From Bacteroidia bacterium (GTDB lineage Bacteria; Bacteroidota; Bacteroidia; DATLTG01), in NCBI GenBank assembly GCA_039924845.1, contig JBDTAC010000077.1, positions 1 through 61,530 of the forward strand: DNA of 61,530 bases. The letters run 5' to 3'. Position 1 is the stretch's first letter. The number at the start of each line of letters is the position of its first letter. The notes beneath the pieces were generated by a model. It searched no databases. It saw only the letters and a list, made by a program, of their open reading frames with translations, and had not been told where the DNA came from. Positions 1 through 61,530 of the stretch are shown one piece after another. The position numbers and the translations under genes are program-made.

Positions 1-108
1 TCGAACGCAATGTATTTGTAAAAAATTAAGAATTAAATCTGTTTTGAAAATTTGAAGATGTGCGGATGTAGCGATGTTAATTAATGTGTCATTCTGAACA
101 CTACCTAC

Positions 109-795
109 CTAATCATTATTATATACCTCTACTATTTTTAAATGTTGTGGATATAAGCTATCAGGTATATCAAACTCTTTTATAGTTTTATCATTTCCTA
201 TTTTCAAATAAGTCTTACCGCCTCTGCCTTCCCAGCCGCCCTTGACACCATAATACTCCCATAATAATTTACCATCTAAAGTAAAATATCCAAAATATTC
301 CGAGCAAGAGTTACATCCACCATAACCATAAACGGTATAAAATGGAATCTTTAGTCCTGAAATCAGTCCAATCTCATATATTACATTTTCACACATTTTT
401 ACTTTTTTATAATTATATACCATTTGTGTTATTTCCAAAGCCGGAAATTTTCGTTCATAAATAATTTTATTCTTTTTCATAAAAATCATTTCCTGTTTTA
501 GCACAACGGGATTAAAAATGTTTGTTTCTTCTGGCTTCACGGAATCATTTAAACACGTTGTTCTTACTGATAGCGAATATTCGCCATTAGATATATCTTT
601 TTCGTAGGTATAAATACTATCCTTATATACCCATTTTTTTTTATTATTCGGATTAACAGATTTTTTGGTTACTAATTTCTGAACGTAAATAGATGAATCT
701 TTTTTTTCTGTGGTATTCGGCTTTTCTTGAGTAGAATTATTGCAAGAAAATAAAAAGCAACTAATTATAAAAAAAAGAAAGAATATTTTTTTCAT
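109..795 (-). CDS. Hypothetical lipoprotein
   Basis: A 228-residue protein of unknown function. The N-terminus is a lipoprotein signal: a KK n-region, a run of Phe/Ile/Leu, then a lipobox FLFSC with Cys at about residue 18, followed by a Ser/Thr/Lys-rich linker. It is therefore expected to be lipid-anchored and exported. The mature part has a Cys-x2-Cys pair in GYGGCNSCSEYFGYF (about residues 157-171) and no catalytic motif I recognise. The start is the ATG at 793-795, 29 nt from a good TATCTTTG -7 box. It stands alone; the next gene, sucB, is 427 nt away. Confidence 0.75.
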   Translation of the reverse strand: MKKIFFLFFIISCFLFSCNNSTQEKPNTTEKKDSSIYVQKLVTKKSVNPNNKKKWVYKDSIYTYEKDISNGEYSLSVRTTCLNDSVKPEETNIFNPVVLKQEMIFMKKNKIIYERKFPALEITQMVYNYKKVKMCENVIYEIGLISGLKIPFYTVYGYGGCNSCSEYFGYFTLDGKLLWEYYGVKGGWEGRGGKTYLKIGNDKTIKEFDIPDSLYPQHLKIVEVYNND

Positions 796-823
796 ATCAC
801 GAAAATTATTTTTTTCTCAATAC

Positions 824-852
824 CAAAGATATATTATTTTCCCACACGCAAA
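824..852 (-). promoter_or_regulatory. Sigma-A-type promoter of the lipoprotein gene
   Basis: On the minus strand, TTTG at 852-849, a 17-nt spacer, then TATCTTTG at 831-824. This matches the Bacteroidota -33/-7 consensus (TTTG, TAnnTTTG), with a spacer slightly shorter than usual. It lies about 30 nt before the start codon of the lipoprotein. Confidence 0.6.
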
Positions 853-976
853 TTCCGCATCATTACGAAATGACAATCGCCTTTTCTTAATCACCTAATT
901 ACCTCATCACTTAATCACTCCAAAGGAAAAACGGTATCTTTGAACTATAATTTTTTTCTTAAAAAATATTTTTTGA

Positions 977-1189
977 AATGAACTTAATAAAAGAAATGGC
1001 GAGTATGATAAATTGCCAGAATTAGCAAAGGCATATTCTAATAAAAAAGGCTTCGATGTGATTGTTGGCTCCGACAAGGTCATGTGATATTGGCTTCGAC
1101 AAACTCAGCCAATGTAAGATGTAGTAGTTGAGCTTGTCGAAACCTCCATCAAAATCGCTGCCACTCAGGGAAATTCCGAACAACATTAG
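977..1189 (+). pseudogene. Decayed gene fragment of unknown family
   Basis: One plus frame reads protein-like sequence in two pieces. Bases 977-1087 encode about 36 residues including GEYDKLPELAKAYSNKKGFD, ending at TGA. Bases 1142-1189 encode TSIKIAATQGNSEQH before TAG. Both pieces are in the same frame, and the part between them is the hairpin repeat at 1092-1144 and contains further stops. There is no start codon in frame. A TATCTTTG box lies upstream at 935-942. I read this as a gene remnant interrupted by the repeat; the family is not recognised. The rest of the 427-nt gap between the lipoprotein gene and sucB shows only promoter-like boxes. Confidence 0.35.
1092..1144. repeat. Extragenic hairpin with TTCGACAA arms
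   Basis: The left arm, GGCTTCGACAAACTCAGCC, is largely complementary to the right arm GTTGAGCTTGTCGAAACC across a loop of about 17 nt. Arms of this type (CTTCGACAAGCTCAG) are a common dispersed hairpin repeat in bacterial intergenic DNA. Here it sits inside the gene remnant. Confidence 0.6.
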
Positions 1190-1222
1190 ACAATGACAGC
1201 TAACAAAAGAAAAACCAGAGAA

Positions 1223-2497
1223 TTAAAATCCCAATAAAACGTCCGCAGGTTCTTTGCCTCCAAAAATAATCTTTGTCGGATTCTCCAGCATCTCTTTTAC
1301 TTTCACTAAAAAGCCAACCGATTCGCGTCCATCAATAACACGGTGATCATACGAAAGTGCCACGTACATCATCGGACGAATCACTACTTGTCCGTTAATA
1401 GCCATCGGTCTTTCCACTACATTGTGCATTCCTAAAATAGCGCTTTGAGGAGGATTTATAATTGGAGTTGACATCATGGAACCAAACACGCCACCATTGG
1501 TAATGGTGAATGTTCCACCCGACATATCTTCCAACGTAATTTTATTTTCGCGTGCTTTTACCGCTAAGTTTTTTATTTGTGTTTCGATTTGTGCCAAACT
1601 CATTTGCTCTGCATTGCGCAACACCGGAACCACTAATCCTTTTGGCGCACTCACTGCAATGCCGATATCTGCATAATTGAGATACACAATTTCCTCTCCG
1701 TCAATCATCGCGTTTACCGCAGGAAACAAATGAAGTCCTTCCGTTACCGCTTTTGTAAAAAAGCTCATAAAACCCAAACCAACACCGTGCGTTTCTTTAA
1801 ATTTATCTTTGTATTTGGCGCGCAGTGCGTAAATCGCGCTCATGTCTATTTCGTTGAACGTAGTTAGCATGGCCGTTTCATTTTTCACCGTCACCAAACG
1901 TTTAGAAAGTTTTTTCCGCAAGGCAGACATCTTCTGACGATCTTCATCACGTGTTCCGCCCCAGCCCGCTATTGCAGCACTATCAAATCCGGCAGCCATG
2001 CCATTGATGACATCTGTTTTGGTGATTCTTCCGTCTTTACCAGTGCCATTTATTTTGCTTGTGGAAATTTTATTTTCATCCATCATCTTTTTAGCAGCAG
2101 GCGATGGTACTCCATTAGCATAAGTAGTTTCCGCTTTCGGTTTCGCTACTTCAGTAACTTCCGCCACTTTAGCAACTGGCTTTGCTTCTACTTTCGCATC
2201 TGCTTTCACTTCGGCTTTTTTCTCAGCAACAACAGGTTTTGCAGATGCAGCAGGAGCTTTCGCACTTGTATCAATTTTACACACTACACTTCCTACCAAA
2301 ACGGTATCGCCTTCGGCAGCCATTCTTTTAATCGTACCAGCATCTTCTGCATTCACGGTAAGGGTGGCTTTGTCAGAATCTATTTCACACAATTCTTCGT
2401 CGCGTTCTACGTAATCGCCGTCTTTTTTTAACCAACGTGCAATTTGTACTTCTGTAATGGATTCGCCCGGACTTGGAACTTTTATTTCTACGATCAT
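1223..2497 (-). CDS. sucB: 2-oxoglutarate dehydrogenase E2 (dihydrolipoamide succinyltransferase)
   Basis: Transfers the succinyl group from the E1 thiamine intermediate to CoA through a lipoyl arm (TCA cycle). In the 424-residue protein the N-terminal lipoyl domain carries the lipoylated lysine K43 in EIDSDKATL. An Ala/Lys/Glu/Val-rich linker follows, then a peripheral-subunit-binding domain ([15 protein letters not shown], about 130-165) and the catalytic acetyltransferase domain ending with the active-site motif [16 protein letters not shown] chose the ATG at 2495-2497, which gives the family start [13 protein letters not shown]; the frame stays open to 2566, but that would add 23 unrelated residues and overlap sucA. 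It lies 46 nt downstream of sucA and is presumably cotranscribed. The E3 partner lpd is at 7683. Confidence 0.95.
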
Positions 2498-2543
2498 AAG
2501 TGGAGTATTTACTATTTTCTTAATTTTTTTCGATGAAAACTGA

Positions 2544-5267
2544 TTATTTAACCAATACTTTTTCAAACACCTTTTCTATAATTTGTTCTTGCTGTTGTTC
2601 GTGCATTCCGTGATAACCCGTTGCCGGACTTGCACTTGCAGCACGTGAAATTACTTTCAATGGCACTTCGCGGAAATTCATTGCGATGAATGTCCATGCG
2701 CCCATATTCTCTGGTTCTTCCTGCACCCACAACCATTCTTTTGCTTTGTTGTATTTCGCTAAAATGGCTTTTAATTGTGTTAAAGGTAACGGATAAATTT
2801 GTTCTATGCGTACCAATGCAATGGAATCTTCACCTTCTTTTTCTTGATGTTCCAACAAATCATAATAAATTTTTCCGGTACAAAAAACAATTTTTTTAAT
2901 GTTCGCTGCTTTCGCAGAAACATCATCTATTACTTCTTGAAAACCATTCGTAGTAAAATCTTTTAGAGAGGAAATACATTTTGGATGACGCAATAAACTT
3001 TTCGGAGTAAACACAATTAAAGGTTTACGGAAAGGGCGGTTTTGCTGTCTTCTCAAGAGATGAAACAAATTAGCCGGCGTGGTACAATTCGCCACTTGAA
3101 TATTGTATTCCGCCGAAAGTTGTAAAAAGCGTTCCATACGTCCGCTGGAATGTTCTGGTCCTTGCCCTTCGTAACCGTGTGGCAGCAACATTACCAAGCC
3201 ATTCATTCTACGCCACTTGTATTCTGCACAGGTTAAAAACTGATCCACAATAATTTGTGCGCCGTTAAAAAAATCTCCGAATTGCGCTTCCCAAATGGTG
3301 AGTCGATTTGGCGATGCAAACGCATACCCGTATTCAAAACCCAACACGCCGTATTCCGAAAGCAAGGAATTATAAACGGAGAATTTTTCTTGCGTATCGC
3401 TGATGTGATTTAATGGAATGTATTCTTCTTCCGAATCCTCAATTTTCACAACCGCATGACGGTGAGAAAAAGTTCCGCGTTCTACATCTTGTCCGCTCAA
3501 ACGCACGCCAATTCCTTCGTTTAACAAAGTCGCATACGCCATCAATTCGCCCATTCCCCAATCGTAACTGTCGTTATCAATCATTGCTTTCCTATCCTTA
3601 AACAGTTTCGCAATCTTGGTGAAAAACTTTTTTTCAGGAGGCAGTTGAACAATTTTATTGGCGAGGTCTAAAAATATTTTTTTATCTACTGCTGTGTCAG
3701 GAGATTTTTCAAAATCAGCAGGAGTCGCCATGCGCAAGCCTTTCCAAACACCTTCTAAGAAAGAAGTTACTTTTGCTTTAGCAGTTTGTTTGGCTTCATC
3801 TAATTTACTTTGCAAAAGATCCTTGAATTTTACCTCCATCTCTTTCGCTAAACTGGCTTCTATTTCGCCTTGCGCTTCTAATTCTTTACTATAAATTTCT
3901 CTCAAATTAGGATGTTGCGCAATTAGTTTATACAACAAAGGTTGCGTAAAACGTGGCTCATCGCCTTCGTTATGACCGTATTTACGATAACACAAAATGT
4001 CAATAAAAATATCTTTGTGAAATTTCTGACGGTATTCCATCGCCATTTGACAAACAAAAACTACCGCTTCTGCATCGTCTCCATTTACGTGAAACACAGG
4101 CGCATGTACCACTTTCGCCACATCTGTACAATATGTACTTGAGCGACCATCCAAATAATTGGTTGTAAATCCGATTTGATTGTTCACCACCAAATGAATG
4201 GTTCCGCCAGTTTTATACCCTTCCAATTGCGACATTTGCACCACTTCGTAAACGATGCCTTGTCCAGCAATAGCAGCATCTCCGTGAATTAAAATCGGAA
4301 TGATTTTGGAATTATTCCCGTTGTATAAATTATCAATTTTCGCGCGCACTATTCCTTCCACAACTGGATCTACCGCTTCTAAATGCGATGGATTGGGCGT
4401 TAAACTGAGGTGAATTTGTTTTCCTTTATTCGTAAATAAATCCGAAGAATAGCCATTGTGATACTTTACATCGCCTTCAAACAATGAATCTTCCGATTCT
4501 CTTCCTTCAAATTCCGTAAAAATATCTTTATAGGTTTTATTCAAAATATTTGCCAACACATTCAATCTTCCGCGATGCGACATTCCAATTACGAAACTGT
4601 CAATTCCGCTCTCTGCTCCTACTTCAATAACGGTATCTAAGGCAGGAATCAAGGCTTCTGCACCTTCTAAAGAAAAACGCTTTTGTCCGACAAATTTTGT
4701 TCCCAGAAAATTTTCAAAAACAACAGCTTGATTAATTTTATTGAGAATTGTTTTCTTTTCTTCGATGTTGAAATGCGGCGTATTTTTGCTCGATTCCATT
4801 TTCTCGCGCAGCCAATCTACAATTTCCGGAATGCGAATATACGTGTATTCCACGCCAATAGACGCGCAATACGTTTGTTCCAAATGGGCGATGATATCTT
4901 TCAATTTCGCAGACCCAATTCCGAGTTGTGAGCCGGCTTGAAAAACCGTTTCCAAATCTGCGTCAACAAGTCCGAAATTAGCGATGTCGAGCGTGGGCGA
5001 ATAATGCCTTCTTTCTCGAACAGGATTGGTTTTAGTAAATAAATGTCCGCGACTGCGATAGCCATTAATCAAGTTAATGACGTTAAATTCTTTCTTGAAA
5101 TTTTCTGGAACTTCGCCTGTATCTTCATAGTTTTTTCGTGCAAAATCAAAACCTTCGAAAAAATCTCGCCATGAAACATCAACCGAATTAACATCTTTCA
5201 AATACTGCTTGTACATTTCTTCCAAGGCGGAAGTATCAGCATTGCTCAAGTAGGAAAACTTATCCAT
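2544..5267 (-). CDS. sucA: 2-oxoglutarate dehydrogenase E1
   Basis: Thiamine-diphosphate-dependent decarboxylation of 2-oxoglutarate and transfer to the E2 lipoyl group. At 907 residues it is close to full family length (about 930). Visible landmarks are the N-terminal helix ([19 protein letters not shown]), [15 protein letters not shown] (cofactor region), [13 protein letters not shown] (ThDP/Mg region), [14 protein letters not shown], and the C-terminal transketolase-like part with [20 protein letters not shown]. First gene of the sucA-sucB unit. A TAACTTTG -7-like box lies 23-30 nt before the start. The frame is intact. Confidence 0.96.
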
Positions 5268-5289
5268 ATATTTTTTTGAAATTGATAGA

Positions 5290-5297
5290 CAAAGTTA
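5290..5297 (-). promoter_or_regulatory. -7 box before sucA
   Basis: TAACTTTG on the minus strand, an exact match to TAnnTTTG, 23 nt before the sucA ATG. I see no convincing TTTG at the -33 position. Confidence 0.4.
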
Positions 5298-5365
5298 TGG
5301 TTTTTATTGAAAATAGCGGTATGATTTGAAAAATATACAGATATAAAATTCACGTATTTCTGGCT

Positions 5366-5386
5366 TTGAAAAATTATTTTTTTGAA
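5366..5386. repeat. PE dyad element, probable terminator
   Basis: A full-length element (A5-TTA-T7 bounded by TTG and GAA). It is flanked by complementary GGCTT (5362-5366) and AAGCC (5385-5389), so RNA from either strand could fold. It lies between the end of the HNH gene and the start of sucA. Confidence 0.65.
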
Positions 5387-5414
5387 GCCTCCTTTTATCG
5401 CTGAAAATTTGATC

Positions 5415-5435
5415 TCGAAAAAATATTTTTTTGAA
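5415..5435. repeat. PE dyad element
   Basis: TCG, A6, TA, T7, GAA. It lies 22 nt after the HNH stop codon, in the terminator position, 28 nt from the preceding copy. Confidence 0.6.
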
Positions 5436-5456
5436 CAGTGTAGCAGAACTTAGTGT

Positions 5457-6305
5457 TTATTGGAGGAGATAAGCCTTCAAAGTTTTATGTATGTGAAATT
5501 CAATTTCATACTTCCATTCAGATTTTGCATTTTCGTGATAAATCCACGGTTTGCAAATTTTACAACCAGTAAATCCTTTATTTCTTAGCATTCCATAACT
5601 TGCTGTCTTTTTTTGACTAGTAAATGAGTGTTGGCATTTTATTATATGAATTATTTTACTTTTCGAGATGTAATAATCCCGAAAGGATTGCATTTTTGAA
5701 TGCCCGTCCATCAAAGTGTGACAACTTCTACAAAGAACAACAAGGTTTTCTAATGCGTGATTACCATCATTCGCTCTTCTTATTATATGATGTATATGGC
5801 AAGTATTTATTTTTTCATTTTTCCCACATCGCTGACATTGACCATTATCTCTATTGTAAACTAATTCTCTTCTTAAACTCCAATCCGTTGGATTTCGTCC
5901 TTTTTCAGTAGTTCTATATTTCTCCTCATTTCCCCAAAAGTCGCTATCGTTTTTTTCAATTTGCGGTATAGTGAAATCTCGATAGTGATTTAAATACGTG
6001 TCTATGCAATATGAGACTAAAGGTTCTGCAAGAGTATGAATTATTTTCAGTTTACTTTGTTTGTAATCAATAAGAGTGAAAAAATTGTCCGCTTTATATT
6101 GCTCATAGGACAAAAAGGTGAAGCCAATAAATGGATATTTTTGCTGCAAGTTTGTGGTTAATTGAGAATAGTATTCTGTATAAAAATCATCAATATTTTC
6201 AAATATTACTTTTCTAATTTTATTTTGTTTTCCATCTTCAATCTTTTTGTTGATGAAATAACCAATTACCAAAATTACTATTACGCAAAGTATAAATGTT
6301 CCCAC
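5457..6305 (-). CDS. Membrane-anchored HNH endonuclease-like protein
   Basis: A 282-residue protein. Residues 3-19 form one transmembrane segment (TFILCVIVILVIGYF), followed by a Lys/Glu-rich stretch, a central region of unknown fold, and an HNH domain at about 155-200. The domain shows CQRCG, CHIHHIIRRANDG, then LENLVVLCRSCH, so the His pair, the Asn and both zinc-binding Cys pairs are present. The C-terminal 70 residues contain another Cys-x2-Cys (TGCKICKPW). HNH domains cleave DNA in restriction, homing and defence proteins; the target here is unknown. It is an accessory gene lying between sucA and lpd, and its 5' and 3' flanks resemble those of the DUF4238 gene next to it. Confidence 0.7.
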   Translation of the reverse strand: MGTFILCVIVILVIGYFINKKIEDGKQNKIRKVIFENIDDFYTEYYSQLTTNLQQKYPFIGFTFLSYEQYKADNFFTLIDYKQSKLKIIHTLAEPLVSYCIDTYLNHYRDFTIPQIEKNDSDFWGNEEKYRTTEKGRNPTDWSLRRELVYNRDNGQCQRCGKNEKINTCHIHHIIRRANDGNHALENLVVLCRSCHTLMDGHSKMQSFRDYYISKSKIIHIIKCQHSFTSQKKTASYGMLRNKGFTGCKICKPWIYHENAKSEWKYEIEFHIHKTLKAYLLQ

Positions 6306-6354
6306 AATGTTTTTTTTGGCTTACGGACAACTTGTTTATGCACGCTACTTCAGT

Positions 6355-6403
6355 TTCACTTCCAAAAATAAGAATTATTTATTTGTCTTTTCAACAACAG
6401 AAT
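6355..6403. repeat. Direct repeat copy 1 (promoter of the HNH gene)
   Basis: These 49 nt match 7538-7586 at 42 positions without gaps; the first 18 nt (TTCACTTCCAAAAATAAG) are identical. Read on the minus strand it contains GTTG (6395-6392), a 21-nt spacer and TATTTTTG (6370-6363), a Bacteroidota-like promoter directed at the HNH gene. Confidence 0.7.
6363..6395 (-). promoter_or_regulatory. Promoter of the HNH gene
   Basis: GTTG-N21-TATTTTTG on the minus strand. The -7 box is exact and the -33 box has one mismatch. It leaves a leader of about 50 nt. The same arrangement and spacing occur before the DUF4238 gene. Confidence 0.5.
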
Positions 6404-6479
6404 AAAAAGAAACCAAATTCAAAAAACAGTGTAGCATTTTTTAAGCGGAAATTACAAGAAATAATTTCAAAAGTGGAGC

Positions 6480-7457
6480 TTAGTGGTTACGGAACTTATT
6501 GTCAATTTCGTTAAGTTCTTTTTGCTCGGATTTTGCAAATAAATTCTTTGGGTTTTTATAAAAGCAAATGTATTTTTCAATATCTTCTTTATATCCAAGT
6601 AAAAATTTGTTTGAAGAATTATATTGTTCTTGATTAGAGTTAATCATTTCACGTTTAGAAACAACTCCTTTATGAAAGGTTCTTGTTATATAATTCGTTC
6701 TTGTGAATGAACTATGAGGGTAAATATATAAATTATGTTTATTGTCAATAGGTATTTTTATTTCATTCTTTATGTCAAAAGGTGCTATTATGTTGTTACT
6801 GCCGTTGTATAATATCACTGGGTGATCAGATGTAATTAGTGTATGTTCTTGCTCTTCCAATTTAACGATATGTATTTGATCATTAATGCGGAGGTTAATG
6901 AGTTTTAATGCTAAGTCCAATTGTTGAATATTCAACAAATCCTTTGATTCATTAATATATGATTTATACGACTCGTTAATTTCTTTCCCTCTAACTATTA
7001 TTTTTTTTTCTGATAAATAAAAACACTCCCTATTATTTTTCTCAGCAAACCTAAATCCTTCCTCAAAAATTTCACGGAATAAATTATTGTTACTATTTCT
7101 TAGCTTAGGATTGCGAAATAATAATGTAACAGCCGTTGATATTATTAATTTGCTTGCTGAAGGAAGAATTTGGTTGATTTTTGGATTGGTGAGTATTGAA
7201 TAAAATCTATTGTAATTATCATCAAATGATTTTCCATATATATTTTCAATTAGCTGTCTTTGTTCTTCAGTTTCTCCTTGTAATGTATATAAATAATTTT
7301 CTGCACATATATCCCTTGCATTAGTACTAAATGGATTTTTTAAGTCCATTTTGTCTGTAGCATAAATTAGAAATTCATCCTTTTTTCTCTCAATGCTAAA
7401 TTTTTCTAAATAGGTTTTCGGTACCCAGTGCTGTTTTTTTGTCTCTTGATTACTCAT
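6480..7457 (-). CDS. DUF4238 family protein
   Basis: A 325-residue soluble protein. The N-terminus KKQHWVPKTYLEKFSI fits the QHxVPxxYLxxF signature of DUF4238, a family of unknown biochemical function scattered among accessory genes. Further recognisable points are DICAENYLYTL, TLLFRNPKLRN and HTLITSDHPVILYN (about 210), which suits the central part of the family. I chose the ATG at 7455-7457; the open frame begins at 7529, but its extra 24 residues lack family character and would eat into the leader. It stands alone on the minus strand with its own promoter and lies upstream of the HNH gene. Its A+T content looks higher than that of sucA or lpd, which would suit acquired DNA. Confidence 0.65.
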   Translation of the reverse strand: MSNQETKKQHWVPKTYLEKFSIERKKDEFLIYATDKMDLKNPFSTNARDICAENYLYTLQGETEEQRQLIENIYGKSFDDNYNRFYSILTNPKINQILPSASKLIISTAVTLLFRNPKLRNSNNNLFREIFEEGFRFAEKNNRECFYLSEKKIIVRGKEINESYKSYINESKDLLNIQQLDLALKLINLRINDQIHIVKLEEQEHTLITSDHPVILYNGSNNIIAPFDIKNEIKIPIDNKHNLYIYPHSSFTRTNYITRTFHKGVVSKREMINSNQEQYNSSNKFLLGYKEDIEKYICFYKNPKNLFAKSEQKELNEIDNKFRNH

Positions 7458-7537
7458 TTTTTTTTTTTGTATTTCGATGAACGAGTGGTTTGTCGAGTAA
7501 ATTTGCAATTTTGAAATGTGCTTATACAAAACATTTT

Positions 7538-7586
7538 TTCACTTCCAAAAATAAGCAATATTCATTTCCCTTTTCAACAAAAAAAT
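7538..7586. repeat. Direct repeat copy 2 (promoter of the DUF4238 gene)
   Basis: Partner of 6355-6403, 42 of 49 positions identical without gaps. It carries the same promoter elements pointing leftwards, at the outer edge of the two-gene insert. Confidence 0.7.
7546..7578 (-). promoter_or_regulatory. Promoter of the DUF4238 gene
   Basis: GTTG (7578-7575), 21-nt spacer, TATTTTTG (7553-7546) on the minus strand, identical in layout to the HNH promoter. The leader to the chosen ATG is about 80 nt. Confidence 0.5.
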
Positions 7587-7603
7587 CTCGAAAATAAAGC
7601 GCC

Positions 7604-7624
7604 TCGAAAAAATATTTTTTTGAA
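7604..7624. repeat. PE dyad element
   Basis: TCG, A6, TA, T7, GAA, with partly complementary flanks GCC and ACC. It lies in the divergent space between the DUF4238 gene and lpd. Confidence 0.6.
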
Positions 7625-7646
7625 ACCTCTTTTCGTACTTTCTTAT

Positions 7647-7654
7647 TAACTTCG
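7647..7654 (+). promoter_or_regulatory. Possible -7 box of lpd
   Basis: TAACTTCG, one mismatch from TAnnTTTG, 29 nt before the lpd start. A TTTG at 7619-7622, supplied by the end of the PE element, lies 24 nt upstream, slightly too far for the consensus. Confidence 0.3.
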
Positions 7655-7664
7655 CCTTTTGAAA

Positions 7665-7682
7665 TCGAAAAAATAATTTTTT
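7665..7682. repeat. PE dyad element abutting the lpd start codon
   Basis: TCG, A6, TAA, T6. The last T is the base immediately before the ATG of lpd, so the element forms the whole ribosome-entry region. Confidence 0.55.
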
Positions 7683-9089
7683 ATGGAAAAATTTGATGTT
7701 ACAATTATTGGCTCTGGTCCTGGTGGATATGTAGCAGCCATTCGTTGCGCACAATTGGGAATGAAAACTGCCATTATTGAACGTTACAATACGCTGGGCG
7801 GGACGTGTTTAAATGTGGGTTGCATTCCTTCCAAAGCCTTGTTGGATTCGTCGGAACATTATTTTAATGCCACACATAAATTCACAGAACATGGCATTGA
7901 TATAAAAAATATCAGTATCAATTTAGCGCAAATGATAAAGCGCAAAGCCGATGTGGTGAAGCAAACCTGCGATGGTGTTGCGTTTTTGATGAAGAAAAAT
8001 AAAATCACTGTTTACAATGGATTCGGAAGTTTTGTGAATAAAACTACGGTTGAAATTACAAAAGCGGACGGAACCAAATCACAAATAGAAAGTGCAAAAA
8101 TAATTATCGCGACAGGCTCCAAACCTGTTTCCTTACCTGGAATTACGATTGATAAAAAACGAATTATTACTTCTACCGAAGCTTTAAATTTAACAGAAAT
8201 TCCGAAGCAACTCATTATTATCGGCGGCGGCGTAATTGGTTTAGAATTAGGATCTGTGTATGCGCGTTTGGGTGCAAAGGTTTCCGTTATCGAATTTACA
8301 GATGGCATTATAAGTACGATGGATAAAGGACTTGGCAAAGAACTTCAAAAAGTATTGAAAAAGGAAGGCTTCGATTTTTACTTTAAACACAAGGTAACCG
8401 GCGCTTCTGTAAAAGGAAATGACGTTACCGTTACGGCAGAAAATGAGAAAGGCGAAAAGGTAGAATTCAAAGGCGATTTTTGTTTGGTGGCTGTTGGCAG
8501 AAAGGCGTACACGGGAAATCTGAATTTAGATAAAGCGGGTGTAAAATTAGATAGTAGAGGAAAAATTGAAACGGACGATCATTTGCAAACCAATGTACCG
8601 AATATTTATGCGATTGGTGATGTGATAAAAGGCGCAATGTTAGCGCACAAAGCAGAAGACGAAGGTGTTTTTGTAGCAGAAATAATGGCAGGACAAAAAC
8701 CGCACATTGATTATAATTTAATTCCGGGAGTGGTTTATACTTGGCCAGAAGTGGCAAGTGTTGGACAAACCGAAGAGCAATTAAAAACGCAAAATAAAAA
8801 ATATAAAATTGGTAATTTTCCTTTTAAAGCAAGCGGAAGAGCACGTGCTTCGATGGATGCCGAATTTGGATTCGTTAAAATTTTAGCAGACGAAGCAACG
8901 GATGAAATTTTGGGCGTGCATATTATTGGTCCGCGCGCAGCCGACATCATTGCGGAAGCCGTTGTAGCAATGGAATATCGCGCCAGCGCAGAAGACATTG
9001 CGCGTATTTGTCATGCGCATCCTACCTTTACGGAAGCTGTTAAAGAAGCGGCAATGGACGCAACAGGCAAAAGAGCGATTCATATTTAA
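7683..9089 (+). CDS. lpd: Dihydrolipoyl dehydrogenase (E3)
   Basis: Reoxidises the dihydrolipoyl arm of E2 with FAD and NAD+. The 468-residue protein has the FAD-binding GSGPGG at 10-15, the redox disulfide C42/C47 in GGTCLNVGCIPSK, the NAD-binding GGGVIGLELGSVYARLG near 180, the second FAD contact YAIGDV near 310, and the C-terminal His-Glu dyad in HAHPTFTEA. Its substrate proteins SucB and SucA are encoded 5 kb away on the other strand, so this is the complex's E3, probably shared with other lipoyl complexes. Its stop codon overlaps the next ATG by one base (TAATG), indicating translational coupling with the GNAT gene. Confidence 0.96.
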   Translation: MEKFDVTIIGSGPGGYVAAIRCAQLGMKTAIIERYNTLGGTCLNVGCIPSKALLDSSEHYFNATHKFTEHGIDIKNISINLAQMIKRKADVVKQTCDGVAFLMKKNKITVYNGFGSFVNKTTVEITKADGTKSQIESAKIIIATGSKPVSLPGITIDKKRIITSTEALNLTEIPKQLIIIGGGVIGLELGSVYARLGAKVSVIEFTDGIISTMDKGLGKELQKVLKKEGFDFYFKHKVTGASVKGNDVTVTAENEKGEKVEFKGDFCLVAVGRKAYTGNLNLDKAGVKLDSRGKIETDDHLQTNVPNIYAIGDVIKGAMLAHKAEDEGVFVAEIMAGQKPHIDYNLIPGVVYTWPEVASVGQTEEQLKTQNKKYKIGNFPFKASGRARASMDAEFGFVKILADEATDEILGVHIIGPRAADIIAEAVVAMEYRASAEDIARICHAHPTFTEAVKEAAMDATGKRAIHI

Positions 9090-9523
9090 TGCAAATTATA
9101 GAGCCAAAAACAGTAGCCGATTTCGAAGCGTATTATCGTTTACGTTGGGAAGTTTTGCGCGCGCCTTGGGGAAAACCTGTTGGCAGCGAAAAAGACGAAC
9201 AGGAAAATGAATCTATTCATGCTTTGTTATTGGATGAAAATAAAAACGCTTTGGCTGTTTGTCGTTTGCAATTAAACACTCCTGAAATTGCACAATTGAG
9301 ATTTATGGGCGTTCGTGAAAGCGGACAGAAAACAGGCGCTGGAAAAAAAATAATTTCTCACCTCGAAAAAATAGCGCGCGAAAAAGGAGCTGAAAAAATA
9401 ATTTTGCACGCCCGCGAAAATGCTGTCGGCTTTTACCAAAAACAAGGTTATTCCATTACAGAAAAATCCTATTTAATGTGGGGAGAAATTCAACATTATT
9501 TAATGGAGAAAAAATTGGTTTGA
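9089..9523 (+). CDS. GNAT family N-acetyltransferase
   Basis: A 144-residue acetyl-CoA-dependent acyltransferase. The acetyl-CoA loop of motif A is present as VRESGQKTGAGKKIISHLEK, followed by the beta-strand GAEKIILHAREN and the typical end AVGFYQKQGYSITEKSY (motif B). Substrate unknown; the N-terminal part (YYRLRWEVLRAPWG) resembles small stand-alone GNATs of the ElaA type. It overlaps lpd by one base and is presumably cotranscribed. Its TGA stop is formed by the PE element at 9520-9540. Confidence 0.85.
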   Translation: MQIIEPKTVADFEAYYRLRWEVLRAPWGKPVGSEKDEQENESIHALLLDENKNALAVCRLQLNTPEIAQLRFMGVRESGQKTGAGKKIISHLEKIAREKGAEKIILHARENAVGFYQKQGYSITEKSYLMWGEIQHYLMEKKLV

Positions 9524-9540
9524 AAAATTATTTTTTTGAA
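9520..9540. repeat. PE dyad element carrying the GNAT stop codon
   Basis: TTG, A5, TTA, T7, GAA. The TGA stop of the acetyltransferase is bases 2-4 of the element. Confidence 0.65.
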
Positions 9541-9573
9541 CGATAAAAATAGTTCTCTTTTTTCACTGGGTTC

Positions 9574-9598
9574 AATACAAACACGCAGCGCTTGTATT
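9574..9598 (+). terminator. Possible terminator after lpd-GNAT
   Basis: AATACAA (9574-9580) and TTGTATT (9592-9598) form a 7-bp stem with an 11-nt loop, followed by TTATATT. The stem is weak and the T-tract imperfect. Confidence 0.35.
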
Positions 9599-9604
9599 TT
9601 ATAT

Positions 9605-9612
9605 TACTTTTG
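9605..9612 (+). promoter_or_regulatory. -7 box before the glycoside hydrolase gene
   Basis: TACTTTTG matches TAnnTTTG exactly, 33 nt before the start codon. No good -33 TTTG is visible at the right distance. Confidence 0.35.
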
Positions 9613-9645
9613 ACCAAATTTTGCTGACGATTGACACATTAATGG

Positions 9646-11229
9646 ATGAATAAAAAAACATTTTTACCGCTTTATGTATTTATAATTACGATAGGGATAA
9701 TGTGCTATTTCTATTATTCAGGTAAAAGAGAACGTTTATCCATGCAAAATAAAAAGAAGTTAGTGTCCATTCAACAGCATGAAGACACGATTAAGCGTCC
9801 TATTATTTTACCGACTCGCAATAAGAAAGGTTTTGTGTCTATCCAACACAATCATTTTAGCATCGGCGATTCTGCATTTTTTCCTATTGTGTTAAATTAT
9901 TTTGTTTCGATGCAAGGTAATAAAAAGGAGTTGTGGCCTTGTCCTACGAAAAACTATGATCCAAATAATAAATTTCGATTTACCACTAAAGATTCCAGCT
10001 TAATGCAATTGCAAGCACAAATGGATTTGATAAAAAAAATGGGATTTAATACGGTCAGAATTGTAGGTATCGGAGAAACAACTTTTAATAAACAAAAGAA
10101 ACTTATTAGTGAATTTGCCATTGGCAACAAAAAGGACAGTTCAATAGTGCTTAATAACAGCGAAAACGATGCGCGTTATTTTAATGCTTTGTCTGATTTA
10201 TTTACAATTACTGATAGAGCCGGTTTAAAAGTAATTTTATTGGTTAGGATGGTTCCTAATTTTAGCGCTTCTGATACGTTGTTTGAAAAAATAACAAATA
10301 GGTTTAAAAATGAACCTACTTTAATGGCGTACGATTTTTTTAATGAACCACTCTATTTTGATTCTATACCCAGAAAGAAAAAAGATATTTATTTAATCGT
10401 AAAGAATTGGAGCGAGATACAAAAGCGAAATGCTGCGTATCAATTATCAACTATTGGTTTAGAAGGAATTAGAGAAGTGTTTAAGTGGGATCCAACTATT
10501 CTGGATGTTGATTTTATTTCCTATCATCCGTATGAATACGAAACCGAACAAGTTAGAAATGAAATGTATTGGTATGGAAAATATACTGGTAAACCTTGGA
10601 TAATTGGAGAAACTGCGATTGCAGCAGACAATGATTCTGTTACGTATCAGCAACAAAAATATTTTGCAGAAAAAACATTGACACAAGCCTATAACTGTGG
10701 TGCAATAGGCTATTCGTGGTGGCAATATAAAGATGTTGATTGGGGAAATTACAGTAATAAATACATGGGTGTTGTTAATCAGAAAGGAACAACAAAAGTC
10801 AATGGTTTTACTGTGTATGGCACGGTGAAACCCGTGGTGGAGGCATTTAAGCATTTCAATCCAAAAGCAGTGAAAGGCAAACCTGTTTTTTTACCCAACT
10901 ATTATAATTATTCTCAATTCCATACGTATCGTCTTATCGGACATTTGGTTGATGAAAATAATAAGCCAATACAAGGCGGAGTTGTTTTAGGATGGAATCA
11001 ATACTGGCTGCATTCGTATCATACCATTACAAAACCTGATGGAAGTTTTGAATTATTAGGAGATTTTAAATTCTATCACTGGATTGCTTCGGCAGTTGGA
11101 AAAACTGCGATAAGAGGCGAAATAAATCCTGATTCCGCTAAAATAAACCCTATAAATAAAATACCAACACTAAATTTAGGATTACTAAAAGTAAAGCAGT
11201 TGGATTTTTTAAATGGAAAAACGAATTAG
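9646..11229 (+). CDS. Exported GH5-like glycoside hydrolase
   Basis: A 527-residue protein with an N-terminal membrane segment or uncleaved signal (FLPLYVFIITIGIMCYFYY), then a (beta/alpha)8-type catalytic domain. The candidate acid/base is E234 in YDFFNEPLYF and the candidate nucleophile E322 in WIIGETAIA, with the aromatic SWWQYKDVDW after it. This pattern fits clan GH-A, family 5 or a relative (endoglucanase or mannanase type). The last 100 residues (LIGHLVDENNKPIQGGVVLG) look like a carboxypeptidase-regulatory beta-sandwich. Substrate cannot be read from the sequence. It is monocistronic, converging on the minus-strand gene at 11247. Confidence 0.75.
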   Translation: MNKKTFLPLYVFIITIGIMCYFYYSGKRERLSMQNKKKLVSIQQHEDTIKRPIILPTRNKKGFVSIQHNHFSIGDSAFFPIVLNYFVSMQGNKKELWPCPTKNYDPNNKFRFTTKDSSLMQLQAQMDLIKKMGFNTVRIVGIGETTFNKQKKLISEFAIGNKKDSSIVLNNSENDARYFNALSDLFTITDRAGLKVILLVRMVPNFSASDTLFEKITNRFKNEPTLMAYDFFNEPLYFDSIPRKKKDIYLIVKNWSEIQKRNAAYQLSTIGLEGIREVFKWDPTILDVDFISYHPYEYETEQVRNEMYWYGKYTGKPWIIGETAIAADNDSVTYQQQKYFAEKTLTQAYNCGAIGYSWWQYKDVDWGNYSNKYMGVVNQKGTTKVNGFTVYGTVKPVVEAFKHFNPKAVKGKPVFLPNYYNYSQFHTYRLIGHLVDENNKPIQGGVVLGWNQYWLHSYHTITKPDGSFELLGDFKFYHWIASAVGKTAIRGEINPDSAKINPINKIPTLNLGLLKVKQLDFLNGKTN

Positions 11230-11246
11230 AATTTAAAATTGTTTTT

Positions 11247-11795
11247 TTAATTCTTCAAGCGATATTTGACCATTTTCATTAATTGTTTCGCTTCCTCTTC
11301 TTCCACTTGCAATCCAAATTTTATTTCTTTTCCATCATAATCAAAAGCTACGGAGCCAAATCCGATTACCCAATAAGAATTATTTAACGATTTGAAAAAA
11401 CCTTTTTCTCTGCCTTCAAACAAGTGTAATTCGTGAATGTCTTTTAACTCAAATAATTCTTCTTTTCCTTTTCCGGAAAGCATTTTTGTGATGGAAAAAG
11501 TTTCGTTATTTATATCAATAATTTCTTTTCCGAACATTCTCCAGCGCAATGTTTTTCCTACTTTATATTCGTAATAAAGCCAAAATCCTAAATAAACAAT
11601 CAGAAATGTTTTTTGATTTGGATCGCGTAATTGAACATATTGAGAAGCAACAATAACGCCCAATGCAGTCCACATCAATAACCAAATAATTAATAAATTA
11701 CGTTTTAAATTATCCGCATTTGTAGAAGCAACAATTTCAATGTGTAAACGATCGGCAGTCTTTTCAATACTAATTCTATTTCCAATTTTTTCCAT
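11247..11795 (-). CDS. Small membrane protein of unknown function
   Basis: A 182-residue protein. Residues about 30-50 (LLIIWLLMWTALGVIVASQY) and 60-75 (TFLIVYLGFWLYYEYKV) form two transmembrane helices; the C-terminal part is a soluble beta-rich domain ending in EEEEAKQLMKMVKYRL. No family recognised. I start it at the ATG 11793-11795; the frame can be extended two codons to a TTG. It is the last gene in the bio operon direction, 39 nt after bioA, with a PE element in the gap, so it may be transcribed separately. Confidence 0.6.
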   Translation of the reverse strand: MEKIGNRISIEKTADRLHIEIVASTNADNLKRNLLIIWLLMWTALGVIVASQYVQLRDPNQKTFLIVYLGFWLYYEYKVGKTLRWRMFGKEIIDINNETFSITKMLSGKGKEELFELKDIHELHLFEGREKGFFKSLNNSYWVIGFGSVAFDYDGKEIKFGLQVEEEEAKQLMKMVKYRLKN

Positions 11796-11796
11796 G

Positions 11797-11817
11797 TTCA
11801 AAAAAATATTTTTTTGA
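11797..11817. repeat. PE dyad element between bioA and the membrane-protein gene
   Basis: TTC, A7, TA, T7, GA. It begins one base from the start codon of the membrane protein and 18 nt after the bioA stop. Confidence 0.6.
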
Positions 11818-11834
11818 GTGTAAATTTTGAGTGA

Positions 11835-13118
11835 TTAAATCATTTCTTCAGCAATAAATTTTTCAATGCAATCTTGCACGTAGCGCAAATCTTCATCCGA
11901 AATACAATACGGCGGCATAATGTAAATAATGTTTCCGAGCGGACGCAATAAAACACCTTTGTCTAAAAAATAATGGTATGCTTTGTCGCGAATTTCATTA
12001 AAATAGGATGTATTCGTGTCGTTGTATAAATCAATTGCAGCAACAGTTCCAATGCAACGTGCATTTTTAATTTTCGGATTGTTTTTTATTTTCTCGATAA
12101 ATTGTTTTTGTAATTTCTCGATACGATGAATATTTTCAAAGGTTTTGGGATCGTCAAAAATATCCATACTCGCCAATGCAGCTGCACAAGTAACAGGGTT
12201 TGCGGTATAAGAATGTCCGTGAAAAAAAGTTTTTAATTTATCATCCGACAAAAAAGCATCGTAAATAAATTGCGCACAAGAAGTAATTCCCATCGCCATT
12301 GTTCCGCCTGTCAATCCTTTAGAAAGGCAATAAATATCAGGTTTTTGCGTGCAATAATGAGTTGCAAAAAATTTTCCGGTTCGTCCGAAACCCGTCATTA
12401 CTTCATCGGCAATCGTAATAATTTTTTTTTGTTTACAATACGTAAGCAAGTCATCCAAAGCCGAAGGTTGATACATTTTCATTCCAGCTGTACCTTGCAA
12501 CAACGGCTCAAAAATAAAAGCGGCTACATCATTTTTATTTTCTTCAACTGCTTTTTTTAATTGCTCCAAGGCTTTATTTTCAGAACCTTCGGAAGGAATA
12601 TCAATAAAAAGGACATCAAACAAAAAAGGAAAAAACGGATGTGTAAACGCGCTGCGAGCACTTACCGACATTGCTCCAAACGTATCGCCGTGATAGGCAT
12701 CTTTGAATGCAATGATTTTTTTTCGAGGTAAATTTTGATTGCTCCAATATTGAAAAGCCATTTTCAACGCCACTTCTACGGCAGTAGAACCGTTGTCTGA
12801 AAAAAATATTTTTTGCTGATTGTTCGGAAGCTTTTTTAAAAGCCGTTCCGAAAGTTCTACCGCAGGAGCATGTGTAAAGCCTGCAAATATTACGTGTTCG
12901 AGTGTTTGGAGTTGTGCGAAAATTGTTTTTGCGATGTGCGGATGTGCGTGTCCATGTACATTTACCCACCACGAAGAAACGGCATCAATGTATTTTTTCT
13001 CGGTATCATCAAAAAGGTAAGTGCCTTCTCCGCGCACAATGGCGATGGGTAAATCTGCTGTTTTCATTTGCGTGTAGGGATGCCAAACTACAGCTTTATC
13101 TCTTTCGGAAAGTGTCAT
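11835..13118 (-). CDS. bioA: Adenosylmethionine-8-amino-7-oxononanoate aminotransferase
   Basis: Transfers the amino group of S-adenosylmethionine to 7-keto-8-aminopelargonate to give 7,8-diaminopelargonate (biotin pathway). The 427-residue class-III aminotransferase starts with VVWHPYTQMKTADLP, the BioA substrate-site signature. It has DNGSTAVEVALKMAFQYW (PLP phosphate), IADEVMTGFGRTG (PLP-pyridine Asp) and the Schiff-base lysine in CLSKGLTGGTMAMG. The tail CISDEDLRYVQDCIEKFI is typical. It follows bioD by 17 nt. A PE-type core lies inside the gene at 12798-12814. Confidence 0.95.
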   Translation of the reverse strand: MTLSERDKAVVWHPYTQMKTADLPIAIVRGEGTYLFDDTEKKYIDAVSSWWVNVHGHAHPHIAKTIFAQLQTLEHVIFAGFTHAPAVELSERLLKKLPNNQQKIFFSDNGSTAVEVALKMAFQYWSNQNLPRKKIIAFKDAYHGDTFGAMSVSARSAFTHPFFPFLFDVLFIDIPSEGSENKALEQLKKAVEENKNDVAAFIFEPLLQGTAGMKMYQPSALDDLLTYCKQKKIITIADEVMTGFGRTGKFFATHYCTQKPDIYCLSKGLTGGTMAMGITSCAQFIYDAFLSDDKLKTFFHGHSYTANPVTCAAALASMDIFDDPKTFENIHRIEKLQKQFIEKIKNNPKIKNARCIGTVAAIDLYNDTNTSYFNEIRDKAYHYFLDKGVLLRPLGNIIYIMPPYCISDEDLRYVQDCIEKFIAEEMI

Positions 13119-13127
13119 TTTTTTAAA

Positions 13128-13147
13128 TTGAAAAATTATTTTTCATT
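13128..13147. repeat. PE dyad element carrying the bioD stop codon
   Basis: TTG, A5, TTA, T5, CA. The central TTA (13136-13138) is the TAA stop of bioD on the minus strand. Confidence 0.6.
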
Positions 13148-13759
13148 CAAGATATTTTCAAAATCCAAAGCGTATTTGGAAACGATTTCTTTTTTTATTT
13201 CTTTTTCTTTTCCAATAGAGCCAAGACATTTCAAGCCACTGTAAGCTAAAATTACTTTTTCGGAAGACGCATTTCGCGGACCGTTTAAAATAAATCCCAT
13301 GATTTTATGTCCGCGCTGTTTTAACACATCAATCGAAAGTAAGGAATGGTTGATGCTTCCCAGATAATTTTGAATTACCAATATTACTTCGGCATTTGCT
13401 TTTTTAGCAATGTCAATTACAAATTCCTTGTTGTTAAGCGGAACCATAATTCCGCCTGCGCCTTCAATAACAAGATGATTGGAGGTTTTTGGAATTTGTA
13501 TATTTTCCAATTTGATGGAAATTTTTTCCCATTCTGCCGCAGCATGTGGCGACATATATTGCTCCAAACAATAGGCTTCGGGATGAAAAAAAGTTTTTTC
13601 ATTCGTCACCCATTTTTTTACATTTTCAGTATCTGTTCCGAAAAAGCTGCCTGTTTGAACAGGTTTCCAATAATCAGCCTTTAAAGCTTCTGTTAAAACA
13701 GCTGCTACCACTGTTTTTCCGACATCTGTTCCGATACCGGCAACAAAAATAGTTTTCAT
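13136..13759 (-). CDS. bioD: Dethiobiotin synthetase
   Basis: ATP- and CO2-dependent ureido-ring closure of diaminopelargonate. The 207-residue protein has the P-loop GIGTDVGKT (8-16), the PVQTGS substrate loop (about 33-38), and VIEGAGGIMVPL (about 97-108), the Mg/ATP motif of BioD. It lies between bioF (24 nt upstream) and bioA (17 nt downstream). Its last codons and stop are formed by the PE element. Confidence 0.94.
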   Translation of the reverse strand: MKTIFVAGIGTDVGKTVVAAVLTEALKADYWKPVQTGSFFGTDTENVKKWVTNEKTFFHPEAYCLEQYMSPHAAAEWEKISIKLENIQIPKTSNHLVIEGAGGIMVPLNNKEFVIDIAKKANAEVILVIQNYLGSINHSLLSIDVLKQRGHKIMGFILNGPRNASSEKVILAYSGLKCLGSIGKEKEIKKEIVSKYALDFENILNEK

Positions 13760-13783
13760 TTTATGAATTAAGAATGCGCTAAA

Positions 13784-14932
13784 TTACGGTTTTTCGGATT
13801 GTTCTTTCAGCGTTTTTATAAAAGTAGAAATTTCACTTTCGGTTGTGAAAGAATGCAAACAGATTCGGAGTCTTTCTTTGTTTTTCGGAACGGTCGGACT
13901 TAAAATTGGGCGAACATCAAAACCTTTATTTTGTAAAGCGCTTGCTAATTTTTTTACAGATTGATTTCCGGGAACGGTAATGCACTGAATCGGCGCATCA
14001 TTCGTTGTTTTCTCAAATCCTTCCAAAGTTTTTATTTCAGAACAATACTGAAAAATTATTTTTTTGAGCTGCTCTTTTTCGGTGTTGGATTCAGCTAAAA
14101 AATCGTACGCACAATTTATGGAAATTAAGGCGTGATAAGGCAATGCGGTGGTATAAATAAAACTTCGTGCAAAATTAATTAAATAATTTCGGAGTGCATT
14201 ACTTCCTAAAACAATGGCTCCGTGGCATCCTAAAGCTTTTCCGAAGGTATGAACGCGTGCAAAAACTTTTTTTTCGAGTTGTAGTTCTGTTACTTTTCCT
14301 TCACCTTTTTTACCGAAAATGCCTGTTGCATGAGCTTCATCCACGATTAAATACGCTTCGTATTTTTCGCATAAGGCAGAAATTTCTTTTAATGGAGCAG
14401 CATCTCCATCCATCGAATAAATGGATTCAACGGCAACAAAAATAATTCCTTCGGCTGTTTTTAAACGTGCTTCTAAATGAAATAAATCATTGTGCATAAA
14501 GCGCAAAGCAGTTGTTTTAGAAAGTCGTATGCCATCGTGTACAGAAGCGTGAATCAGCTCGTCGTAAATAATCGTGCTCTCTTTTGGCAGCGATGAAAAC
14601 AAACCGATGTTGGCATCGTATCCCGAATTAAAAATCAATCCGGCTTCCGCCTGATGGTAATCCGCAATTTTTTTTTCTAAGATTTCTGCCATCTCCGAAT
14701 TGCCCGAAAGTAATCGAGAGCCAGTAGATCCGTTTGAAAAAATATTTTTTTCAGCAGCTTTTATTTTGTCTTGTAATTTCTCGGAACGCGCAAAACCCAA
14801 GTAATCATTGGAACAAAAATCAATTAAATTCTTTTTGACAGAAAGCGCACGAAGCGAATCGTTTTGTTGGCGGACTAAAAGAGCATCTGACAAAAAATGT
14901 TCTGTGTCAAGTTTCTTTTTAGAATCGTGCAT
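13784..14932 (-). CDS. bioF: 8-amino-7-oxononanoate synthase
   Basis: PLP-dependent condensation of pimeloyl thioester with alanine. The 382-residue protein shows NLIDFCSNDYLGFA, GSTGSRLLSGN (PLP phosphate and substrate loop), VDEAHATGIFG (PLP Asp and His) and the Schiff-base Lys in HTFGKALGCHG. It could in principle be a related alpha-oxoamine synthase, but the operon settles it. It starts 4 nt after the stop of the outer-membrane-like gene. Two PE cores lie inside the frame (14048-14068 and 14734-14754). Confidence 0.94.
   Translation of the reverse strand: MHDSKKKLDTEHFLSDALLVRQQNDSLRALSVKKNLIDFCSNDYLGFARSEKLQDKIKAAEKNIFSNGSTGSRLLSGNSEMAEILEKKIADYHQAEAGLIFNSGYDANIGLFSSLPKESTIIYDELIHASVHDGIRLSKTTALRFMHNDLFHLEARLKTAEGIIFVAVESIYSMDGDAAPLKEISALCEKYEAYLIVDEAHATGIFGKKGEGKVTELQLEKKVFARVHTFGKALGCHGAIVLGSNALRNYLINFARSFIYTTALPYHALISINCAYDFLAESNTEKEQLKKIIFQYCSEIKTLEGFEKTTNDAPIQCITVPGNQSVKKLASALQNKGFDVRPILSPTVPKNKERLRICLHSFTTESEISTFIKTLKEQSEKP
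14048..14068. repeat. PE dyad element inside bioF
   Basis: CTG, A5, TTA, T7, GA within the coding sequence; read on the coding strand it gives LKKIIFQ. Confidence 0.55.
14734..14754. repeat. PE dyad element inside bioF
   Basis: TTG, A6, TA, T7, CA within the coding sequence; it encodes EKNIFSN. Confidence 0.5.
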
Positions 14933-14936
14933 ACAA

Positions 14937-15656
14937 TTACTTTTTTCCTAAATCAACACGTATTCCAAATACGATACCTGCCGTGTAAATATCATGAACA
15001 ATAATACTCGGAACTTCGTTTTTATTATTTCGGAAATACTTAAATTCTAAGCAAGGCGACACATAGAGATAGGTTTGAGTAAACAGTTCGTAATCGGCAA
15101 GAAAGGCAATATTAGCAAGGTAAGTGCTTGCCAAAGCGTTTTGTCCGAAAAAACCTAAATGTGCCAAGCCGTTGTACCCGTAGTAACCTAAACGCCCGAT
15201 AAAACTGAAAGAATACGGCTGATTGCTTTCCGGCTTAAACGGAATTTCAATCATTCCATAAAATTTATCAAAACGAATGTTGTCGTCGAATACAATGTAA
15301 TTGCTAGCAATGGTGGAAGGAGACGTAAAATAAAGTTTATCCAAATAAAAACTTTCAAAGGAAATACCTAAACCCAAGCGTACGCGTTGCACCGGAAAGG
15401 AAACTTCAAAATTATAAAAATTAGTTGGGTTTTGTGTTTGAAACGTAGTGTTTCCGGTTTCGATAACAGATCCATCTGTACTTAACAAATTGGTATTTTG
15501 AAAACGCGAATACCATTTTGCTGTGCCAATTCCATAGCCTACTGCTACAAAATATTTTTTGTGTTTCTTGTCGAGATCTCCATGATTACTATGATATCCA
15601 GCGAAAGCAGAAATGACTGTGAAAAAGAAAATTACAAATGCACTTATTTTTTTCAC
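14937..15656 (-). CDS. Outer-membrane beta-barrel-like protein in the biotin operon
   Basis: A 239-residue exported protein. Residues 1-19 form a signal peptide (KKISAFVIFFFTVISAFAG). The rest has alternating polar/aromatic strands (KYFVAVGYGIGTAKWYSRF, VRLGLGISFESFYL, SFIGRLGYYGYNG, GIVFGIRVDLGKK), a small barrel pattern ending close to a C-terminal hydrophobic strand. No family recognised. It is 21 nt after bioB and 4 nt before bioF, so it is firmly inside the operon; a role in precursor or biotin passage is only suggested by that position. Confidence 0.65.
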   Translation of the reverse strand: MKKISAFVIFFFTVISAFAGYHSNHGDLDKKHKKYFVAVGYGIGTAKWYSRFQNTNLLSTDGSVIETGNTTFQTQNPTNFYNFEVSFPVQRVRLGLGISFESFYLDKLYFTSPSTIASNYIVFDDNIRFDKFYGMIEIPFKPESNQPYSFSFIGRLGYYGYNGLAHLGFFGQNALASTYLANIAFLADYELFTQTYLYVSPCLEFKYFRNNKNEVPSIIVHDIYTAGIVFGIRVDLGKK

Positions 15657-15669
15657 TGTGAAATAGAGT

Positions 15670-15688
15670 TTGAAAAATTAATTTTCTG
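15670..15688. repeat. PE-type element carrying the bioB stop codon
   Basis: TTG, A5, TTAA, T4, C. The TAA stop of bioB on the minus strand is plus-strand TTA at 15678-15680, inside the core. Confidence 0.5.
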
Positions 15689-16664
15689 CTACTTGTTTTT
15701 GCCTGCTTTTATCTGCCGCACGGGGTTTTAAACCGAGTATCGAAAACATTTCCATATCGGTATTGTAATCTGGATTGGGTGTGGTCAATAATTTATCTCC
15801 AGCAAAAATAGAACTTGCACCTGCCATAAAACACAAGGCTTGTCCTTCGAGGGACATTTGCGTACGACCTGCGGATAAGCGCACTACTGTTTTTGGCATC
15901 ACAATTCGCGTGGTAGCAATCATCCGAACCATGTCCCAAATTGGGACTAAAGGCTGACTTCCCAGCGGAGTGCCTTCTACAGGAACAAGCGCATTGATAG
16001 GAACAGATTCTGGTTGTGGCTGTAATCTGGAAAGTGTGAGTAACATTCCAATGCGATCTTCTACGCTCTCGCCCAAGCCGATGATACCTCCAGAACAAAC
16101 GGTCAAATTCGCTTTCCGAACATTCTGAATGGTATTCAAACGATCTTCGTAAGTGCGTGTGGTAATTATTTTTTCGTAATTTTCTTCGGAAGTATCTAAG
16201 TTGTGATTGTATGCGTACAAGCCTGCATCTGCAAGGCGTTTCGCTTGGTTTTCAGTAAGCATCCCTAAGGTACAGCATACTTCCATGCCTTTAGCATTCA
16301 CGGCTTTTACCATTTCGATGACATTGTCAAAGTCTTTATTATCGCGTACTTCGCGCCAAGCAGCACCCATGCACAAACGAGATGCTCCTCCTGCTTTTGC
16401 TTTATCTGCTGCTGCTGTAACTTCCGAAACGGATAATAATTTATGTACTTTCACATCGGTATGATAGCGTGCTGCTTGCGGACAATAACTACAATCTTCT
16501 GGGCAACCGCCTGTTTTAATAGAAATTAGTGAACTGATTTGAACTTCTTCCGCATTGTTGTACTGGCGATGAACACTTGCTGCGCGATAGATAAGCTCCA
16601 TAAGCGGAGTATTGTAAACCTCCAAAATTTCATTGCTGCTCCAACTGCTTTTTATTTCATTCAT
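15678..16664 (-). CDS. bioB: Biotin synthase
   Basis: Radical-SAM enzyme inserting sulfur into dethiobiotin. The 328-residue protein has the [4Fe-4S] motif C54-x3-C58-x2-C61 in [13 protein letters not shown]. Other BioB landmarks are the conserved Cys in [13 protein letters not shown] and in [40 protein letters not shown] (the second-cluster Cys) and [11 protein letters not shown] (the cluster Arg). First gene of the operon bioB, outer-membrane-like gene, bioF, bioD, bioA. No bioC, bioH or bioW is present here, so pimeloyl precursor synthesis must be encoded elsewhere. Confidence 0.96.
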
Positions 16665-16686
16665 AAAAAATATTTTTTTGATACTA

Positions 16687-16712
16687 CAAATATAGTTTTT
16701 TTTGATTGCAAA
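16687..16712 (-). promoter_or_regulatory. Probable biotin operon promoter
   Basis: TATATTTG on the minus strand (16694-16687), an exact -7 match 23 nt before the bioB start. A TTTG at 16712-16709 is only 14 nt upstream, shorter than the usual 19-21. I see no BirA-type operator. Confidence 0.4.
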
Positions 16713-16846
16713 AGTATTGAATGTTTCTGAATGCTGATTTCTGTAAATTTAAATTTTTCGAAATGAGAATTCAATGCAGCACGTGAGCCAGAAAAAATAG
16801 TGGAAGCTGAGCCAGATAGAGTGCAATCCGTTGCCGAAAAAAAGCG

Positions 16847-16867
16847 TTCAAAAAAATAATTTTTCAA
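16847..16867. repeat. PE dyad element in the bioB/TPR divergent region
   Basis: TTC, A7, TAA, T5, CAA, preceded by an A-run with GCG and followed by ACC and a T-rich run, so it could terminate transcription in either direction. Confidence 0.6.
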
Positions 16868-16962
16868 ACCTTATTTTTGAAGAATTATTTTCAATTAAAA
16901 GAAATATCTAAAAATTAAAAAATCTTCCTATTTTTACTCCATCCATCTTAAAAAATAAAACG

Positions 16963-18012
16963 ATGATAAAAAAAATATTTTTTGCAGCACTGATTTTTTC
17001 TTTCGCTCAAATCTTGCACGCGCAAACAGACACGGTAAAAGCGACTACGCTTTTGCCGAATCAGGATGCTGAAAAAATGTACAATCAAGGTATCAGCGAT
17101 TTTGCCAATCGTAATTACAACGGCGCAATTGGCGATTTTACGCAAGCGGTTACGTTGAAACCGGATTTCGAAAAAGCATATTATAATCGTGGCATCACAA
17201 AAGCTGAAACCAAGGATTACAAAGGCGCGATGGATGATTACAACAAAGCGTTGATATTAAATGAAAACGATACAAACGCGTATTTCAGTCGCGCGCAAGT
17301 GAAAGATGCGCTGAACGACAAAAGCGCGGAAAGTGATTATTCCTCCGTTATTCGATTGAATCCAAAAAATGCGCAAGCGTATTATTTTAGAGGAGAAATA
17401 AAATTTCAGAATGCCGATTACAAAGGCGCCGTGGATGATTTTACCAAAGCCATTTCCAACAAACCAGATTATGCCTACGCTTATAATGATCGCGGCAGCG
17501 CAAAACGTCAATTGAACGATTATACAGGCGCAATTGCGGATTATAATAAAGCGTTGATTGTGAATCCGAAAATGGCTTTTTCCTTTAACAACCGTGGTAG
17601 CGCAAAACGTAAAGCCGGCGATTTAGACGGTGCTATTCAGGATTATTCCAGCGCTATTTCTTTGAAAAAAGACGATTACATTGCATACAATAATCGCGGT
17701 AGCGCAAAATTTGACAAAGGCGATTACCAAGGCGCAATAGACGATTTTACAAAAGCTTTGAGTTTAAATCCGGAATATGCGTATGCTTATAATAATAGAG
17801 CTTCCGCGAAATTTAAATTAAAAGATTACAAAGGTTCTGTAGACGATTGCAACGCAGCCATTCAGCTAAACGCGAAATATGGATATGCGTATTTGAATCG
17901 TGGAATAGCAAAAGAAATGTTGCGCGATGCAAGTGGCGCTTGCCAGGATTGGAGCACTGCCGCCACACTCGGCGTAGCAGCAGGAAAAGATTATTCACAA
18001 GGTTGTCAATAA
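16963..18012 (+). CDS. Secreted TPR-repeat protein
   Basis: A 349-residue protein with a cleavable signal (KKIFFAALIFSFAQILHAQ, cut after about 21). The rest is about nine 34-residue tetratricopeptide repeats from about 37 to 330, each with the pattern YNNRGSAKxxxGDYxGAIxDF. The units are very alike, which suggests recent internal duplication. TPR arrays bind partner proteins; this one acts in the periplasm or at the cell surface. It is 44 nt upstream of the PorE-like gene, with a PE element in the gap. The first codons (ATGATAAAAAAAATATTTTT) are a PE core. Confidence 0.8.
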   Translation: MIKKIFFAALIFSFAQILHAQTDTVKATTLLPNQDAEKMYNQGISDFANRNYNGAIGDFTQAVTLKPDFEKAYYNRGITKAETKDYKGAMDDYNKALILNENDTNAYFSRAQVKDALNDKSAESDYSSVIRLNPKNAQAYYFRGEIKFQNADYKGAVDDFTKAISNKPDYAYAYNDRGSAKRQLNDYTGAIADYNKALIVNPKMAFSFNNRGSAKRKAGDLDGAIQDYSSAISLKKDDYIAYNNRGSAKFDKGDYQGAIDDFTKALSLNPEYAYAYNNRASAKFKLKDYKGSVDDCNAAIQLNAKYGYAYLNRGIAKEMLRDASGACQDWSTAATLGVAAGKDYSQGCQ

Positions 18013-18018
18013 ATTACC

Positions 18019-18039
18019 TCGAAAAATTATTTTTTTAAA
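18019..18039. repeat. PE dyad element
   Basis: TCG, A5, TTA, T7, AA, between the TPR gene and the PorE-like gene. Confidence 0.5.
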
Positions 18040-18056
18040 CTGAATAAAAAACAAAG

Positions 18057-20114
18057 ATGATGAAGAAATTATTTATTTTACTGATAGTGATTATTGCACA
18101 ATGTGCAGCGGCTCAAAATGTAGAGTTTGTGAAAAAAAATTTTGAAGGCGATAAAGCTGGATTGAAAGAAGCCTTGAAATCCATTGATGCTGGAGATGTT
18201 CTCTATCAACAAGGAATATACATGTATAATTTGGCATTGCCCAGTTATTTGCAAGCTAACAATTTTAATCCGAATAATGCGTTATTGAATTTTAAAATTG
18301 GAAGTTGTTATTTGTATTCGGCTTACAAATCAAAATCACTTACTTATTTGCAAAAAGCATTTTCATTGAATCCGAACGTGGATCCGCAAATACATTTATT
18401 GCTGGGAGAAGGGTATCATCTCAATATGGATTGGGATAAAGCCATCGGCGAATTTCAACTATACCTCCAAAATACGCCTGCGAAAAAAGAAAACATGGAC
18501 AATATAGCTGCCGCCAATAAAGGGATAGAAGAATGTAATACGGGAAAAGAAATGGTGCAACATCCGGTAAGAGTTTTTATTGATAATCTGGGAGACGCTA
18601 TCAATACGAAATATCCGGAATATGGACCATTGATTTCTGCTGATGAGTCTGAAATGATTTTTACTTCGCGAAGACCCAATACAACTGGCGGACAAATAGA
18701 TCCTGGCTCAGGACAATATTTTGAAGATTTATACATTTCTTATTTTAAAGATGGAAAATGGACACCTGCGGAAGATATGGGACCTCCAATTGATACGCCC
18801 GATCACGATGCTACGGCAGGACTTTCTGCTGACGGTCAGACTTTATATGTTTATCGTTTTAAGGAAAAAGACGGAGGTGATATTTATGAAAGCGATTTAC
18901 AAGGCGATCAGTGGTCGAAACCGGAACGCATGAGTAAAAAAATAAATTCTCCTTATCATGAATCTACAGTGAGTCTTTCTCCAGACGGAAACACACTGTA
19001 TTTTGTGAGCGACAAACCAGGCGGACTTGGTGGACGAGATATTTACATGACGCAAAAAGATGACAAAGGAAAATGGGGCGATGCACAAAACCTCGGACCT
19101 GTCATCAATACTAAATACGATGAGGAAGGTTGCTTCATTCATCCAGATGGAAAAACACTTTATTTCAGCTCCAAAGGTCATAACACCATGGGCGGTTACG
19201 ATATATTTAAATCGGTGTATGAAAATGGACAATGGTCGGAACCCGTAAATTTGGGATATCCTATTAATTCTGCCGATGACGATGTATTTTTTGTTATTTC
19301 CGGTAGCGGGAAACACGGTTATTATGCATCTGCAAAAGGCGATAGCTACGGAGATAAGGACATTTACATGATTACTTTTTTAGGTCCCGAAAAACCATTG
19401 GTGTTGAACAATGAAGACAACTTACTTGCTAATGCAGTGGCTCCTGTTAAAGAAATGGTGATTGCTCCAGCGATGGAAATAAAAACAGCACGTACAACCA
19501 TTTTAAAGGGTGTTATTACAGATGCCATCACACAACAACCATTGGAAGCTTCTATTGAAATTGTGGACATTAAAAAAAATCAAACCATTGCTACGTTTTC
19601 ATCTAACAGTAAATCTGGAAAATATTTGGTGTCATTGCCTTCCGGAAAAAATTATGGAATTACGGTAAAAGCTCCAGATTATTTATTTCATTCGGAAAAT
19701 GTGAATTTGCCAGATACGGCGGCGTATCAAGTCATTGAAAAAAATATTGCCTTGAATAAAGTAGCAGTTGGAAGTAAAATTGTGTTGGAAAATATTTTCT
19801 TTGATACAGATAAAGCCACGCTTCGTCCAGAATCGACGAACGAATTAGAACGTTTGATAAAATTAATGAACGATGTACCAACGCTTAAAATAGAAATATC
19901 CGGGCATACGGATAACAAAGGTTCTTTGGAGCACAATCAAAAATTGTCTGAAAGTCGCGCGCAATCCGTTGTTAATTATTTAGTTTCAAAAGGTATTTCT
20001 GCTTCGCGTTTGCAATTTAAAGGTTACGGAATGACGCAACCGATTGCTACCAATGATACCGATGAAGGTCGCCAACAAAATCGTAGAACGGAATTTAAAA
20101 TTTTGAGTAAATAG
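18057..20114 (+). CDS. PorE-like T9SS-associated OmpA-family protein
   Basis: A 685-residue exported protein (signal to about residue 20). Domains in order: TPR-like helices (about 25-165), a WD40-like/PD40 beta-propeller with repeated EMIFTSRRP, TLYVYRF, TLYFVSDKPGGLGGRDIYM and TLYFSSKGHNTMGGYDIF (about 190-430), a carboxypeptidase-regulatory-like sandwich (ILKGVITDAITQQPLEASIE, about 480-560) and a C-terminal OmpA peptidoglycan-binding domain (ISGHTDNKGSLEHNQKLSESRA). This four-domain order is that of PorE, the lipid- or cell-wall-linked component of the type IX secretion apparatus. Many Bacteroidota carry several paralogues of this architecture, so function in T9SS is probable, not proven. 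Confidence 0.8.
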   Translation: MMKKLFILLIVIIAQCAAAQNVEFVKKNFEGDKAGLKEALKSIDAGDVLYQQGIYMYNLALPSYLQANNFNPNNALLNFKIGSCYLYSAYKSKSLTYLQKAFSLNPNVDPQIHLLLGEGYHLNMDWDKAIGEFQLYLQNTPAKKENMDNIAAANKGIEECNTGKEMVQHPVRVFIDNLGDAINTKYPEYGPLISADESEMIFTSRRPNTTGGQIDPGSGQYFEDLYISYFKDGKWTPAEDMGPPIDTPDHDATAGLSADGQTLYVYRFKEKDGGDIYESDLQGDQWSKPERMSKKINSPYHESTVSLSPDGNTLYFVSDKPGGLGGRDIYMTQKDDKGKWGDAQNLGPVINTKYDEEGCFIHPDGKTLYFSSKGHNTMGGYDIFKSVYENGQWSEPVNLGYPINSADDDVFFVISGSGKHGYYASAKGDSYGDKDIYMITFLGPEKPLVLNNEDNLLANAVAPVKEMVIAPAMEIKTARTTILKGVITDAITQQPLEASIEIVDIKKNQTIATFSSNSKSGKYLVSLPSGKNYGITVKAPDYLFHSENVNLPDTAAYQVIEKNIALNKVAVGSKIVLENIFFDTDKATLRPESTNELERLIKLMNDVPTLKIEISGHTDNKGSLEHNQKLSESRAQSVVNYLVSKGISASRLQFKGYGMTQPIATNDTDEGRQQNRRTEFKILSK

Positions 20115-20133
20115 AAACGTAAACCCGCTGTGC

Positions 20134-22248
20134 ATGAATCTAATCCATCGTGCGCCGCTGGTGCGTTTGCTTCTTCCTTTTATCGCCGGTATTAGTGCTG
20201 CCATTTATATGGAAGAATATTCCTTTTGGCTGAAAGTCCTTATGGCTGTGCTATTTTCCAGTATTGCCACTTTTACTTTTCATAAAAAGTCAGGCGCAAA
20301 TTATCGCTTCCGTTGGCTTTACGGAATGACACTTTCCTCCTTACTTTTTTTGGCTGCTTATCAAATAACGCTTGATAACACTACGAAATTTCGCTCAAGC
20401 TATTTTGGAAATTATATTTCTGGATCCGATTTTTGCTTGGTAAAAATAGAAGAGCCACTTGTTGAAAAAGAGAAATCAATTAAAATGATTGGCTCGGTTA
20501 TTTCTACTCGTCAAAATAAAAGTTGGAAAAGCACATCGGGAAAAGCATTGTTTTATCTACCTAAAAACGAACTTTCTGCCAAATTAAAGTACGGCGATTT
20601 AGTGCTCGTGAAAAATAATTTTTCAGAAATAAATACGCCACAAAATCCATCTGAATTTGATTACAAAAAATATTTAGCGCTTCACACTATTTATTTACAA
20701 AATCATATTTCTGCAGGAAATTTTATTTCAACAGGTATCAACAAAGGAAATTTTATTCGTGCTGCTGCCATTCGTACGCAAGCATATTGTCTTGCTGTTT
20801 TAAAAAAATACAATGTTCAAGGGCAAGAATTTGCTGTAACATCTGCACTTATTCTCGGTTATAAAAATGACATTGATACGGAAACTACCTCGGATTACGC
20901 GGCAGGCGGCGTGTTGCATGTCTTGTCGGTTTCTGGTTTACATGTTGGAATTATTTTTGTTGTGTTCAACTACTTGCTATTTTTTCTTGAAAAATTTCGA
21001 TACGGGAATTTTATAAAAGGGATTTTTCTTTTAGCAATGCTTTGGTTTTATGCAATGCTTACTGGGCTTTCACCATCGGTATTGCGGGCTTCCACGATGT
21101 TGAGTTTTGTAGTTATTGCCAATGCCTTTCATCGAAATAGTCTTATCTACAACACATTGGCAGCATCCGCATTTTTATTGCTGGCAATTAATCCGCACTT
21201 AATTGCCGAAGTTGGTTTTCAACTTTCGTATTTGGCAGTACTTGGCATCGTATCCATTTTCCCTTGGATATATCGTTTATGGAAAACAAAATACTGGCTT
21301 TTGGATAAAATTTGGTCCATTGTTGCTGTTTCTTTTGCGGCGCAGTTTATTACGTTTCCGCTTAGTATGTTTTATTTTCACCAGTTTCCAAATTATTTTT
21401 TAGTCTCCAACGTGGTAGTTATACCGCTCGCAACGCTCAGTATATACGCTGGCATTCTCCTTTTTATAACTGGGAAACTTGCATTTATCGCTGGATTTTT
21501 ATCAAAGATTTTAATTTTTTTAATAGGAGGATTAAATTATTTCGTGAAAGAAATTCGATTCACGCCTTATTCACTTACGCAAGGAATATCAATCAATGCA
21601 ACCGAAACGTGGATTATTTATTTTGGATTATTTTTTATGCTGATGTATATTTTTCGAAAAAAATTAAACTATTTATTTATCGCACTCGGAATTTTTATTT
21701 TACTGTTGACGATACAAGTTTTTGAACAAAAATCAGAACAAAATCAATCGCGATTTATCGTTTACAATGTTGCCAAAACGAGCGCTTGCGATTTCATCGT
21801 TGGAAAAAATAATTTTTTAATTGCCGATACTGCATTTTTAAACAATCCCAATGAAATTTCTTTACATATTACACCCAATTGGTTCGAAAAAGGAATTCTA
21901 TCGCATACACTGATCGGCGCAGATACAGGAGGAAATTATATTCAGAAAAACTTTTTTTTGAAAAATAAATGTATTCAATTTAGAACTAAAAAAATAATTT
22001 TTGTAAACGAGAAAATAAACCTTCCCAAAAAAATAATTTTTCAAAAGCTAAAAGTGGATTACGTCATTATTTCACACAATCCGAAAACGAATCTAAAAAC
22101 AATTTGTCAAATTTACGACTTCAAAAAAATAATTTTTGACGCATCCAATTCTAAATGGCAAATTGAAAAATGGCTGAAAGAGTGTAATGAACAAGGTATT
22201 GAAGCCTATTCTGTTGTTCATTCAGGAGCGTATGAAGAAACGATTTAG
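20134..22248 (+). CDS. comEC: ComEC/Rec2-family DNA-uptake channel protein
   Basis: A 704-residue polytopic membrane protein related to the inner-membrane channel for transforming DNA. It has N-terminal helices with a DUF4131-type soluble part (about 50-190), then the ComEC core beginning ALILGYKNDID and VLHVLSVSGLHVGIIF, with about eight further helices to residue 520. The C-terminal 180 residues lack an HxHxDH metallo-beta-lactamase motif, as in other Bacteroidota ComEC proteins. This tail is unusually rich in PE-derived KKIIF and KNNF peptides. It starts 19 nt after the PorE-like gene. Confidence 0.88.
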   Translation: MNLIHRAPLVRLLLPFIAGISAAIYMEEYSFWLKVLMAVLFSSIATFTFHKKSGANYRFRWLYGMTLSSLLFLAAYQITLDNTTKFRSSYFGNYISGSDFCLVKIEEPLVEKEKSIKMIGSVISTRQNKSWKSTSGKALFYLPKNELSAKLKYGDLVLVKNNFSEINTPQNPSEFDYKKYLALHTIYLQNHISAGNFISTGINKGNFIRAAAIRTQAYCLAVLKKYNVQGQEFAVTSALILGYKNDIDTETTSDYAAGGVLHVLSVSGLHVGIIFVVFNYLLFFLEKFRYGNFIKGIFLLAMLWFYAMLTGLSPSVLRASTMLSFVVIANAFHRNSLIYNTLAASAFLLLAINPHLIAEVGFQLSYLAVLGIVSIFPWIYRLWKTKYWLLDKIWSIVAVSFAAQFITFPLSMFYFHQFPNYFLVSNVVVIPLATLSIYAGILLFITGKLAFIAGFLSKILIFLIGGLNYFVKEIRFTPYSLTQGISINATETWIIYFGLFFMLMYIFRKKLNYLFIALGIFILLLTIQVFEQKSEQNQSRFIVYNVAKTSACDFIVGKNNFLIADTAFLNNPNEISLHITPNWFEKGILSHTLIGADTGGNYIQKNFFLKNKCIQFRTKKIIFVNEKINLPKKIIFQKLKVDYVIISHNPKTNLKTICQIYDFKKIIFDASNSKWQIEKWLKECNEQGIEAYSVVHSGAYEETI
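20608..20627. repeat. PE-type element inside comEC
   Basis: GTG, A5, TAA, T5, CAGA in the coding sequence (VKNNFSE). Confidence 0.45.
21985..22006. repeat. PE-type element inside comEC
   Basis: A7, TAA, T5 core, encoding TKKIIFVN. Further copies lie at 21801, 22024 and 22120. Confidence 0.45.
22024..22044. repeat. PE dyad element inside comEC
   Basis: CCC, A7, TAA, T5, CAA; encodes PKKIIFQ, only 18 nt after the preceding copy. Confidence 0.5.
22120..22140. repeat. PE dyad element inside comEC
   Basis: TTC, A7, TAA, T5, GA; encodes FKKIIFD. Confidence 0.5.
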
Positions 22249-22278
22249 TTTTGTATTTTTGTAAAAATGCTTCACGCG

Positions 22279-22845
22279 ATGGAATTTAAAGTTGGTGATA
22301 AAATAAAATTTTTAAACGAGCAAGGCGGCGGCGTTATTTCCGAATTCTTGAATAAAAAAATCGTGAAAATAATTACCGACGACGGTTTTGAAATTCCTTA
22401 TTTTGTGAGCAAATTGGTATTAAACGAGCCTATTCCTCCAAAAATAGAATCACCCAAAATAGACCTTCCAAAAAATAATTTTTCAACAGCTATTTTTGAA
22501 AAAGACAAAAAAATAATTCCGAAAAAAAGTAAACCACGAATTGGAAAATCTGGCGTAGGGAATTGGGAAATTGATTTACACATCGAAGAATTAGTCGATT
22601 CTTCCAAAGGAATGACAAACGCACAAATTATCGTGATCCAGCTCAGCCACGTCCAAAAAAAATTAAACGAAGCGATGTGTTCCAATATCCGAAAAATAAT
22701 TTTCATACACGGCGTCGGCACGGGCCGTTTGAAACAGGAAATTCTCCAAATTCTTTCCGCTTACGATGGAATTACTTTTTACGATGCACCTTACAAACAT
22801 TACGGTTACGGTGCAACGGAGGTAATTATTCATCAACATGCTTGA
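22279..22845 (+). CDS. Smr-domain protein
   Basis: A 188-residue protein. The N-terminal 50 residues (EFKVGDKIKFLNEQGGGVIS) form a KOW/SH3-like beta-barrel as in DUF2027/MutS2-type proteins. After a Lys-rich linker comes a C-terminal Smr domain (about 100-188) with the LDxH-like EIDLHIEELV and the nucleic-acid-binding loop IHGVGTGRLKQEI. Smr domains nick DNA or cleave RNA. An ATG four codons upstream (22267) is also possible; I prefer 22279, 17 nt from a TATTTTTG box at 22254-22261. The frame includes PE cores at 22468 and 22690. Confidence 0.8.
   Translation: MEFKVGDKIKFLNEQGGGVISEFLNKKIVKIITDDGFEIPYFVSKLVLNEPIPPKIESPKIDLPKNNFSTAIFEKDKKIIPKKSKPRIGKSGVGNWEIDLHIEELVDSSKGMTNAQIIVIQLSHVQKKLNEAMCSNIRKIIFIHGVGTGRLKQEILQILSAYDGITFYDAPYKHYGYGATEVIIHQHA
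22468..22487. repeat. PE-type element inside the Smr gene
   Basis: CC, A6, TAA, T5, CAAC in the linker between the two domains; encodes PKNNFST. Confidence 0.45.
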
Positions 22846-22868
22846 TGAAACTTGAACAATTATTTTTT

Positions 22869-22900
22869 TTTGTTCCTAATAATTTAATTCCGTATTTTTG
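22869..22900 (+). promoter_or_regulatory. Consensus sigma-A promoter
   Basis: TTTG (22869-22872), 20-nt spacer, TATTTTTG (22893-22900): both boxes match the Bacteroidota consensus exactly. The start codon is only 16 nt after the -7 box, so the mRNA leader would be about 10 nt. Confidence 0.65.
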
Positions 22901-22915
22901 ATTTTCTAAAAGATT

Positions 22916-23176
22916 ATGCGCATCATCGGAAATATTCCGCACAAAAGTATTCACATCACCGTTTTCGGGATGAATGATAAATTTATTATTCAATTTGAAG
23001 CTGGTTTTATGGAGCAAATATTTAAAATAAATCAGAATGAAATTGCTGGATTAGAAGGAATTCAGGAATTATTGGATGAATCATTTATGCAAAAAATAAC
23101 GGCTCGTTTCAACGAAATGTTTACGGAATTTAATCAAGCGCAGGAACGTTTAAAAGTAAAAACATCGATTAAATGA
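22916..23176 (+). CDS. Small conserved protein of unknown function
   Basis: An 86-residue soluble protein. It reads IIGNIPHKSIHITVFGMND, then FIIQFEAGFMEQIFKINQ, then a helical, charged C-terminus. It resembles short uncharacterised proteins I associate with Bacteroidota genomes, but I know no function. A consensus promoter precedes it, and its TGA overlaps the ATG of the next gene by 4 nt (ATGA), so it is translationally coupled to the TPR protein. Confidence 0.65.
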   Translation: MRIIGNIPHKSIHITVFGMNDKFIIQFEAGFMEQIFKINQNEIAGLEGIQELLDESFMQKITARFNEMFTEFNQAQERLKVKTSIK

Positions 23177-24585
23177 AGATTAAAAAAATAATTTTTGGAA
23201 GCCTCTTTTTTCTATTTTTTATTTCCGGAAATACTTCCGCGCAAAGCGATGTAAGCACAGTTATTCGTGATTTATTGCAACAAAATAAATATGCTGCGGC
23301 TGACTCCACCATTGATGTTTACATGAAAAAATATCCAGACAATCCGGATGTTTTGTTGATGAAAGGAAATGTGGCACTCAATGATTTTATGCAATCCAAT
23401 CTGTACGTTTCTTCCACTTCCGATACGAATGAATCCATTTACCAACCAGATATAGCAAACGACAATCCACCTGCACTTATTCTCAATAAGGAAGCTGCAA
23501 AAACAGTTGCCGAATATTGGCTGAAAGCTTTGGCAATTAAACCAGATCGGATGGACATCCGTAAAAGTTTATGCTACATATACAGTGCATCTTTGCTGAA
23601 AGACGAATTGATAAAACAACTTGATGAATTGAAAAACGAAGAGAAAGATTCCAAAAAATTAATGTTCGAAATAGATGATTACGCAGCTATGTTTTTTGAG
23701 CGACAAGCCTTGGACGCAGGAATTGAAGTGTATAAAAAAATGACTACTTATTTTCCAGAAGAAGCTTCTATTTACAGCGATATCGCTGGTGCATATTTTC
23801 AAAATGGAAATTTAGTTCTCGCCAAAAAATATATTTCAGAAGCATTAAAAAAGCAGCATTTGGATGTCTCCATCTACAACAATGCCTTTTTTATCCATGC
23901 GGTATTGGGCTATTATCAGGATGCAAAAAACGATTTGAAAGCTGCGGATACATTGGAACATTCAAACAAGGCACTTTTCTATCAAGGAATGTTGGAGTAT
24001 GCAAAAAATAATATTTTATATAAAAAAACATTTACTGATTTTATTCAAAAGGCAGATACTTCTGTTCGAAAAGAAGACATTATGTTGGCAAATTATTTGC
24101 AATCTGACAGTAATAAAAATGATTACGATAGTTATCTAAAATCCTTGAATTATCTGCCACAGGATGCGTACGCATTACTTTTGCACAAACGCGCGATGAA
24201 GCTTTTTCCAGGTAAATACAATCCTGCTTTTTCCTATGGAGAAATTGAAACGTACAATAAAAATTACAACGCCGCTATTGAGGCTTTTAAAACAATTAAC
24301 CTGAAAGGTATATTGTCTGATTCTTTATCAGAACAATTTAATTTGTGCTACGGATGGGCTTTACAAGCTTCTGGTCAAACAAAAGAAGCCGATTCAAAAT
24401 GGAAGTTAATTGAAAACAGTAAAAATTTTTACGGACAAAGTGCTGCTATTTATTTTCTTGGAAAAAATTTATTTGACAGAGGAGAAAAAGACCAAGCAAA
24501 AATTTATTTTTTGAAAATATCGGATCGTGCTACGGATTCTAAATATGCTACGTTTGCGACAAATTATTTAGAAAAATATAAATAG
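23173..24585 (+). CDS. Secreted TPR-containing protein
   Basis: A 470-residue protein with a signal peptide (KKIIFGSLFFLFFISGNTSAQ, cut near residue 24) and helical repeats through most of its length, e.g. LLQQNKYAAADSTIDVYMKK, YSDIAGAYFQNGNLVLAKKY and CYGWALQASGQTKEADSKW. TPR motifs are clear but divergent. Probably a periplasmic scaffold. The n-region of its signal peptide is encoded by a PE core at 23180-23200. It is coupled to the 86-residue gene and converges on the ABC-F gene. Confidence 0.75.
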   Translation: MKIKKIIFGSLFFLFFISGNTSAQSDVSTVIRDLLQQNKYAAADSTIDVYMKKYPDNPDVLLMKGNVALNDFMQSNLYVSSTSDTNESIYQPDIANDNPPALILNKEAAKTVAEYWLKALAIKPDRMDIRKSLCYIYSASLLKDELIKQLDELKNEEKDSKKLMFEIDDYAAMFFERQALDAGIEVYKKMTTYFPEEASIYSDIAGAYFQNGNLVLAKKYISEALKKQHLDVSIYNNAFFIHAVLGYYQDAKNDLKAADTLEHSNKALFYQGMLEYAKNNILYKKTFTDFIQKADTSVRKEDIMLANYLQSDSNKNDYDSYLKSLNYLPQDAYALLLHKRAMKLFPGKYNPAFSYGEIETYNKNYNAAIEAFKTINLKGILSDSLSEQFNLCYGWALQASGQTKEADSKWKLIENSKNFYGQSAAIYFLGKNLFDRGEKDQAKIYFLKISDRATDSKYATFATNYLEKYK

Positions 24586-24592
24586 TTCGACT

Positions 24593-24613
24593 TTGAAAAA
24601 TTATTTTTTTGAA
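24593..24613. repeat. PE dyad element between convergent genes, probable terminator
   Basis: TTG, A5, TTA, T7, GAA with flanking complementary CTTT and AAAG. It lies 7 nt after the TPR-gene stop and 22 nt from the end of the ABC-F gene, placed to terminate both. Confidence 0.65.
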
Positions 24614-24635
24614 AGACAAAATTATTGGAAAATAA

Positions 24636-26300
<1,665 letters not shown>

Positions 26301-26315
26301 TTATAGCCGTTTTTC

Positions 26316-27227
26316 TTACAGCTTTTCCATTAAAACGCGGTATAAATTTACCATTGCTTCGATATCCTTTTTATGCACTTTTTCATCTGGAGAATGTACA
26401 TTTTCTTCCGCTGCGCCTACAAAACACCAATCAAACGGATAAGGAGAATGTTGTAAAGAAAGTCCGTCGCTGCCACCAGAACCTTCCACTTCGAGCTGAA
26501 ATGGCACTTTACTTTTATTAGCGATTTCAATAATTTGATTCAAATATGTTCTGCGTGGAATACCTCTGTCACGCATGGAAATAACAGGGCCTTTGGAATG
26601 TTGAACGCCATTTGTAATCCACGAAATATCGGAAATTAAAGCCTGAGCGACCTCGTATTTTTCATAAATAAAACGACCTAAATATTCCACACTTCCGCCG
26701 CCGTGTTCTTCCCAACACGAAAAAGCAATGATTCCGTCTTTCAATGTTTCGGCTACTTTCAGCGCATTCCAAACACCTAAGCGATTGTCCATATAAGAAC
26801 ATTGAATGAAATTTTTATCTTCTCTAAAATTAGTTTTGAAAACCAAATCGGTACCTCTGTCAATTTCGCGATTGAATTCATACGAAATATTTTCTTTGGC
26901 ATCCACTTTTAACTTGCATTCGATTTTTCCTTTGCTGTCTGCGCCGGTTAATACGTAGTTGCTTTTTGTTCTCGGACCGCCGATTTTCACTAATTCATTT
27001 CCGTACCGAACCGTAAATCCAATCGAATCTAAATGTGCGAAAATAGCCGTTCTCGGTTTACCGAAAACCAATACAATGCAATCTTGAAATCCTTTTCCAG
27101 CATGGATGACAGGTTTTGTTTTCCAGTTTTTACTGTTCTTTTTTACATAATCCAATACGAATGCTGTCATTGCTGATTCGTTTCCAGAAGGCGCGTGAAT
27201 GCTGCATAATTTTTTTAATAGTTCCAT
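26316..27227 (-). CDS. M42/M20-type zinc peptidase
   Basis: A 303-residue metallopeptidase-like protein. Candidate metal ligands are His in [10 protein letters not shown] (about 66), Asp in YMDNRLGVW (about 147), Glu-Glu in SCWEEHGGG (about 171), Asp in LISDISW and the late His in EENVHSPDE (about 279). This is the M20/M25/M42 pattern, shorter than most M42 aminopeptidases (about 350) and compact around AHLDS. Start [10 protein letters not shown] is typical. It is encoded 5 nt downstream of ribD and probably cotranscribed. Substrate unknown. Confidence 0.75.
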
Positions 27228-27232
27228 AAAAT

Positions 27233-28279
27233 TTATTTTTTGTTTGTATAATAGAGAATTAAATCTGTTTTTGTTTTAGTGGGAAAAATTATTTTTTCAG
27301 GAAATATAGGAGCTGCTATTCCATTTTTTATCTTTTTAGGTGAAACGATTATTCTCGCTTCATCCCAAAGGTTTTCTTTTATAAAACTATTTAATAATTG
27401 CGCCCCTCCTTCAACAATTACAGACAAAATATTTTTTTTGTTAAGATCCTTTAATACCTGATTCAAACTATTTTTTTTGAAATCTATCTTAATGAATTCT
27501 ATGTTTTTTGTTTCTTTTTTTTTGATAGAAGTAAACACCAAAGTTGGCGTAGAATCGTCTCTCAAAAAATAATTTTTCGGCACGCGTAAATCTTTATCGA
27601 TTAAAATTCTCAATGGATTTTTACCTTTTACAATTCTTGCAGAAAGCTTAGGATTATCAAGTAAAGCGGTATTTGTACCTACTAAAATACTTTGTTCTTC
27701 ACTACGCCATTGATGCGAAAGTTTCAACGAATTTTCATCACTTATTTGCAAAGGTTTTTGTCCGTCATTTAATGTTCTCTTTTTGTCAATAAAACCATCA
27801 CTCGTTTGCGCCCATTTTAAAATAATATACGGACGTTTTTGCTCGTGGAAAACAAAAAAACGTTTGTTCAAATCGCGACATTCATTTTCTAAAATACCCA
27901 CTTTTACATCGCAGCCATTTGTAATTAATTTCTGAATTCCTTTGCCTTTCACCAATTTATTTGGATCTGTATTTCCGATAATGACATACGGAATTTTATA
28001 TTTGAGAATCAAATCGGCGCAAGGCGGCGTTTTCCCGAAATGACTGCAAGGCTCCAGATTTACATAAAGTGTTGCGTGTTTTAAAAGTGTTTTATTTTTG
28101 ACAGAACGAATGGCATTTACTTCGGCATGCGCTTCGCCAAATTTTTCATGAAAACCTTCACCTATAATTTTATTTTCATGCACAATTACGCAGCCAACCA
28201 AAGGATTGGAAGCTGTTTTGCCGAAACCTTTTGCTGCCAATTCGAGGCAACGTTGCATGTATTTTTCGTCCGTGTTCAT
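27233..28279 (-). CDS. ribD: Bifunctional riboflavin deaminase/reductase
   Basis: Deaminates 2,5-diamino-6-ribosylamino-4-pyrimidinone phosphate, then reduces the ribose (riboflavin pathway). The 348-residue protein has the zinc cytidine-deaminase site H51-A-E53 and P-C78-x8-C87 ([12 protein letters not shown]) in the N-terminal domain, and a RibD C-terminal reductase domain from about 150 with [24 protein letters not shown] and [15 protein letters not shown]. No FMN riboswitch precedes it. PE cores lie inside at 27282 and 27562. It is divergent from prmC with a 60-nt gap. Confidence 0.93.
27562..27581. repeat. PE-type element inside ribD
   Basis: CTC, A6, TAA, T5, CGG in the reductase domain; coding strand gives PKNYFLR. 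Confidence 0.45.
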
Positions 28280-28287
28280 CGCGCATG

Positions 28288-28295
28288 CGAAGGTA
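28288..28295 (-). promoter_or_regulatory. Possible -7 box of ribD
   Basis: TACCTTCG on the minus strand, 8 nt before the ribD ATG. It has the same TAnnTTCG variant as the boxes before lpd and pckA, and would give an almost leaderless mRNA. Confidence 0.3.
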
Positions 28296-28339
28296 GTTTT
28301 TATTTCATAAAATTAATTTTTAAAATGTAATTTTATCCC

Positions 28340-29203
28340 GTGAATTTGGCAAACAATACAATCGAATCGTTGGTTTCTTATTTTCGTACAGAATTAAAAA
28401 ATAGGTACGATAAAGAAGAAATTGAACAATTTATTATTATTTCTTTCAATGAAATTCTTGGCTTTTCACGAACGGATATTATCCTGAAAAAGTCAGATAG
28501 AATCAACGAATCCGATCTTGTTAAATTTAATTTTGTGGTTGATGAATTGAAAAAAAATTGTCCAATACAATATATTTTTGGACACACAGAATTTTACGGG
28601 ATGACTTTAAATGTCAATAAAAACGTATTGATTCCGCGACCTGAAACGGAAGAATTGGTACAATGGATTATCAATGAATGTCCGAAAAATAATTTTTCGA
28701 TTTTGGATATCGGAACCGGAAGCGGTTGTATTGCGATTGCGTTGAAAAAATATTTTTCCGAAGCCGATATTTTCGCAATGGATGTTTCTGCGGAAGCAAT
28801 TAAAATAGCGCAAGAAAATGCTAATTTAAATAATGTGAAAATTATTTTTTTGCAAACCGATATTTTGAATTTTAATTCAGAATATTTTCTAACAAAATTA
28901 GATGTGATTGTCAGCAATCCTCCCTATGTTTGCCTTTCTGAAAAAGTATTGATGAATGATAATGTGTTTAATTATGAACCGCATTTGGCTTTGTTTGTAG
29001 AAGACAATGATCCTTTACTATTTTATAAAAAAATTATCGCTTTTGCGAAAATAAATTTAAAACCTGCCGGAAAATTATTTTTTGAAATCAATGAATCACA
29101 AGGAAATAATTTGATTGATTTTTTAGAAATAAACGATGCGAAAAATATTATTTTGAAAAAAGATTTGAATGGAAAAAATCGTATGTTGTACTGTAATTTC
29201 TAA
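28340..29203 (+). CDS. prmC: Release factor glutamine methyltransferase
   Basis: Methylates the Gln of the GGQ motif of peptide chain release factors using SAM. The 287-residue protein has an N-terminal helical substrate domain, PIQYIFGHTEFYGMTL, VLIPRPETEELVQWI (SAM region), the glycine-rich LDIGTGSGCIAIAL and the catalytic N193-P-P-Y motif (VSNPPYV). It starts with GTG at 28340. It is 6 nt upstream of ligA. PE cores lie inside at 28681-28700 and 28746, the first directly before the SAM-binding glycine loop. Confidence 0.93.
   Translation: MNLANNTIESLVSYFRTELKNRYDKEEIEQFIIISFNEILGFSRTDIILKKSDRINESDLVKFNFVVDELKKNCPIQYIFGHTEFYGMTLNVNKNVLIPRPETEELVQWIINECPKNNFSILDIGTGSGCIAIALKKYFSEADIFAMDVSAEAIKIAQENANLNNVKIIFLQTDILNFNSEYFLTKLDVIVSNPPYVCLSEKVLMNDNVFNYEPHLALFVEDNDPLLFYKKIIAFAKINLKPAGKLFFEINESQGNNLIDFLEINDAKNIILKKDLNGKNRMLYCNF
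28681..28700. repeat. PE-type element inside prmC
   Basis: TCCG, A5, TAA, T5, CGA; encodes PKNNFSI. Confidence 0.45.
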
Positions 29204-31216
<2,013 letters not shown>

Positions 31217-31236
31217 AAATCATTCGAAAAAAGTCT

Positions 31237-31257
31237 TTCAAAAAAATAATTTTTCAA
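31237..31257. repeat. PE dyad element after ligA, probable terminator
   Basis: TTC, A7, TAA, T5, CAA with flanking complementary CTTT and AAAG, an A-run before it and GCTGTTTTT after it. It lies 21 nt after the ligA stop. Confidence 0.65.
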
Positions 31258-31303
31258 AGCTGTTTTTCGAGAAAAGGGTAAAAATAGAATTTTTCGCTTC
31301 TTT

Positions 31304-31333
31304 TTTGTAGTAAAGTATAATTTTTTATCTTTG
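31304..31333 (+). promoter_or_regulatory. Promoter of yceD-rpmF-plsX-fabH
   Basis: TTTG (31304-31307), 18-nt spacer, TATCTTTG (31326-31333). Both boxes are exact. The start codon of yceD is 22 nt after the -7 box. Confidence 0.65.
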
Positions 31334-31355
31334 CGGACTTTTGTTTTTTGAAAAC

Positions 31356-31832
31356 ATGGCTATATCAAAGTTAAAACAGTTTGTAATTCCCTTTGTTGGC
31401 TTGAATGACGGACAACACAAGTATCATTTTGAAGTAGAAAATTCGTTCTTTGAACACATCGGTTGCACCGAAATTATTGAAAAAGCAAATGTATCGGTAG
31501 ATTTATTGCTGACGAAACAATCCAATATGTTGGTATTGGCGTTTACACTGAAAGGCACTGTTAATGTACCTTGTGATAGATGTTTAGACGCATTTGATTT
31601 GCCCATTGAAAATCAAGAAAAATTGATTGTAAAATTGGGAAAAAATGATTTTGATGATGATGAAAACATATTAGCAATTTCAAGCACAGCTTATGAAATT
31701 GATGTTTCGCAACCCATTTATGAATACATTGTTACAGCACTTCCGTACAGGCGTGTTCATCCGCAAGATGAAAACGGGAAAAGCGATTGCAATCCTGAAG
31801 TAGTAGAAAAATTAAAACAAATAATCATTTAA
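31356..31832 (+). CDS. yceD: DUF177 protein, YceD family
   Basis: A 158-residue protein. DUF177/YceD proteins accompany ribosomal protein bL32 and are linked to 23S rRNA accumulation. The family marker is the Cys-x2-Cys in TVNVPCDRCLDAFDLPI (about 69-85), followed by an acidic stretch (NDFDDDENI) and the conserved IDVSQPIYEYIVTALPYRRVHP. I start at the ATG 31356; the frame can be extended five codons to a TTG that would begin almost at the transcription start. It is directly upstream of rpmF, the conserved order. Confidence 0.88.
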   Translation: MAISKLKQFVIPFVGLNDGQHKYHFEVENSFFEHIGCTEIIEKANVSVDLLLTKQSNMLVLAFTLKGTVNVPCDRCLDAFDLPIENQEKLIVKLGKNDFDDDENILAISSTAYEIDVSQPIYEYIVTALPYRRVHPQDENGKSDCNPEVVEKLKQIII

Positions 31833-31844
31833 AAATTAGTAAAA

Positions 31845-32030
31845 ATGCCACATCCGAAGCGAAAAATATCCAAGTCGAGAAGAGATAAAAGAAGAACGCA
31901 CGATAAAGCGGTTGCCTCAACTATATCCACTTGCAGCAATTGCGGAGCTCCCGTATTGTACCACAGAGTATGTGGGGATTGCGGTTATTACAGAGGAAAA
32001 TTAGCAGTAGAAAAAGCGGTAACAGCCTAA
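31845..32030 (+). CDS. rpmF: 50S ribosomal protein bL32
   Basis: A 61-residue basic ribosomal protein. The N-terminus PHPKRKISKSRRDKRRTHDK is the bL32 signature, followed by the zinc-ribbon CSNCG and CGDCG, so this is the four-cysteine form. It is 12 nt after yceD. A long hairpin lies between it and plsX. Confidence 0.97.
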   Translation: MPHPKRKISKSRRDKRRTHDKAVASTISTCSNCGAPVLYHRVCGDCGYYRGKLAVEKAVTA

Positions 32031-32046
32031 GCTAAACATGCAAACG

Positions 32047-32094
32047 CAAACACGAAATATGATTTATCACTTCCAATCATGTTTCGGAGGTTTG
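32047..32094 (+). promoter_or_regulatory. Long intercistronic hairpin between rpmF and plsX
   Basis: CAAAC-A-CGAAA-T-ATGATT (32047-32064) pairs with AATCAT-G-TTTCG-GAG-GTTTG (32075-32094): three perfect stem blocks of 6, 5 and 5 bp separated by small internal loops, with a 10-nt apical loop. No T-run follows, so it is not a simple terminator. An RNA processing, stabilising or attenuating role between the ribosomal and lipid genes is possible. Confidence 0.5.
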
Positions 32095-32134
32095 TGTCGT
32101 AGTATTCCTTTTCATTATTCTCTATTTTCCTGAA

Positions 32135-33079
32135 ATGAAAATTGGGTTAGACGTAATGGGAGGTGATTTCGCGCCGCAAGTAACCATTTCAGGTGCTATA
32201 CTTGCTCGAAAAGAACTTCCTCCAGAAATAAAATTGGTGTTGATAGGCGATGAAAAAAATATTTTAGAAGCTCTTCAAGCGCAAAAAATAAATCCAAGCG
32301 ATTTCGAAATTGTACACGCCACCGAAGTAATAGGAATGGGCGAACATCCTACCAAAGCTTTCGCTCAAAAAACAAATTCGACGATTGCTGTTGGATTCAA
32401 ATTATTAAAAGAAAAAAAAATTGATGCCTTTGCAAGTGCCGGAAATACTGGCGCTATGTTGGTTGGCGCGATGTATACCGTGAAGTCTATTGTGGGAGTT
32501 ATACGTCCGTGTATTACTTCCGTAATGCCGAAAGAGAATGGAAATGTGGGCGTGATTTTAGATGTGGGTGCGAATGCAGATTGTAAACCGGATACGCTCT
32601 ATCAGTTTGGAATTTTAGGTTCCGTGTATGCAAAAAATGTTTTTGGTATTGATAATCCGAGAGTAGCATTGCTTAATATTGGTGAAGAAGAAGAAAAAGG
32701 AAATTTAGTTTCTCAATCAGCACATCACATGATGAAAGATTCGAAGGAAATAAATTTTATTGGAAACGTGGAAGGCAGAGATATTTTTACGGATAAAGCA
32801 GATGTAATTGTGTGCGATGGATTTACTGGAAACGTGGTGCTAAAACAAGCAGAAGGTTTTTACGCATTGGTTCAACGAAGAGGTTGGAAGGATGATTATT
32901 TCGAAAAATTTAATTATGAAAATTACGGCGGCTCGCCCATTCTTGGTATTAATTCAAATGTCATTATTGGTCACGGAATTTCTAACGCCATTGCGATAAA
33001 AAATATGCTGTTATTGGCAAAAAATGTAGCGGAAGCAAATCTGTCCGAAAAAATTAAACACGCTTTCAACCATGACTAA
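32135..33079 (+). CDS. plsX: Phosphate acyltransferase
   Basis: Makes acyl-phosphate from acyl-ACP for phospholipid synthesis. The 314-residue protein begins [20 protein letters not shown], the family signature, and has [27 protein letters not shown] and [17 protein letters not shown]. Overlaps fabH by 8 nt, so the two are translationally coupled. The order yceD-rpmF-plsX-fabH is conserved across distant bacteria. Confidence 0.96.
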
Positions 33080-34067
33080 AATAACTGCTGCCATTACTGC
33101 CGTTCAGGGATATGTACCCGATTATGTACTGACGAATAAAGAACTCGAAAAAATGGTAGATACGACCGACGAGTGGATTTTATCTCGCACCGGAATTACG
33201 GAAAGAAGAATTTTAAAAGGCGCCGGATTGGGCACGTCGGATATGTGCACGGAAGCAGTTAAAGGCTTGTGCGAAAAAAGAAAAATAAAACCGGATGAGA
33301 TAGATTTGCTTATTGTTGCCACTGTAACACCCGATTTGGTTTTCCCGGCAACGGCAAACATTGTATGCGATAAAGTAGGAGCAAAAAACGCCTGGGGATT
33401 TGATATCAACGCAGCGTGTTCGGGCTTTATTTACGCATTAACCACGGCATCTCAATTTATCGAAACGGGGAAATATAAAAAGGTGGTGGTAGTAGGTTCG
33501 GATAAAATGTCTTCTATTATTGATTATACAGATCGTTCCACGTGTATTATTTTTGGAGATGGAGCTGGCGCTGTTTTGCTGGAGCCAAATACCGAAGGTT
33601 TCGGCGTGTTGGATGCAATTTTAAAATCGGATGGAGCAGGTCGTCATCATTTACATCAAAAAGCAGGAGGGTCTGTAAAACCGGCATCTCATCAAACGGT
33701 GGATGCTCGTGAGCATTACGTGTATCAGGAAGGACAACCTGTTTTTAAAGCAGCTGTGAAAGAAATGGCAGAAGTATCGTTCAATATCATGCAAAAAAAC
33801 AATTTAACCGCAGAAACAATTGCTTGGTTAGTACCGCATCAAGCCAATAAACGAATTATTGATGCCACTGCCAACCGTGTTGGTTTGGGTAGCGAAAAAG
33901 TGATGTTGAATATCCATAAATATGGAAATACCACAGCAGGCACGATTCCGCTTTGTTTGTGGGATTATGAAAAAAAATTAAAAAAAGGTGATAATATCAT
34001 TTTAGCTGCATTTGGCGGAGGTTTTACGTGGGGAAGCGTGTATGTAAAATGGGCTTATAATTCATAA
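33072..34067 (+). CDS. fabH: 3-oxoacyl-ACP synthase III
   Basis: Condenses acetyl-CoA with malonyl-ACP to start fatty-acid synthesis. The 331-residue protein has the catalytic triad: C116 in [11 protein letters not shown], His in [10 protein letters not shown] (about 256) and Asn in [13 protein letters not shown] (about 286). [14 protein letters not shown] near the N-terminus is typical. It reads through an 8-nt overlap with plsX. It is followed after 96 nt by accB, the source of malonyl-CoA. Confidence 0.96.
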
Positions 34068-34078
34068 AAAAATTAATG

Positions 34079-34109
34079 TTTGCAAAGCACAATAAATCCA
34101 TTACTTTTA
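34079..34109 (+). promoter_or_regulatory. Promoter of accB-accC
   Basis: TTTG (34079-34082), 19-nt spacer, TACTTTTA (34102-34109), one mismatch in the -7 box. It lies 55 nt before accB. Confidence 0.45.
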
Positions 34110-34163
34110 TCCTCTATTTTTTTCAAAAAAAAGCAATCAGAATACTAACTAAAAAATCAGGTA

Positions 34164-34661
34164 ATGAAACTAAATGAAATTCAAGACTTAATAAAATTTG
34201 TCGCCAAATCAGGAGTTTGCGAAGTAGAACTGGAAACAAAAGAAGTGAAGATCATTATCAAAACATCGGCTGCTAAAAAAGGAGGCAGACCCGACAATGA
34301 ATCGCCTTTTGTTGTGCAAACTACCACTCCATTTGCTGCACCTACTCAACAAATACAGCAAAGTAATCCGGTGGCAGAACAAAAAACAGCTGAACCTAAA
34401 AAAGCGGAAGATATTTCCAAATTAATAACCATTAAATCGCCGATGATTGGAACATTTTACCGTTCTCCATCGCCCGATAAACCGGTATTTGTAAATGTAG
34501 GCGATGAAATAAAACCGGGAAACCCGATTTGCATTATCGAAGCCATGAAACTTTTCAATGAAATAGAATCGGATGTAAAAGGTAAAATCGTGAAAGTATT
34601 GGTGGATGATTCCAGTCCGGTAGAGTACGACCAGCCTTTGTTTTTGATAGATCCGATGTAA
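34164..34661 (+). CDS. accB: Biotin carboxyl carrier protein of acetyl-CoA carboxylase
   Basis: Carries CO2 on biotin between the carboxylase and carboxyltransferase. The 165-residue protein has an N-terminal helix pair (MKLNEIQDLIKFVAKSGVCE), a Gln/Thr/Ala/Pro linker and a C-terminal biotinyl domain (about 88-165) with K129 in the EAMKLFNEIESD motif and MIGTFYRSPSPDKPVFV (the BCCP thumb region). It is followed by accC. The cofactor is made by the bio operon at 11.8-16.7 kb. Confidence 0.96.
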   Translation: MKLNEIQDLIKFVAKSGVCEVELETKEVKIIIKTSAAKKGGRPDNESPFVVQTTTPFAAPTQQIQQSNPVAEQKTAEPKKAEDISKLITIKSPMIGTFYRSPSPDKPVFVNVGDEIKPGNPICIIEAMKLFNEIESDVKGKIVKVLVDDSSPVEYDQPLFLIDPM

Positions 34662-34721
34662 TTTCCAATTTGAGAATGATTGATTTAATCCGCTACAAAA
34701 GCGATTATTGTTTTTCAAGTT

Positions 34722-34742
34722 TTCAAAAAATTAATTTTTAAA
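34722..34742. repeat. PE-type element between accB and accC
   Basis: TTC, A6, TTAA, T5, AAA, the TTAA-centred variant, 10 nt before the accC start. Confidence 0.5.
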
Positions 34743-34751
34743 TTCAAAATC

Positions 34752-36092
34752 GTGTTTAAAAAAATACTTATTGCCAACCGAGGAGAAATTGCTTTGCGCG
34801 TTATCAGAACGTGTAAAGAAATGGGAATTAAAACGGTAGCCGTTTATTCTACTGCAGATAAAGAAAGTTTACACGTGCGTTTTGCGGATGAAGCTGTGTG
34901 TATTGGTCCGCCGCCGAGCAAAGATTCGTATTTGAATATTCCGAGTATTATTTCTGCTGCCGAAATTACCAATGCTGATGCGATTCATCCGGGTTATGGA
35001 TTTCTTTCTGAAAATGCTAAATTTTCTAAAATATGTTCCGAACATGGCGTAAAATTTATTGGCGCATCTCCTGCGATGATTGAAGGAATGGGCGATAAAG
35101 CAAGCGCGAAAGATACAATGAAAAAAGCGGGCGTTCCCATTGTTCCTGGCTCCGACGGCTTATTAAAAGATTTAGCGGATGCGAAAAAGACGGCGAAGAA
35201 AATTGGCTTTCCGGTAATTATGAAAGCGACTGCCTGTGGCGGTGGACGCGGAATGCGCATTGTTTGGAAAGATGCAGAAATAGAACATGCGTGGGATACG
35301 GCGCGTCAGGAAGCCGCTGCTGCCTTTGGAAACGATGGTATGTATATGGAAAAGTACATTGAAGAACCACGTCATATCGAAATACAAATTGTAGGCGATC
35401 AATACGGAAAAGCGTGTCATCTCTCGGAAAGAGACTGTTCCATTCAACGCAGACATCAAAAATTAGTAGAGGAAACACCTTCTCCTTTTATGACGCAAAA
35501 ATTGCGTGATGCCATGGGGAAAGCTGCTATTAAAGCTGCTACTGCGGTGAAATACGAAGGTGTTGGAACGGTGGAATTTTTGGTAGATAAAAACCGAAAT
35601 TTCTACTTTATGGAGATGAACACACGGATTCAAGTGGAACATCCCATTACGGAAGAGGTGATTAATTACGATTTAATTCGCGAGCAAATTAAAGTAGCTG
35701 CCGGAATTCCTATTTCAGGAAAAAATTACATGCCGATTTTACATGCAATGGAATGCCGCATCAATGCGGAAGATCCATTCAATAATTTTCGTCCTTGTCC
35801 GGGAAAAATAATTAATTTTCATTCTCCGGGCGGACACGGAATACGCGTGGATACGCACGTTTACGCAGGTTATACCATTCCTCCAAATTACGATTCGATG
35901 ATTGCGAAATTAATTACGGTGGCACAAACGCGTGAAGAAGTAATTGCAAAAATGTACCGCGCACTCAGCGAATTTGTGATTGAAGGCGTGAAAACCACCA
36001 TTCCTTTTCATCTTAAATTAATGCAAGACGAAAATTTTATCAAAGGAGATTATACCACTAAGTTTTTGGAAGATTTCGATTTAACGGAGTAA
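34752..36092 (+). CDS. accC: Biotin carboxylase of acetyl-CoA carboxylase
   Basis: ATP-dependent carboxylation of biotin on AccB. The 446-residue protein has the biotin carboxylase N-terminal domain ([20 protein letters not shown]), an ATP-grasp domain with [29 protein letters not shown] and [15 protein letters not shown], and the C-terminal domain with [10 protein letters not shown]. It starts GTG at 34752. Complete. Follows accB by 90 nt. Confidence 0.96.
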
Positions 36093-36180
36093 AAGCCTCA
36101 CCTAAATCCTCCGCTAATAATTGAAAATGGAGAATTGACAATTGAAAATGTGATAAGAAAAAAGAAAGAATAAAAATCTT

Positions 36181-36188
36181 TATCTTTG
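36181..36188 (+). promoter_or_regulatory. -7 box before the secreted-protein gene
   Basis: TATCTTTG, an exact -7 match, 17 nt before the start codon. The -33 region has only TTGA-like sequence within a short direct repeat (ATTGAAAATG twice, 36120-36150). Confidence 0.4.
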
Positions 36189-36204
36189 GTTTGAAATATA
36201 GCCA

Positions 36205-36672
36205 ATGAAAAAAATAATTTTATTTACTTCTTTTGTAATGCTGAGTTTTTTTGTTAAATCTCAAGTCTTACCTAAGACTATGCCTTATGGGACATGGAAT
36301 GTTTTTAAATATACTTGGATAGGCGAAGTATCAGCTTTTACAACTAAACAAGCTGATGGATACATAAGCGAAAAAATAATCATTAAACCCAAACAGGCAA
36401 TTGTATTTGGGGATACATGTAATTCAATAACATATAAAACACCCTATAGAGAAAACACAAATGATTTATCCACCGATTATAATTTTCTAATGAAGATTAC
36501 TACAAAAACAGATTCGGTGGTCATTACAGATGCTAATTGTAATACTGACCTTATTGTTAAAAATGACACTTCTTTAGAATTTATTGACTGGGGATATATT
36601 ATTATGGTAAATAAAGACACCTTAGTGATGCCGATAAATGGAGCTGCTTTTTATTTACACCGAGCAAAATGA
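36205..36672 (+). CDS. Secreted protein of unknown function
   Basis: A 155-residue protein with a signal peptide (KKIILFTSFVMLSFFVKSQ, about 20 residues). The mature part is beta-rich (TWNVFKYTWIGEVSAF, SYIT-like strands, DWGYIIMVNKDTLVMP) with two Cys at about 72 and 113 that could form a disulfide. Family not recognised; the size and pattern suggest a small periplasmic or surface beta-sandwich. The start codon and signal n-region are a PE core. Confidence 0.6.
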   Translation: MKKIILFTSFVMLSFFVKSQVLPKTMPYGTWNVFKYTWIGEVSAFTTKQADGYISEKIIIKPKQAIVFGDTCNSITYKTPYRENTNDLSTDYNFLMKITTKTDSVVITDANCNTDLIVKNDTSLEFIDWGYIIMVNKDTLVMPINGAAFYLHRAK

Positions 36673-36690
36673 CCCATTGCAAAAAAAGTG

Positions 36691-36712
36691 TTCCGAAAAA
36701 ATAATTTTTCAG
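36691..36712. repeat. PE dyad element, probable terminator
   Basis: TTCCG, A6, TAA, T5, CAG, preceded by an A-run, 18 nt after the stop of the secreted-protein gene. Confidence 0.55.
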
Positions 36713-36893
36713 AGCTGCCATAGCTTCATCACATAATCAATTAAAGAAAAGCAATATTTTGTACTGTAAAATAGATTCATAAAAAATATTTTCTCAATGA
36801 CTCTTTTTTTATTCTCTGAAAAAAAAGAAATAGTTTCAAAAATACACCTCATTTAAACAAACTCAATTTGTTAAAAATGCGATGAGTTATTAA

Positions 36894-36913
36894 CCGAAAA
36901 ATATTTTTTCAAA
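36894..36913. repeat. PE-type element upstream of pckA
   Basis: CCG, A5, TA, T6, CAA. Confidence 0.5.
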
Positions 36914-37069
36914 TTACTTTATCCCGAAAACAAAGGGATTATTTATCCTACACCATTGTTCTTAAACTGTTGATAAAAAATAACAAGTCGCAAAAAGGTA
37001 CTAAATAGGGGCAAAATTTGTAATTTCGCCGTTTCTTATTTTTAATTTTTAAAACTAAAAAACATCGAA

Positions 37070-38683
37070 ATGAACGAAATGGGTATTAGAGCCAAGGACG
37101 CTTCAGTGGCAAGTTTAGGCTTAAAAAATGTGTCGGCAGCTTATTGGAATTTAAGTCCGGCAGAATTGGTCGAAGAAACAATCCTTCGCGGAGAAGGCGT
37201 TTTAACAGACACTGGCGCGTTAGCAGTGGATACGGGCGAATTTACAGGACGCTCTCCAAAAGATAAATTTATTGTGTGCGATGACATTACGAAAGATACG
37301 GTTTGGTGGGGCGATATTAACCTCAAATTTGACGCCGATAAATTCGATAAACTCTACCATCGTGTAACAGCTTATCTTTCCGGAAAAGAAATTTATGTGC
37401 GCGATTCTTACGCTTGTGCGGATCCTCAATACCGTTTAAACATCCGTGTGGTAACGGAATTCCCATGGGCAAATTTATTCGCCAATAATTTATTTTTACG
37501 TCCAACTAAAGAAGAAATTTTAAATTTCAATCCGGAATGGACCATAATATGTGCCCCTGGATTTTTTGCAGATCCTGCTGTTGACGGAACACGCCAGCAC
37601 AATTTCGCGATTTTAAATTTGACGAAAAAAATCGTTTTGATAGGCGGAACTGCTTATACGGGCGAAATTAAAAAAGGAATTTTCTCTTTATTGAATTATT
37701 TGTTGCCGCAAGACAAAGGCGTTTTATCCATGCATTGCTCTGCTAACATTGGTAAAAAAGGTGATACTGCTTTATTTTTCGGTTTATCCGGAACAGGAAA
37801 AACAACGCTTTCCGCAGATCCTGAAAGAGGATTAATTGGCGACGACGAACACGGTTGGTCTAAAAATGGCGTGTTTAATTTTGAAGGTGGATGTTACGCG
37901 AAATGTGTGGATTTATCGAAAGAAAAAGAACCACAAATTTACGATGCCGTTAGATTCGGCACCATGCTCGAAAATGTAGAATTAATAGAAGGCACATCCA
38001 GCGTAGATTACGCCTGTATTTCGAAAACAGAAAACACAAGAGCTGCTTATCCAATTGAGCACATCGCAAATGCCGTAAAACCTTCTGTTGGTGGCATTCC
38101 GAAAAATATTTTTTTCCTTACAGCAGATGCATTCGGCGTATTGCCTCCTATTTCTAAATTAACAGAAGGACAAGCGATGTACCATTTTATTTCCGGATAT
38201 ACCGCAAAAGTAGCGGGAACGGAAGTGGGCATCAAAGAACCACAATTAACATTTTCAGCTTGTTTCGGAAAAGTTTTTTTACCCTTGCATCCTGCCAAAT
38301 ACGCAGAATTGCTCGGAAAAAAGATGAAAGAAAATAAAGTAAATGTATGGTTAGTTAATACAGGTTGGTCTGGCGGAGCATACGGCGTTGGAAGTCGTAT
38401 CAAATTAAGTTACACCAGATCTATTGTAACAGCTGCTTTAAATGGAGATTTAGACAAAGTGAAATATGAAACCTTGCCGATTTTCGGATTAAGCGTTCCT
38501 GTTTCTTGTCCGAACGTACCATCTGAAATTTTAAATCCAAGAAATACGTGGAAAGACAAAGATGCTTACGATACAAAAGCAAATTCGTTGGCAGTTTCTT
38601 TCGTTAAAAATTTCGAACAATATGCTGGCGCTGCGAATGCCGAAATTATGGCTGCAGCTCCGAAAGTAACTGAAAATGCATAA
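37070..38683 (+). CDS. pckA: ATP-dependent phosphoenolpyruvate carboxykinase
   Basis: Converts oxaloacetate to phosphoenolpyruvate with ATP (gluconeogenesis). The 537-residue protein has SPKDKFIV (substrate Arg region [10 protein letters not shown]), the kinase-1a P-loop [17 protein letters not shown], the Mg site [13 protein letters not shown] and the ATP-binding STRS-like YTRSIV near the C-terminus. Full length. A PE-type core lies inside at 38099 (PKNIFFL). Strong terminator directly after. Confidence 0.96.
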
Positions 38684-38703
38684 TTTCTAAAACTAAAATT
38701 TGT

Positions 38704-38744
38704 AAAACCCTTCTTTGTTTTTTATAAGAAGGGTTTTATTTTTT
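38704..38744 (+). terminator. Rho-independent terminator of pckA
   Basis: AAAACCCTTCTT (38704-38715) and AAGAAGGGTTTT (38726-38737) form a perfect 12-bp stem with a 10-nt loop, followed by ATTTTTT. This is a classical intrinsic terminator with a GGG/CCC centre, unlike the A/T-only PE elements. Confidence 0.88.
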
Positions 38745-38746
38745 GT

Positions 38747-39463
38747 ATGAATTTATTTTACACGCCCGATATTTCAAGTGATCAATACACGCTCAGTGAG
38801 GCGGAATCCAAACATTGTATTCGTATTTTACGAATGAATATTGGCGATACGATGCACTTAACGGATGGAAAAGGTTCCTTTTACAAAGCTGAAATTACAG
38901 ATGCTTCTCCAAAAAAATGTGTCGTAAAAATTATCGAGAAAAAAACGGAAGAAAAAAGAGCCGATTTTAAATTACACATCGCCGTTGCTCCCACTAAAAA
39001 CATGGATCGCTTTGAATGGTTTCTCGAAAAAGCCACTGAAATTGGGATCGACGAGATTACTCCCATCATTTCAAAAAATTCTGAACGCACTGTTTTAAAA
39101 ACAGAAAGGTGTAATACAATTATTACTTCCGCCGTCAAACAATCGCTCACTCCTTGGCATCCGAAATTAAACGAAGTGGAAAATTTTTCTACTTTTATCA
39201 AAAAGACAACCAGTTTTTCTGGACAAAAATTAATGGCACATTGCGCAGAAGCTTCGAAAAAATATTTTTTTGAAGCCTGTAAAACGAAGGAAAATACATT
39301 GGTATTAATTGGTCCGGAAGGGGATTTTACAGCAGATGAAATAAACACAGCTTTGCAAAATGGTTGGCAAGCAGTTTCGCTTGGTAAAAGCAGGTTACGA
39401 ACAGAAACGGCGGCTCTCGTAGCATGTCATACAGTCAATTTAAAAAATGAAATTGGAACTTAA
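38747..39463 (+). CDS. rsmE: 16S rRNA m3U1498 methyltransferase
   Basis: SAM-dependent N3-methylation of U1498 of 16S rRNA. The 238-residue protein has an N-terminal PUA-like domain (YTLSEAESKHCIRILRMNIGD) and a SPOUT knot with LIGPEGDFTADEI and VSLGKSRLRTETAALVA, the RsmE signature. Its ATG lies three bases after the T-run of the pckA terminator, so a promoter must overlap that hairpin or readthrough occurs. A complete PE element with G/C stem lies inside the frame at 39251-39276, encoding SKKYFFEA. Confidence 0.93.
   Translation: MNLFYTPDISSDQYTLSEAESKHCIRILRMNIGDTMHLTDGKGSFYKAEITDASPKKCVVKIIEKKTEEKRADFKLHIAVAPTKNMDRFEWFLEKATEIGIDEITPIISKNSERTVLKTERCNTIITSAVKQSLTPWHPKLNEVENFSTFIKKTTSFSGQKLMAHCAEASKKYFFEACKTKENTLVLIGPEGDFTADEINTALQNGWQAVSLGKSRLRTETAALVACHTVNLKNEIGT
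39251..39276. repeat. PE dyad element inside rsmE with complementary stem
   Basis: GCTTC (39251-39255) and GAAGC (39272-39276) pair around A6-TA-T7. This terminator-like version of the element lies in the middle of a coding sequence. Confidence 0.65.
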
Positions 39464-39470
39464 AAGGCAC

Positions 39471-39491
39471 ATCAAAAAAATAATTTTTTGA
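39471..39491. repeat. PE dyad element between rsmE and the DUF4159 gene
   Basis: ATC, A7, TAA, T6, GA, ending four bases before the next start codon. Confidence 0.55.
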
Positions 39492-39494
39492 GCA

Positions 39495-40175
39495 ATGAAA
39501 AAAATAATTTTCCTGTCGGCTATTTTTATGTGTTTCGCTTTTTCAGGAAATGAAAATACCTATTCGTTTCAAATTGCTTTGCTCAAATACGGCGGTGGCG
39601 GCGATTGGTATGCGAATCTGAAAACTTCTTTACCAAATCTCATCGCATTTTGCAATAAGAATTTAAACATGAATATCAATCCTGAACAAGCAATTGTTGA
39701 TGTTGGAAGTCCGGATATTTTCAATTATCCTTTTGTGCACATGACAGGGCACGGCAATTGGTCGCTCACTCCGCAAGAGGCGCAAAACCTGCGTAATTAT
39801 CTTGTTGGTGGCGGTTTTTTGCACATTGATGATAATTTTGGATTAGATCCTTACGTGCGTCCGCAATTAAAAAAGGTTTTTCCGGAATTGGATTTGATAT
39901 TACTACCTTTTTCATTTCCTATTTATCATCAGAAATATGAATTCCCACATGGGATGCCTAAAATTCATGAACACGATGGCGGTCCACCAAAAGGTTACGG
40001 ACTTATTTTTAAAGGACGCTTGGTATGTTTTTATTCCTTCGATACCGATTTAGGAAATGGTTGGGAGAGTTATGAAATCTATCACGATCCGCCTGAGTTG
40101 CATGAAAAAGCATTGGAAATGGGCGCCAATTTATTGGAATATGTGTTGATGGGAAAAGGCGATAAAAATCAGTAA
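39495..40175 (+). CDS. DUF4159 family exported protein
   Basis: A 226-residue protein with a short signal peptide (KKIIFLSAIFMCFAFSG) encoded partly by a PE core. The body fits DUF4159, a flavodoxin-like/glutamine-amidotransferase-like fold: KYGGGGDWYANLKTSLPNLI, YPFVHMTGHGNWSLTPQEAQ, LRNYLVGGGFLHIDDNFG, then the C-terminal LGNGWESYEIYHDPPELHEK. Function unknown. It converges with parC. Confidence 0.8.
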   Translation: MKKIIFLSAIFMCFAFSGNENTYSFQIALLKYGGGGDWYANLKTSLPNLIAFCNKNLNMNINPEQAIVDVGSPDIFNYPFVHMTGHGNWSLTPQEAQNLRNYLVGGGFLHIDDNFGLDPYVRPQLKKVFPELDLILLPFSFPIYHQKYEFPHGMPKIHEHDGGPPKGYGLIFKGRLVCFYSFDTDLGNGWESYEIYHDPPELHEKALEMGANLLEYVLMGKGDKNQ

Positions 40176-40185
40176 TTTTTGGAGG

Positions 40186-40205
40186 TCGAAAAAATATTTT
40201 TTCAA
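40186..40205. repeat. PE dyad element between convergent genes
   Basis: TCG, A6, TA, T6, CAA, 10 nt after the DUF4159 stop and 8 nt before the end of parC; placed to stop transcripts from both sides. Confidence 0.6.
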
Positions 40206-40212
40206 ACTGTCT

Positions 40213-42888
40213 TTAAAAACCAAGCGTCATTTGGTTAAGTTTATCTTCGTCTGATTTTTTTTTATTTTTCTCTTCGGATTTTTCAGGAACAACAGGGTCT
40301 TTATGAACTGTTTTGCGTAATTCTTCCACAGGCGAAAGTCCACTTTCTTCAAAATTTTCGGCTTCTACGTCCAAGGGAATTTCTTCCGACGGAAGCAAAT
40401 TAATTTCTTTTATTTTTCCATTGCTAAGTCTATTTCCCTTTGCTTTCAAGCCTTTTACGCCGATGAAGCTAACTAAATTTATTTTTTCATCGGGTATTTC
40501 TTTGTCTTTATTTTTACTGAATTTCAGTTCCACAATCGGATTGGTATCTGTTGTAACCAGTTCCATTCTTGATTCCGGGTTTTCGCTTATAAATACTATT
40601 TTTTTATCGCTTGCTTCCAATAAAAAACGTTTCGCAAAATAATTTTTACTTTCTCCGTCGTAATAAATAGTCGTTACGGGCTGGTTCGGAAAATATTTTT
40701 CTATCAACACAATATCATCTTCAAAATGTGTAGATAAATCATGCGAATTGAGCTTGTAATGTCCACTTTGCGTGATGGTCAAAATTTTATCTTCCGCACC
40801 AAATTCTCCGAGATACGTTCCACGCACATCTGAATTCAAGCGTTTCACGGTATCGTCAAACCAAATTTTTCGCGCACCAAGCGTAGACAAACCTTTTTCG
40901 GCAAGAATAATTTTTCGCACTGGATATTTCGTTACAATATTTCCGATGGAATTTCTACCTTTAATTGCCAATTCCGAAAAATTAACATCAAATTCTACTT
41001 TGCGCAATCCAGCCATGGCTTTGTGAAAAACAGTTACCACTTCCGCTTCTCCATTCGGATTTGCAGTAAAATAAAGTACTTCCGAATTAGCAGTTCCTTT
41101 CGTTAAAATATATTCTTTGTCGCGCGTAGTCCCCGTAACAGCAAAGCGTTTCATCATCACCGCACCTTTTGCGCCATCGGTATAAATCATGTTGTAAATG
41201 GTGCGTTCATCGTTTTTCTTGAAAACCGCAATGTGAATTAAATCCTTTCCAACAAAGGCTTTTTCGGATATTTTAGTAACCATCATTGTTCCATTTTTTC
41301 TGAAAATAATAATTTCATCAATGTCAGAACAATCGGAAACAAATTCGTCTTTTTTAAGTCCGTAACCAGCAAAACCATCTTCGCGATTCACGTATAATTT
41401 TTCATTCGCAATCACAACGCTTGAAGCAACAATGTTTTCAAACGATTTTATTTCTGTTTTGCGTTCGCGTCCTGTTCCGTATTTCTTTTTTAGATTTTTA
41501 AAATACTCCACTGCATAATCAACCAGATGAACCAAATGATGTTCAATTTCTTTGATGCGCGTATCCAAGGTTTTCATTTTTTCATCTGCTTTCGCAGAAT
41601 CAAAACGTGTGATGCGAATCATCGGAATTTGAGTTAGTTTTTCAAAATCATCGTTGGTAATTTCACGAATAAATTGTTTTTTGTATTTCGCAAAACGTCC
41701 GTCTAAGTAGTCGAATAATGTTGTTTTATCTGAATATTTTTTGAAATCAATATACATTTCATCTTTGATAAAAATCTTTTCGAGCGAAGCAAAAAGAAAA
41801 GATTCTTGTAATTCTGCTTTTTCAATTTCCAATTCTTTGCGCAACAATTGCAACGTTTGATGTGTTGAGGTTTTCAACATTTCATTGACACCCACAAACC
41901 GCGGTTTATTGTCTTCAATGATACACGCATTGGGCGAAATAGGCGTTTCGCAAGATGTAAAAGCGTACAACGCGTCAATGGTTTTATCAGGCGAAATTCC
42001 AGGAGCCAAATGCACCGCGATTTCTACATTTTCGGCAGTGTTGTCTTCTACTTTTCTGATTTTTATTTTACCTTTATCATTTGCAGAAACAATTGAATCA
42101 ATCAATGATGTGGTCGTTGTACCAAATGGAATTTCAGTAATCAACAATGTTTTTTTATCCAATTGTGAAATTTTCGCGCGTACACGAATTCTTCCACCTC
42201 GCAAACCTTCATTGTAATTCGAAAAATCCGCCATTCCGCCAGTCGGAAAATCAGGATATATTTCTACTTTTTTACCTCTTAAAATAGCAATGGAAGCGTC
42301 GATTAATTCATTGAAATTATGCGGTACTATTTTACATGCCAAACCAACGGCAATGCCTTCCACACCTTGTGCCAGCAACAATGGAAATTTTACCGGAAGT
42401 ACATCGGGTTCTTTGTTTCGCCCGTCATAACTGGTAAGCCACTCGGTTGTTTTCGGATTAAAAACAACTTCCAATGCAAATTTAGAAAGTCGTGCTTCAA
42501 TGTATCGCGCAGCAGCAGCGGAATCTCCGGTTAAAATATTTCCCCAGTTTCCTTGTGCATCAATCAAAATATTTTTTTGTCCTAAAGCCACCAAAGCATC
42601 GCCAATAGAGGCATCTCCATGCGGATGGTATTTCATCGTATGACCAATTACGTTGGCAACTTTATTGTAACGTCCGTCTTCCATTTCCCACATCGAGTGT
42701 AAAAGTCGGCGTTGAACTGGCTTCAAACCATCTTCAATGGCGGGAACAGCACGCTCTAAAATAACATACGATGCGTAATCTAAAAACCAATTTTGATACA
42801 TTCCCGAAATGGGAATGATGTTAGCAGAATCGCTTCCTGAATTTTCAAAAGCTTCGTTTTGATCTGTATTTTCGATGTTTTCGCTCAT
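40213..42888 (-). CDS. parC: DNA topoisomerase IV subunit A
   Basis: DNA-cleaving subunit of a type IIA topoisomerase. In the 891-residue protein the winged-helix/tower region contains VPAIEDGLKPVQRRLLHSMW, and the catalytic tyrosine is Y129 in AAAARYIEARL. The C-terminal half is a beta-pinwheel DNA-wrapping domain without a GyrA box, followed by an acidic and Lys-rich tail. Together with the short partner subunit (615 residues) this points to topoisomerase IV more than gyrase. It lies 20 nt downstream of parE. Confidence 0.9.
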   Translation of the reverse strand: MSENIENTDQNEAFENSGSDSANIIPISGMYQNWFLDYASYVILERAVPAIEDGLKPVQRRLLHSMWEMEDGRYNKVANVIGHTMKYHPHGDASIGDALVALGQKNILIDAQGNWGNILTGDSAAAARYIEARLSKFALEVVFNPKTTEWLTSYDGRNKEPDVLPVKFPLLLAQGVEGIAVGLACKIVPHNFNELIDASIAILRGKKVEIYPDFPTGGMADFSNYNEGLRGGRIRVRAKISQLDKKTLLITEIPFGTTTTSLIDSIVSANDKGKIKIRKVEDNTAENVEIAVHLAPGISPDKTIDALYAFTSCETPISPNACIIEDNKPRFVGVNEMLKTSTHQTLQLLRKELEIEKAELQESFLFASLEKIFIKDEMYIDFKKYSDKTTLFDYLDGRFAKYKKQFIREITNDDFEKLTQIPMIRITRFDSAKADEKMKTLDTRIKEIEHHLVHLVDYAVEYFKNLKKKYGTGRERKTEIKSFENIVASSVVIANEKLYVNREDGFAGYGLKKDEFVSDCSDIDEIIIFRKNGTMMVTKISEKAFVGKDLIHIAVFKKNDERTIYNMIYTDGAKGAVMMKRFAVTGTTRDKEYILTKGTANSEVLYFTANPNGEAEVVTVFHKAMAGLRKVEFDVNFSELAIKGRNSIGNIVTKYPVRKIILAEKGLSTLGARKIWFDDTVKRLNSDVRGTYLGEFGAEDKILTITQSGHYKLNSHDLSTHFEDDIVLIEKYFPNQPVTTIYYDGESKNYFAKRFLLEASDKKIVFISENPESRMELVTTDTNPIVELKFSKNKDKEIPDEKINLVSFIGVKGLKAKGNRLSNGKIKEINLLPSEEIPLDVEAENFEESGLSPVEELRKTVHKDPVVPEKSEEKNKKKSDEDKLNQMTLGF

Positions 42889-42908
42889 GCTTTTGCAATC
42901 AAATTAAT

Positions 42909-44756
42909 TTAAACACTTTCCGCTAAATCTTTTTCTACACGTAAATTTTGGATGATAAAATCTTGGCGCTCTTGCGTATTTTTTCCCATGTAATAATTCA
43001 GAATTTCGGCAATCGCATTTTCTTTTTTGATGATAACTGGTTCCAAGCGAATGTCTTTTCCGATGAAGTGTTTAAACTCATCTGGAGAAATTTCTCCCAA
43101 GCCTTTAAATCGTGTTATTTCTGGCTTTGCACCCAATTTTTCCAAGGCTTTTTTTCGTTCTTCTTCTGAATAACAATAAATTGTTTCTTTCTTATTTCGC
43201 ACACGAAACAAAGGAGTTTGTAAAATATAAATGTGTCCATTCTTTACTAAATCCGGAAAAAATTGCAGAAAAAATGTCATCAACAACAAACGAATGTGCA
43301 TTCCGTCTACATCGGCATCTGTGGCAACTACGACATTATTATAACGTAAATTTTCGAGTCCATCTTCAATATTTAAAGCGGATTGCAATAAATTAAATTC
43401 TTCGTTTTCGTACACAATTTTTTTGGTGAGTCCGAACGCATTCAAGGGTTTTCCTTTTAAACTAAAAACGGCTTGCGTATCTACATCGCGCGTTTTGGTA
43501 ATGGAACCGCTCGCGGAATCTCCTTCACAAATAAAAATGCTGGTTTCCAGTCTGCGATTGTCGTTGCTGTTGTAATGAATTTTACAATCACGCAATTTAC
43601 GATTGTGCAAACTTGCTTTTTTAGCACGGTCGCGCGCTAATTTTTGGATGCCAGAAAGTTCTTTTCGTTCTCTTTCTGATTGTATTATTTTAGCGAGTAA
43701 AACTTCTGCAACCTGTGGATTCTTATGTAAAAAATTATCCAACGCGGTTTTTAGAAAATCACCAACAAACGCCTTTACAGAAGGACCTTTCGGAGAAATT
43801 TCTTGCGAACCTAATTTTGTTTTTGTTTGAGATTCAAAAACAGGTTCCTGCACTTTTATGCTGATAGCAGCGATGACGGAAGTTCGCACATCAACAGCTT
43901 CAAATTCTTTTTTGTAAAATTCACGTATCGTGCGTACAATTCCTTCTCTAAATGCGCCTTGATGTGTTCCGCCTTGCGTGGTATGTTGTCCGTTTACAAA
44001 CGAATAATATTCTTCTCCATATTGCGCATTGCTATGTGTAATCGCGACTTCAATATCAAAACCTTTTAAATGAACGATGGGATATAAAATTGGGCCATTT
44101 ATATTTTGCTGCAACAAATCGTGCAATCCGTTTTCGGAATAAAATTTATTTCCGTTGTAACTAATTGTTAAACCCGTATTGAGGTAGGCATAATTCCAAA
44201 GCATTTTTTCCACATACTCATTGATGTAATGGAAATTGCCGAAAATTTGTTCGTCGGGCGTAAACGTAATCAGCGTTCCTTTGCGTGAATCAGAAGCCGT
44301 AATCGCGTCGTCTTTTTTTAGATTTCCTCTTTCGAATTCGGCATTTTTCACTTTTTCATCGCGAAAAGATTGTACTTTAAAAAAGCTGGAAAGCGCATTC
44401 ACAGCCTTTGTTCCGACACCATTTAATCCAACCGATTTTTTAAATGCTTCTGAATCGTATTTGGCTCCAGTATTTATTTTTGAAACGCAATCAATTACTT
44501 TTCCGAGTGGAATTCCACGACCGTAATCGCGCACGCGTACAATTTTATCTTTAATACTTATTTCGATTGTGCGACCATTGCCCATCACAAATTCATCGAT
44601 GCAATTGTCAATTACTTCCTTCAACAAAATATAAATTCCATCATCTTGCGATGATCCGTCGCCCAGTTTTCCGATGTACATTCCCGGGCGCAAACGAATG
44701 TGTTCGTGCCATTCCAGCGATCGGATACTGTCTTCGTTGTATTTTGGTTCAGCCAT
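42909..44756 (-). CDS. parE: DNA topoisomerase IV subunit B
   Basis: ATPase subunit of the same enzyme. The 615-residue protein has the GHKL ATP site ([38 protein letters not shown]), the transducer domain ([16 protein letters not shown]) and the Toprim domain with [16 protein letters not shown] and [15 protein letters not shown]. The end [15 protein letters not shown] is typical. First gene of the parE-parC unit. Confidence 0.92.
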
Positions 44757-44797
44757 TTTTATTTTACTGATAATTTATTTTCTTGTTTTTTTACTCT

Positions 44798-44817
44798 TCG
44801 AAAAATTATTTTTTTGA
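44798..44817. repeat. PE dyad element between ychF and parE
   Basis: TCG, A5, TTA, T7, GA, 41 nt upstream of parE. A second copy follows at 44847. Confidence 0.6.
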
Positions 44818-44846
44818 CGACCTATTTTCTTGCTCCAAAAAAGTGT

Positions 44847-44866
44847 TTGAAAAAATAATTTTTCGG
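44847..44866. repeat. PE dyad element after ychF, probable terminator
   Basis: TTG, A6, TAA, T5, CGGA, with a nearby A-run and T-run outside (CCAAAAAAGTG and GGACTATTTTTTC). It lies 23 nt after the ychF stop. Confidence 0.6.
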
Positions 44867-44889
44867 AGGACTATTTTTTCTTCATTCAA

Positions 44890-45990
44890 TTACACATTAA
44901 ATCGGAAGTGCATTACATCTCCGTCATCAACTACATATTCTTTTCCTTCTATTCCTAATTTTCCGGCATCGCGACAAGCAGATTCAGAACCTAATGCGAT
45001 AAAATCTTTGTATTTAATCACTTCTGCTTTGATAAATCCTTTTTCAAAATCGGTATGAATAACGCCCGCTGCTTGAGGCGCGGTCATTCCTTTTTCAATC
45101 GTCCAAGCGCGTACTTCTTTTACACCTGCGGTAAAATATGTTTGCAAATTCAGTAATCGATAAGCAGCATTTATAAGTTTATTTACACCTGGCTCGCTCA
45201 ATCCCATTTCCGCTAAAAATAGTTGGCGTTCTTCGTACGTTTCCAAAGAAGCAATTTCGGCTTCCATTGCCGCCGTAATAATAATCACTTCTGCATTTTC
45301 TGATTTTACTAATTCTTTTACAACATCCACGTATTTATTTCCTGTTTTCACAGATGCTTCGTCCACATTGCATACGTATAAAACGGGTTTTATAGTTAAT
45401 AAATGAATGTCTGCCAAGTGTTTTACATCTTCTGGAGAAATATCAGCTAAACGAGCAGATTTGCCTTGTTCCAAGGTTTCTTTTACTTTTAAAAGGACTT
45501 CAAATGCTTTTTTTGCGTCTTTATCATTCCCTGTTTTCGCTTGCTTTTCAACTCTTTTCAATTTCGCGTCCACCGATTCTAAATCTTTTATTTGCAATTC
45601 TGTATCGATGATTTCTTTGTCGCGCACCGGATTAATAGAACCATCCACGTGAACCACGTTGTCATCATCGAAACATCTCAATACATGAATAATCGCATTT
45701 GTTTCACGAATGTTCCCCAAAAATTTATTACCCAAACCTTCGCCTTTGCTGGCACCTTTTACCAATCCGGCAATGTCCACAATCTCAACAGTTGTAGGCA
45801 CCACACGTTCTGGTTTTACTAAAAATTCGAGTTTCGATAAACGCTCATCTGGCACTGTAATCACGCCAATATTGGGTTCAATGGTACAAAACGGAAAATT
45901 TGCCGCTTGCGCTTTTGCATTCGATAAACAATTAAAAAGGGTTGATTTTCCTACGTTCGGCAATCCCACAATCCCACATTGTAATCCCAT
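44890..45990 (-). CDS. ychF: YchF/OLA1-family ATPase
   Basis: A ribosome-associated P-loop ATPase of the Obg class. The 366-residue protein has P-loop GLPNVGKSTLFN (8-19), switch region DIAGLVKGASKGEGLGN, NxxE (CNVDEAS) in place of NKxD, which is the YchF mark of ATP preference, a coiled-coil arm and a C-terminal TGS domain (YFTAGVKEVRAWTIEKGMTA). Single gene on the minus strand; a TATCTTTG box lies 46 nt upstream. Confidence 0.95.
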   Translation of the reverse strand: MGLQCGIVGLPNVGKSTLFNCLSNAKAQAANFPFCTIEPNIGVITVPDERLSKLEFLVKPERVVPTTVEIVDIAGLVKGASKGEGLGNKFLGNIRETNAIIHVLRCFDDDNVVHVDGSINPVRDKEIIDTELQIKDLESVDAKLKRVEKQAKTGNDKDAKKAFEVLLKVKETLEQGKSARLADISPEDVKHLADIHLLTIKPVLYVCNVDEASVKTGNKYVDVVKELVKSENAEVIIITAAMEAEIASLETYEERQLFLAEMGLSEPGVNKLINAAYRLLNLQTYFTAGVKEVRAWTIEKGMTAPQAAGVIHTDFEKGFIKAEVIKYKDFIALGSESACRDAGKLGIEGKEYVVDDGDVMHFRFNV

Positions 45991-46035
45991 AATTCAAGTA
46001 TGATTTTTAGTGTTTTTACATTTTTTTTCAGCCAA

Positions 46036-46043
46036 CAAAGATA
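46036..46043 (-). promoter_or_regulatory. -7 box before ychF
   Basis: TATCTTTG on the minus strand, exact match; the leader would be about 40 nt. No clear -33 TTTG. Confidence 0.4.
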
Positions 46044-46188
46044 CCAAAATCTGCGCTCGATAATTCGCTCGTTTAGCTTAATTTTATTGAATTTTCAACA
46101 ATTTTCTAAATGTTATTAACATTGCTTATCCCCCTCTTAAAAAAATTTACTTTTGAGCCTTTCTTTTTAACCTTTACAACTATTTGAT

Positions 46189-47043
46189 ATGCCCACAATT
46201 GCTGAATTGGAAAAAATTTGTTCCCAAGTAAGACGAGACATTGTTCGTATGGTTCACGCCGTAAATTCAGGTCATCCAGGCGGATCGTTGGGCTGTGTAG
46301 AATATTTTACTGCTTTGTATTTCGATATTTTAAAACACGATCCGAAAAAAAAGTTTTCGATGGATGGTATTGGAGAGGATATTTTTTTTCTATCCAACGG
46401 ACATATTTCTCCCGTATTTTATAGTGTTTTAGCGCGTTCTGGATATTTTCCTGTAAAGGAATTGGCTACGTTCCGAAAATTAAATTCTCGTTTGCAAGGT
46501 CATCCTACCACGCACGAAGGTTTACCGGGAATACGCATCGCTTCTGGATCTCTCGGACAAGGATTATCTGTTGCATTGGGTGCAGCACTCGCAAAAAAAT
46601 TAAACAAAGACAATTCTCTTATTTTTACATTACATGGAGATGGTGAATTGCAGGAGGGACAAATTTGGGAAGCTGCTATGTTTGGCGCTGCGCGTAAGGT
46701 GGATAATATTATTTCTACCGTGGATATGAACGGACAGCAAATAGATGGCTCTACCGAAAATGTATTGCCGATGGGCGATTTAAAAGCAAAATGGCAAGCT
46801 TTCGGCTGGGATGTTTTGAGTATGAACGGAAATAATATTTCAGAAGTAATCGAAACATTAAAAATAGCTAAAACACATACCGGAAAAGGAAAACCTGTTC
46901 TCATTTTAATGAAAACTGAAATGGGAAATGGTGTTGATTTTATGATGGGTTCGCACAAATGGCATGGCGTAGCACCTAACGATGAACAATTGGCAAAAGC
47001 ATTGGCACAGCTTCCTGAAACATTAGGAGATTACCAAAATTAA
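46189..47043 (+). CDS. Transketolase, N-terminal subunit
   Basis: Thiamine-diphosphate-binding half of a split transketolase (pentose phosphate pathway). The 284-residue protein has AVNSGHPGGSLGCVEYF (substrate His), SNGHISPVFYSVL, IASGSLGQGLSVALGAAL and the ThDP/Mg motif GDGELQEGQIWEAAMF. Two-gene transketolases are usual in Bacteroidota. The matching C-terminal half is not adjacent: a secreted vWA protein gene stands between them, starting one base after this stop codon. Confidence 0.93.
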   Translation: MPTIAELEKICSQVRRDIVRMVHAVNSGHPGGSLGCVEYFTALYFDILKHDPKKKFSMDGIGEDIFFLSNGHISPVFYSVLARSGYFPVKELATFRKLNSRLQGHPTTHEGLPGIRIASGSLGQGLSVALGAALAKKLNKDNSLIFTLHGDGELQEGQIWEAAMFGAARKVDNIISTVDMNGQQIDGSTENVLPMGDLKAKWQAFGWDVLSMNGNNISEVIETLKIAKTHTGKGKPVLILMKTEMGNGVDFMMGSHKWHGVAPNDEQLAKALAQLPETLGDYQN

Positions 47044-47044
47044 C

Positions 47045-48433
47045 ATGGTTTTAAAGTCGTTCAAAAAAATATTTTTTCTAATGCTCATTTTCGCTTGCTT
47101 GCAACCGATTGTGTTGCGTGCGCAAACCGACAACAAACCAACAACGCGCGTTTTGTTTATGTTCGATGCGTCTTTCAGTATGTTTGGAACATGGAAAACA
47201 GGAATTAAAATTGACATTGCGAAACGCTTGCTTTCTCAGTTTTTAGACAGTTTGCAAGGTCGTGATCATTTACAAATTGCTTTGCGTGTGTACGGTGCAC
47301 AATATGCGCTTGAGCCCGTTAGAAACTGTCATGATACAAAATTAATGGTGCCTTTCGGCGGAGATAATATTCCTGCCATTAAAAAAGCCATTGATAATAT
47401 TGAACCGAAAGGAACAACGCCGATTGCGTATTCTCTGGAACAATGTGGAAACGATTTTCCGCCGCGCGATAATTGTAGAAATATTGTGATTTTAATTACG
47501 GATGGTATTGAAGAATGCGACGGCGATCCCTGCGCAGTTTCTCTTGCTTTACAAAAAAAGGGAATTATTTTAAAACCATTTATTATCGGAATTGGCGCCA
47601 ACGAAGATTTCGGAAAAGCATTTGATTGTGTCGGCACTTTTTATCAAGTAACCAACGAAGCAAATTTCACAAATATCTTAAACATTGTGATTTCACAGGC
47701 TTTGGACAATACTACCGCGCAAGTAAATTTACTCGATATAAAAGGAAAACCGACGGAAACCAATACCGATATGACGTTTTACGATCAAGTAAGCGGACAA
47801 ATAAAATACAATTATATTCATACAATTAACGCTAGAGGAAATCCAGATACCATTCCTTTAGATCCTTTGGTAAAATACCATTTGGTGGTGCACACAATTC
47901 CGGAAGTGGAAAAATCCGACATTACACTTACGCCTGGGAAACACAATATTATCGCGCTTGACGCACCGCAAGGTTATTTGTATTTGGCAATTGATGGATA
48001 TAATAATTACAACGTTTTACAAACCATCGTGCGAAAAAAAAGCGATATGAATACGCTCAATATTCAAGCGTTTAATACGAGTGAAAAATACATTGTCGGG
48101 AAATACGATTTGGAAATTCTTACGCTTCCGCGGACGTATATCAACGATGTGAAAATTTCCGAAAGTACTACCACCACTGTGCAAATTCCGCAAGCAGGAA
48201 GCGTTACTATTTTAAAACCTTCTGCTGGTCCTGGAAGTATTTATTTGGAGAATAACGGTACGCTTGCTTGGGTTTGTAACCTAATTGAAAATCAAACACA
48301 ACAAACAATTGTTTTGCAACCGGGTCATTATCGTTTGGAATTCCGCGCCAGAGAAGCCACTCAATGTATTTACAGCATCGAAAAAACATTTAAAATAGAT
48401 TCCGGTTCTTCGACACAAGTCCAATTATATTAA
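47045..48433 (+). CDS. Secreted von Willebrand factor A domain protein
   Basis: A 462-residue protein with a signal peptide (FKKIFFLMLIFACLQPIVLRAQ, cut near 27). Residues about 34-225 form a vWA domain with a complete metal-ion-dependent adhesion site: D41-A-S43-F-S45, the Thr of GTTPIAYSLEQC (about 125) and Asp in LITDGIEECDGDPC. The remainder is beta-rich, probably two or three small sandwich domains (about 240-460). It is an exported, metal-dependent binding protein, yet its gene sits between the halves of a cytosolic enzyme with 1-nt and 13-nt gaps. Start is ATG 47045; its first codons include a PE core. Confidence 0.8.
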   Translation: MVLKSFKKIFFLMLIFACLQPIVLRAQTDNKPTTRVLFMFDASFSMFGTWKTGIKIDIAKRLLSQFLDSLQGRDHLQIALRVYGAQYALEPVRNCHDTKLMVPFGGDNIPAIKKAIDNIEPKGTTPIAYSLEQCGNDFPPRDNCRNIVILITDGIEECDGDPCAVSLALQKKGIILKPFIIGIGANEDFGKAFDCVGTFYQVTNEANFTNILNIVISQALDNTTAQVNLLDIKGKPTETNTDMTFYDQVSGQIKYNYIHTINARGNPDTIPLDPLVKYHLVVHTIPEVEKSDITLTPGKHNIIALDAPQGYLYLAIDGYNNYNVLQTIVRKKSDMNTLNIQAFNTSEKYIVGKYDLEILTLPRTYINDVKISESTTTTVQIPQAGSVTILKPSAGPGSIYLENNGTLAWVCNLIENQTQQTIVLQPGHYRLEFRAREATQCIYSIEKTFKIDSGSSTQVQLY

Positions 48434-48446
48434 TGAAATTTGAGCT

Positions 48447-49400
48447 ATGAAAAAATATTTTTTTAACGAGAAAAAAGACACACGTTCTGGATTTGGTGCA
48501 GGTTTGCATGAACTTGGAAAAAACAATTCCAACATTGTTGCTTTGTGCGCCGATCTTACTGGCTCTTTAAAAATGGATGCTTTTGCGAAAGAATTTCCGG
48601 AGCGTTTTTTTCAAGTCGGTATTGCAGAAGCAAATATGATGGGCATTGCAGCTGGTTTAACCATCGGTGGGAAAATTCCGTTTACGGGCACATTTGCTAA
48701 TTTTTCGACGGGTCGCGTGTACGATCAAATTCGTCAATCCATTGCCTATTCAGGAAAAAATGTAAAAATATGTGCGTCTCATGCTGGCTTAACATTAGGT
48801 GAAGATGGCGCGACACATCAAATTTTAGAAGACATTGGCTTGATGAAAATGTTGCCAGGCATGACGGTAATTAATCCGTGTGATTACAATCAAACAAAAG
48901 CGGCAACGCTTGCCATTGCTGCCTATCAAGGACCTGTTTATTTACGTTTCGGGCGACCAGCGGTTCCTAATTTTACGCCTGCCGATCACGTTTTTCAAAT
49001 TGGAAAAGCAATTCTTTTAAACGAAGGAAAAGATGTAAGTATTTTTGTTACCGGACATTTGGTTTGGAAAGTCCTTGAAGCCGCTGAAATATTAGAACAA
49101 AAAGGAATTTCTACGGAAGTCATCAATATTCATACAATTAAACCGTTAGACGAAGAAGCGATTTTGAATTCTGTACGAAAAACAAAATGTGTGGTAAGTG
49201 CGGAAGAACACCAAATGAATGGCGGTTTGGGCGATAGCATCGCACAATTATTAGCTCGGAAAAATCCGGCACCGATGGAAATGGTTGCTGTGAAAGATTC
49301 GTTTGGAGAAAGCGGAACGCCCGATGAATTGATGACTAAATACGGTTTGGATACCATTGACATTGTGAATGCAGCTCAAAAAGTGCACTCGAAAAAATAA
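48447..49400 (+). CDS. Transketolase, C-terminal subunit
   Basis: Pyrimidine-binding and C-terminal domains of the split transketolase. The 317-residue protein has the catalytic Glu E61 in [36 protein letters not shown], and a C-terminal Rossmann-like domain ([30 protein letters not shown]). The N-terminus MKKYFF and the end SKK-stop are both encoded by PE cores. Confidence 0.93.
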
Positions 49401-49408
49401 TTTTTCGA
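49389..49408. repeat. PE dyad element carrying the transketolase stop codon
   Basis: TCG, A6, TAA, T5, CGA, almost perfectly palindromic. The central TAA (49398-49400) is the stop codon. Confidence 0.65.
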
Positions 49409-49452
49409 AGCCTTATTTTTGCATGTAAAAAACAATTGACTACCTCTGTAAA

Positions 49453-50007
49453 ATGCAAGAATACAGCGATAAAGAACTATTAGATAAATTCAAAAATTCC
49501 GATTTAGCGGAAAGGAATTTTGCATTTAATCTTATCGTACGCAAGTATCAAAAAAAAATATATTGGCACATTCGCAAAATCCTTATCGACCACGACGATA
49601 GCAACGATGTTACCCAAAATGTATTTATCAAAGTGTGGAAAAATTTAGATGGTTTTAAGGAAGATTCTCAATTATACACTTGGCTGTATCGCATTGCTAC
49701 CAATGAATCACTGACTTTTTTAAAACAAAAAAAGCGCAAAAATCTCGTTCCTTTTTCGGATGTAGAATATTCTTTGTCCAACTCTTTGCAAAGCGATCAA
49801 TACATGAAAGGCGATGAAATTCAGTTGAAATTGCAAAATGCGATTTTAACGCTTCCAAACAAACAACGCATCGTTTTTAATATGAAATATTTTGACAATA
49901 TAAAGTACGAAGAAATGTCTAAAATCCTTGATACATCTGTCGGCGCGTTGAAAGCATCATATCATCATGCTGTAAAAAAAATAGAGAACATCATCAAAAA
50001 TGGATGA
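49453..50007 (+). CDS. ECF-type RNA polymerase sigma factor
   Basis: A 184-residue sigma-70 family member with only regions 2 and 4. Region 2 is QNVFIKVWKNLDGFKEDSQ followed by WLYRIATNESLTFL; region 4 is LPNKQRIVFNMKYFDNIKYE with the helix-turn-helix KILDTSVGALKASYHHAVKK. The first part of region 2 reads RKYQKKIYWHIRKIL. Its downstream neighbours, a membrane protein and a Spy-like protein, form the usual Bacteroidota envelope-stress set. Confidence 0.92.
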   Translation: MQEYSDKELLDKFKNSDLAERNFAFNLIVRKYQKKIYWHIRKILIDHDDSNDVTQNVFIKVWKNLDGFKEDSQLYTWLYRIATNESLTFLKQKKRKNLVPFSDVEYSLSNSLQSDQYMKGDEIQLKLQNAILTLPNKQRIVFNMKYFDNIKYEEMSKILDTSVGALKASYHHAVKKIENIIKNG

Positions 50008-50022
50008 AAATTGCATGAAGAT

Positions 50023-50055
50023 TTTGTGTTTTCGGATTAAACCTTTCTAATTTTG
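50023..50055 (+). promoter_or_regulatory. Promoter downstream of the sigma gene
   Basis: TTTG (50023-50026), 21-nt spacer, TAATTTTG (50048-50055). Both boxes are exact. It would let the membrane and Spy-like genes be transcribed separately from the sigma gene. Confidence 0.55.
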
Positions 50056-50125
50056 CACTATCAAACGAGGAAATTAATCTATTGAAAAAGAAAATTACAC
50101 TATCAAAAGGAAAAGTTTAATAAAG

Positions 50126-50611
50126 ATGAATACGGAAAATATTTTTTTGGACGAAGAAGATTTTGATGAGTTGAAAAACAGCGCGTCGAAACTTTTTTCA
50201 CTCGACAGAAAACTTCCATTTGAAGTGCCCGCTGATTATTTTGATGAATTACCGATGTTGATTCAGGAAAGGTGTGCGCAAGAAAATACACATAAAATTT
50301 CAGTGCTCGAAAAAATTATTTTTTTGATGCGCCGAAAATATATTGCGTTCGGAATACTTATTTTATTGATGAGTGGAGGATATTTTTTCTATCTCTCTAA
50401 AAATGGAGTACAAAAATCTGCACCCTCTACAGACGAAATTACAACTGCTTTAACGGATAATTTATCGGTGGATGATGAAACATTACTCATTGAATCTATG
50501 CCTGATAATAAAGTTGCAAGCACTCAAAAAACAGATAACGATCAACCCATCGTCAACTATTTAATTGATAACGATGTGGACGTAAATACCATTACTAACG
50601 CTACAAATTAA
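50126..50611 (+). CDS. Single-pass membrane protein, candidate anti-sigma partner
   Basis: A 161-residue protein with an acidic cytosolic N-terminus (about 1-75) that contains FEVPADYFDELPMLIQER, one transmembrane helix (about 73-92, YIAFGILILLMSGGYFFYL) and a short periplasmic tail. The topology (N-in, one helix) and position after an ECF sigma gene fit an anti-sigma factor or sensor, although no zinc-binding HxxxCxxC is present. A PE element with TCG/GA ends lies inside the frame at 50307-50327 just before the helix. Confidence 0.6.
   Translation: MNTENIFLDEEDFDELKNSASKLFSLDRKLPFEVPADYFDELPMLIQERCAQENTHKISVLEKIIFLMRRKYIAFGILILLMSGGYFFYLSKNGVQKSAPSTDEITTALTDNLSVDDETLLIESMPDNKVASTQKTDNDQPIVNYLIDNDVDVNTITNATN
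50307..50327. repeat. PE dyad element inside the membrane-protein gene
   Basis: TCG, A6, TTA, T7, GA; encodes EKIIFLM at the membrane boundary. Confidence 0.55.
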
Positions 50612-50618
50612 ATCCATT

Positions 50619-51137
50619 ATGAAAAAAATATTTTCTATTCATCTTCGAAAAAATATTTTTGCGAGCAGCATTTTAATCGCTTTTTTCGCAACCTCTTTTT
50701 CGCCTTTAAAAGCACAAAACCAAAGTAACGATGCGCCCGCTCAAACTAAAAAACAAAAAGTAGAAGCAATGAAAATTGCGTTTATCACCGATAAATTAGC
50801 GCTCACTCCGCAAGAGGCGCAGGTTTTTTGGCCCGTTTACAATCAGTACGAAGCGGACTTGGGAACGCTCCGTAAAAATCATCGAAAAAATATGGCGCAA
50901 GCCAAAGAGGAAGGAGTAGATAATATGTCGGATAAAGATTTGGAAACATTGGTAGATGGCGAAATTATTTACCGTCAGCAAGAATTGGATGTGGTGAAAG
51001 AATACCTCGCAAAATTCAAAGCTGTTTTACCCATAAAGAAAGTGGCAAAATTTTACGAAGCCGAAGAACAATTTAAAGTATATCTGATTAATCAGCTAAA
51101 AAACCGCAACCAAGAAGGAGGAGCGAGACAACAATAA
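50619..51137 (+). CDS. Spy/CpxP-like periplasmic protein
   Basis: A 172-residue exported protein with a signal peptide (HLRKNIFASSILIAFFATSF, cut after SPLKAQ). The mature part is helical and charged: EAMKIAFITDKLALTPQEAQ, FWPVYNQYEADLGTLRKNH, then a coiled-coil-like end. LTPxEAxxFWPxY is the mark of the Bacteroidota group annotated as sensor of ECF-type sigma factors, related to Spy and CpxP chaperone-sensors. It ends the sigma gene cluster. Confidence 0.8.
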   Translation: MKKIFSIHLRKNIFASSILIAFFATSFSPLKAQNQSNDAPAQTKKQKVEAMKIAFITDKLALTPQEAQVFWPVYNQYEADLGTLRKNHRKNMAQAKEEGVDNMSDKDLETLVDGEIIYRQQELDVVKEYLAKFKAVLPIKKVAKFYEAEEQFKVYLINQLKNRNQEGGARQQ

Positions 51138-51150
51138 TTTTTTTTAGTAA

Positions 51151-51191
51151 AAAAAGGCGTTCAAAAAAATAATTTTTCAAACGCTATTTTT
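51151..51191. terminator. PE-based bidirectional terminator
   Basis: AAAAAGGCGTT, PE core (51160-51180), AACGCTATTTTT: GCGTT pairs with AACGC outside the A/T core, and an A-run and a T-run lie on opposite sides. This is the clearest example of the element built into a two-way terminator. It follows the Spy-like gene by 13 nt. Confidence 0.7.
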
Positions 51192-51203
51192 AGAACAATT
51201 TAT

Positions 51204-52726
<1,523 letters not shown>

Positions 52727-52825
52727 TATTGCTTTTATTTGAAAGTTTGCGAGCGTGGGAAGATATCGATTTCAGAATCCTAGAAATAGTTTAATTCGCG
52801 TTTTTGACTTTATTCAGAATAGCAC

Positions 52826-52846
52826 TTCAAAAAAATAATTTTTCAA
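52826..52846. repeat. PE dyad element before the hydrolase gene
   Basis: TTC, A7, TAA, T5, CAA, 29 nt upstream of the chosen start. Confidence 0.6.
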
Positions 52847-52875
52847 AACCAATTCTTTTTATTAATTTTATGCCA

Positions 52876-53610
52876 ATGAAAAATCTTTTTTTTCAAATAT
52901 GCTTTATTGCAACGTTGTTTGTCTCTACTACCACAATGGGGCAGAGGAAAATTACGTTCCTTTCCACCGACAATTTAATTGTTACTGCCGATTTATACTT
53001 AGTGAACGATACGCTGCCCTACATGGTGCTTTGCCACCAAGCTGGCTATAGCCGCGGAGAATATCAAGAAACTGCCAAAAAATTTAGTCGGCTTGGATAT
53101 AATTGTATTGCTGTTGATTTGCGTTCTGGTAAAGAAGTTAATGGAGAAATTGATGAAACCGCAAATCTGGCAGAAGCCAAACGAATGCCCACCGATTTTA
53201 TGAGTGCAGAAAAAGATATTTTGGGCGCCATCAATTACGCTTTCAACCAAAATGGAAAAAGAGTATTGTTGGTTGGAAGTTCTTATTCTGCGTCCTTGGC
53301 TTTAATGATTGCTGTTACTAACGAAAAAGTAAAGGCTGTGATGGCGTTTAGTCCGGGCGAATATTTAAAAAATGTGAACGTGAAAGTCGCAATAAAAAAC
53401 TTAGACAAAGCTGTTTTTATTGCGTCTACGCGCGAAGAAGCTCCGAAAGTAGCCGAATTAGCGAAAGATATCGTGTCCAAACATAAAATTGTTTTTGCTC
53501 CCGCTACAGTTGGCGAACATGGCTCTAAAGCATTGTGGGTAGAAGATCCCAGCTATCACGAATATTGGTTAGCCATTTTAATGTTTATGCGCCAAGTCCC
53601 TAAAAATTAA
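52876..53610 (+). CDS. Secreted alpha/beta hydrolase
   Basis: A 244-residue protein with a signal peptide (KNLFFQICFIATLFVSTTTM). The mature part is an alpha/beta-hydrolase of the dienelactone-hydrolase/esterase type: MVLCHQAGYSRGEY (oxyanion strand), the nucleophile elbow LVGSSYSASLAL with Ser in GxSxS, and the late His in VGEHGSKALW. Substrate unknown. The frame is open to 52804, but the extra residues come from the PE element; I use the ATG at 52876, with 52870 also possible. Its stop TAA lies in a TTAA-type PE core at 53600-53619. Confidence 0.75.
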   Translation: MKNLFFQICFIATLFVSTTTMGQRKITFLSTDNLIVTADLYLVNDTLPYMVLCHQAGYSRGEYQETAKKFSRLGYNCIAVDLRSGKEVNGEIDETANLAEAKRMPTDFMSAEKDILGAINYAFNQNGKRVLLVGSSYSASLALMIAVTNEKVKAVMAFSPGEYLKNVNVKVAIKNLDKAVFIASTREEAPKVAELAKDIVSKHKIVFAPATVGEHGSKALWVEDPSYHEYWLAILMFMRQVPKN

Positions 53611-53619
53611 TTTTTTCAA
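53600..53619. repeat. PE-type element carrying the hydrolase stop codon
   Basis: CT, A5, TTAA, T6, CAAC. The TAA at 53608-53610 is the stop codon. Confidence 0.5.
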
Positions 53620-53642
53620 CCTCCAAATTTCTCCTAAATTTA

Positions 53643-53674
53643 TTTGAAATAATGCGCAGAGGTTAATATCTTTA
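53643..53674 (+). promoter_or_regulatory. Promoter of the small gene-pyk operon
   Basis: TTTG (53643-53646), 20-nt spacer, TATCTTTA (53667-53674). One mismatch in the last base of the -7 box. The start codon is 13 nt further. Confidence 0.55.
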
Positions 53675-53687
53675 CGTTTTTTACGAA

Positions 53688-54161
53688 TTGAAAAAATTTA
53701 AACTCGACATACAATACGATTACGATTTTGCGCTTATCGGAATTTGCAGCACCGAGAAAGAACATCGTATTTGCTGGTTGTTGAACGCAAAACTTGGAAT
53801 GGAACTTCAAAAAGCAGAAAATTTATGCCTCAAAAACACTGAAATAAATTTTGCAGAATTTTCGATGTACGCATTTACAAACAGCGATGAATGTTCTGAA
53901 TATTATTTATTGAGAAATGAAGGAACACGTGTTAAGCCCTCTGAAATCAATCTTTCATACCAAATTAGCATTCCGACAAAAGAGCCTTTAAAAGAATGGT
54001 TAATTCTGGAAGAAAAACAATGTGATTATTTTTTATTACTGAAAAGCGAATCGTCGAATACTGAAAAAATACTTTCCAAATTATTGGAAATTCCGGCAGT
54101 TATTACGGCGTACAGTATTGATCCGACAAAATTAAAATCAAAACAAAATTTATTATTTTAG
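53688..54161 (+). CDS. Small protein upstream of pyruvate kinase (IPExxxVDY-like family)
   Basis: A 157-residue soluble protein with a TTG start (53688). It begins KKFKLDIQYDYDFALIGICS and ends EIPAVITAYSIDPTKLKSKQ. Length, position 2 nt upstream of pyk and the C-terminal IP-xxx-A/V-Y/D segment fit the uncharacterised Bacteroidota proteins called IPExxxVDY; here the motif is only partly kept (IPAVITAY). Function unknown. Tight spacing implies cotranscription with pyk. Confidence 0.65.
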   Translation: MKKFKLDIQYDYDFALIGICSTEKEHRICWLLNAKLGMELQKAENLCLKNTEINFAEFSMYAFTNSDECSEYYLLRNEGTRVKPSEINLSYQISIPTKEPLKEWLILEEKQCDYFLLLKSESSNTEKILSKLLEIPAVITAYSIDPTKLKSKQNLLF

Positions 54162-54163
54162 AA

Positions 54164-55588
54164 ATGTTAAACAACAAAACAAAAATTATTGCAACGATTG
54201 GTCCCGCTACGGAATCAAAAGAAATGCTGGAAAAAATTATTGCTGCGGGCGTAAATATTTGCCGCATTAATTTCTCTCATGGCTCATACGATGTGGTCAA
54301 AAAAATTATTTTAAACGTCCGTGAAATTAACAAAGAACAAAGTAGACATATTGGAATTTTAGCCGATTTACAAGGACCGAAATTACGCATCGGCGATGTA
54401 GAAAATAATAGCGTGGAAATTATTTCTGGAAACGAAATTACCATTACTACCAAGGAATGTATCGGTACTGCAGAAAAAATTTACATCACGTATCCGCAGT
54501 TTCCGAAAGACGTTGCTGTGGGTGATAATGTGTTGATTGACGATGGAAAATTATTGCTGAAAGTGTTAGCGACCAATCGTGAAAACGAAGTAAAAGCAAA
54601 AATTATTTTTGGCGGAAAATTATCATCCAAAAAAGGAGTGAATCTGCCGAATACAAAAATTTCTTTGCCTTGCTTAACTGAAAAAGACATCAGCGATTTG
54701 CATTTCGCGTTGGAAAATGATGTGGAATGGATTGGCTTGTCGTTTGTGCGCTCCGCCAATGATATTGTGGATTTGAAAAATCTCATCAAAAAAAATAATA
54801 AAAATGCGCGCGTCATCGCGAAAATAGAAAAACCAGAAGCCATCAACGAAATTGATGCTATCATTGATTTAGCGGACGGAATTATGGTGGCACGTGGCGA
54901 TTTAGGCGTAGAAATGCCGATGGAACAAGTACCGATGATCCAGAAAATGTTGGTGCATAAATGTATTAAAGCATCGAAACCCGTTATCATCGCGACGCAA
55001 ATGATGGAGAGCATGATTTTAAATTCTTCGCCAACACGTGCCGAAGTAAACGACGTAGCGAATGCCGTGATGGATGGCGCGGATGCAGTGATGTTGAGCG
55101 CGGAAACGTCTGTCGGAATATATCCTGTAAATGTGATCGAACACATGCACCGCATCGTGAAAAGAGTGGAACAGGAAGACAGTATTTACAATCGTGAACA
55201 CGCACCGATGCTGAAAACACAAACATTTGTGTCGGATTCGATTTGCTACAACGCTTGCGTAATGGCGCAACAAGCGGATGTGAGCGCAATTATTTCCATG
55301 ACGAATTCTGGATATACCGCGTTTCGAATTTCGAGCCATCGCCCAAAGGCAGCTATTTATATTTTTACGGATAATCGCCCTTTGCTTACTTCGCTGAGTT
55401 TAGTTTGGGGCGTGCTTGGTTTTTATTACGATAAATACGAGAGTACCGACAAAACCATCACTGATTTAAAATTATATTTGAAAGAAAATAATTTTGTAAA
55501 AAAAGACGATTTAGTGATTAATATTGCCAGTATTCCGATGAAAGAAAAAGGTAGAACGAATATGTTGAAGTTGAGTTATATCAGTTAA
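54164..55588 (+). CDS. pyk: Pyruvate kinase
   Basis: Converts phosphoenolpyruvate and ADP to pyruvate and ATP. The 474-residue protein has TKIIATIGPATESKEMLEKI, RINFSHGSYD, ADLQGPKLRIGD, IAKIEKPEAINEIDAII (catalytic Lys), MVARGDLGVEMP and DGADAVMLSAETSVG. Full length with the allosteric C-terminal domain. Confidence 0.96.
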   Translation: MLNNKTKIIATIGPATESKEMLEKIIAAGVNICRINFSHGSYDVVKKIILNVREINKEQSRHIGILADLQGPKLRIGDVENNSVEIISGNEITITTKECIGTAEKIYITYPQFPKDVAVGDNVLIDDGKLLLKVLATNRENEVKAKIIFGGKLSSKKGVNLPNTKISLPCLTEKDISDLHFALENDVEWIGLSFVRSANDIVDLKNLIKKNNKNARVIAKIEKPEAINEIDAIIDLADGIMVARGDLGVEMPMEQVPMIQKMLVHKCIKASKPVIIATQMMESMILNSSPTRAEVNDVANAVMDGADAVMLSAETSVGIYPVNVIEHMHRIVKRVEQEDSIYNREHAPMLKTQTFVSDSICYNACVMAQQADVSAIISMTNSGYTAFRISSHRPKAAIYIFTDNRPLLTSLSLVWGVLGFYYDKYESTDKTITDLKLYLKENNFVKKDDLVINIASIPMKEKGRTNMLKLSYIS

Positions 55589-55593
55589 TCTGT

Positions 55594-55613
55594 TTGAAAA
55601 AATAATTTTTCAA
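55594..55613. repeat. PE dyad element after pyk, probable terminator
   Basis: TTG, A6, TAA, T5, CAA, a symmetric copy, 5 nt after the pyk stop. A second copy follows 28 nt later. Confidence 0.65.
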
Positions 55614-55641
55614 CCCCCAATTTTAATCGAAAAAATAACGC

Positions 55642-55662
55642 ATCAAAAAAATAATTTTTTAA
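55642..55662. repeat. PE dyad element before the M42 gene
   Basis: ATC, A7, TAA, T6, AA, 12 nt before the start codon. Confidence 0.55.
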
Positions 55663-55674
55663 CTCCTAAAAACT

Positions 55675-56721
55675 ATGTCGATAAACATAAAATTACTGAA
55701 AACAATTTGTGAAACTACTGGTGCGCCAGGACATGAACAACGCGTGAGAGAGCTTGTTCTGAAAGAAATAAAAAATCACGTGGACAGCGTAAGTATTGAT
55801 AACATGGGCAATGTGGTGGCTTTCCGAAAAGGTAAAAAAAATAAAAAAGTGATGATTGCTGCGCACATGGACGAAATCGGGTTCATTGTTACGCACATTG
55901 ATGATCAAGGATTTTTGCGTTTCATCCCGCTTGGCGGATTTGACCCGAAAACATTAACGGCACAGCGCGTTATCGTACACGGAAAAAAAGATGTGATTGG
56001 CGTAATGGGAAGCAAACCCATCCACGTAATGACAGCGGAAGAACGCTCTAAAATAGTGCCTTTAAGCGATTATTTTATTGATCTCGGAATGCCGAAAAAA
56101 GAAGTTGAAAAAATTATTAAAATTGGCGATACCGTTACGCGTCAGCGCGAATTAATTGAAATGGGAAATTGCGTAAATTGTAAATCGTTAGACAACCGCG
56201 TTTCTGTTTTTATTTTGATTGAAATGCTGAAAGAATTAAAAAATCCGCCGTACGATGTGTACGCCGTTTTTACGGTTCAAGAAGAAGTTGGTATTCGCGG
56301 CGCCAATGTTTCCGCACTTAAAATACAACCTGATTTTGGTTTCGGATTAGATACCACTATTGCATTTGATGTTCCGGGTGCACAAGCACACGAAAAAATA
56401 ACTGTTCTGGGAAATGGAACCGGAATTAAAATTATGGATTCATCTACTATTTGTGATTATCGAATGGTGGAATTCATGAAAAAGACAGCCATCAAAAATA
56501 AAATAAAATGGCAACCAGAAATTTTACCAGCAGGTGGAACAGACACCGCAGGCATCCAACGCATGACAGCTGGCGGATCTATTGCAGGAGCGGTTTCTAT
56601 TCCAACGCGACACATTCATCAAGTAATTGAAATGTGCGACAAAGACGATGTTCGTGCCAGCATCGATTTATTGAAACATTGCGTGCAAGAATTAGATACC
56701 TATGATTGGAGTTTCAAATAA
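55675..56721 (+). CDS. M42 family glutamyl/leucyl aminopeptidase
   Basis: Cytosolic dizinc aminopeptidase, usually a large tetrahedral oligomer. The 348-residue protein has the metal ligands and catalytic residues in AAHMDEIGF, KSLDNRVSVFI, VQEEVGIRGA (catalytic Glu-Glu), DTTIAFDVPG and the late His in RHIHQVIEMCD. Typical length. Stand-alone between two PE elements on each side. Confidence 0.92.
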   Translation: MSINIKLLKTICETTGAPGHEQRVRELVLKEIKNHVDSVSIDNMGNVVAFRKGKKNKKVMIAAHMDEIGFIVTHIDDQGFLRFIPLGGFDPKTLTAQRVIVHGKKDVIGVMGSKPIHVMTAEERSKIVPLSDYFIDLGMPKKEVEKIIKIGDTVTRQRELIEMGNCVNCKSLDNRVSVFILIEMLKELKNPPYDVYAVFTVQEEVGIRGANVSALKIQPDFGFGLDTTIAFDVPGAQAHEKITVLGNGTGIKIMDSSTICDYRMVEFMKKTAIKNKIKWQPEILPAGGTDTAGIQRMTAGGSIAGAVSIPTRHIHQVIEMCDKDDVRASIDLLKHCVQELDTYDWSFK

Positions 56722-56727
56722 AAGCGT

Positions 56728-56747
56728 TTGAAAAATTAATTTTTCGG
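56728..56747. repeat. PE-type element after the M42 gene
   Basis: TTG, A5, TTAA, T5, CGG. Confidence 0.5.
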
Positions 56748-56788
56748 AGACGAAATTCTTCTTCAAAAGCTGTACTTTTGAAAACACA

Positions 56789-56808
56789 ATCAAAAAAATA
56801 TTTTTTCG
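56789..56808. repeat. PE dyad element abutting the helicase start codon
   Basis: ATC, A7, TA, T6, CGG; one base separates it from the ATG at 56810. Confidence 0.55.
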
Positions 56809-56809
56809 G

Positions 56810-59104
56810 ATGGATTATTTGAACGAGCTGAACGAGCCGCAACGTCAGGCAGTGGAATGCACAGAAGGTCCGGTAATGATTATTGCCGGAGCTGGTTCTG
56901 GAAAAACGCGCGTACTGACGTATCGCATTGCACACTTGATTCAAAAAGGCGTTGATCCTTTCCAAATTTTATCACTTACGTTTACCAATAAAGCTGCACG
57001 TGCTATGAAAGAACGTGTTGCAAAAATTGTAGGCAACGATGCGAAAAATTTATGGATGGGAACTTTCCATTCCGTGTTTGCAAAAATATTGCGCGCAGAA
57101 GCTACAAAATTAGGTTATCCAAATAATTTCACGATTTACGATACCGAAGATTCGAAAGGATTAATCAAAGATATTTTAAAGGAACAGGGTTTGGATGAGA
57201 AGATTTACAAGGCTTCTACCGTTTTGTCTCGCATTTCGGATGCGAAAAACAAATTGATTTCTGCAGCAGCGTACAATGCCAATCCGCAAACGCTGAACGA
57301 TGATAAAATGGCAGCAAAACCGAAAATGGGTTTGGTGTATGAATTATATTCCAAACGCTGTTTTAAAGCAGGTGCAATGGATTTTGACGATTTGCTTTTT
57401 AAAACAAATGTGTTGCTGCGCGATTTCCCAGAAGTGTTGCACAAATATCAACACAAGTTTAAATATATTATGGTGGATGAGTATCAAGACACGAATTTTT
57501 CGCAATACGTAATTGTGAAACAATTGGCGGCTTTGAACGAAAATATTTGTGTGGTTGGAGATGACGCACAAAGCATATACGCTTTTCGCGGAGCCAATAT
57601 TCAGAACATTTTAAACTTCGAAAAAGATTATCCGGATTTACACACGTATAAACTCGAACAAAATTATCGCTCTACGCAAAACATTGTAAACGCTGCAAAT
57701 ACTGTGATTGAAAAGAATGAAGTGAAGTTGAAAAAAGAAGTGTGGACAAGTAACGATACAGGCGAAAAAATTAAAGTGATGCGCGCCATGTCGGACAACG
57801 AAGAAGGTCAAATTGTGGCGCATTCCATCTTCGAAACAAAAATGAATAATCAGTCGCAGAATGCTGAATTTGCTATACTTTATCGTACTAACGCACAATC
57901 GCGTTCTATGGAAGAAGCACTGCGAAAAAAAGGAATTCCGTACCGAATTTTTGGAGGAATGTCGTTTTATCAACGCAAGGAAATAAAAGATTTATTGGCG
58001 TATTTCCGACTCAGTATTAATCCGCATGACGAAGAAGCGCTGAAAAGAATTATCAATTATCCGGCACGCGGAATTGGTACTACAACGCTCGACAAAATGG
58101 TTATTGCTGCAGGAGATAACGATGTAAGCATTTGGACGGTAATTGAAAATTTGAACGATTTTAATTTGGAATTAAATGCGGGAACACGTGAAAAAATATT
58201 CGGATTTTATACTTCGATAAAAAGTTTTTCCGCCATTCTTCCTACGCAAAATGCTTACGACAGCGGTTCGCACATCGCTTCGACATCTGGAGTTTTAAAA
58301 GATTTATATACAGATAAAACGCCTGAAGGAGTTGCGCGAAATGAAAATATTCAAGAATTATTAAATGGATTAAAAGATTTTTCGGAAGAAAAAAATGAAG
58401 CCGAAGAAATTATTTTTCGCACACTTCCCGAATTTATGGAAGACATTGCTTTGCTTACGGATGCTGATAAAAAAGAAAATCCAGAAGAAAAAGATGTTGT
58501 TTCGTTGATGACTATTCATGCTTCCAAAGGCTTGGAGTTTCCGTACGTGTATATTGTGGGCGTGGAAGAAAATTTATTTCCTTCGCAGATGTCGCTTAAT
58601 TCCAGAACGGATTTGGAAGAAGAACGCAGATTGTTTTATGTGGCGCTTACGCGAGCCGAAAAAAAAGTTTCTGTTTCGTATGCTACAACGCGCTACAAAT
58701 GGGGAAACTTAACCGGTTGCGAACCCAGTCGTTTTATTGAAGAGTTGGGCGATAAATTCGTGGAAATGCCTCCTGAAAGAACTGCGAATGCAGAAAGTCA
58801 GCAAGGATTTTTTAAAACATTTAACAGAACAAAAAATACAGCTCCTGAAAAAACTTTTTCAGCCGAACCGAAAAAGAATTTTGTGAAAGTGAATGCGGCG
58901 AAACCTGCTTCTGGTGAAATCTACGACAACAGTCATTTGAAAGATTTACAAGTGGGAATGGAAGTTTCGCACGAACGGTTTGGAAACGGAAAAGTAATTA
59001 ATATGGAAGGCGTTTTTCCGAACAACAAAGCCACTGTGTTTTTTCAAGGCGTTGGACAAAAACAATTGCTGTTGAAATTCGCGAAGCTGAAAATTTTAAA
59101 TTAA
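56810..59104 (+). CDS. UvrD/PcrA-type DNA helicase
   Basis: Superfamily 1A 3'-5' helicase for repair and removal of RecA or replication barriers. The 764-residue protein has the Q motif LNEPQRQAVE, Walker A GAGSGKTRVLTY, motif Ia LTFTNKAARAMKER, Walker B MVDEYQDTN, motif III GDDAQSIYAFRGAN, motif V VSLMTIHASKGLEF and motif VI LFYVALTRAEKK. The C-terminal 70 residues (VGMEVSHERFGNGKVINMEG) form the Tudor-like domain of PcrA. Homologues are variously named uvrD or pcrA. Confidence 0.94.
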   Translation: MDYLNELNEPQRQAVECTEGPVMIIAGAGSGKTRVLTYRIAHLIQKGVDPFQILSLTFTNKAARAMKERVAKIVGNDAKNLWMGTFHSVFAKILRAEATKLGYPNNFTIYDTEDSKGLIKDILKEQGLDEKIYKASTVLSRISDAKNKLISAAAYNANPQTLNDDKMAAKPKMGLVYELYSKRCFKAGAMDFDDLLFKTNVLLRDFPEVLHKYQHKFKYIMVDEYQDTNFSQYVIVKQLAALNENICVVGDDAQSIYAFRGANIQNILNFEKDYPDLHTYKLEQNYRSTQNIVNAANTVIEKNEVKLKKEVWTSNDTGEKIKVMRAMSDNEEGQIVAHSIFETKMNNQSQNAEFAILYRTNAQSRSMEEALRKKGIPYRIFGGMSFYQRKEIKDLLAYFRLSINPHDEEALKRIINYPARGIGTTTLDKMVIAAGDNDVSIWTVIENLNDFNLELNAGTREKIFGFYTSIKSFSAILPTQNAYDSGSHIASTSGVLKDLYTDKTPEGVARNENIQELLNGLKDFSEEKNEAEEIIFRTLPEFMEDIALLTDADKKENPEEKDVVSLMTIHASKGLEFPYVYIVGVEENLFPSQMSLNSRTDLEEERRLFYVALTRAEKKVSVSYATTRYKWGNLTGCEPSRFIEELGDKFVEMPPERTANAESQQGFFKTFNRTKNTAPEKTFSAEPKKNFVKVNAAKPASGEIYDNSHLKDLQVGMEVSHERFGNGKVINMEGVFPNNKATVFFQGVGQKQLLLKFAKLKILN

Positions 59105-59133
59105 TCGATGATTTTTGAAGCCAAAAAAGGCGC

Positions 59134-59153
59134 TTGAAAAAATAATTTTTCAA
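59134..59153. repeat. PE dyad element before the haemoglobin gene
   Basis: TTG, A6, TAA, T5, CAA, a symmetric copy, 2 nt before the start codon and 29 nt after the helicase stop, with an A-run on the left (CCAAAAAAGGCG). Confidence 0.65.
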
Positions 59154-59155
59154 AC

Positions 59156-59536
59156 ATGAAAAAAGATATACAAAATCGTAAAGATATAGAACTGCTCATC
59201 AATCATTTTTACGAAGAAGTGCGAAAGGACGAACTCATCGGATTTATTTTTAATGATATTGCAAGTGTAAATTGGGAAAAGCATTTACCCATTATGTACG
59301 ATTTCTGGGAAGGGTTATTATTCGGGAATAGCAATTACAAAGGCAATCCAATGCTCGTACATATACAGCTCGACAAAAAAATAATGTTATTACCCGAGCA
59401 TTTTGAACGCTGGAAAAAATTATTTTTTCAATCCCTCGATTCTCTTTTTCAAGGAGAAAAAACAGAAGAAACAAAATCAAAAGCCAATTCGATTGCTTCC
59501 GTAATGCTTCACAAAGTGGAAAATATGCGCGGTTGA
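59156..59536 (+). CDS. Group III truncated haemoglobin
   Basis: A 126-residue single-domain haem protein. Family marks are LINHFYEEVRKDELIGFIF, the HLP-FW segment (H43-L-P, then YDFWEGLLFG) and the proximal haem ligand H82 in LLPEHFERWKKLFF. Group III globins probably bind small ligands in redox or NO chemistry; the physiological role is open. A PE core lies inside at 59411-59431, right after the proximal His, and the TGA stop is formed by another. Confidence 0.88.
   Translation: MKKDIQNRKDIELLINHFYEEVRKDELIGFIFNDIASVNWEKHLPIMYDFWEGLLFGNSNYKGNPMLVHIQLDKKIMLLPEHFERWKKLFFQSLDSLFQGEKTEETKSKANSIASVMLHKVENMRG
59411..59431. repeat. PE dyad element inside the haemoglobin gene
   Basis: TGG, A6, TTA, T6, CAA; encodes WKKLFFQ next to the haem-ligand helix. 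Confidence 0.55.
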
Positions 59537-59552
59537 AAAATTATTTTTTCGG
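59533..59552. repeat. PE dyad element carrying the haemoglobin stop codon
   Basis: TTG, A5, TTA, T6, CGG; the TGA at 59534-59536 is the stop codon. Confidence 0.6.
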
Positions 59553-59860
59553 ACAATAAAAATCACAATCGTTTAACCCTCTTATTAATCAACAATTATA
59601 CTTCTTCGCATTTCATAGATATTTTTGCAGATTGATACAGCAAATATCCAATCATTAAGTAAAGCATAAAATACATTTAGCACGGGTGATAAAAGTCCTT
59701 TGCCTAGCGGTGTTGAAAACAGTTACCCGAAACACTATTTATAAAATGCGGAATAAAATCAACAAAATATTTTCAAACCTGCTCTCATATCAGGATGCTA
59801 TCTTTTATACTTTTTACAGAAGGTTTATCACCCGAAAACTATTTCGGTTATCTTTACGAA
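59537..59860. other. 324-nt gap before the RsmB-type gene
   Basis: Apart from the PE element at its left end and TATCTTTA (59849-59856, a -7-like box 5 nt before the start codon) I find no gene. A G+C-richer stretch at 59680-59735 (CGGGTGATAAAAGTCC, then GTTACCCG) can form a loose hairpin and could be part of a small RNA or leader, but matches no family I know. Plus-strand frames running from 59686 and 59795 lack family character. Confidence 0.4.
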
Positions 59861-61084
59861 ATGAAAAAAGAATTCCACCTAAAATTTCATACCAAACACA
59901 TTCTTGAAATTTTCGCCACACTCAAATTTATTTTTGAAGAAAAAAATTATGCTGATAAAGCCATCGAAAAAACGATGCGTGCCAATAAAAAATGGGGCGT
60001 AAAAGATCGCGCATTCGTTTCCGATACAGTGTATGATATGGTTCGCAATTGGCGTTTATTAACAACAGTAGCCGGAGTAGATAATATTGTATCGGAAAAA
60101 AATTGTTGGGATTTGTTCGGCACTTGGTTAGTGATGCGCAATTTCGAATTACCAGAAAGCGGTCGATTCCATTCCGTTCATCCTGAAAAAGTAGATTTAA
60201 AATTAAAAAAATTCGAACGCATTCGTGCGATTCGAGAATCGTTTCCGGATTGGTTGGATAAATTATGCGAAAAAGAAATAGGTGCAAAATGGACGAATAT
60301 GGCGCGGGCATTGAATAAAAAGCCCTCCATGTTTTTACGTGTCAATTTATTAAAAACAACATTAAGCGAATTACAAACATTATTGGCAGAAGAACAAGTG
60401 GAAACTTTTCCAGTAGTTTGGTCGCCGTACGCACTCGAATTAAAATTTAGTAGAAACGTTTTTCGTACCGAAGCATTTCGTCAAGGATTATTTGAAGTAC
60501 AAGATTCTGCATCGCAAATGGTAGCTGATTTTTTAGATGTAAAACCTGGAATGCGTGTGATAGATGGATGTGCAGGCACAGGAGGAAAAACAATGCACCT
60601 TTCTTCTTTCATGAAAAATAAAGGAAGAATTATTGCACTTGATACAAAAGATTGGAAATTAGCAGAACTTAAAAAAAGAGCATCGCGTGCGGGAGCAAGC
60701 ATTATTGAAGCAAAAATAATTGAATCGTCAAAAACAACAAAGCGTTTGAATGGCACTGGCGATAGAGTTTTGCTGGATGTCCCGTGTTCAGGTTTGGGAG
60801 TGTTGAGAAGAAACCCAGATAGCAAATGGAAAATAACTGCAGAAGAAATTGAGCGTGTAAAAATAGAACAAAGCGAAATTTTAGAACGTTATTCGCACAT
60901 GACGAAAGTTGGCGGGAAGATGGTATACGCGGTGTGTAGCGTGTTACCATCGGAAGGAGAAGAGCAAATAAAAAAATTTATTGCCAGAAATCCAGATTTT
61001 GAATTCATGGGAGAAAAAAGATATTCGCCTGAATTGATGAACTGCGATGGTTTTTACATGGCGCTTCTCGAACGAAAAAAATAA
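59861..61084 (+). CDS. RsmB/NOP family RNA m5C methyltransferase
   Basis: SAM-dependent cytosine-5 methyltransferase acting on rRNA or tRNA. The 407-residue protein has an N-terminal NusB-like helical part (TMRANKKWGVKDRAFVSDTV), a linker, and the catalytic domain with VIDGCAGTGGKTMHLSSFM (SAM), the motif IV catalytic-pair cysteine C309 in DVPCSGLGVLRRNPD and the motif VI cysteine C359 in YAVCSVLPSEGEEQ. I start at ATG 59861; the frame is open to 59795 but the extra 22 residues lack similarity. Its stop lies inside a PE element. Confidence 0.88.
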   Translation: MKKEFHLKFHTKHILEIFATLKFIFEEKNYADKAIEKTMRANKKWGVKDRAFVSDTVYDMVRNWRLLTTVAGVDNIVSEKNCWDLFGTWLVMRNFELPESGRFHSVHPEKVDLKLKKFERIRAIRESFPDWLDKLCEKEIGAKWTNMARALNKKPSMFLRVNLLKTTLSELQTLLAEEQVETFPVVWSPYALELKFSRNVFRTEAFRQGLFEVQDSASQMVADFLDVKPGMRVIDGCAGTGGKTMHLSSFMKNKGRIIALDTKDWKLAELKKRASRAGASIIEAKIIESSKTTKRLNGTGDRVLLDVPCSGLGVLRRNPDSKWKITAEEIERVKIEQSEILERYSHMTKVGGKMVYAVCSVLPSEGEEQIKKFIARNPDFEFMGEKRYSPELMNCDGFYMALLERKK

Positions 61085-61091
61085 TTTTTCT
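61072..61091. repeat. PE dyad element carrying the methyltransferase stop codon
   Basis: ACG, A7, TAA, T5, CTG; the TAA at 61082-61084 is the stop codon. Confidence 0.55.
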
Positions 61092-61144
61092 GAAGCGAAG
61101 CATAAAAAAAATATTTAAAAAATCAATCATAATATTTTGTGTAC

Positions 61145-61186
61145 AAAAAGCATCTTCGAAAAAATATTTTTTCGAAGATGCTTTTT
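61145..61186. terminator. 42-bp perfect palindrome, bidirectional terminator
   Basis: The PE core A6-TA-T6 extended outward by CTTCG/CGAAG, GCAT/ATGC and A5/T5. All 42 bases are self-complementary without a mismatch. It lies between two convergent genes, so it should stop transcription from both. Confidence 0.85.
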
Positions 61187-61204
61187 GAATAGTAAAAGGC
61201 TTAA

Positions 61205-61530
61205 CTATTTTAATAGTGTTACATGACCCATATACAAATGTATATGTCCTAAAAAATCCTTTGTTACAATTTTCCAAACATATACATCTTGTTGAACGAT
61301 GTTTGCTCCTCCCATTACTTTACCGTCCCAACCCTGACTTAGATTAGTGGTATAGAAGATGAGATTTCCCCATCTGTCGAAGATATACATTTGATAGTTG
61401 TTCGGATCAATGCCAGTTCCTTTCGGATAAAAGGTATCATTCGTTCCGTCTCCATTAGGAGTAAAAGCATTGGGAACATATATCACGTATTGTCCTTCGA
61501 TGTACACCGTTTTACTAATGCTGTCGGTAC
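61205..61530 (-). CDS. T9SS cargo, C-terminal sorting domain (partial)
   Basis: The 3' end of a larger gene that continues past the right edge. The 108 residues visible are the gliding-motility-associated type-B C-terminal domain: YVPNAFTPNGDGTNDTFYP, YQMYIFDRWGNLIFYT, SQGWDGKVMGG, then QQDVYVWKIVTKDFLGH. This domain directs export of large surface proteins such as SprB-type adhesins through the type IX system. The sequence ends GHVTLLK and stop at 61205. The 5' part and the start are not in the window. Confidence 0.9.
   Translation of the reverse strand, partial: TDSISKTVYIEGQYVIYVPNAFTPNGDGTNDTFYPKGTGIDPNNYQMYIFDRWGNLIFYTTNLSQGWDGKVMGGANIVQQDVYVWKIVTKDFLGHIHLYMGHVTLLK

Follow-up and report, generated by a model that had tools for sequence, protein, structure and literature searches.

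Genome-spanning words that rewrite proteins are known from very few lineages, namely the uptake sequences of Pasteurellaceae (USS) and Neisseriaceae (DUS) and the cyanobacterial HIP1. Rickettsia palindromic elements are inserts of about 100–150 bp. USS occur about once per kb, arise by mutation and are depleted in new segments and in constrained coding sequences (PMC7811141). In USS, a second AT segment is centred 12 positions from the first, and gaps are seen in 24% of USS alignments (PMC1626085). A mismatch-repair model exists for HIP1, the function of which is unresolved (PMC4390886), and a role in nucleoid structure has been proposed for A-tract periodicity (PMC3940949). Natural transformation takes place in Riemerella in the absence of pilus homologues (PMC8459023), and for R. 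columbina a preference for self DNA has been described, no signal having been identified (PMC7965970).

We analyzed a stretch of 61,530 nucleotides (the window), which is contig 77 of a 2.66-Mb assembly that is 99% complete and in which no SSU rRNA was found. An earlier note had described in it an A/T-rich palindromic element lying inside reading frames, and had offered two options: a DNA signal selected in its own right, or an element inserted in frame like the Rickettsia palindromic elements. The pattern A5W0-6T5 occurs 60 times in the window (28 within ORFs, 25 outside and 7 across a border), as compared with 0 occurrences of T5W0-6A5. Assembly-wide, AAAAAWN{0,2}WTTTTT gave 3753 matches (overlaps counted), and the reversed pattern gave 211. 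A further 645 Bacteroidota genomes, drawn from 114 other families, served as comparison; they include no genus, family or order relative and are nearest at the class level. In them the count never exceeded 545, and the ratio of pattern to control was at most about 6.5 wherever counts were appreciable. The four runner-up genomes contained scattered A/T runs with neither the core grammar nor the flank pattern described below. No exact TTCAAAAAAATAATTTTTCAAA was found in viral contigs, and our search of the literature on iterated words in Bacteroidota returned no precedent. Among the genomes searched, the element is private to this lineage.

The detailed analysis was performed on 1.43 of the 2.66 Mb, a sample with no long duplicated contigs. 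It contains 1358 cores of 13–16 bp, i.e. 0.95 per kb, which extrapolates to a total of about 2,500 copies in 2.66 Mb, or about one per kb. With CDS taken as non-overlapping ORFs called mechanically, and therefore with approximate gene borders, 559 copies were located in CDS, 461 outside and 136 were mixed, versus 26, 13 and 3 respectively for the reversed order. The core is a near-palindrome of the form S-A5-7-(TA/TAA/TTA/TTAA)-T5-7-S, usually bounded by G or C and variable in length (13–16 bp). The best word is the commonest 21-mer, TTCAAAAAAATAATTTTTCAA, found 76 times in the 1.43 Mb; it contains no GATC or CGATCG.

The pattern extends well beyond the core. Counting from the centre, G/C is found at 8 bp, T (left) and A (right) at 9–10, a G/C-rich segment at 12–14, and an AT-rich one at 16–21, followed around 31 and 44 by AT waves that are less pronounced. 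This arrangement is dyad-symmetric, with AT blocks at ±18, ±31 and ±44, and is common to in-gene and intergenic copies. It is retained by isolated copies having no second core within 110 bp, which keep AT blocks at 5, 18, 31 and 44 bp on each side, while 4717 in-gene and 893 intergenic non-element AT runs of similar length, used as controls, have flat flanks. Neighbouring copies are preferentially spaced by 23, 35–36, 48 and 61 bp, in steps of about 12.5 bp. Longer gaps between copies are near-exponential (CV 1.05).

The host genes listed in the earlier note were confirmed by Pfam or by position. The bioF-like gene carries 2 copies, comEC 5, the Smr gene 1, RibD 3, PrmC 4, the globin gene 1 and the anti-sigma-like ORF, which has no Pfam match, 2. 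PEPCK and several genes starting with MKKIIF are further hosts. The peptides KKIIF, KNNF, KKYFF and KKLFF are read as had been stated, together with EKIIF, QKNNF and KNIFF. The main features are collected in Table 1. Copies over gene starts (MKKIIF, MKKIFF or MKKYFF) are located at 16968, 23182, 36208, 39498, 47063, 48450 and 50622 of the window; in genes longer than 600 bp, 111 of the 564 in-gene copies lie at most 60 bp from the ORF start. The window also holds an HNH endonuclease gene (5457–6305). No Rfam match was obtained in the window at the gathering threshold.

Table 1. Copies of the element in the window and the rsmE host gene. Positions are those of the 61,530-nt window; the strand is given where it was noted.
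Feature	Position	Strand	Sequence or peptide	Remarks
bioF-like gene (PLP-dependent), copy	14051–14065		KKIIF	Pfam Aminotran_1_2
bioF-like gene, copy	14737–14751		EKNIFS	frame 1
comEC, copy	20611–20623		KNNFS	comEC by Pfam PF03772 (Competence)
comEC, copy	21804–21818		GKNNFL	frame 2
comEC, copy	21988–22002		KKIIF	
comEC, copy	22027–22041		KKIIF	
comEC, copy	22123–22137		KKIIF	
Smr-domain gene, copy	22470–22483		PKNNFS	
ribD, copy	27284–27297		EKIIF	
ribD, copy	27564–27577		KNYFL	
prmC, copy	28685–28697		KNNFS	
prmC, copy	28745–28757		KKYFS	
pckA, copy	38102–38115		KNIFF	peptide conserved among orthologues, pre-existing
rsmE, 16S rRNA m3U1498 methyltransferase, host gene	38747–39463	+		Pfam PF04452 + PF20260
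rsmE, copy	39251–39276		KKYFF	core A6TAT7 at 39257–39271; flanks GCTTCG / GAAGCC; ungapped versus most orthologues
Intergenic copy, directly 3' of rsmE	39474–39489		AAAAAAATAATTTTTT	
Copy opening the next ORF after rsmE	39498–39511		MKKIIF	
Anti-sigma-like ORF, copy	50310–50325		EKIIFL	
Commonest extended consensus	52829–52843		QKNNFS	TTC-A7TAAT5-CAA
Globin gene, copy	59414–59428		KKLFF	

The copy in rsmE reads GCTTCGAAAAAATATTTTTTTGAAGC and lies within an intact ORF that matches Pfam Methyltrans_RNA (E=8.8e-42). A repeat search of the window reported it as a 15-nt palindrome (93%). The earlier note had singled it out as a complete stem closed by G/C pairs. The complementary flanks are indeed present, but they are not special, such stems being what unlinked flanks yield by chance. 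At least 5 complementary flank pairs were found in 3 of 677 in-gene copies, against 4.1 expected when flanks were re-paired between copies, and with one slip permitted the same re-pairing gave 12 of 677 observed versus 7.0 expected. Long in-gene stems thus occur at chance frequency, give or take a few copies, and the complete stem of rsmE is therefore not evidence for a structured RNA.

The same picture was obtained for the copies as a whole. The composition of the left flank mirrors that of the right, but the two are uncorrelated, pairs being about as frequent as expected; the profile of oriented copies is strand-symmetric. Real copies located in genes or in tandem or divergent spacers were not predicted to form more stable RNA folds than chimeras joining one copy's left flank to another's right flank, and a small excess of strong predicted folds over chimeras was seen in convergent spacers. 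It is very unlikely that the copies are bidirectional intrinsic terminators, with the in-gene copies as by-products. Their density peaks just past stop codons and in short convergent gaps, as terminators would, and in about 30 of 510 intergenic copies, where 3.5 are expected, the flanks contain 6 or more complementary pairs. Most copies, however, have no stem beyond the A/T arms, the pattern is strand-symmetric, and divergent regions, ORFs and the intergenic spacers of the S10/spc operon harbour copies as well. An efficient terminator is hard to reconcile with the copies in the ribosomal-operon spacers. The terminator function was rejected for most copies on the basis of the chimera folds, the strand symmetry and these spacers. 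About 6% of the intergenic copies are true hairpins, and this minority may double as true terminators.

In order to evaluate the effect of the element on codons and proteins, in-gene copies were compared with shuffled genes. All three codon frames are used (287, 289 and 190 copies). In 1019 genes the strict core was observed 467 times, as compared with 163 ± 9 when synonymous codons were shuffled within each gene and 9 when the order of codons was shuffled. Across tests the in-gene excess was 2–3-fold over synonymous shuffles and 10–50-fold over codon-order shuffles. Synonymous sites, a point raised in the earlier note, thus favour the element, and the excess over both shuffles shows that codon choice and amino acids have both been changed. 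At the protein level, KNNFS occurs 68 times versus 0.5 expected from composition, and its reverse SFNNK once. KNNFS amounts to 17.5 per 100,000 residues versus 0 in low-GC Bacteroidia loci, and KIIF- and KxFF-type peptides to 22–25 per 100,000 versus 0 in 154,000 residues from low-GC Bacteroidia. The peptides KNNFS, KKIIF and KKYFF are almost private to this genome. The chance that mutation or codon usage in a low-GC genome yields the element as a by-product is practically negligible. The genome does have 35% GC, with AAA and TTT as its dominant Lys and Phe codons; but the reversed order is about 20-fold rarer, both shuffles leave an excess, equally AT-rich relatives have no such element and the flank pattern is specific to it. 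This explanation was rejected on the rarity of the reversed order, the shuffles and the flank controls.

We then asked how the in-gene copies relate to orthologous proteins. In other genomes, almost all of them Bacteroidota, 93 loci were used, and 64 elements were testable, with 20 or more residues aligned to either side. For 48 of the 64, one or more orthologues align across the element without a gap; for only 7 are 3 or more residues missing from every orthologue. The identity at the element is 0.28 versus 0.48 at control positions, indicating that the element occupies tolerant positions. The rsmE element is ungapped in 86% of 90 matched stretches, and in most orthologues it stands opposite unrelated residues such as KQSLK, KKELK and EKIEL; one example aligns KLMAHCAEASKKYFFEACKTKENTLV opposite KYIAHCEENEKQSLKTSYKTGNNALI. 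The comparison by which the earlier note had proposed to tell insertions of about 7 codons from replacements thus points to substitution for most elements. Its counter-case, orthologues carrying the same peptides at the same places, does not apply to most of them, given the low identity, and holds for a minority that use a pre-existing conserved peptide, such as KNIFF in pckA.

These alignments leave little room for a mobile element that inserts in frame in the manner of the Rickettsia palindromic elements, which we regard as extremely unlikely. In its favour, orthologues are more often gapped at elements (21%) than at control positions (8%), and at 7 elements every orthologue lacks 3 or more residues. 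It is opposed by the 48 ungapped elements and the clean substitution in rsmE, by the shortness of the word and its variable core length, and by the case of USS, for which gaps have been reported in a similar proportion (24%; PMC1626085) even though USS are not inserted. Insertion of this type was rejected for most copies because of the ungapped alignments. To judge from these comparisons, in-gene copies arose by point substitution at tolerant positions, the amino-acid sequence paying the cost.

Together, the use of three frames, the excess at both synonymous and amino-acid level and the flank pattern common to copies in and between genes strongly support the first option of the earlier note, a DNA signal selected or driven in its own right, whereas the second is unsupported. 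We consider it highly probable that the element is a genome-wide signal acting at the DNA level, as opposed to an RNA element, an inserted element or a by-product.

The copies are unevenly distributed. They are densest in short spacers of the convergent and tandem kinds (7–12 per kb). Divergent spacers longer than 60 bp have about 3.6 per kb, and ORFs about 0.4–0.6 per kb, depending on the core definition. Most ORFs of the ribosomal-protein region (contig 24) are free of copies, and short intra-operon spacers carry them. Just upstream of rpsL on the same contig, five elements spaced by 66, 62, 62 and 37 bp are found at 4828–5070. Another array, of six elements spaced by 33, 55, 33, 33 and 89 bp, is located at 38813–39056 of contig 68; it adjoins an element-free stretch containing, as judged by eye, a methylase fragment and two recombinase-like ORFs. 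Contig 14 has only 2 copies in 18.7 kb versus about 18 expected. It is a polyhydroxybutyrate (PHB) cluster with two PhaC synthases, thiolases, MaoC, SDR, acetoacetate decarboxylase and patatin, and is probably a recent acquisition.

What the signal is for can be approached from this distribution. The best reading, which we hold tentatively and with less than even confidence, is a self-recognition signal of the uptake type, spread by molecular drive. It is based on the frequency of about one copy per kb, on the near-exponential gaps and on a density in CDS far below that in non-coding DNA, as well as on ribosomal-protein ORFs that are almost empty while their spacers are occupied and on the poverty of the PHB cluster. 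Genes for ComEC and DprA are present, which is also in its favour, although both proteins are also widespread among bacteria with no known competence. In the proposed mechanism, the double-stranded element would be recognised by a protein, and DNA bearing the word would be preferentially bound or taken up and then recombined. Natural transformation would proceed without type IV pili, and the word would accumulate by molecular drive, as USS do in Haemophilus, matching alleles spreading wherever protein function tolerates the word. The AT blocks 12–13 bp apart might ease bending or kinking at the receptor. Drive would explain why a protein can be altered for the sake of a single site among about 2,500 redundant ones. 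As evidence against uptake, neither a PilB/PilT-type ATPase (PF00437) nor a secretin (PF00263) was matched in the 99%-complete assembly, so that the known USS/DUS machine is absent; uptake by type IV pili was rejected on this ground. Moreover, known uptake sequences are not palindromes.

The 12.5-bp lattice, the AT waves reaching 44 bp and the two-fold symmetry are accounted for no less well by a dimeric architectural protein that wraps DNA or oligomerises. The element could accordingly be the binding site of an abundant homodimeric nucleoid-associated protein, its sites being selected for chromosome organisation, an explanation that we find possible, if doubtful. Such a protein would grip the narrow minor grooves of the A/T arms, bend or wrap about 90 bp and contact its neighbours every 12.5 bp or so. 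Besides the symmetric core and flanks, the blocks kept by isolated copies and the neighbour spacings are what it would predict, and so is the presence of copies in convergent, tandem and divergent spacers and in ribosomal operons. On the other hand, long-range spacing is near-exponential, nothing similar exists in the 645 related genomes, and selection of protein-changing strength on about 2,500 redundant sites is hard to sustain without drive. The genome has no histone-fold match (PF00808), and its three HU genes single out no candidate. A histone-fold protein was rejected as the binder for lack of a PF00808 match.

The element could also be a highly iterated palindrome of the HIP1 type, upheld by biased DNA repair or methylation and not by binding. 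Like HIP1, it is a lineage-specific, hyper-abundant palindromic word that also lies in genes (PMC4390886). This seems improbable to us, because the word, at about 21 bp and with GC/AT structure reaching 44 bp to either side, exceeds the length expected of a methyltransferase or mismatch-repair word, and because the core varies in length (13–16 bp).

If it is an uptake signal, the element might be, in a claim that we word still more cautiously, the first one in Bacteroidota: an AT-cored near-palindrome, independent of pili, driven to about 2,500 sites, with hundreds of proteins reshaped as a result. The word itself could then be used as bait for its receptor. Should it instead be a chromatin site, sequence-specific nucleoid organisation would be strong enough to change proteins, and a lineage-private, sequence-specific chromatin site with a lattice of about 12.5 bp would be equally new. 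Either way, the element adds a third kind to the few known genome-spanning words, in a phylum where natural transformation works without pilus homologues. Peptides of the KKIIF/KNNFS type in such genomes are imposed by DNA and are not to be taken as protein motifs.

Compared with known systems, the element resembles the Rickettsia palindromic elements in being palindromic and inside reading frames, but it measures 21–45 bp and is substituted in place. With intrinsic terminators it shares an A-run, a symmetric centre, a T-run and enrichment at gene ends, whereas about 94% of its intergenic copies have no paired stem and copies lie within genes and ribosomal operons. Its regularly spaced AT blocks around a symmetric core recall phased A-tracts and nucleoid-protein sites; the known A-tract periodicity, however, is diffuse and of 10–11 bp, and the one found here is of about 12.5 bp, anchored on a near-palindromic word and confined to one genome. 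HIP1 of cyanobacteria (GCGATCGC) is likewise a palindrome hyper-abundant across a lineage, but it is 8 bp long, GC-rich and tied to methyltransferases, as opposed to about 21 bp, AT-rich, variable in its core and with phased flanks. Unlike USS and DUS, the element is near-palindromic, with an AT core and AT blocks on both sides, in a genome that has no pilus ATPase or secretin and thus no type IV pilus machine. As in USS and DUS, its copies occur about once per kb, many of them in ORFs on which they impose peptides; they arise by point substitution and are sparse in constrained, conserved genes and in segments that appear to be newly acquired, and USS themselves consist of a core and two AT segments 12 bp apart.
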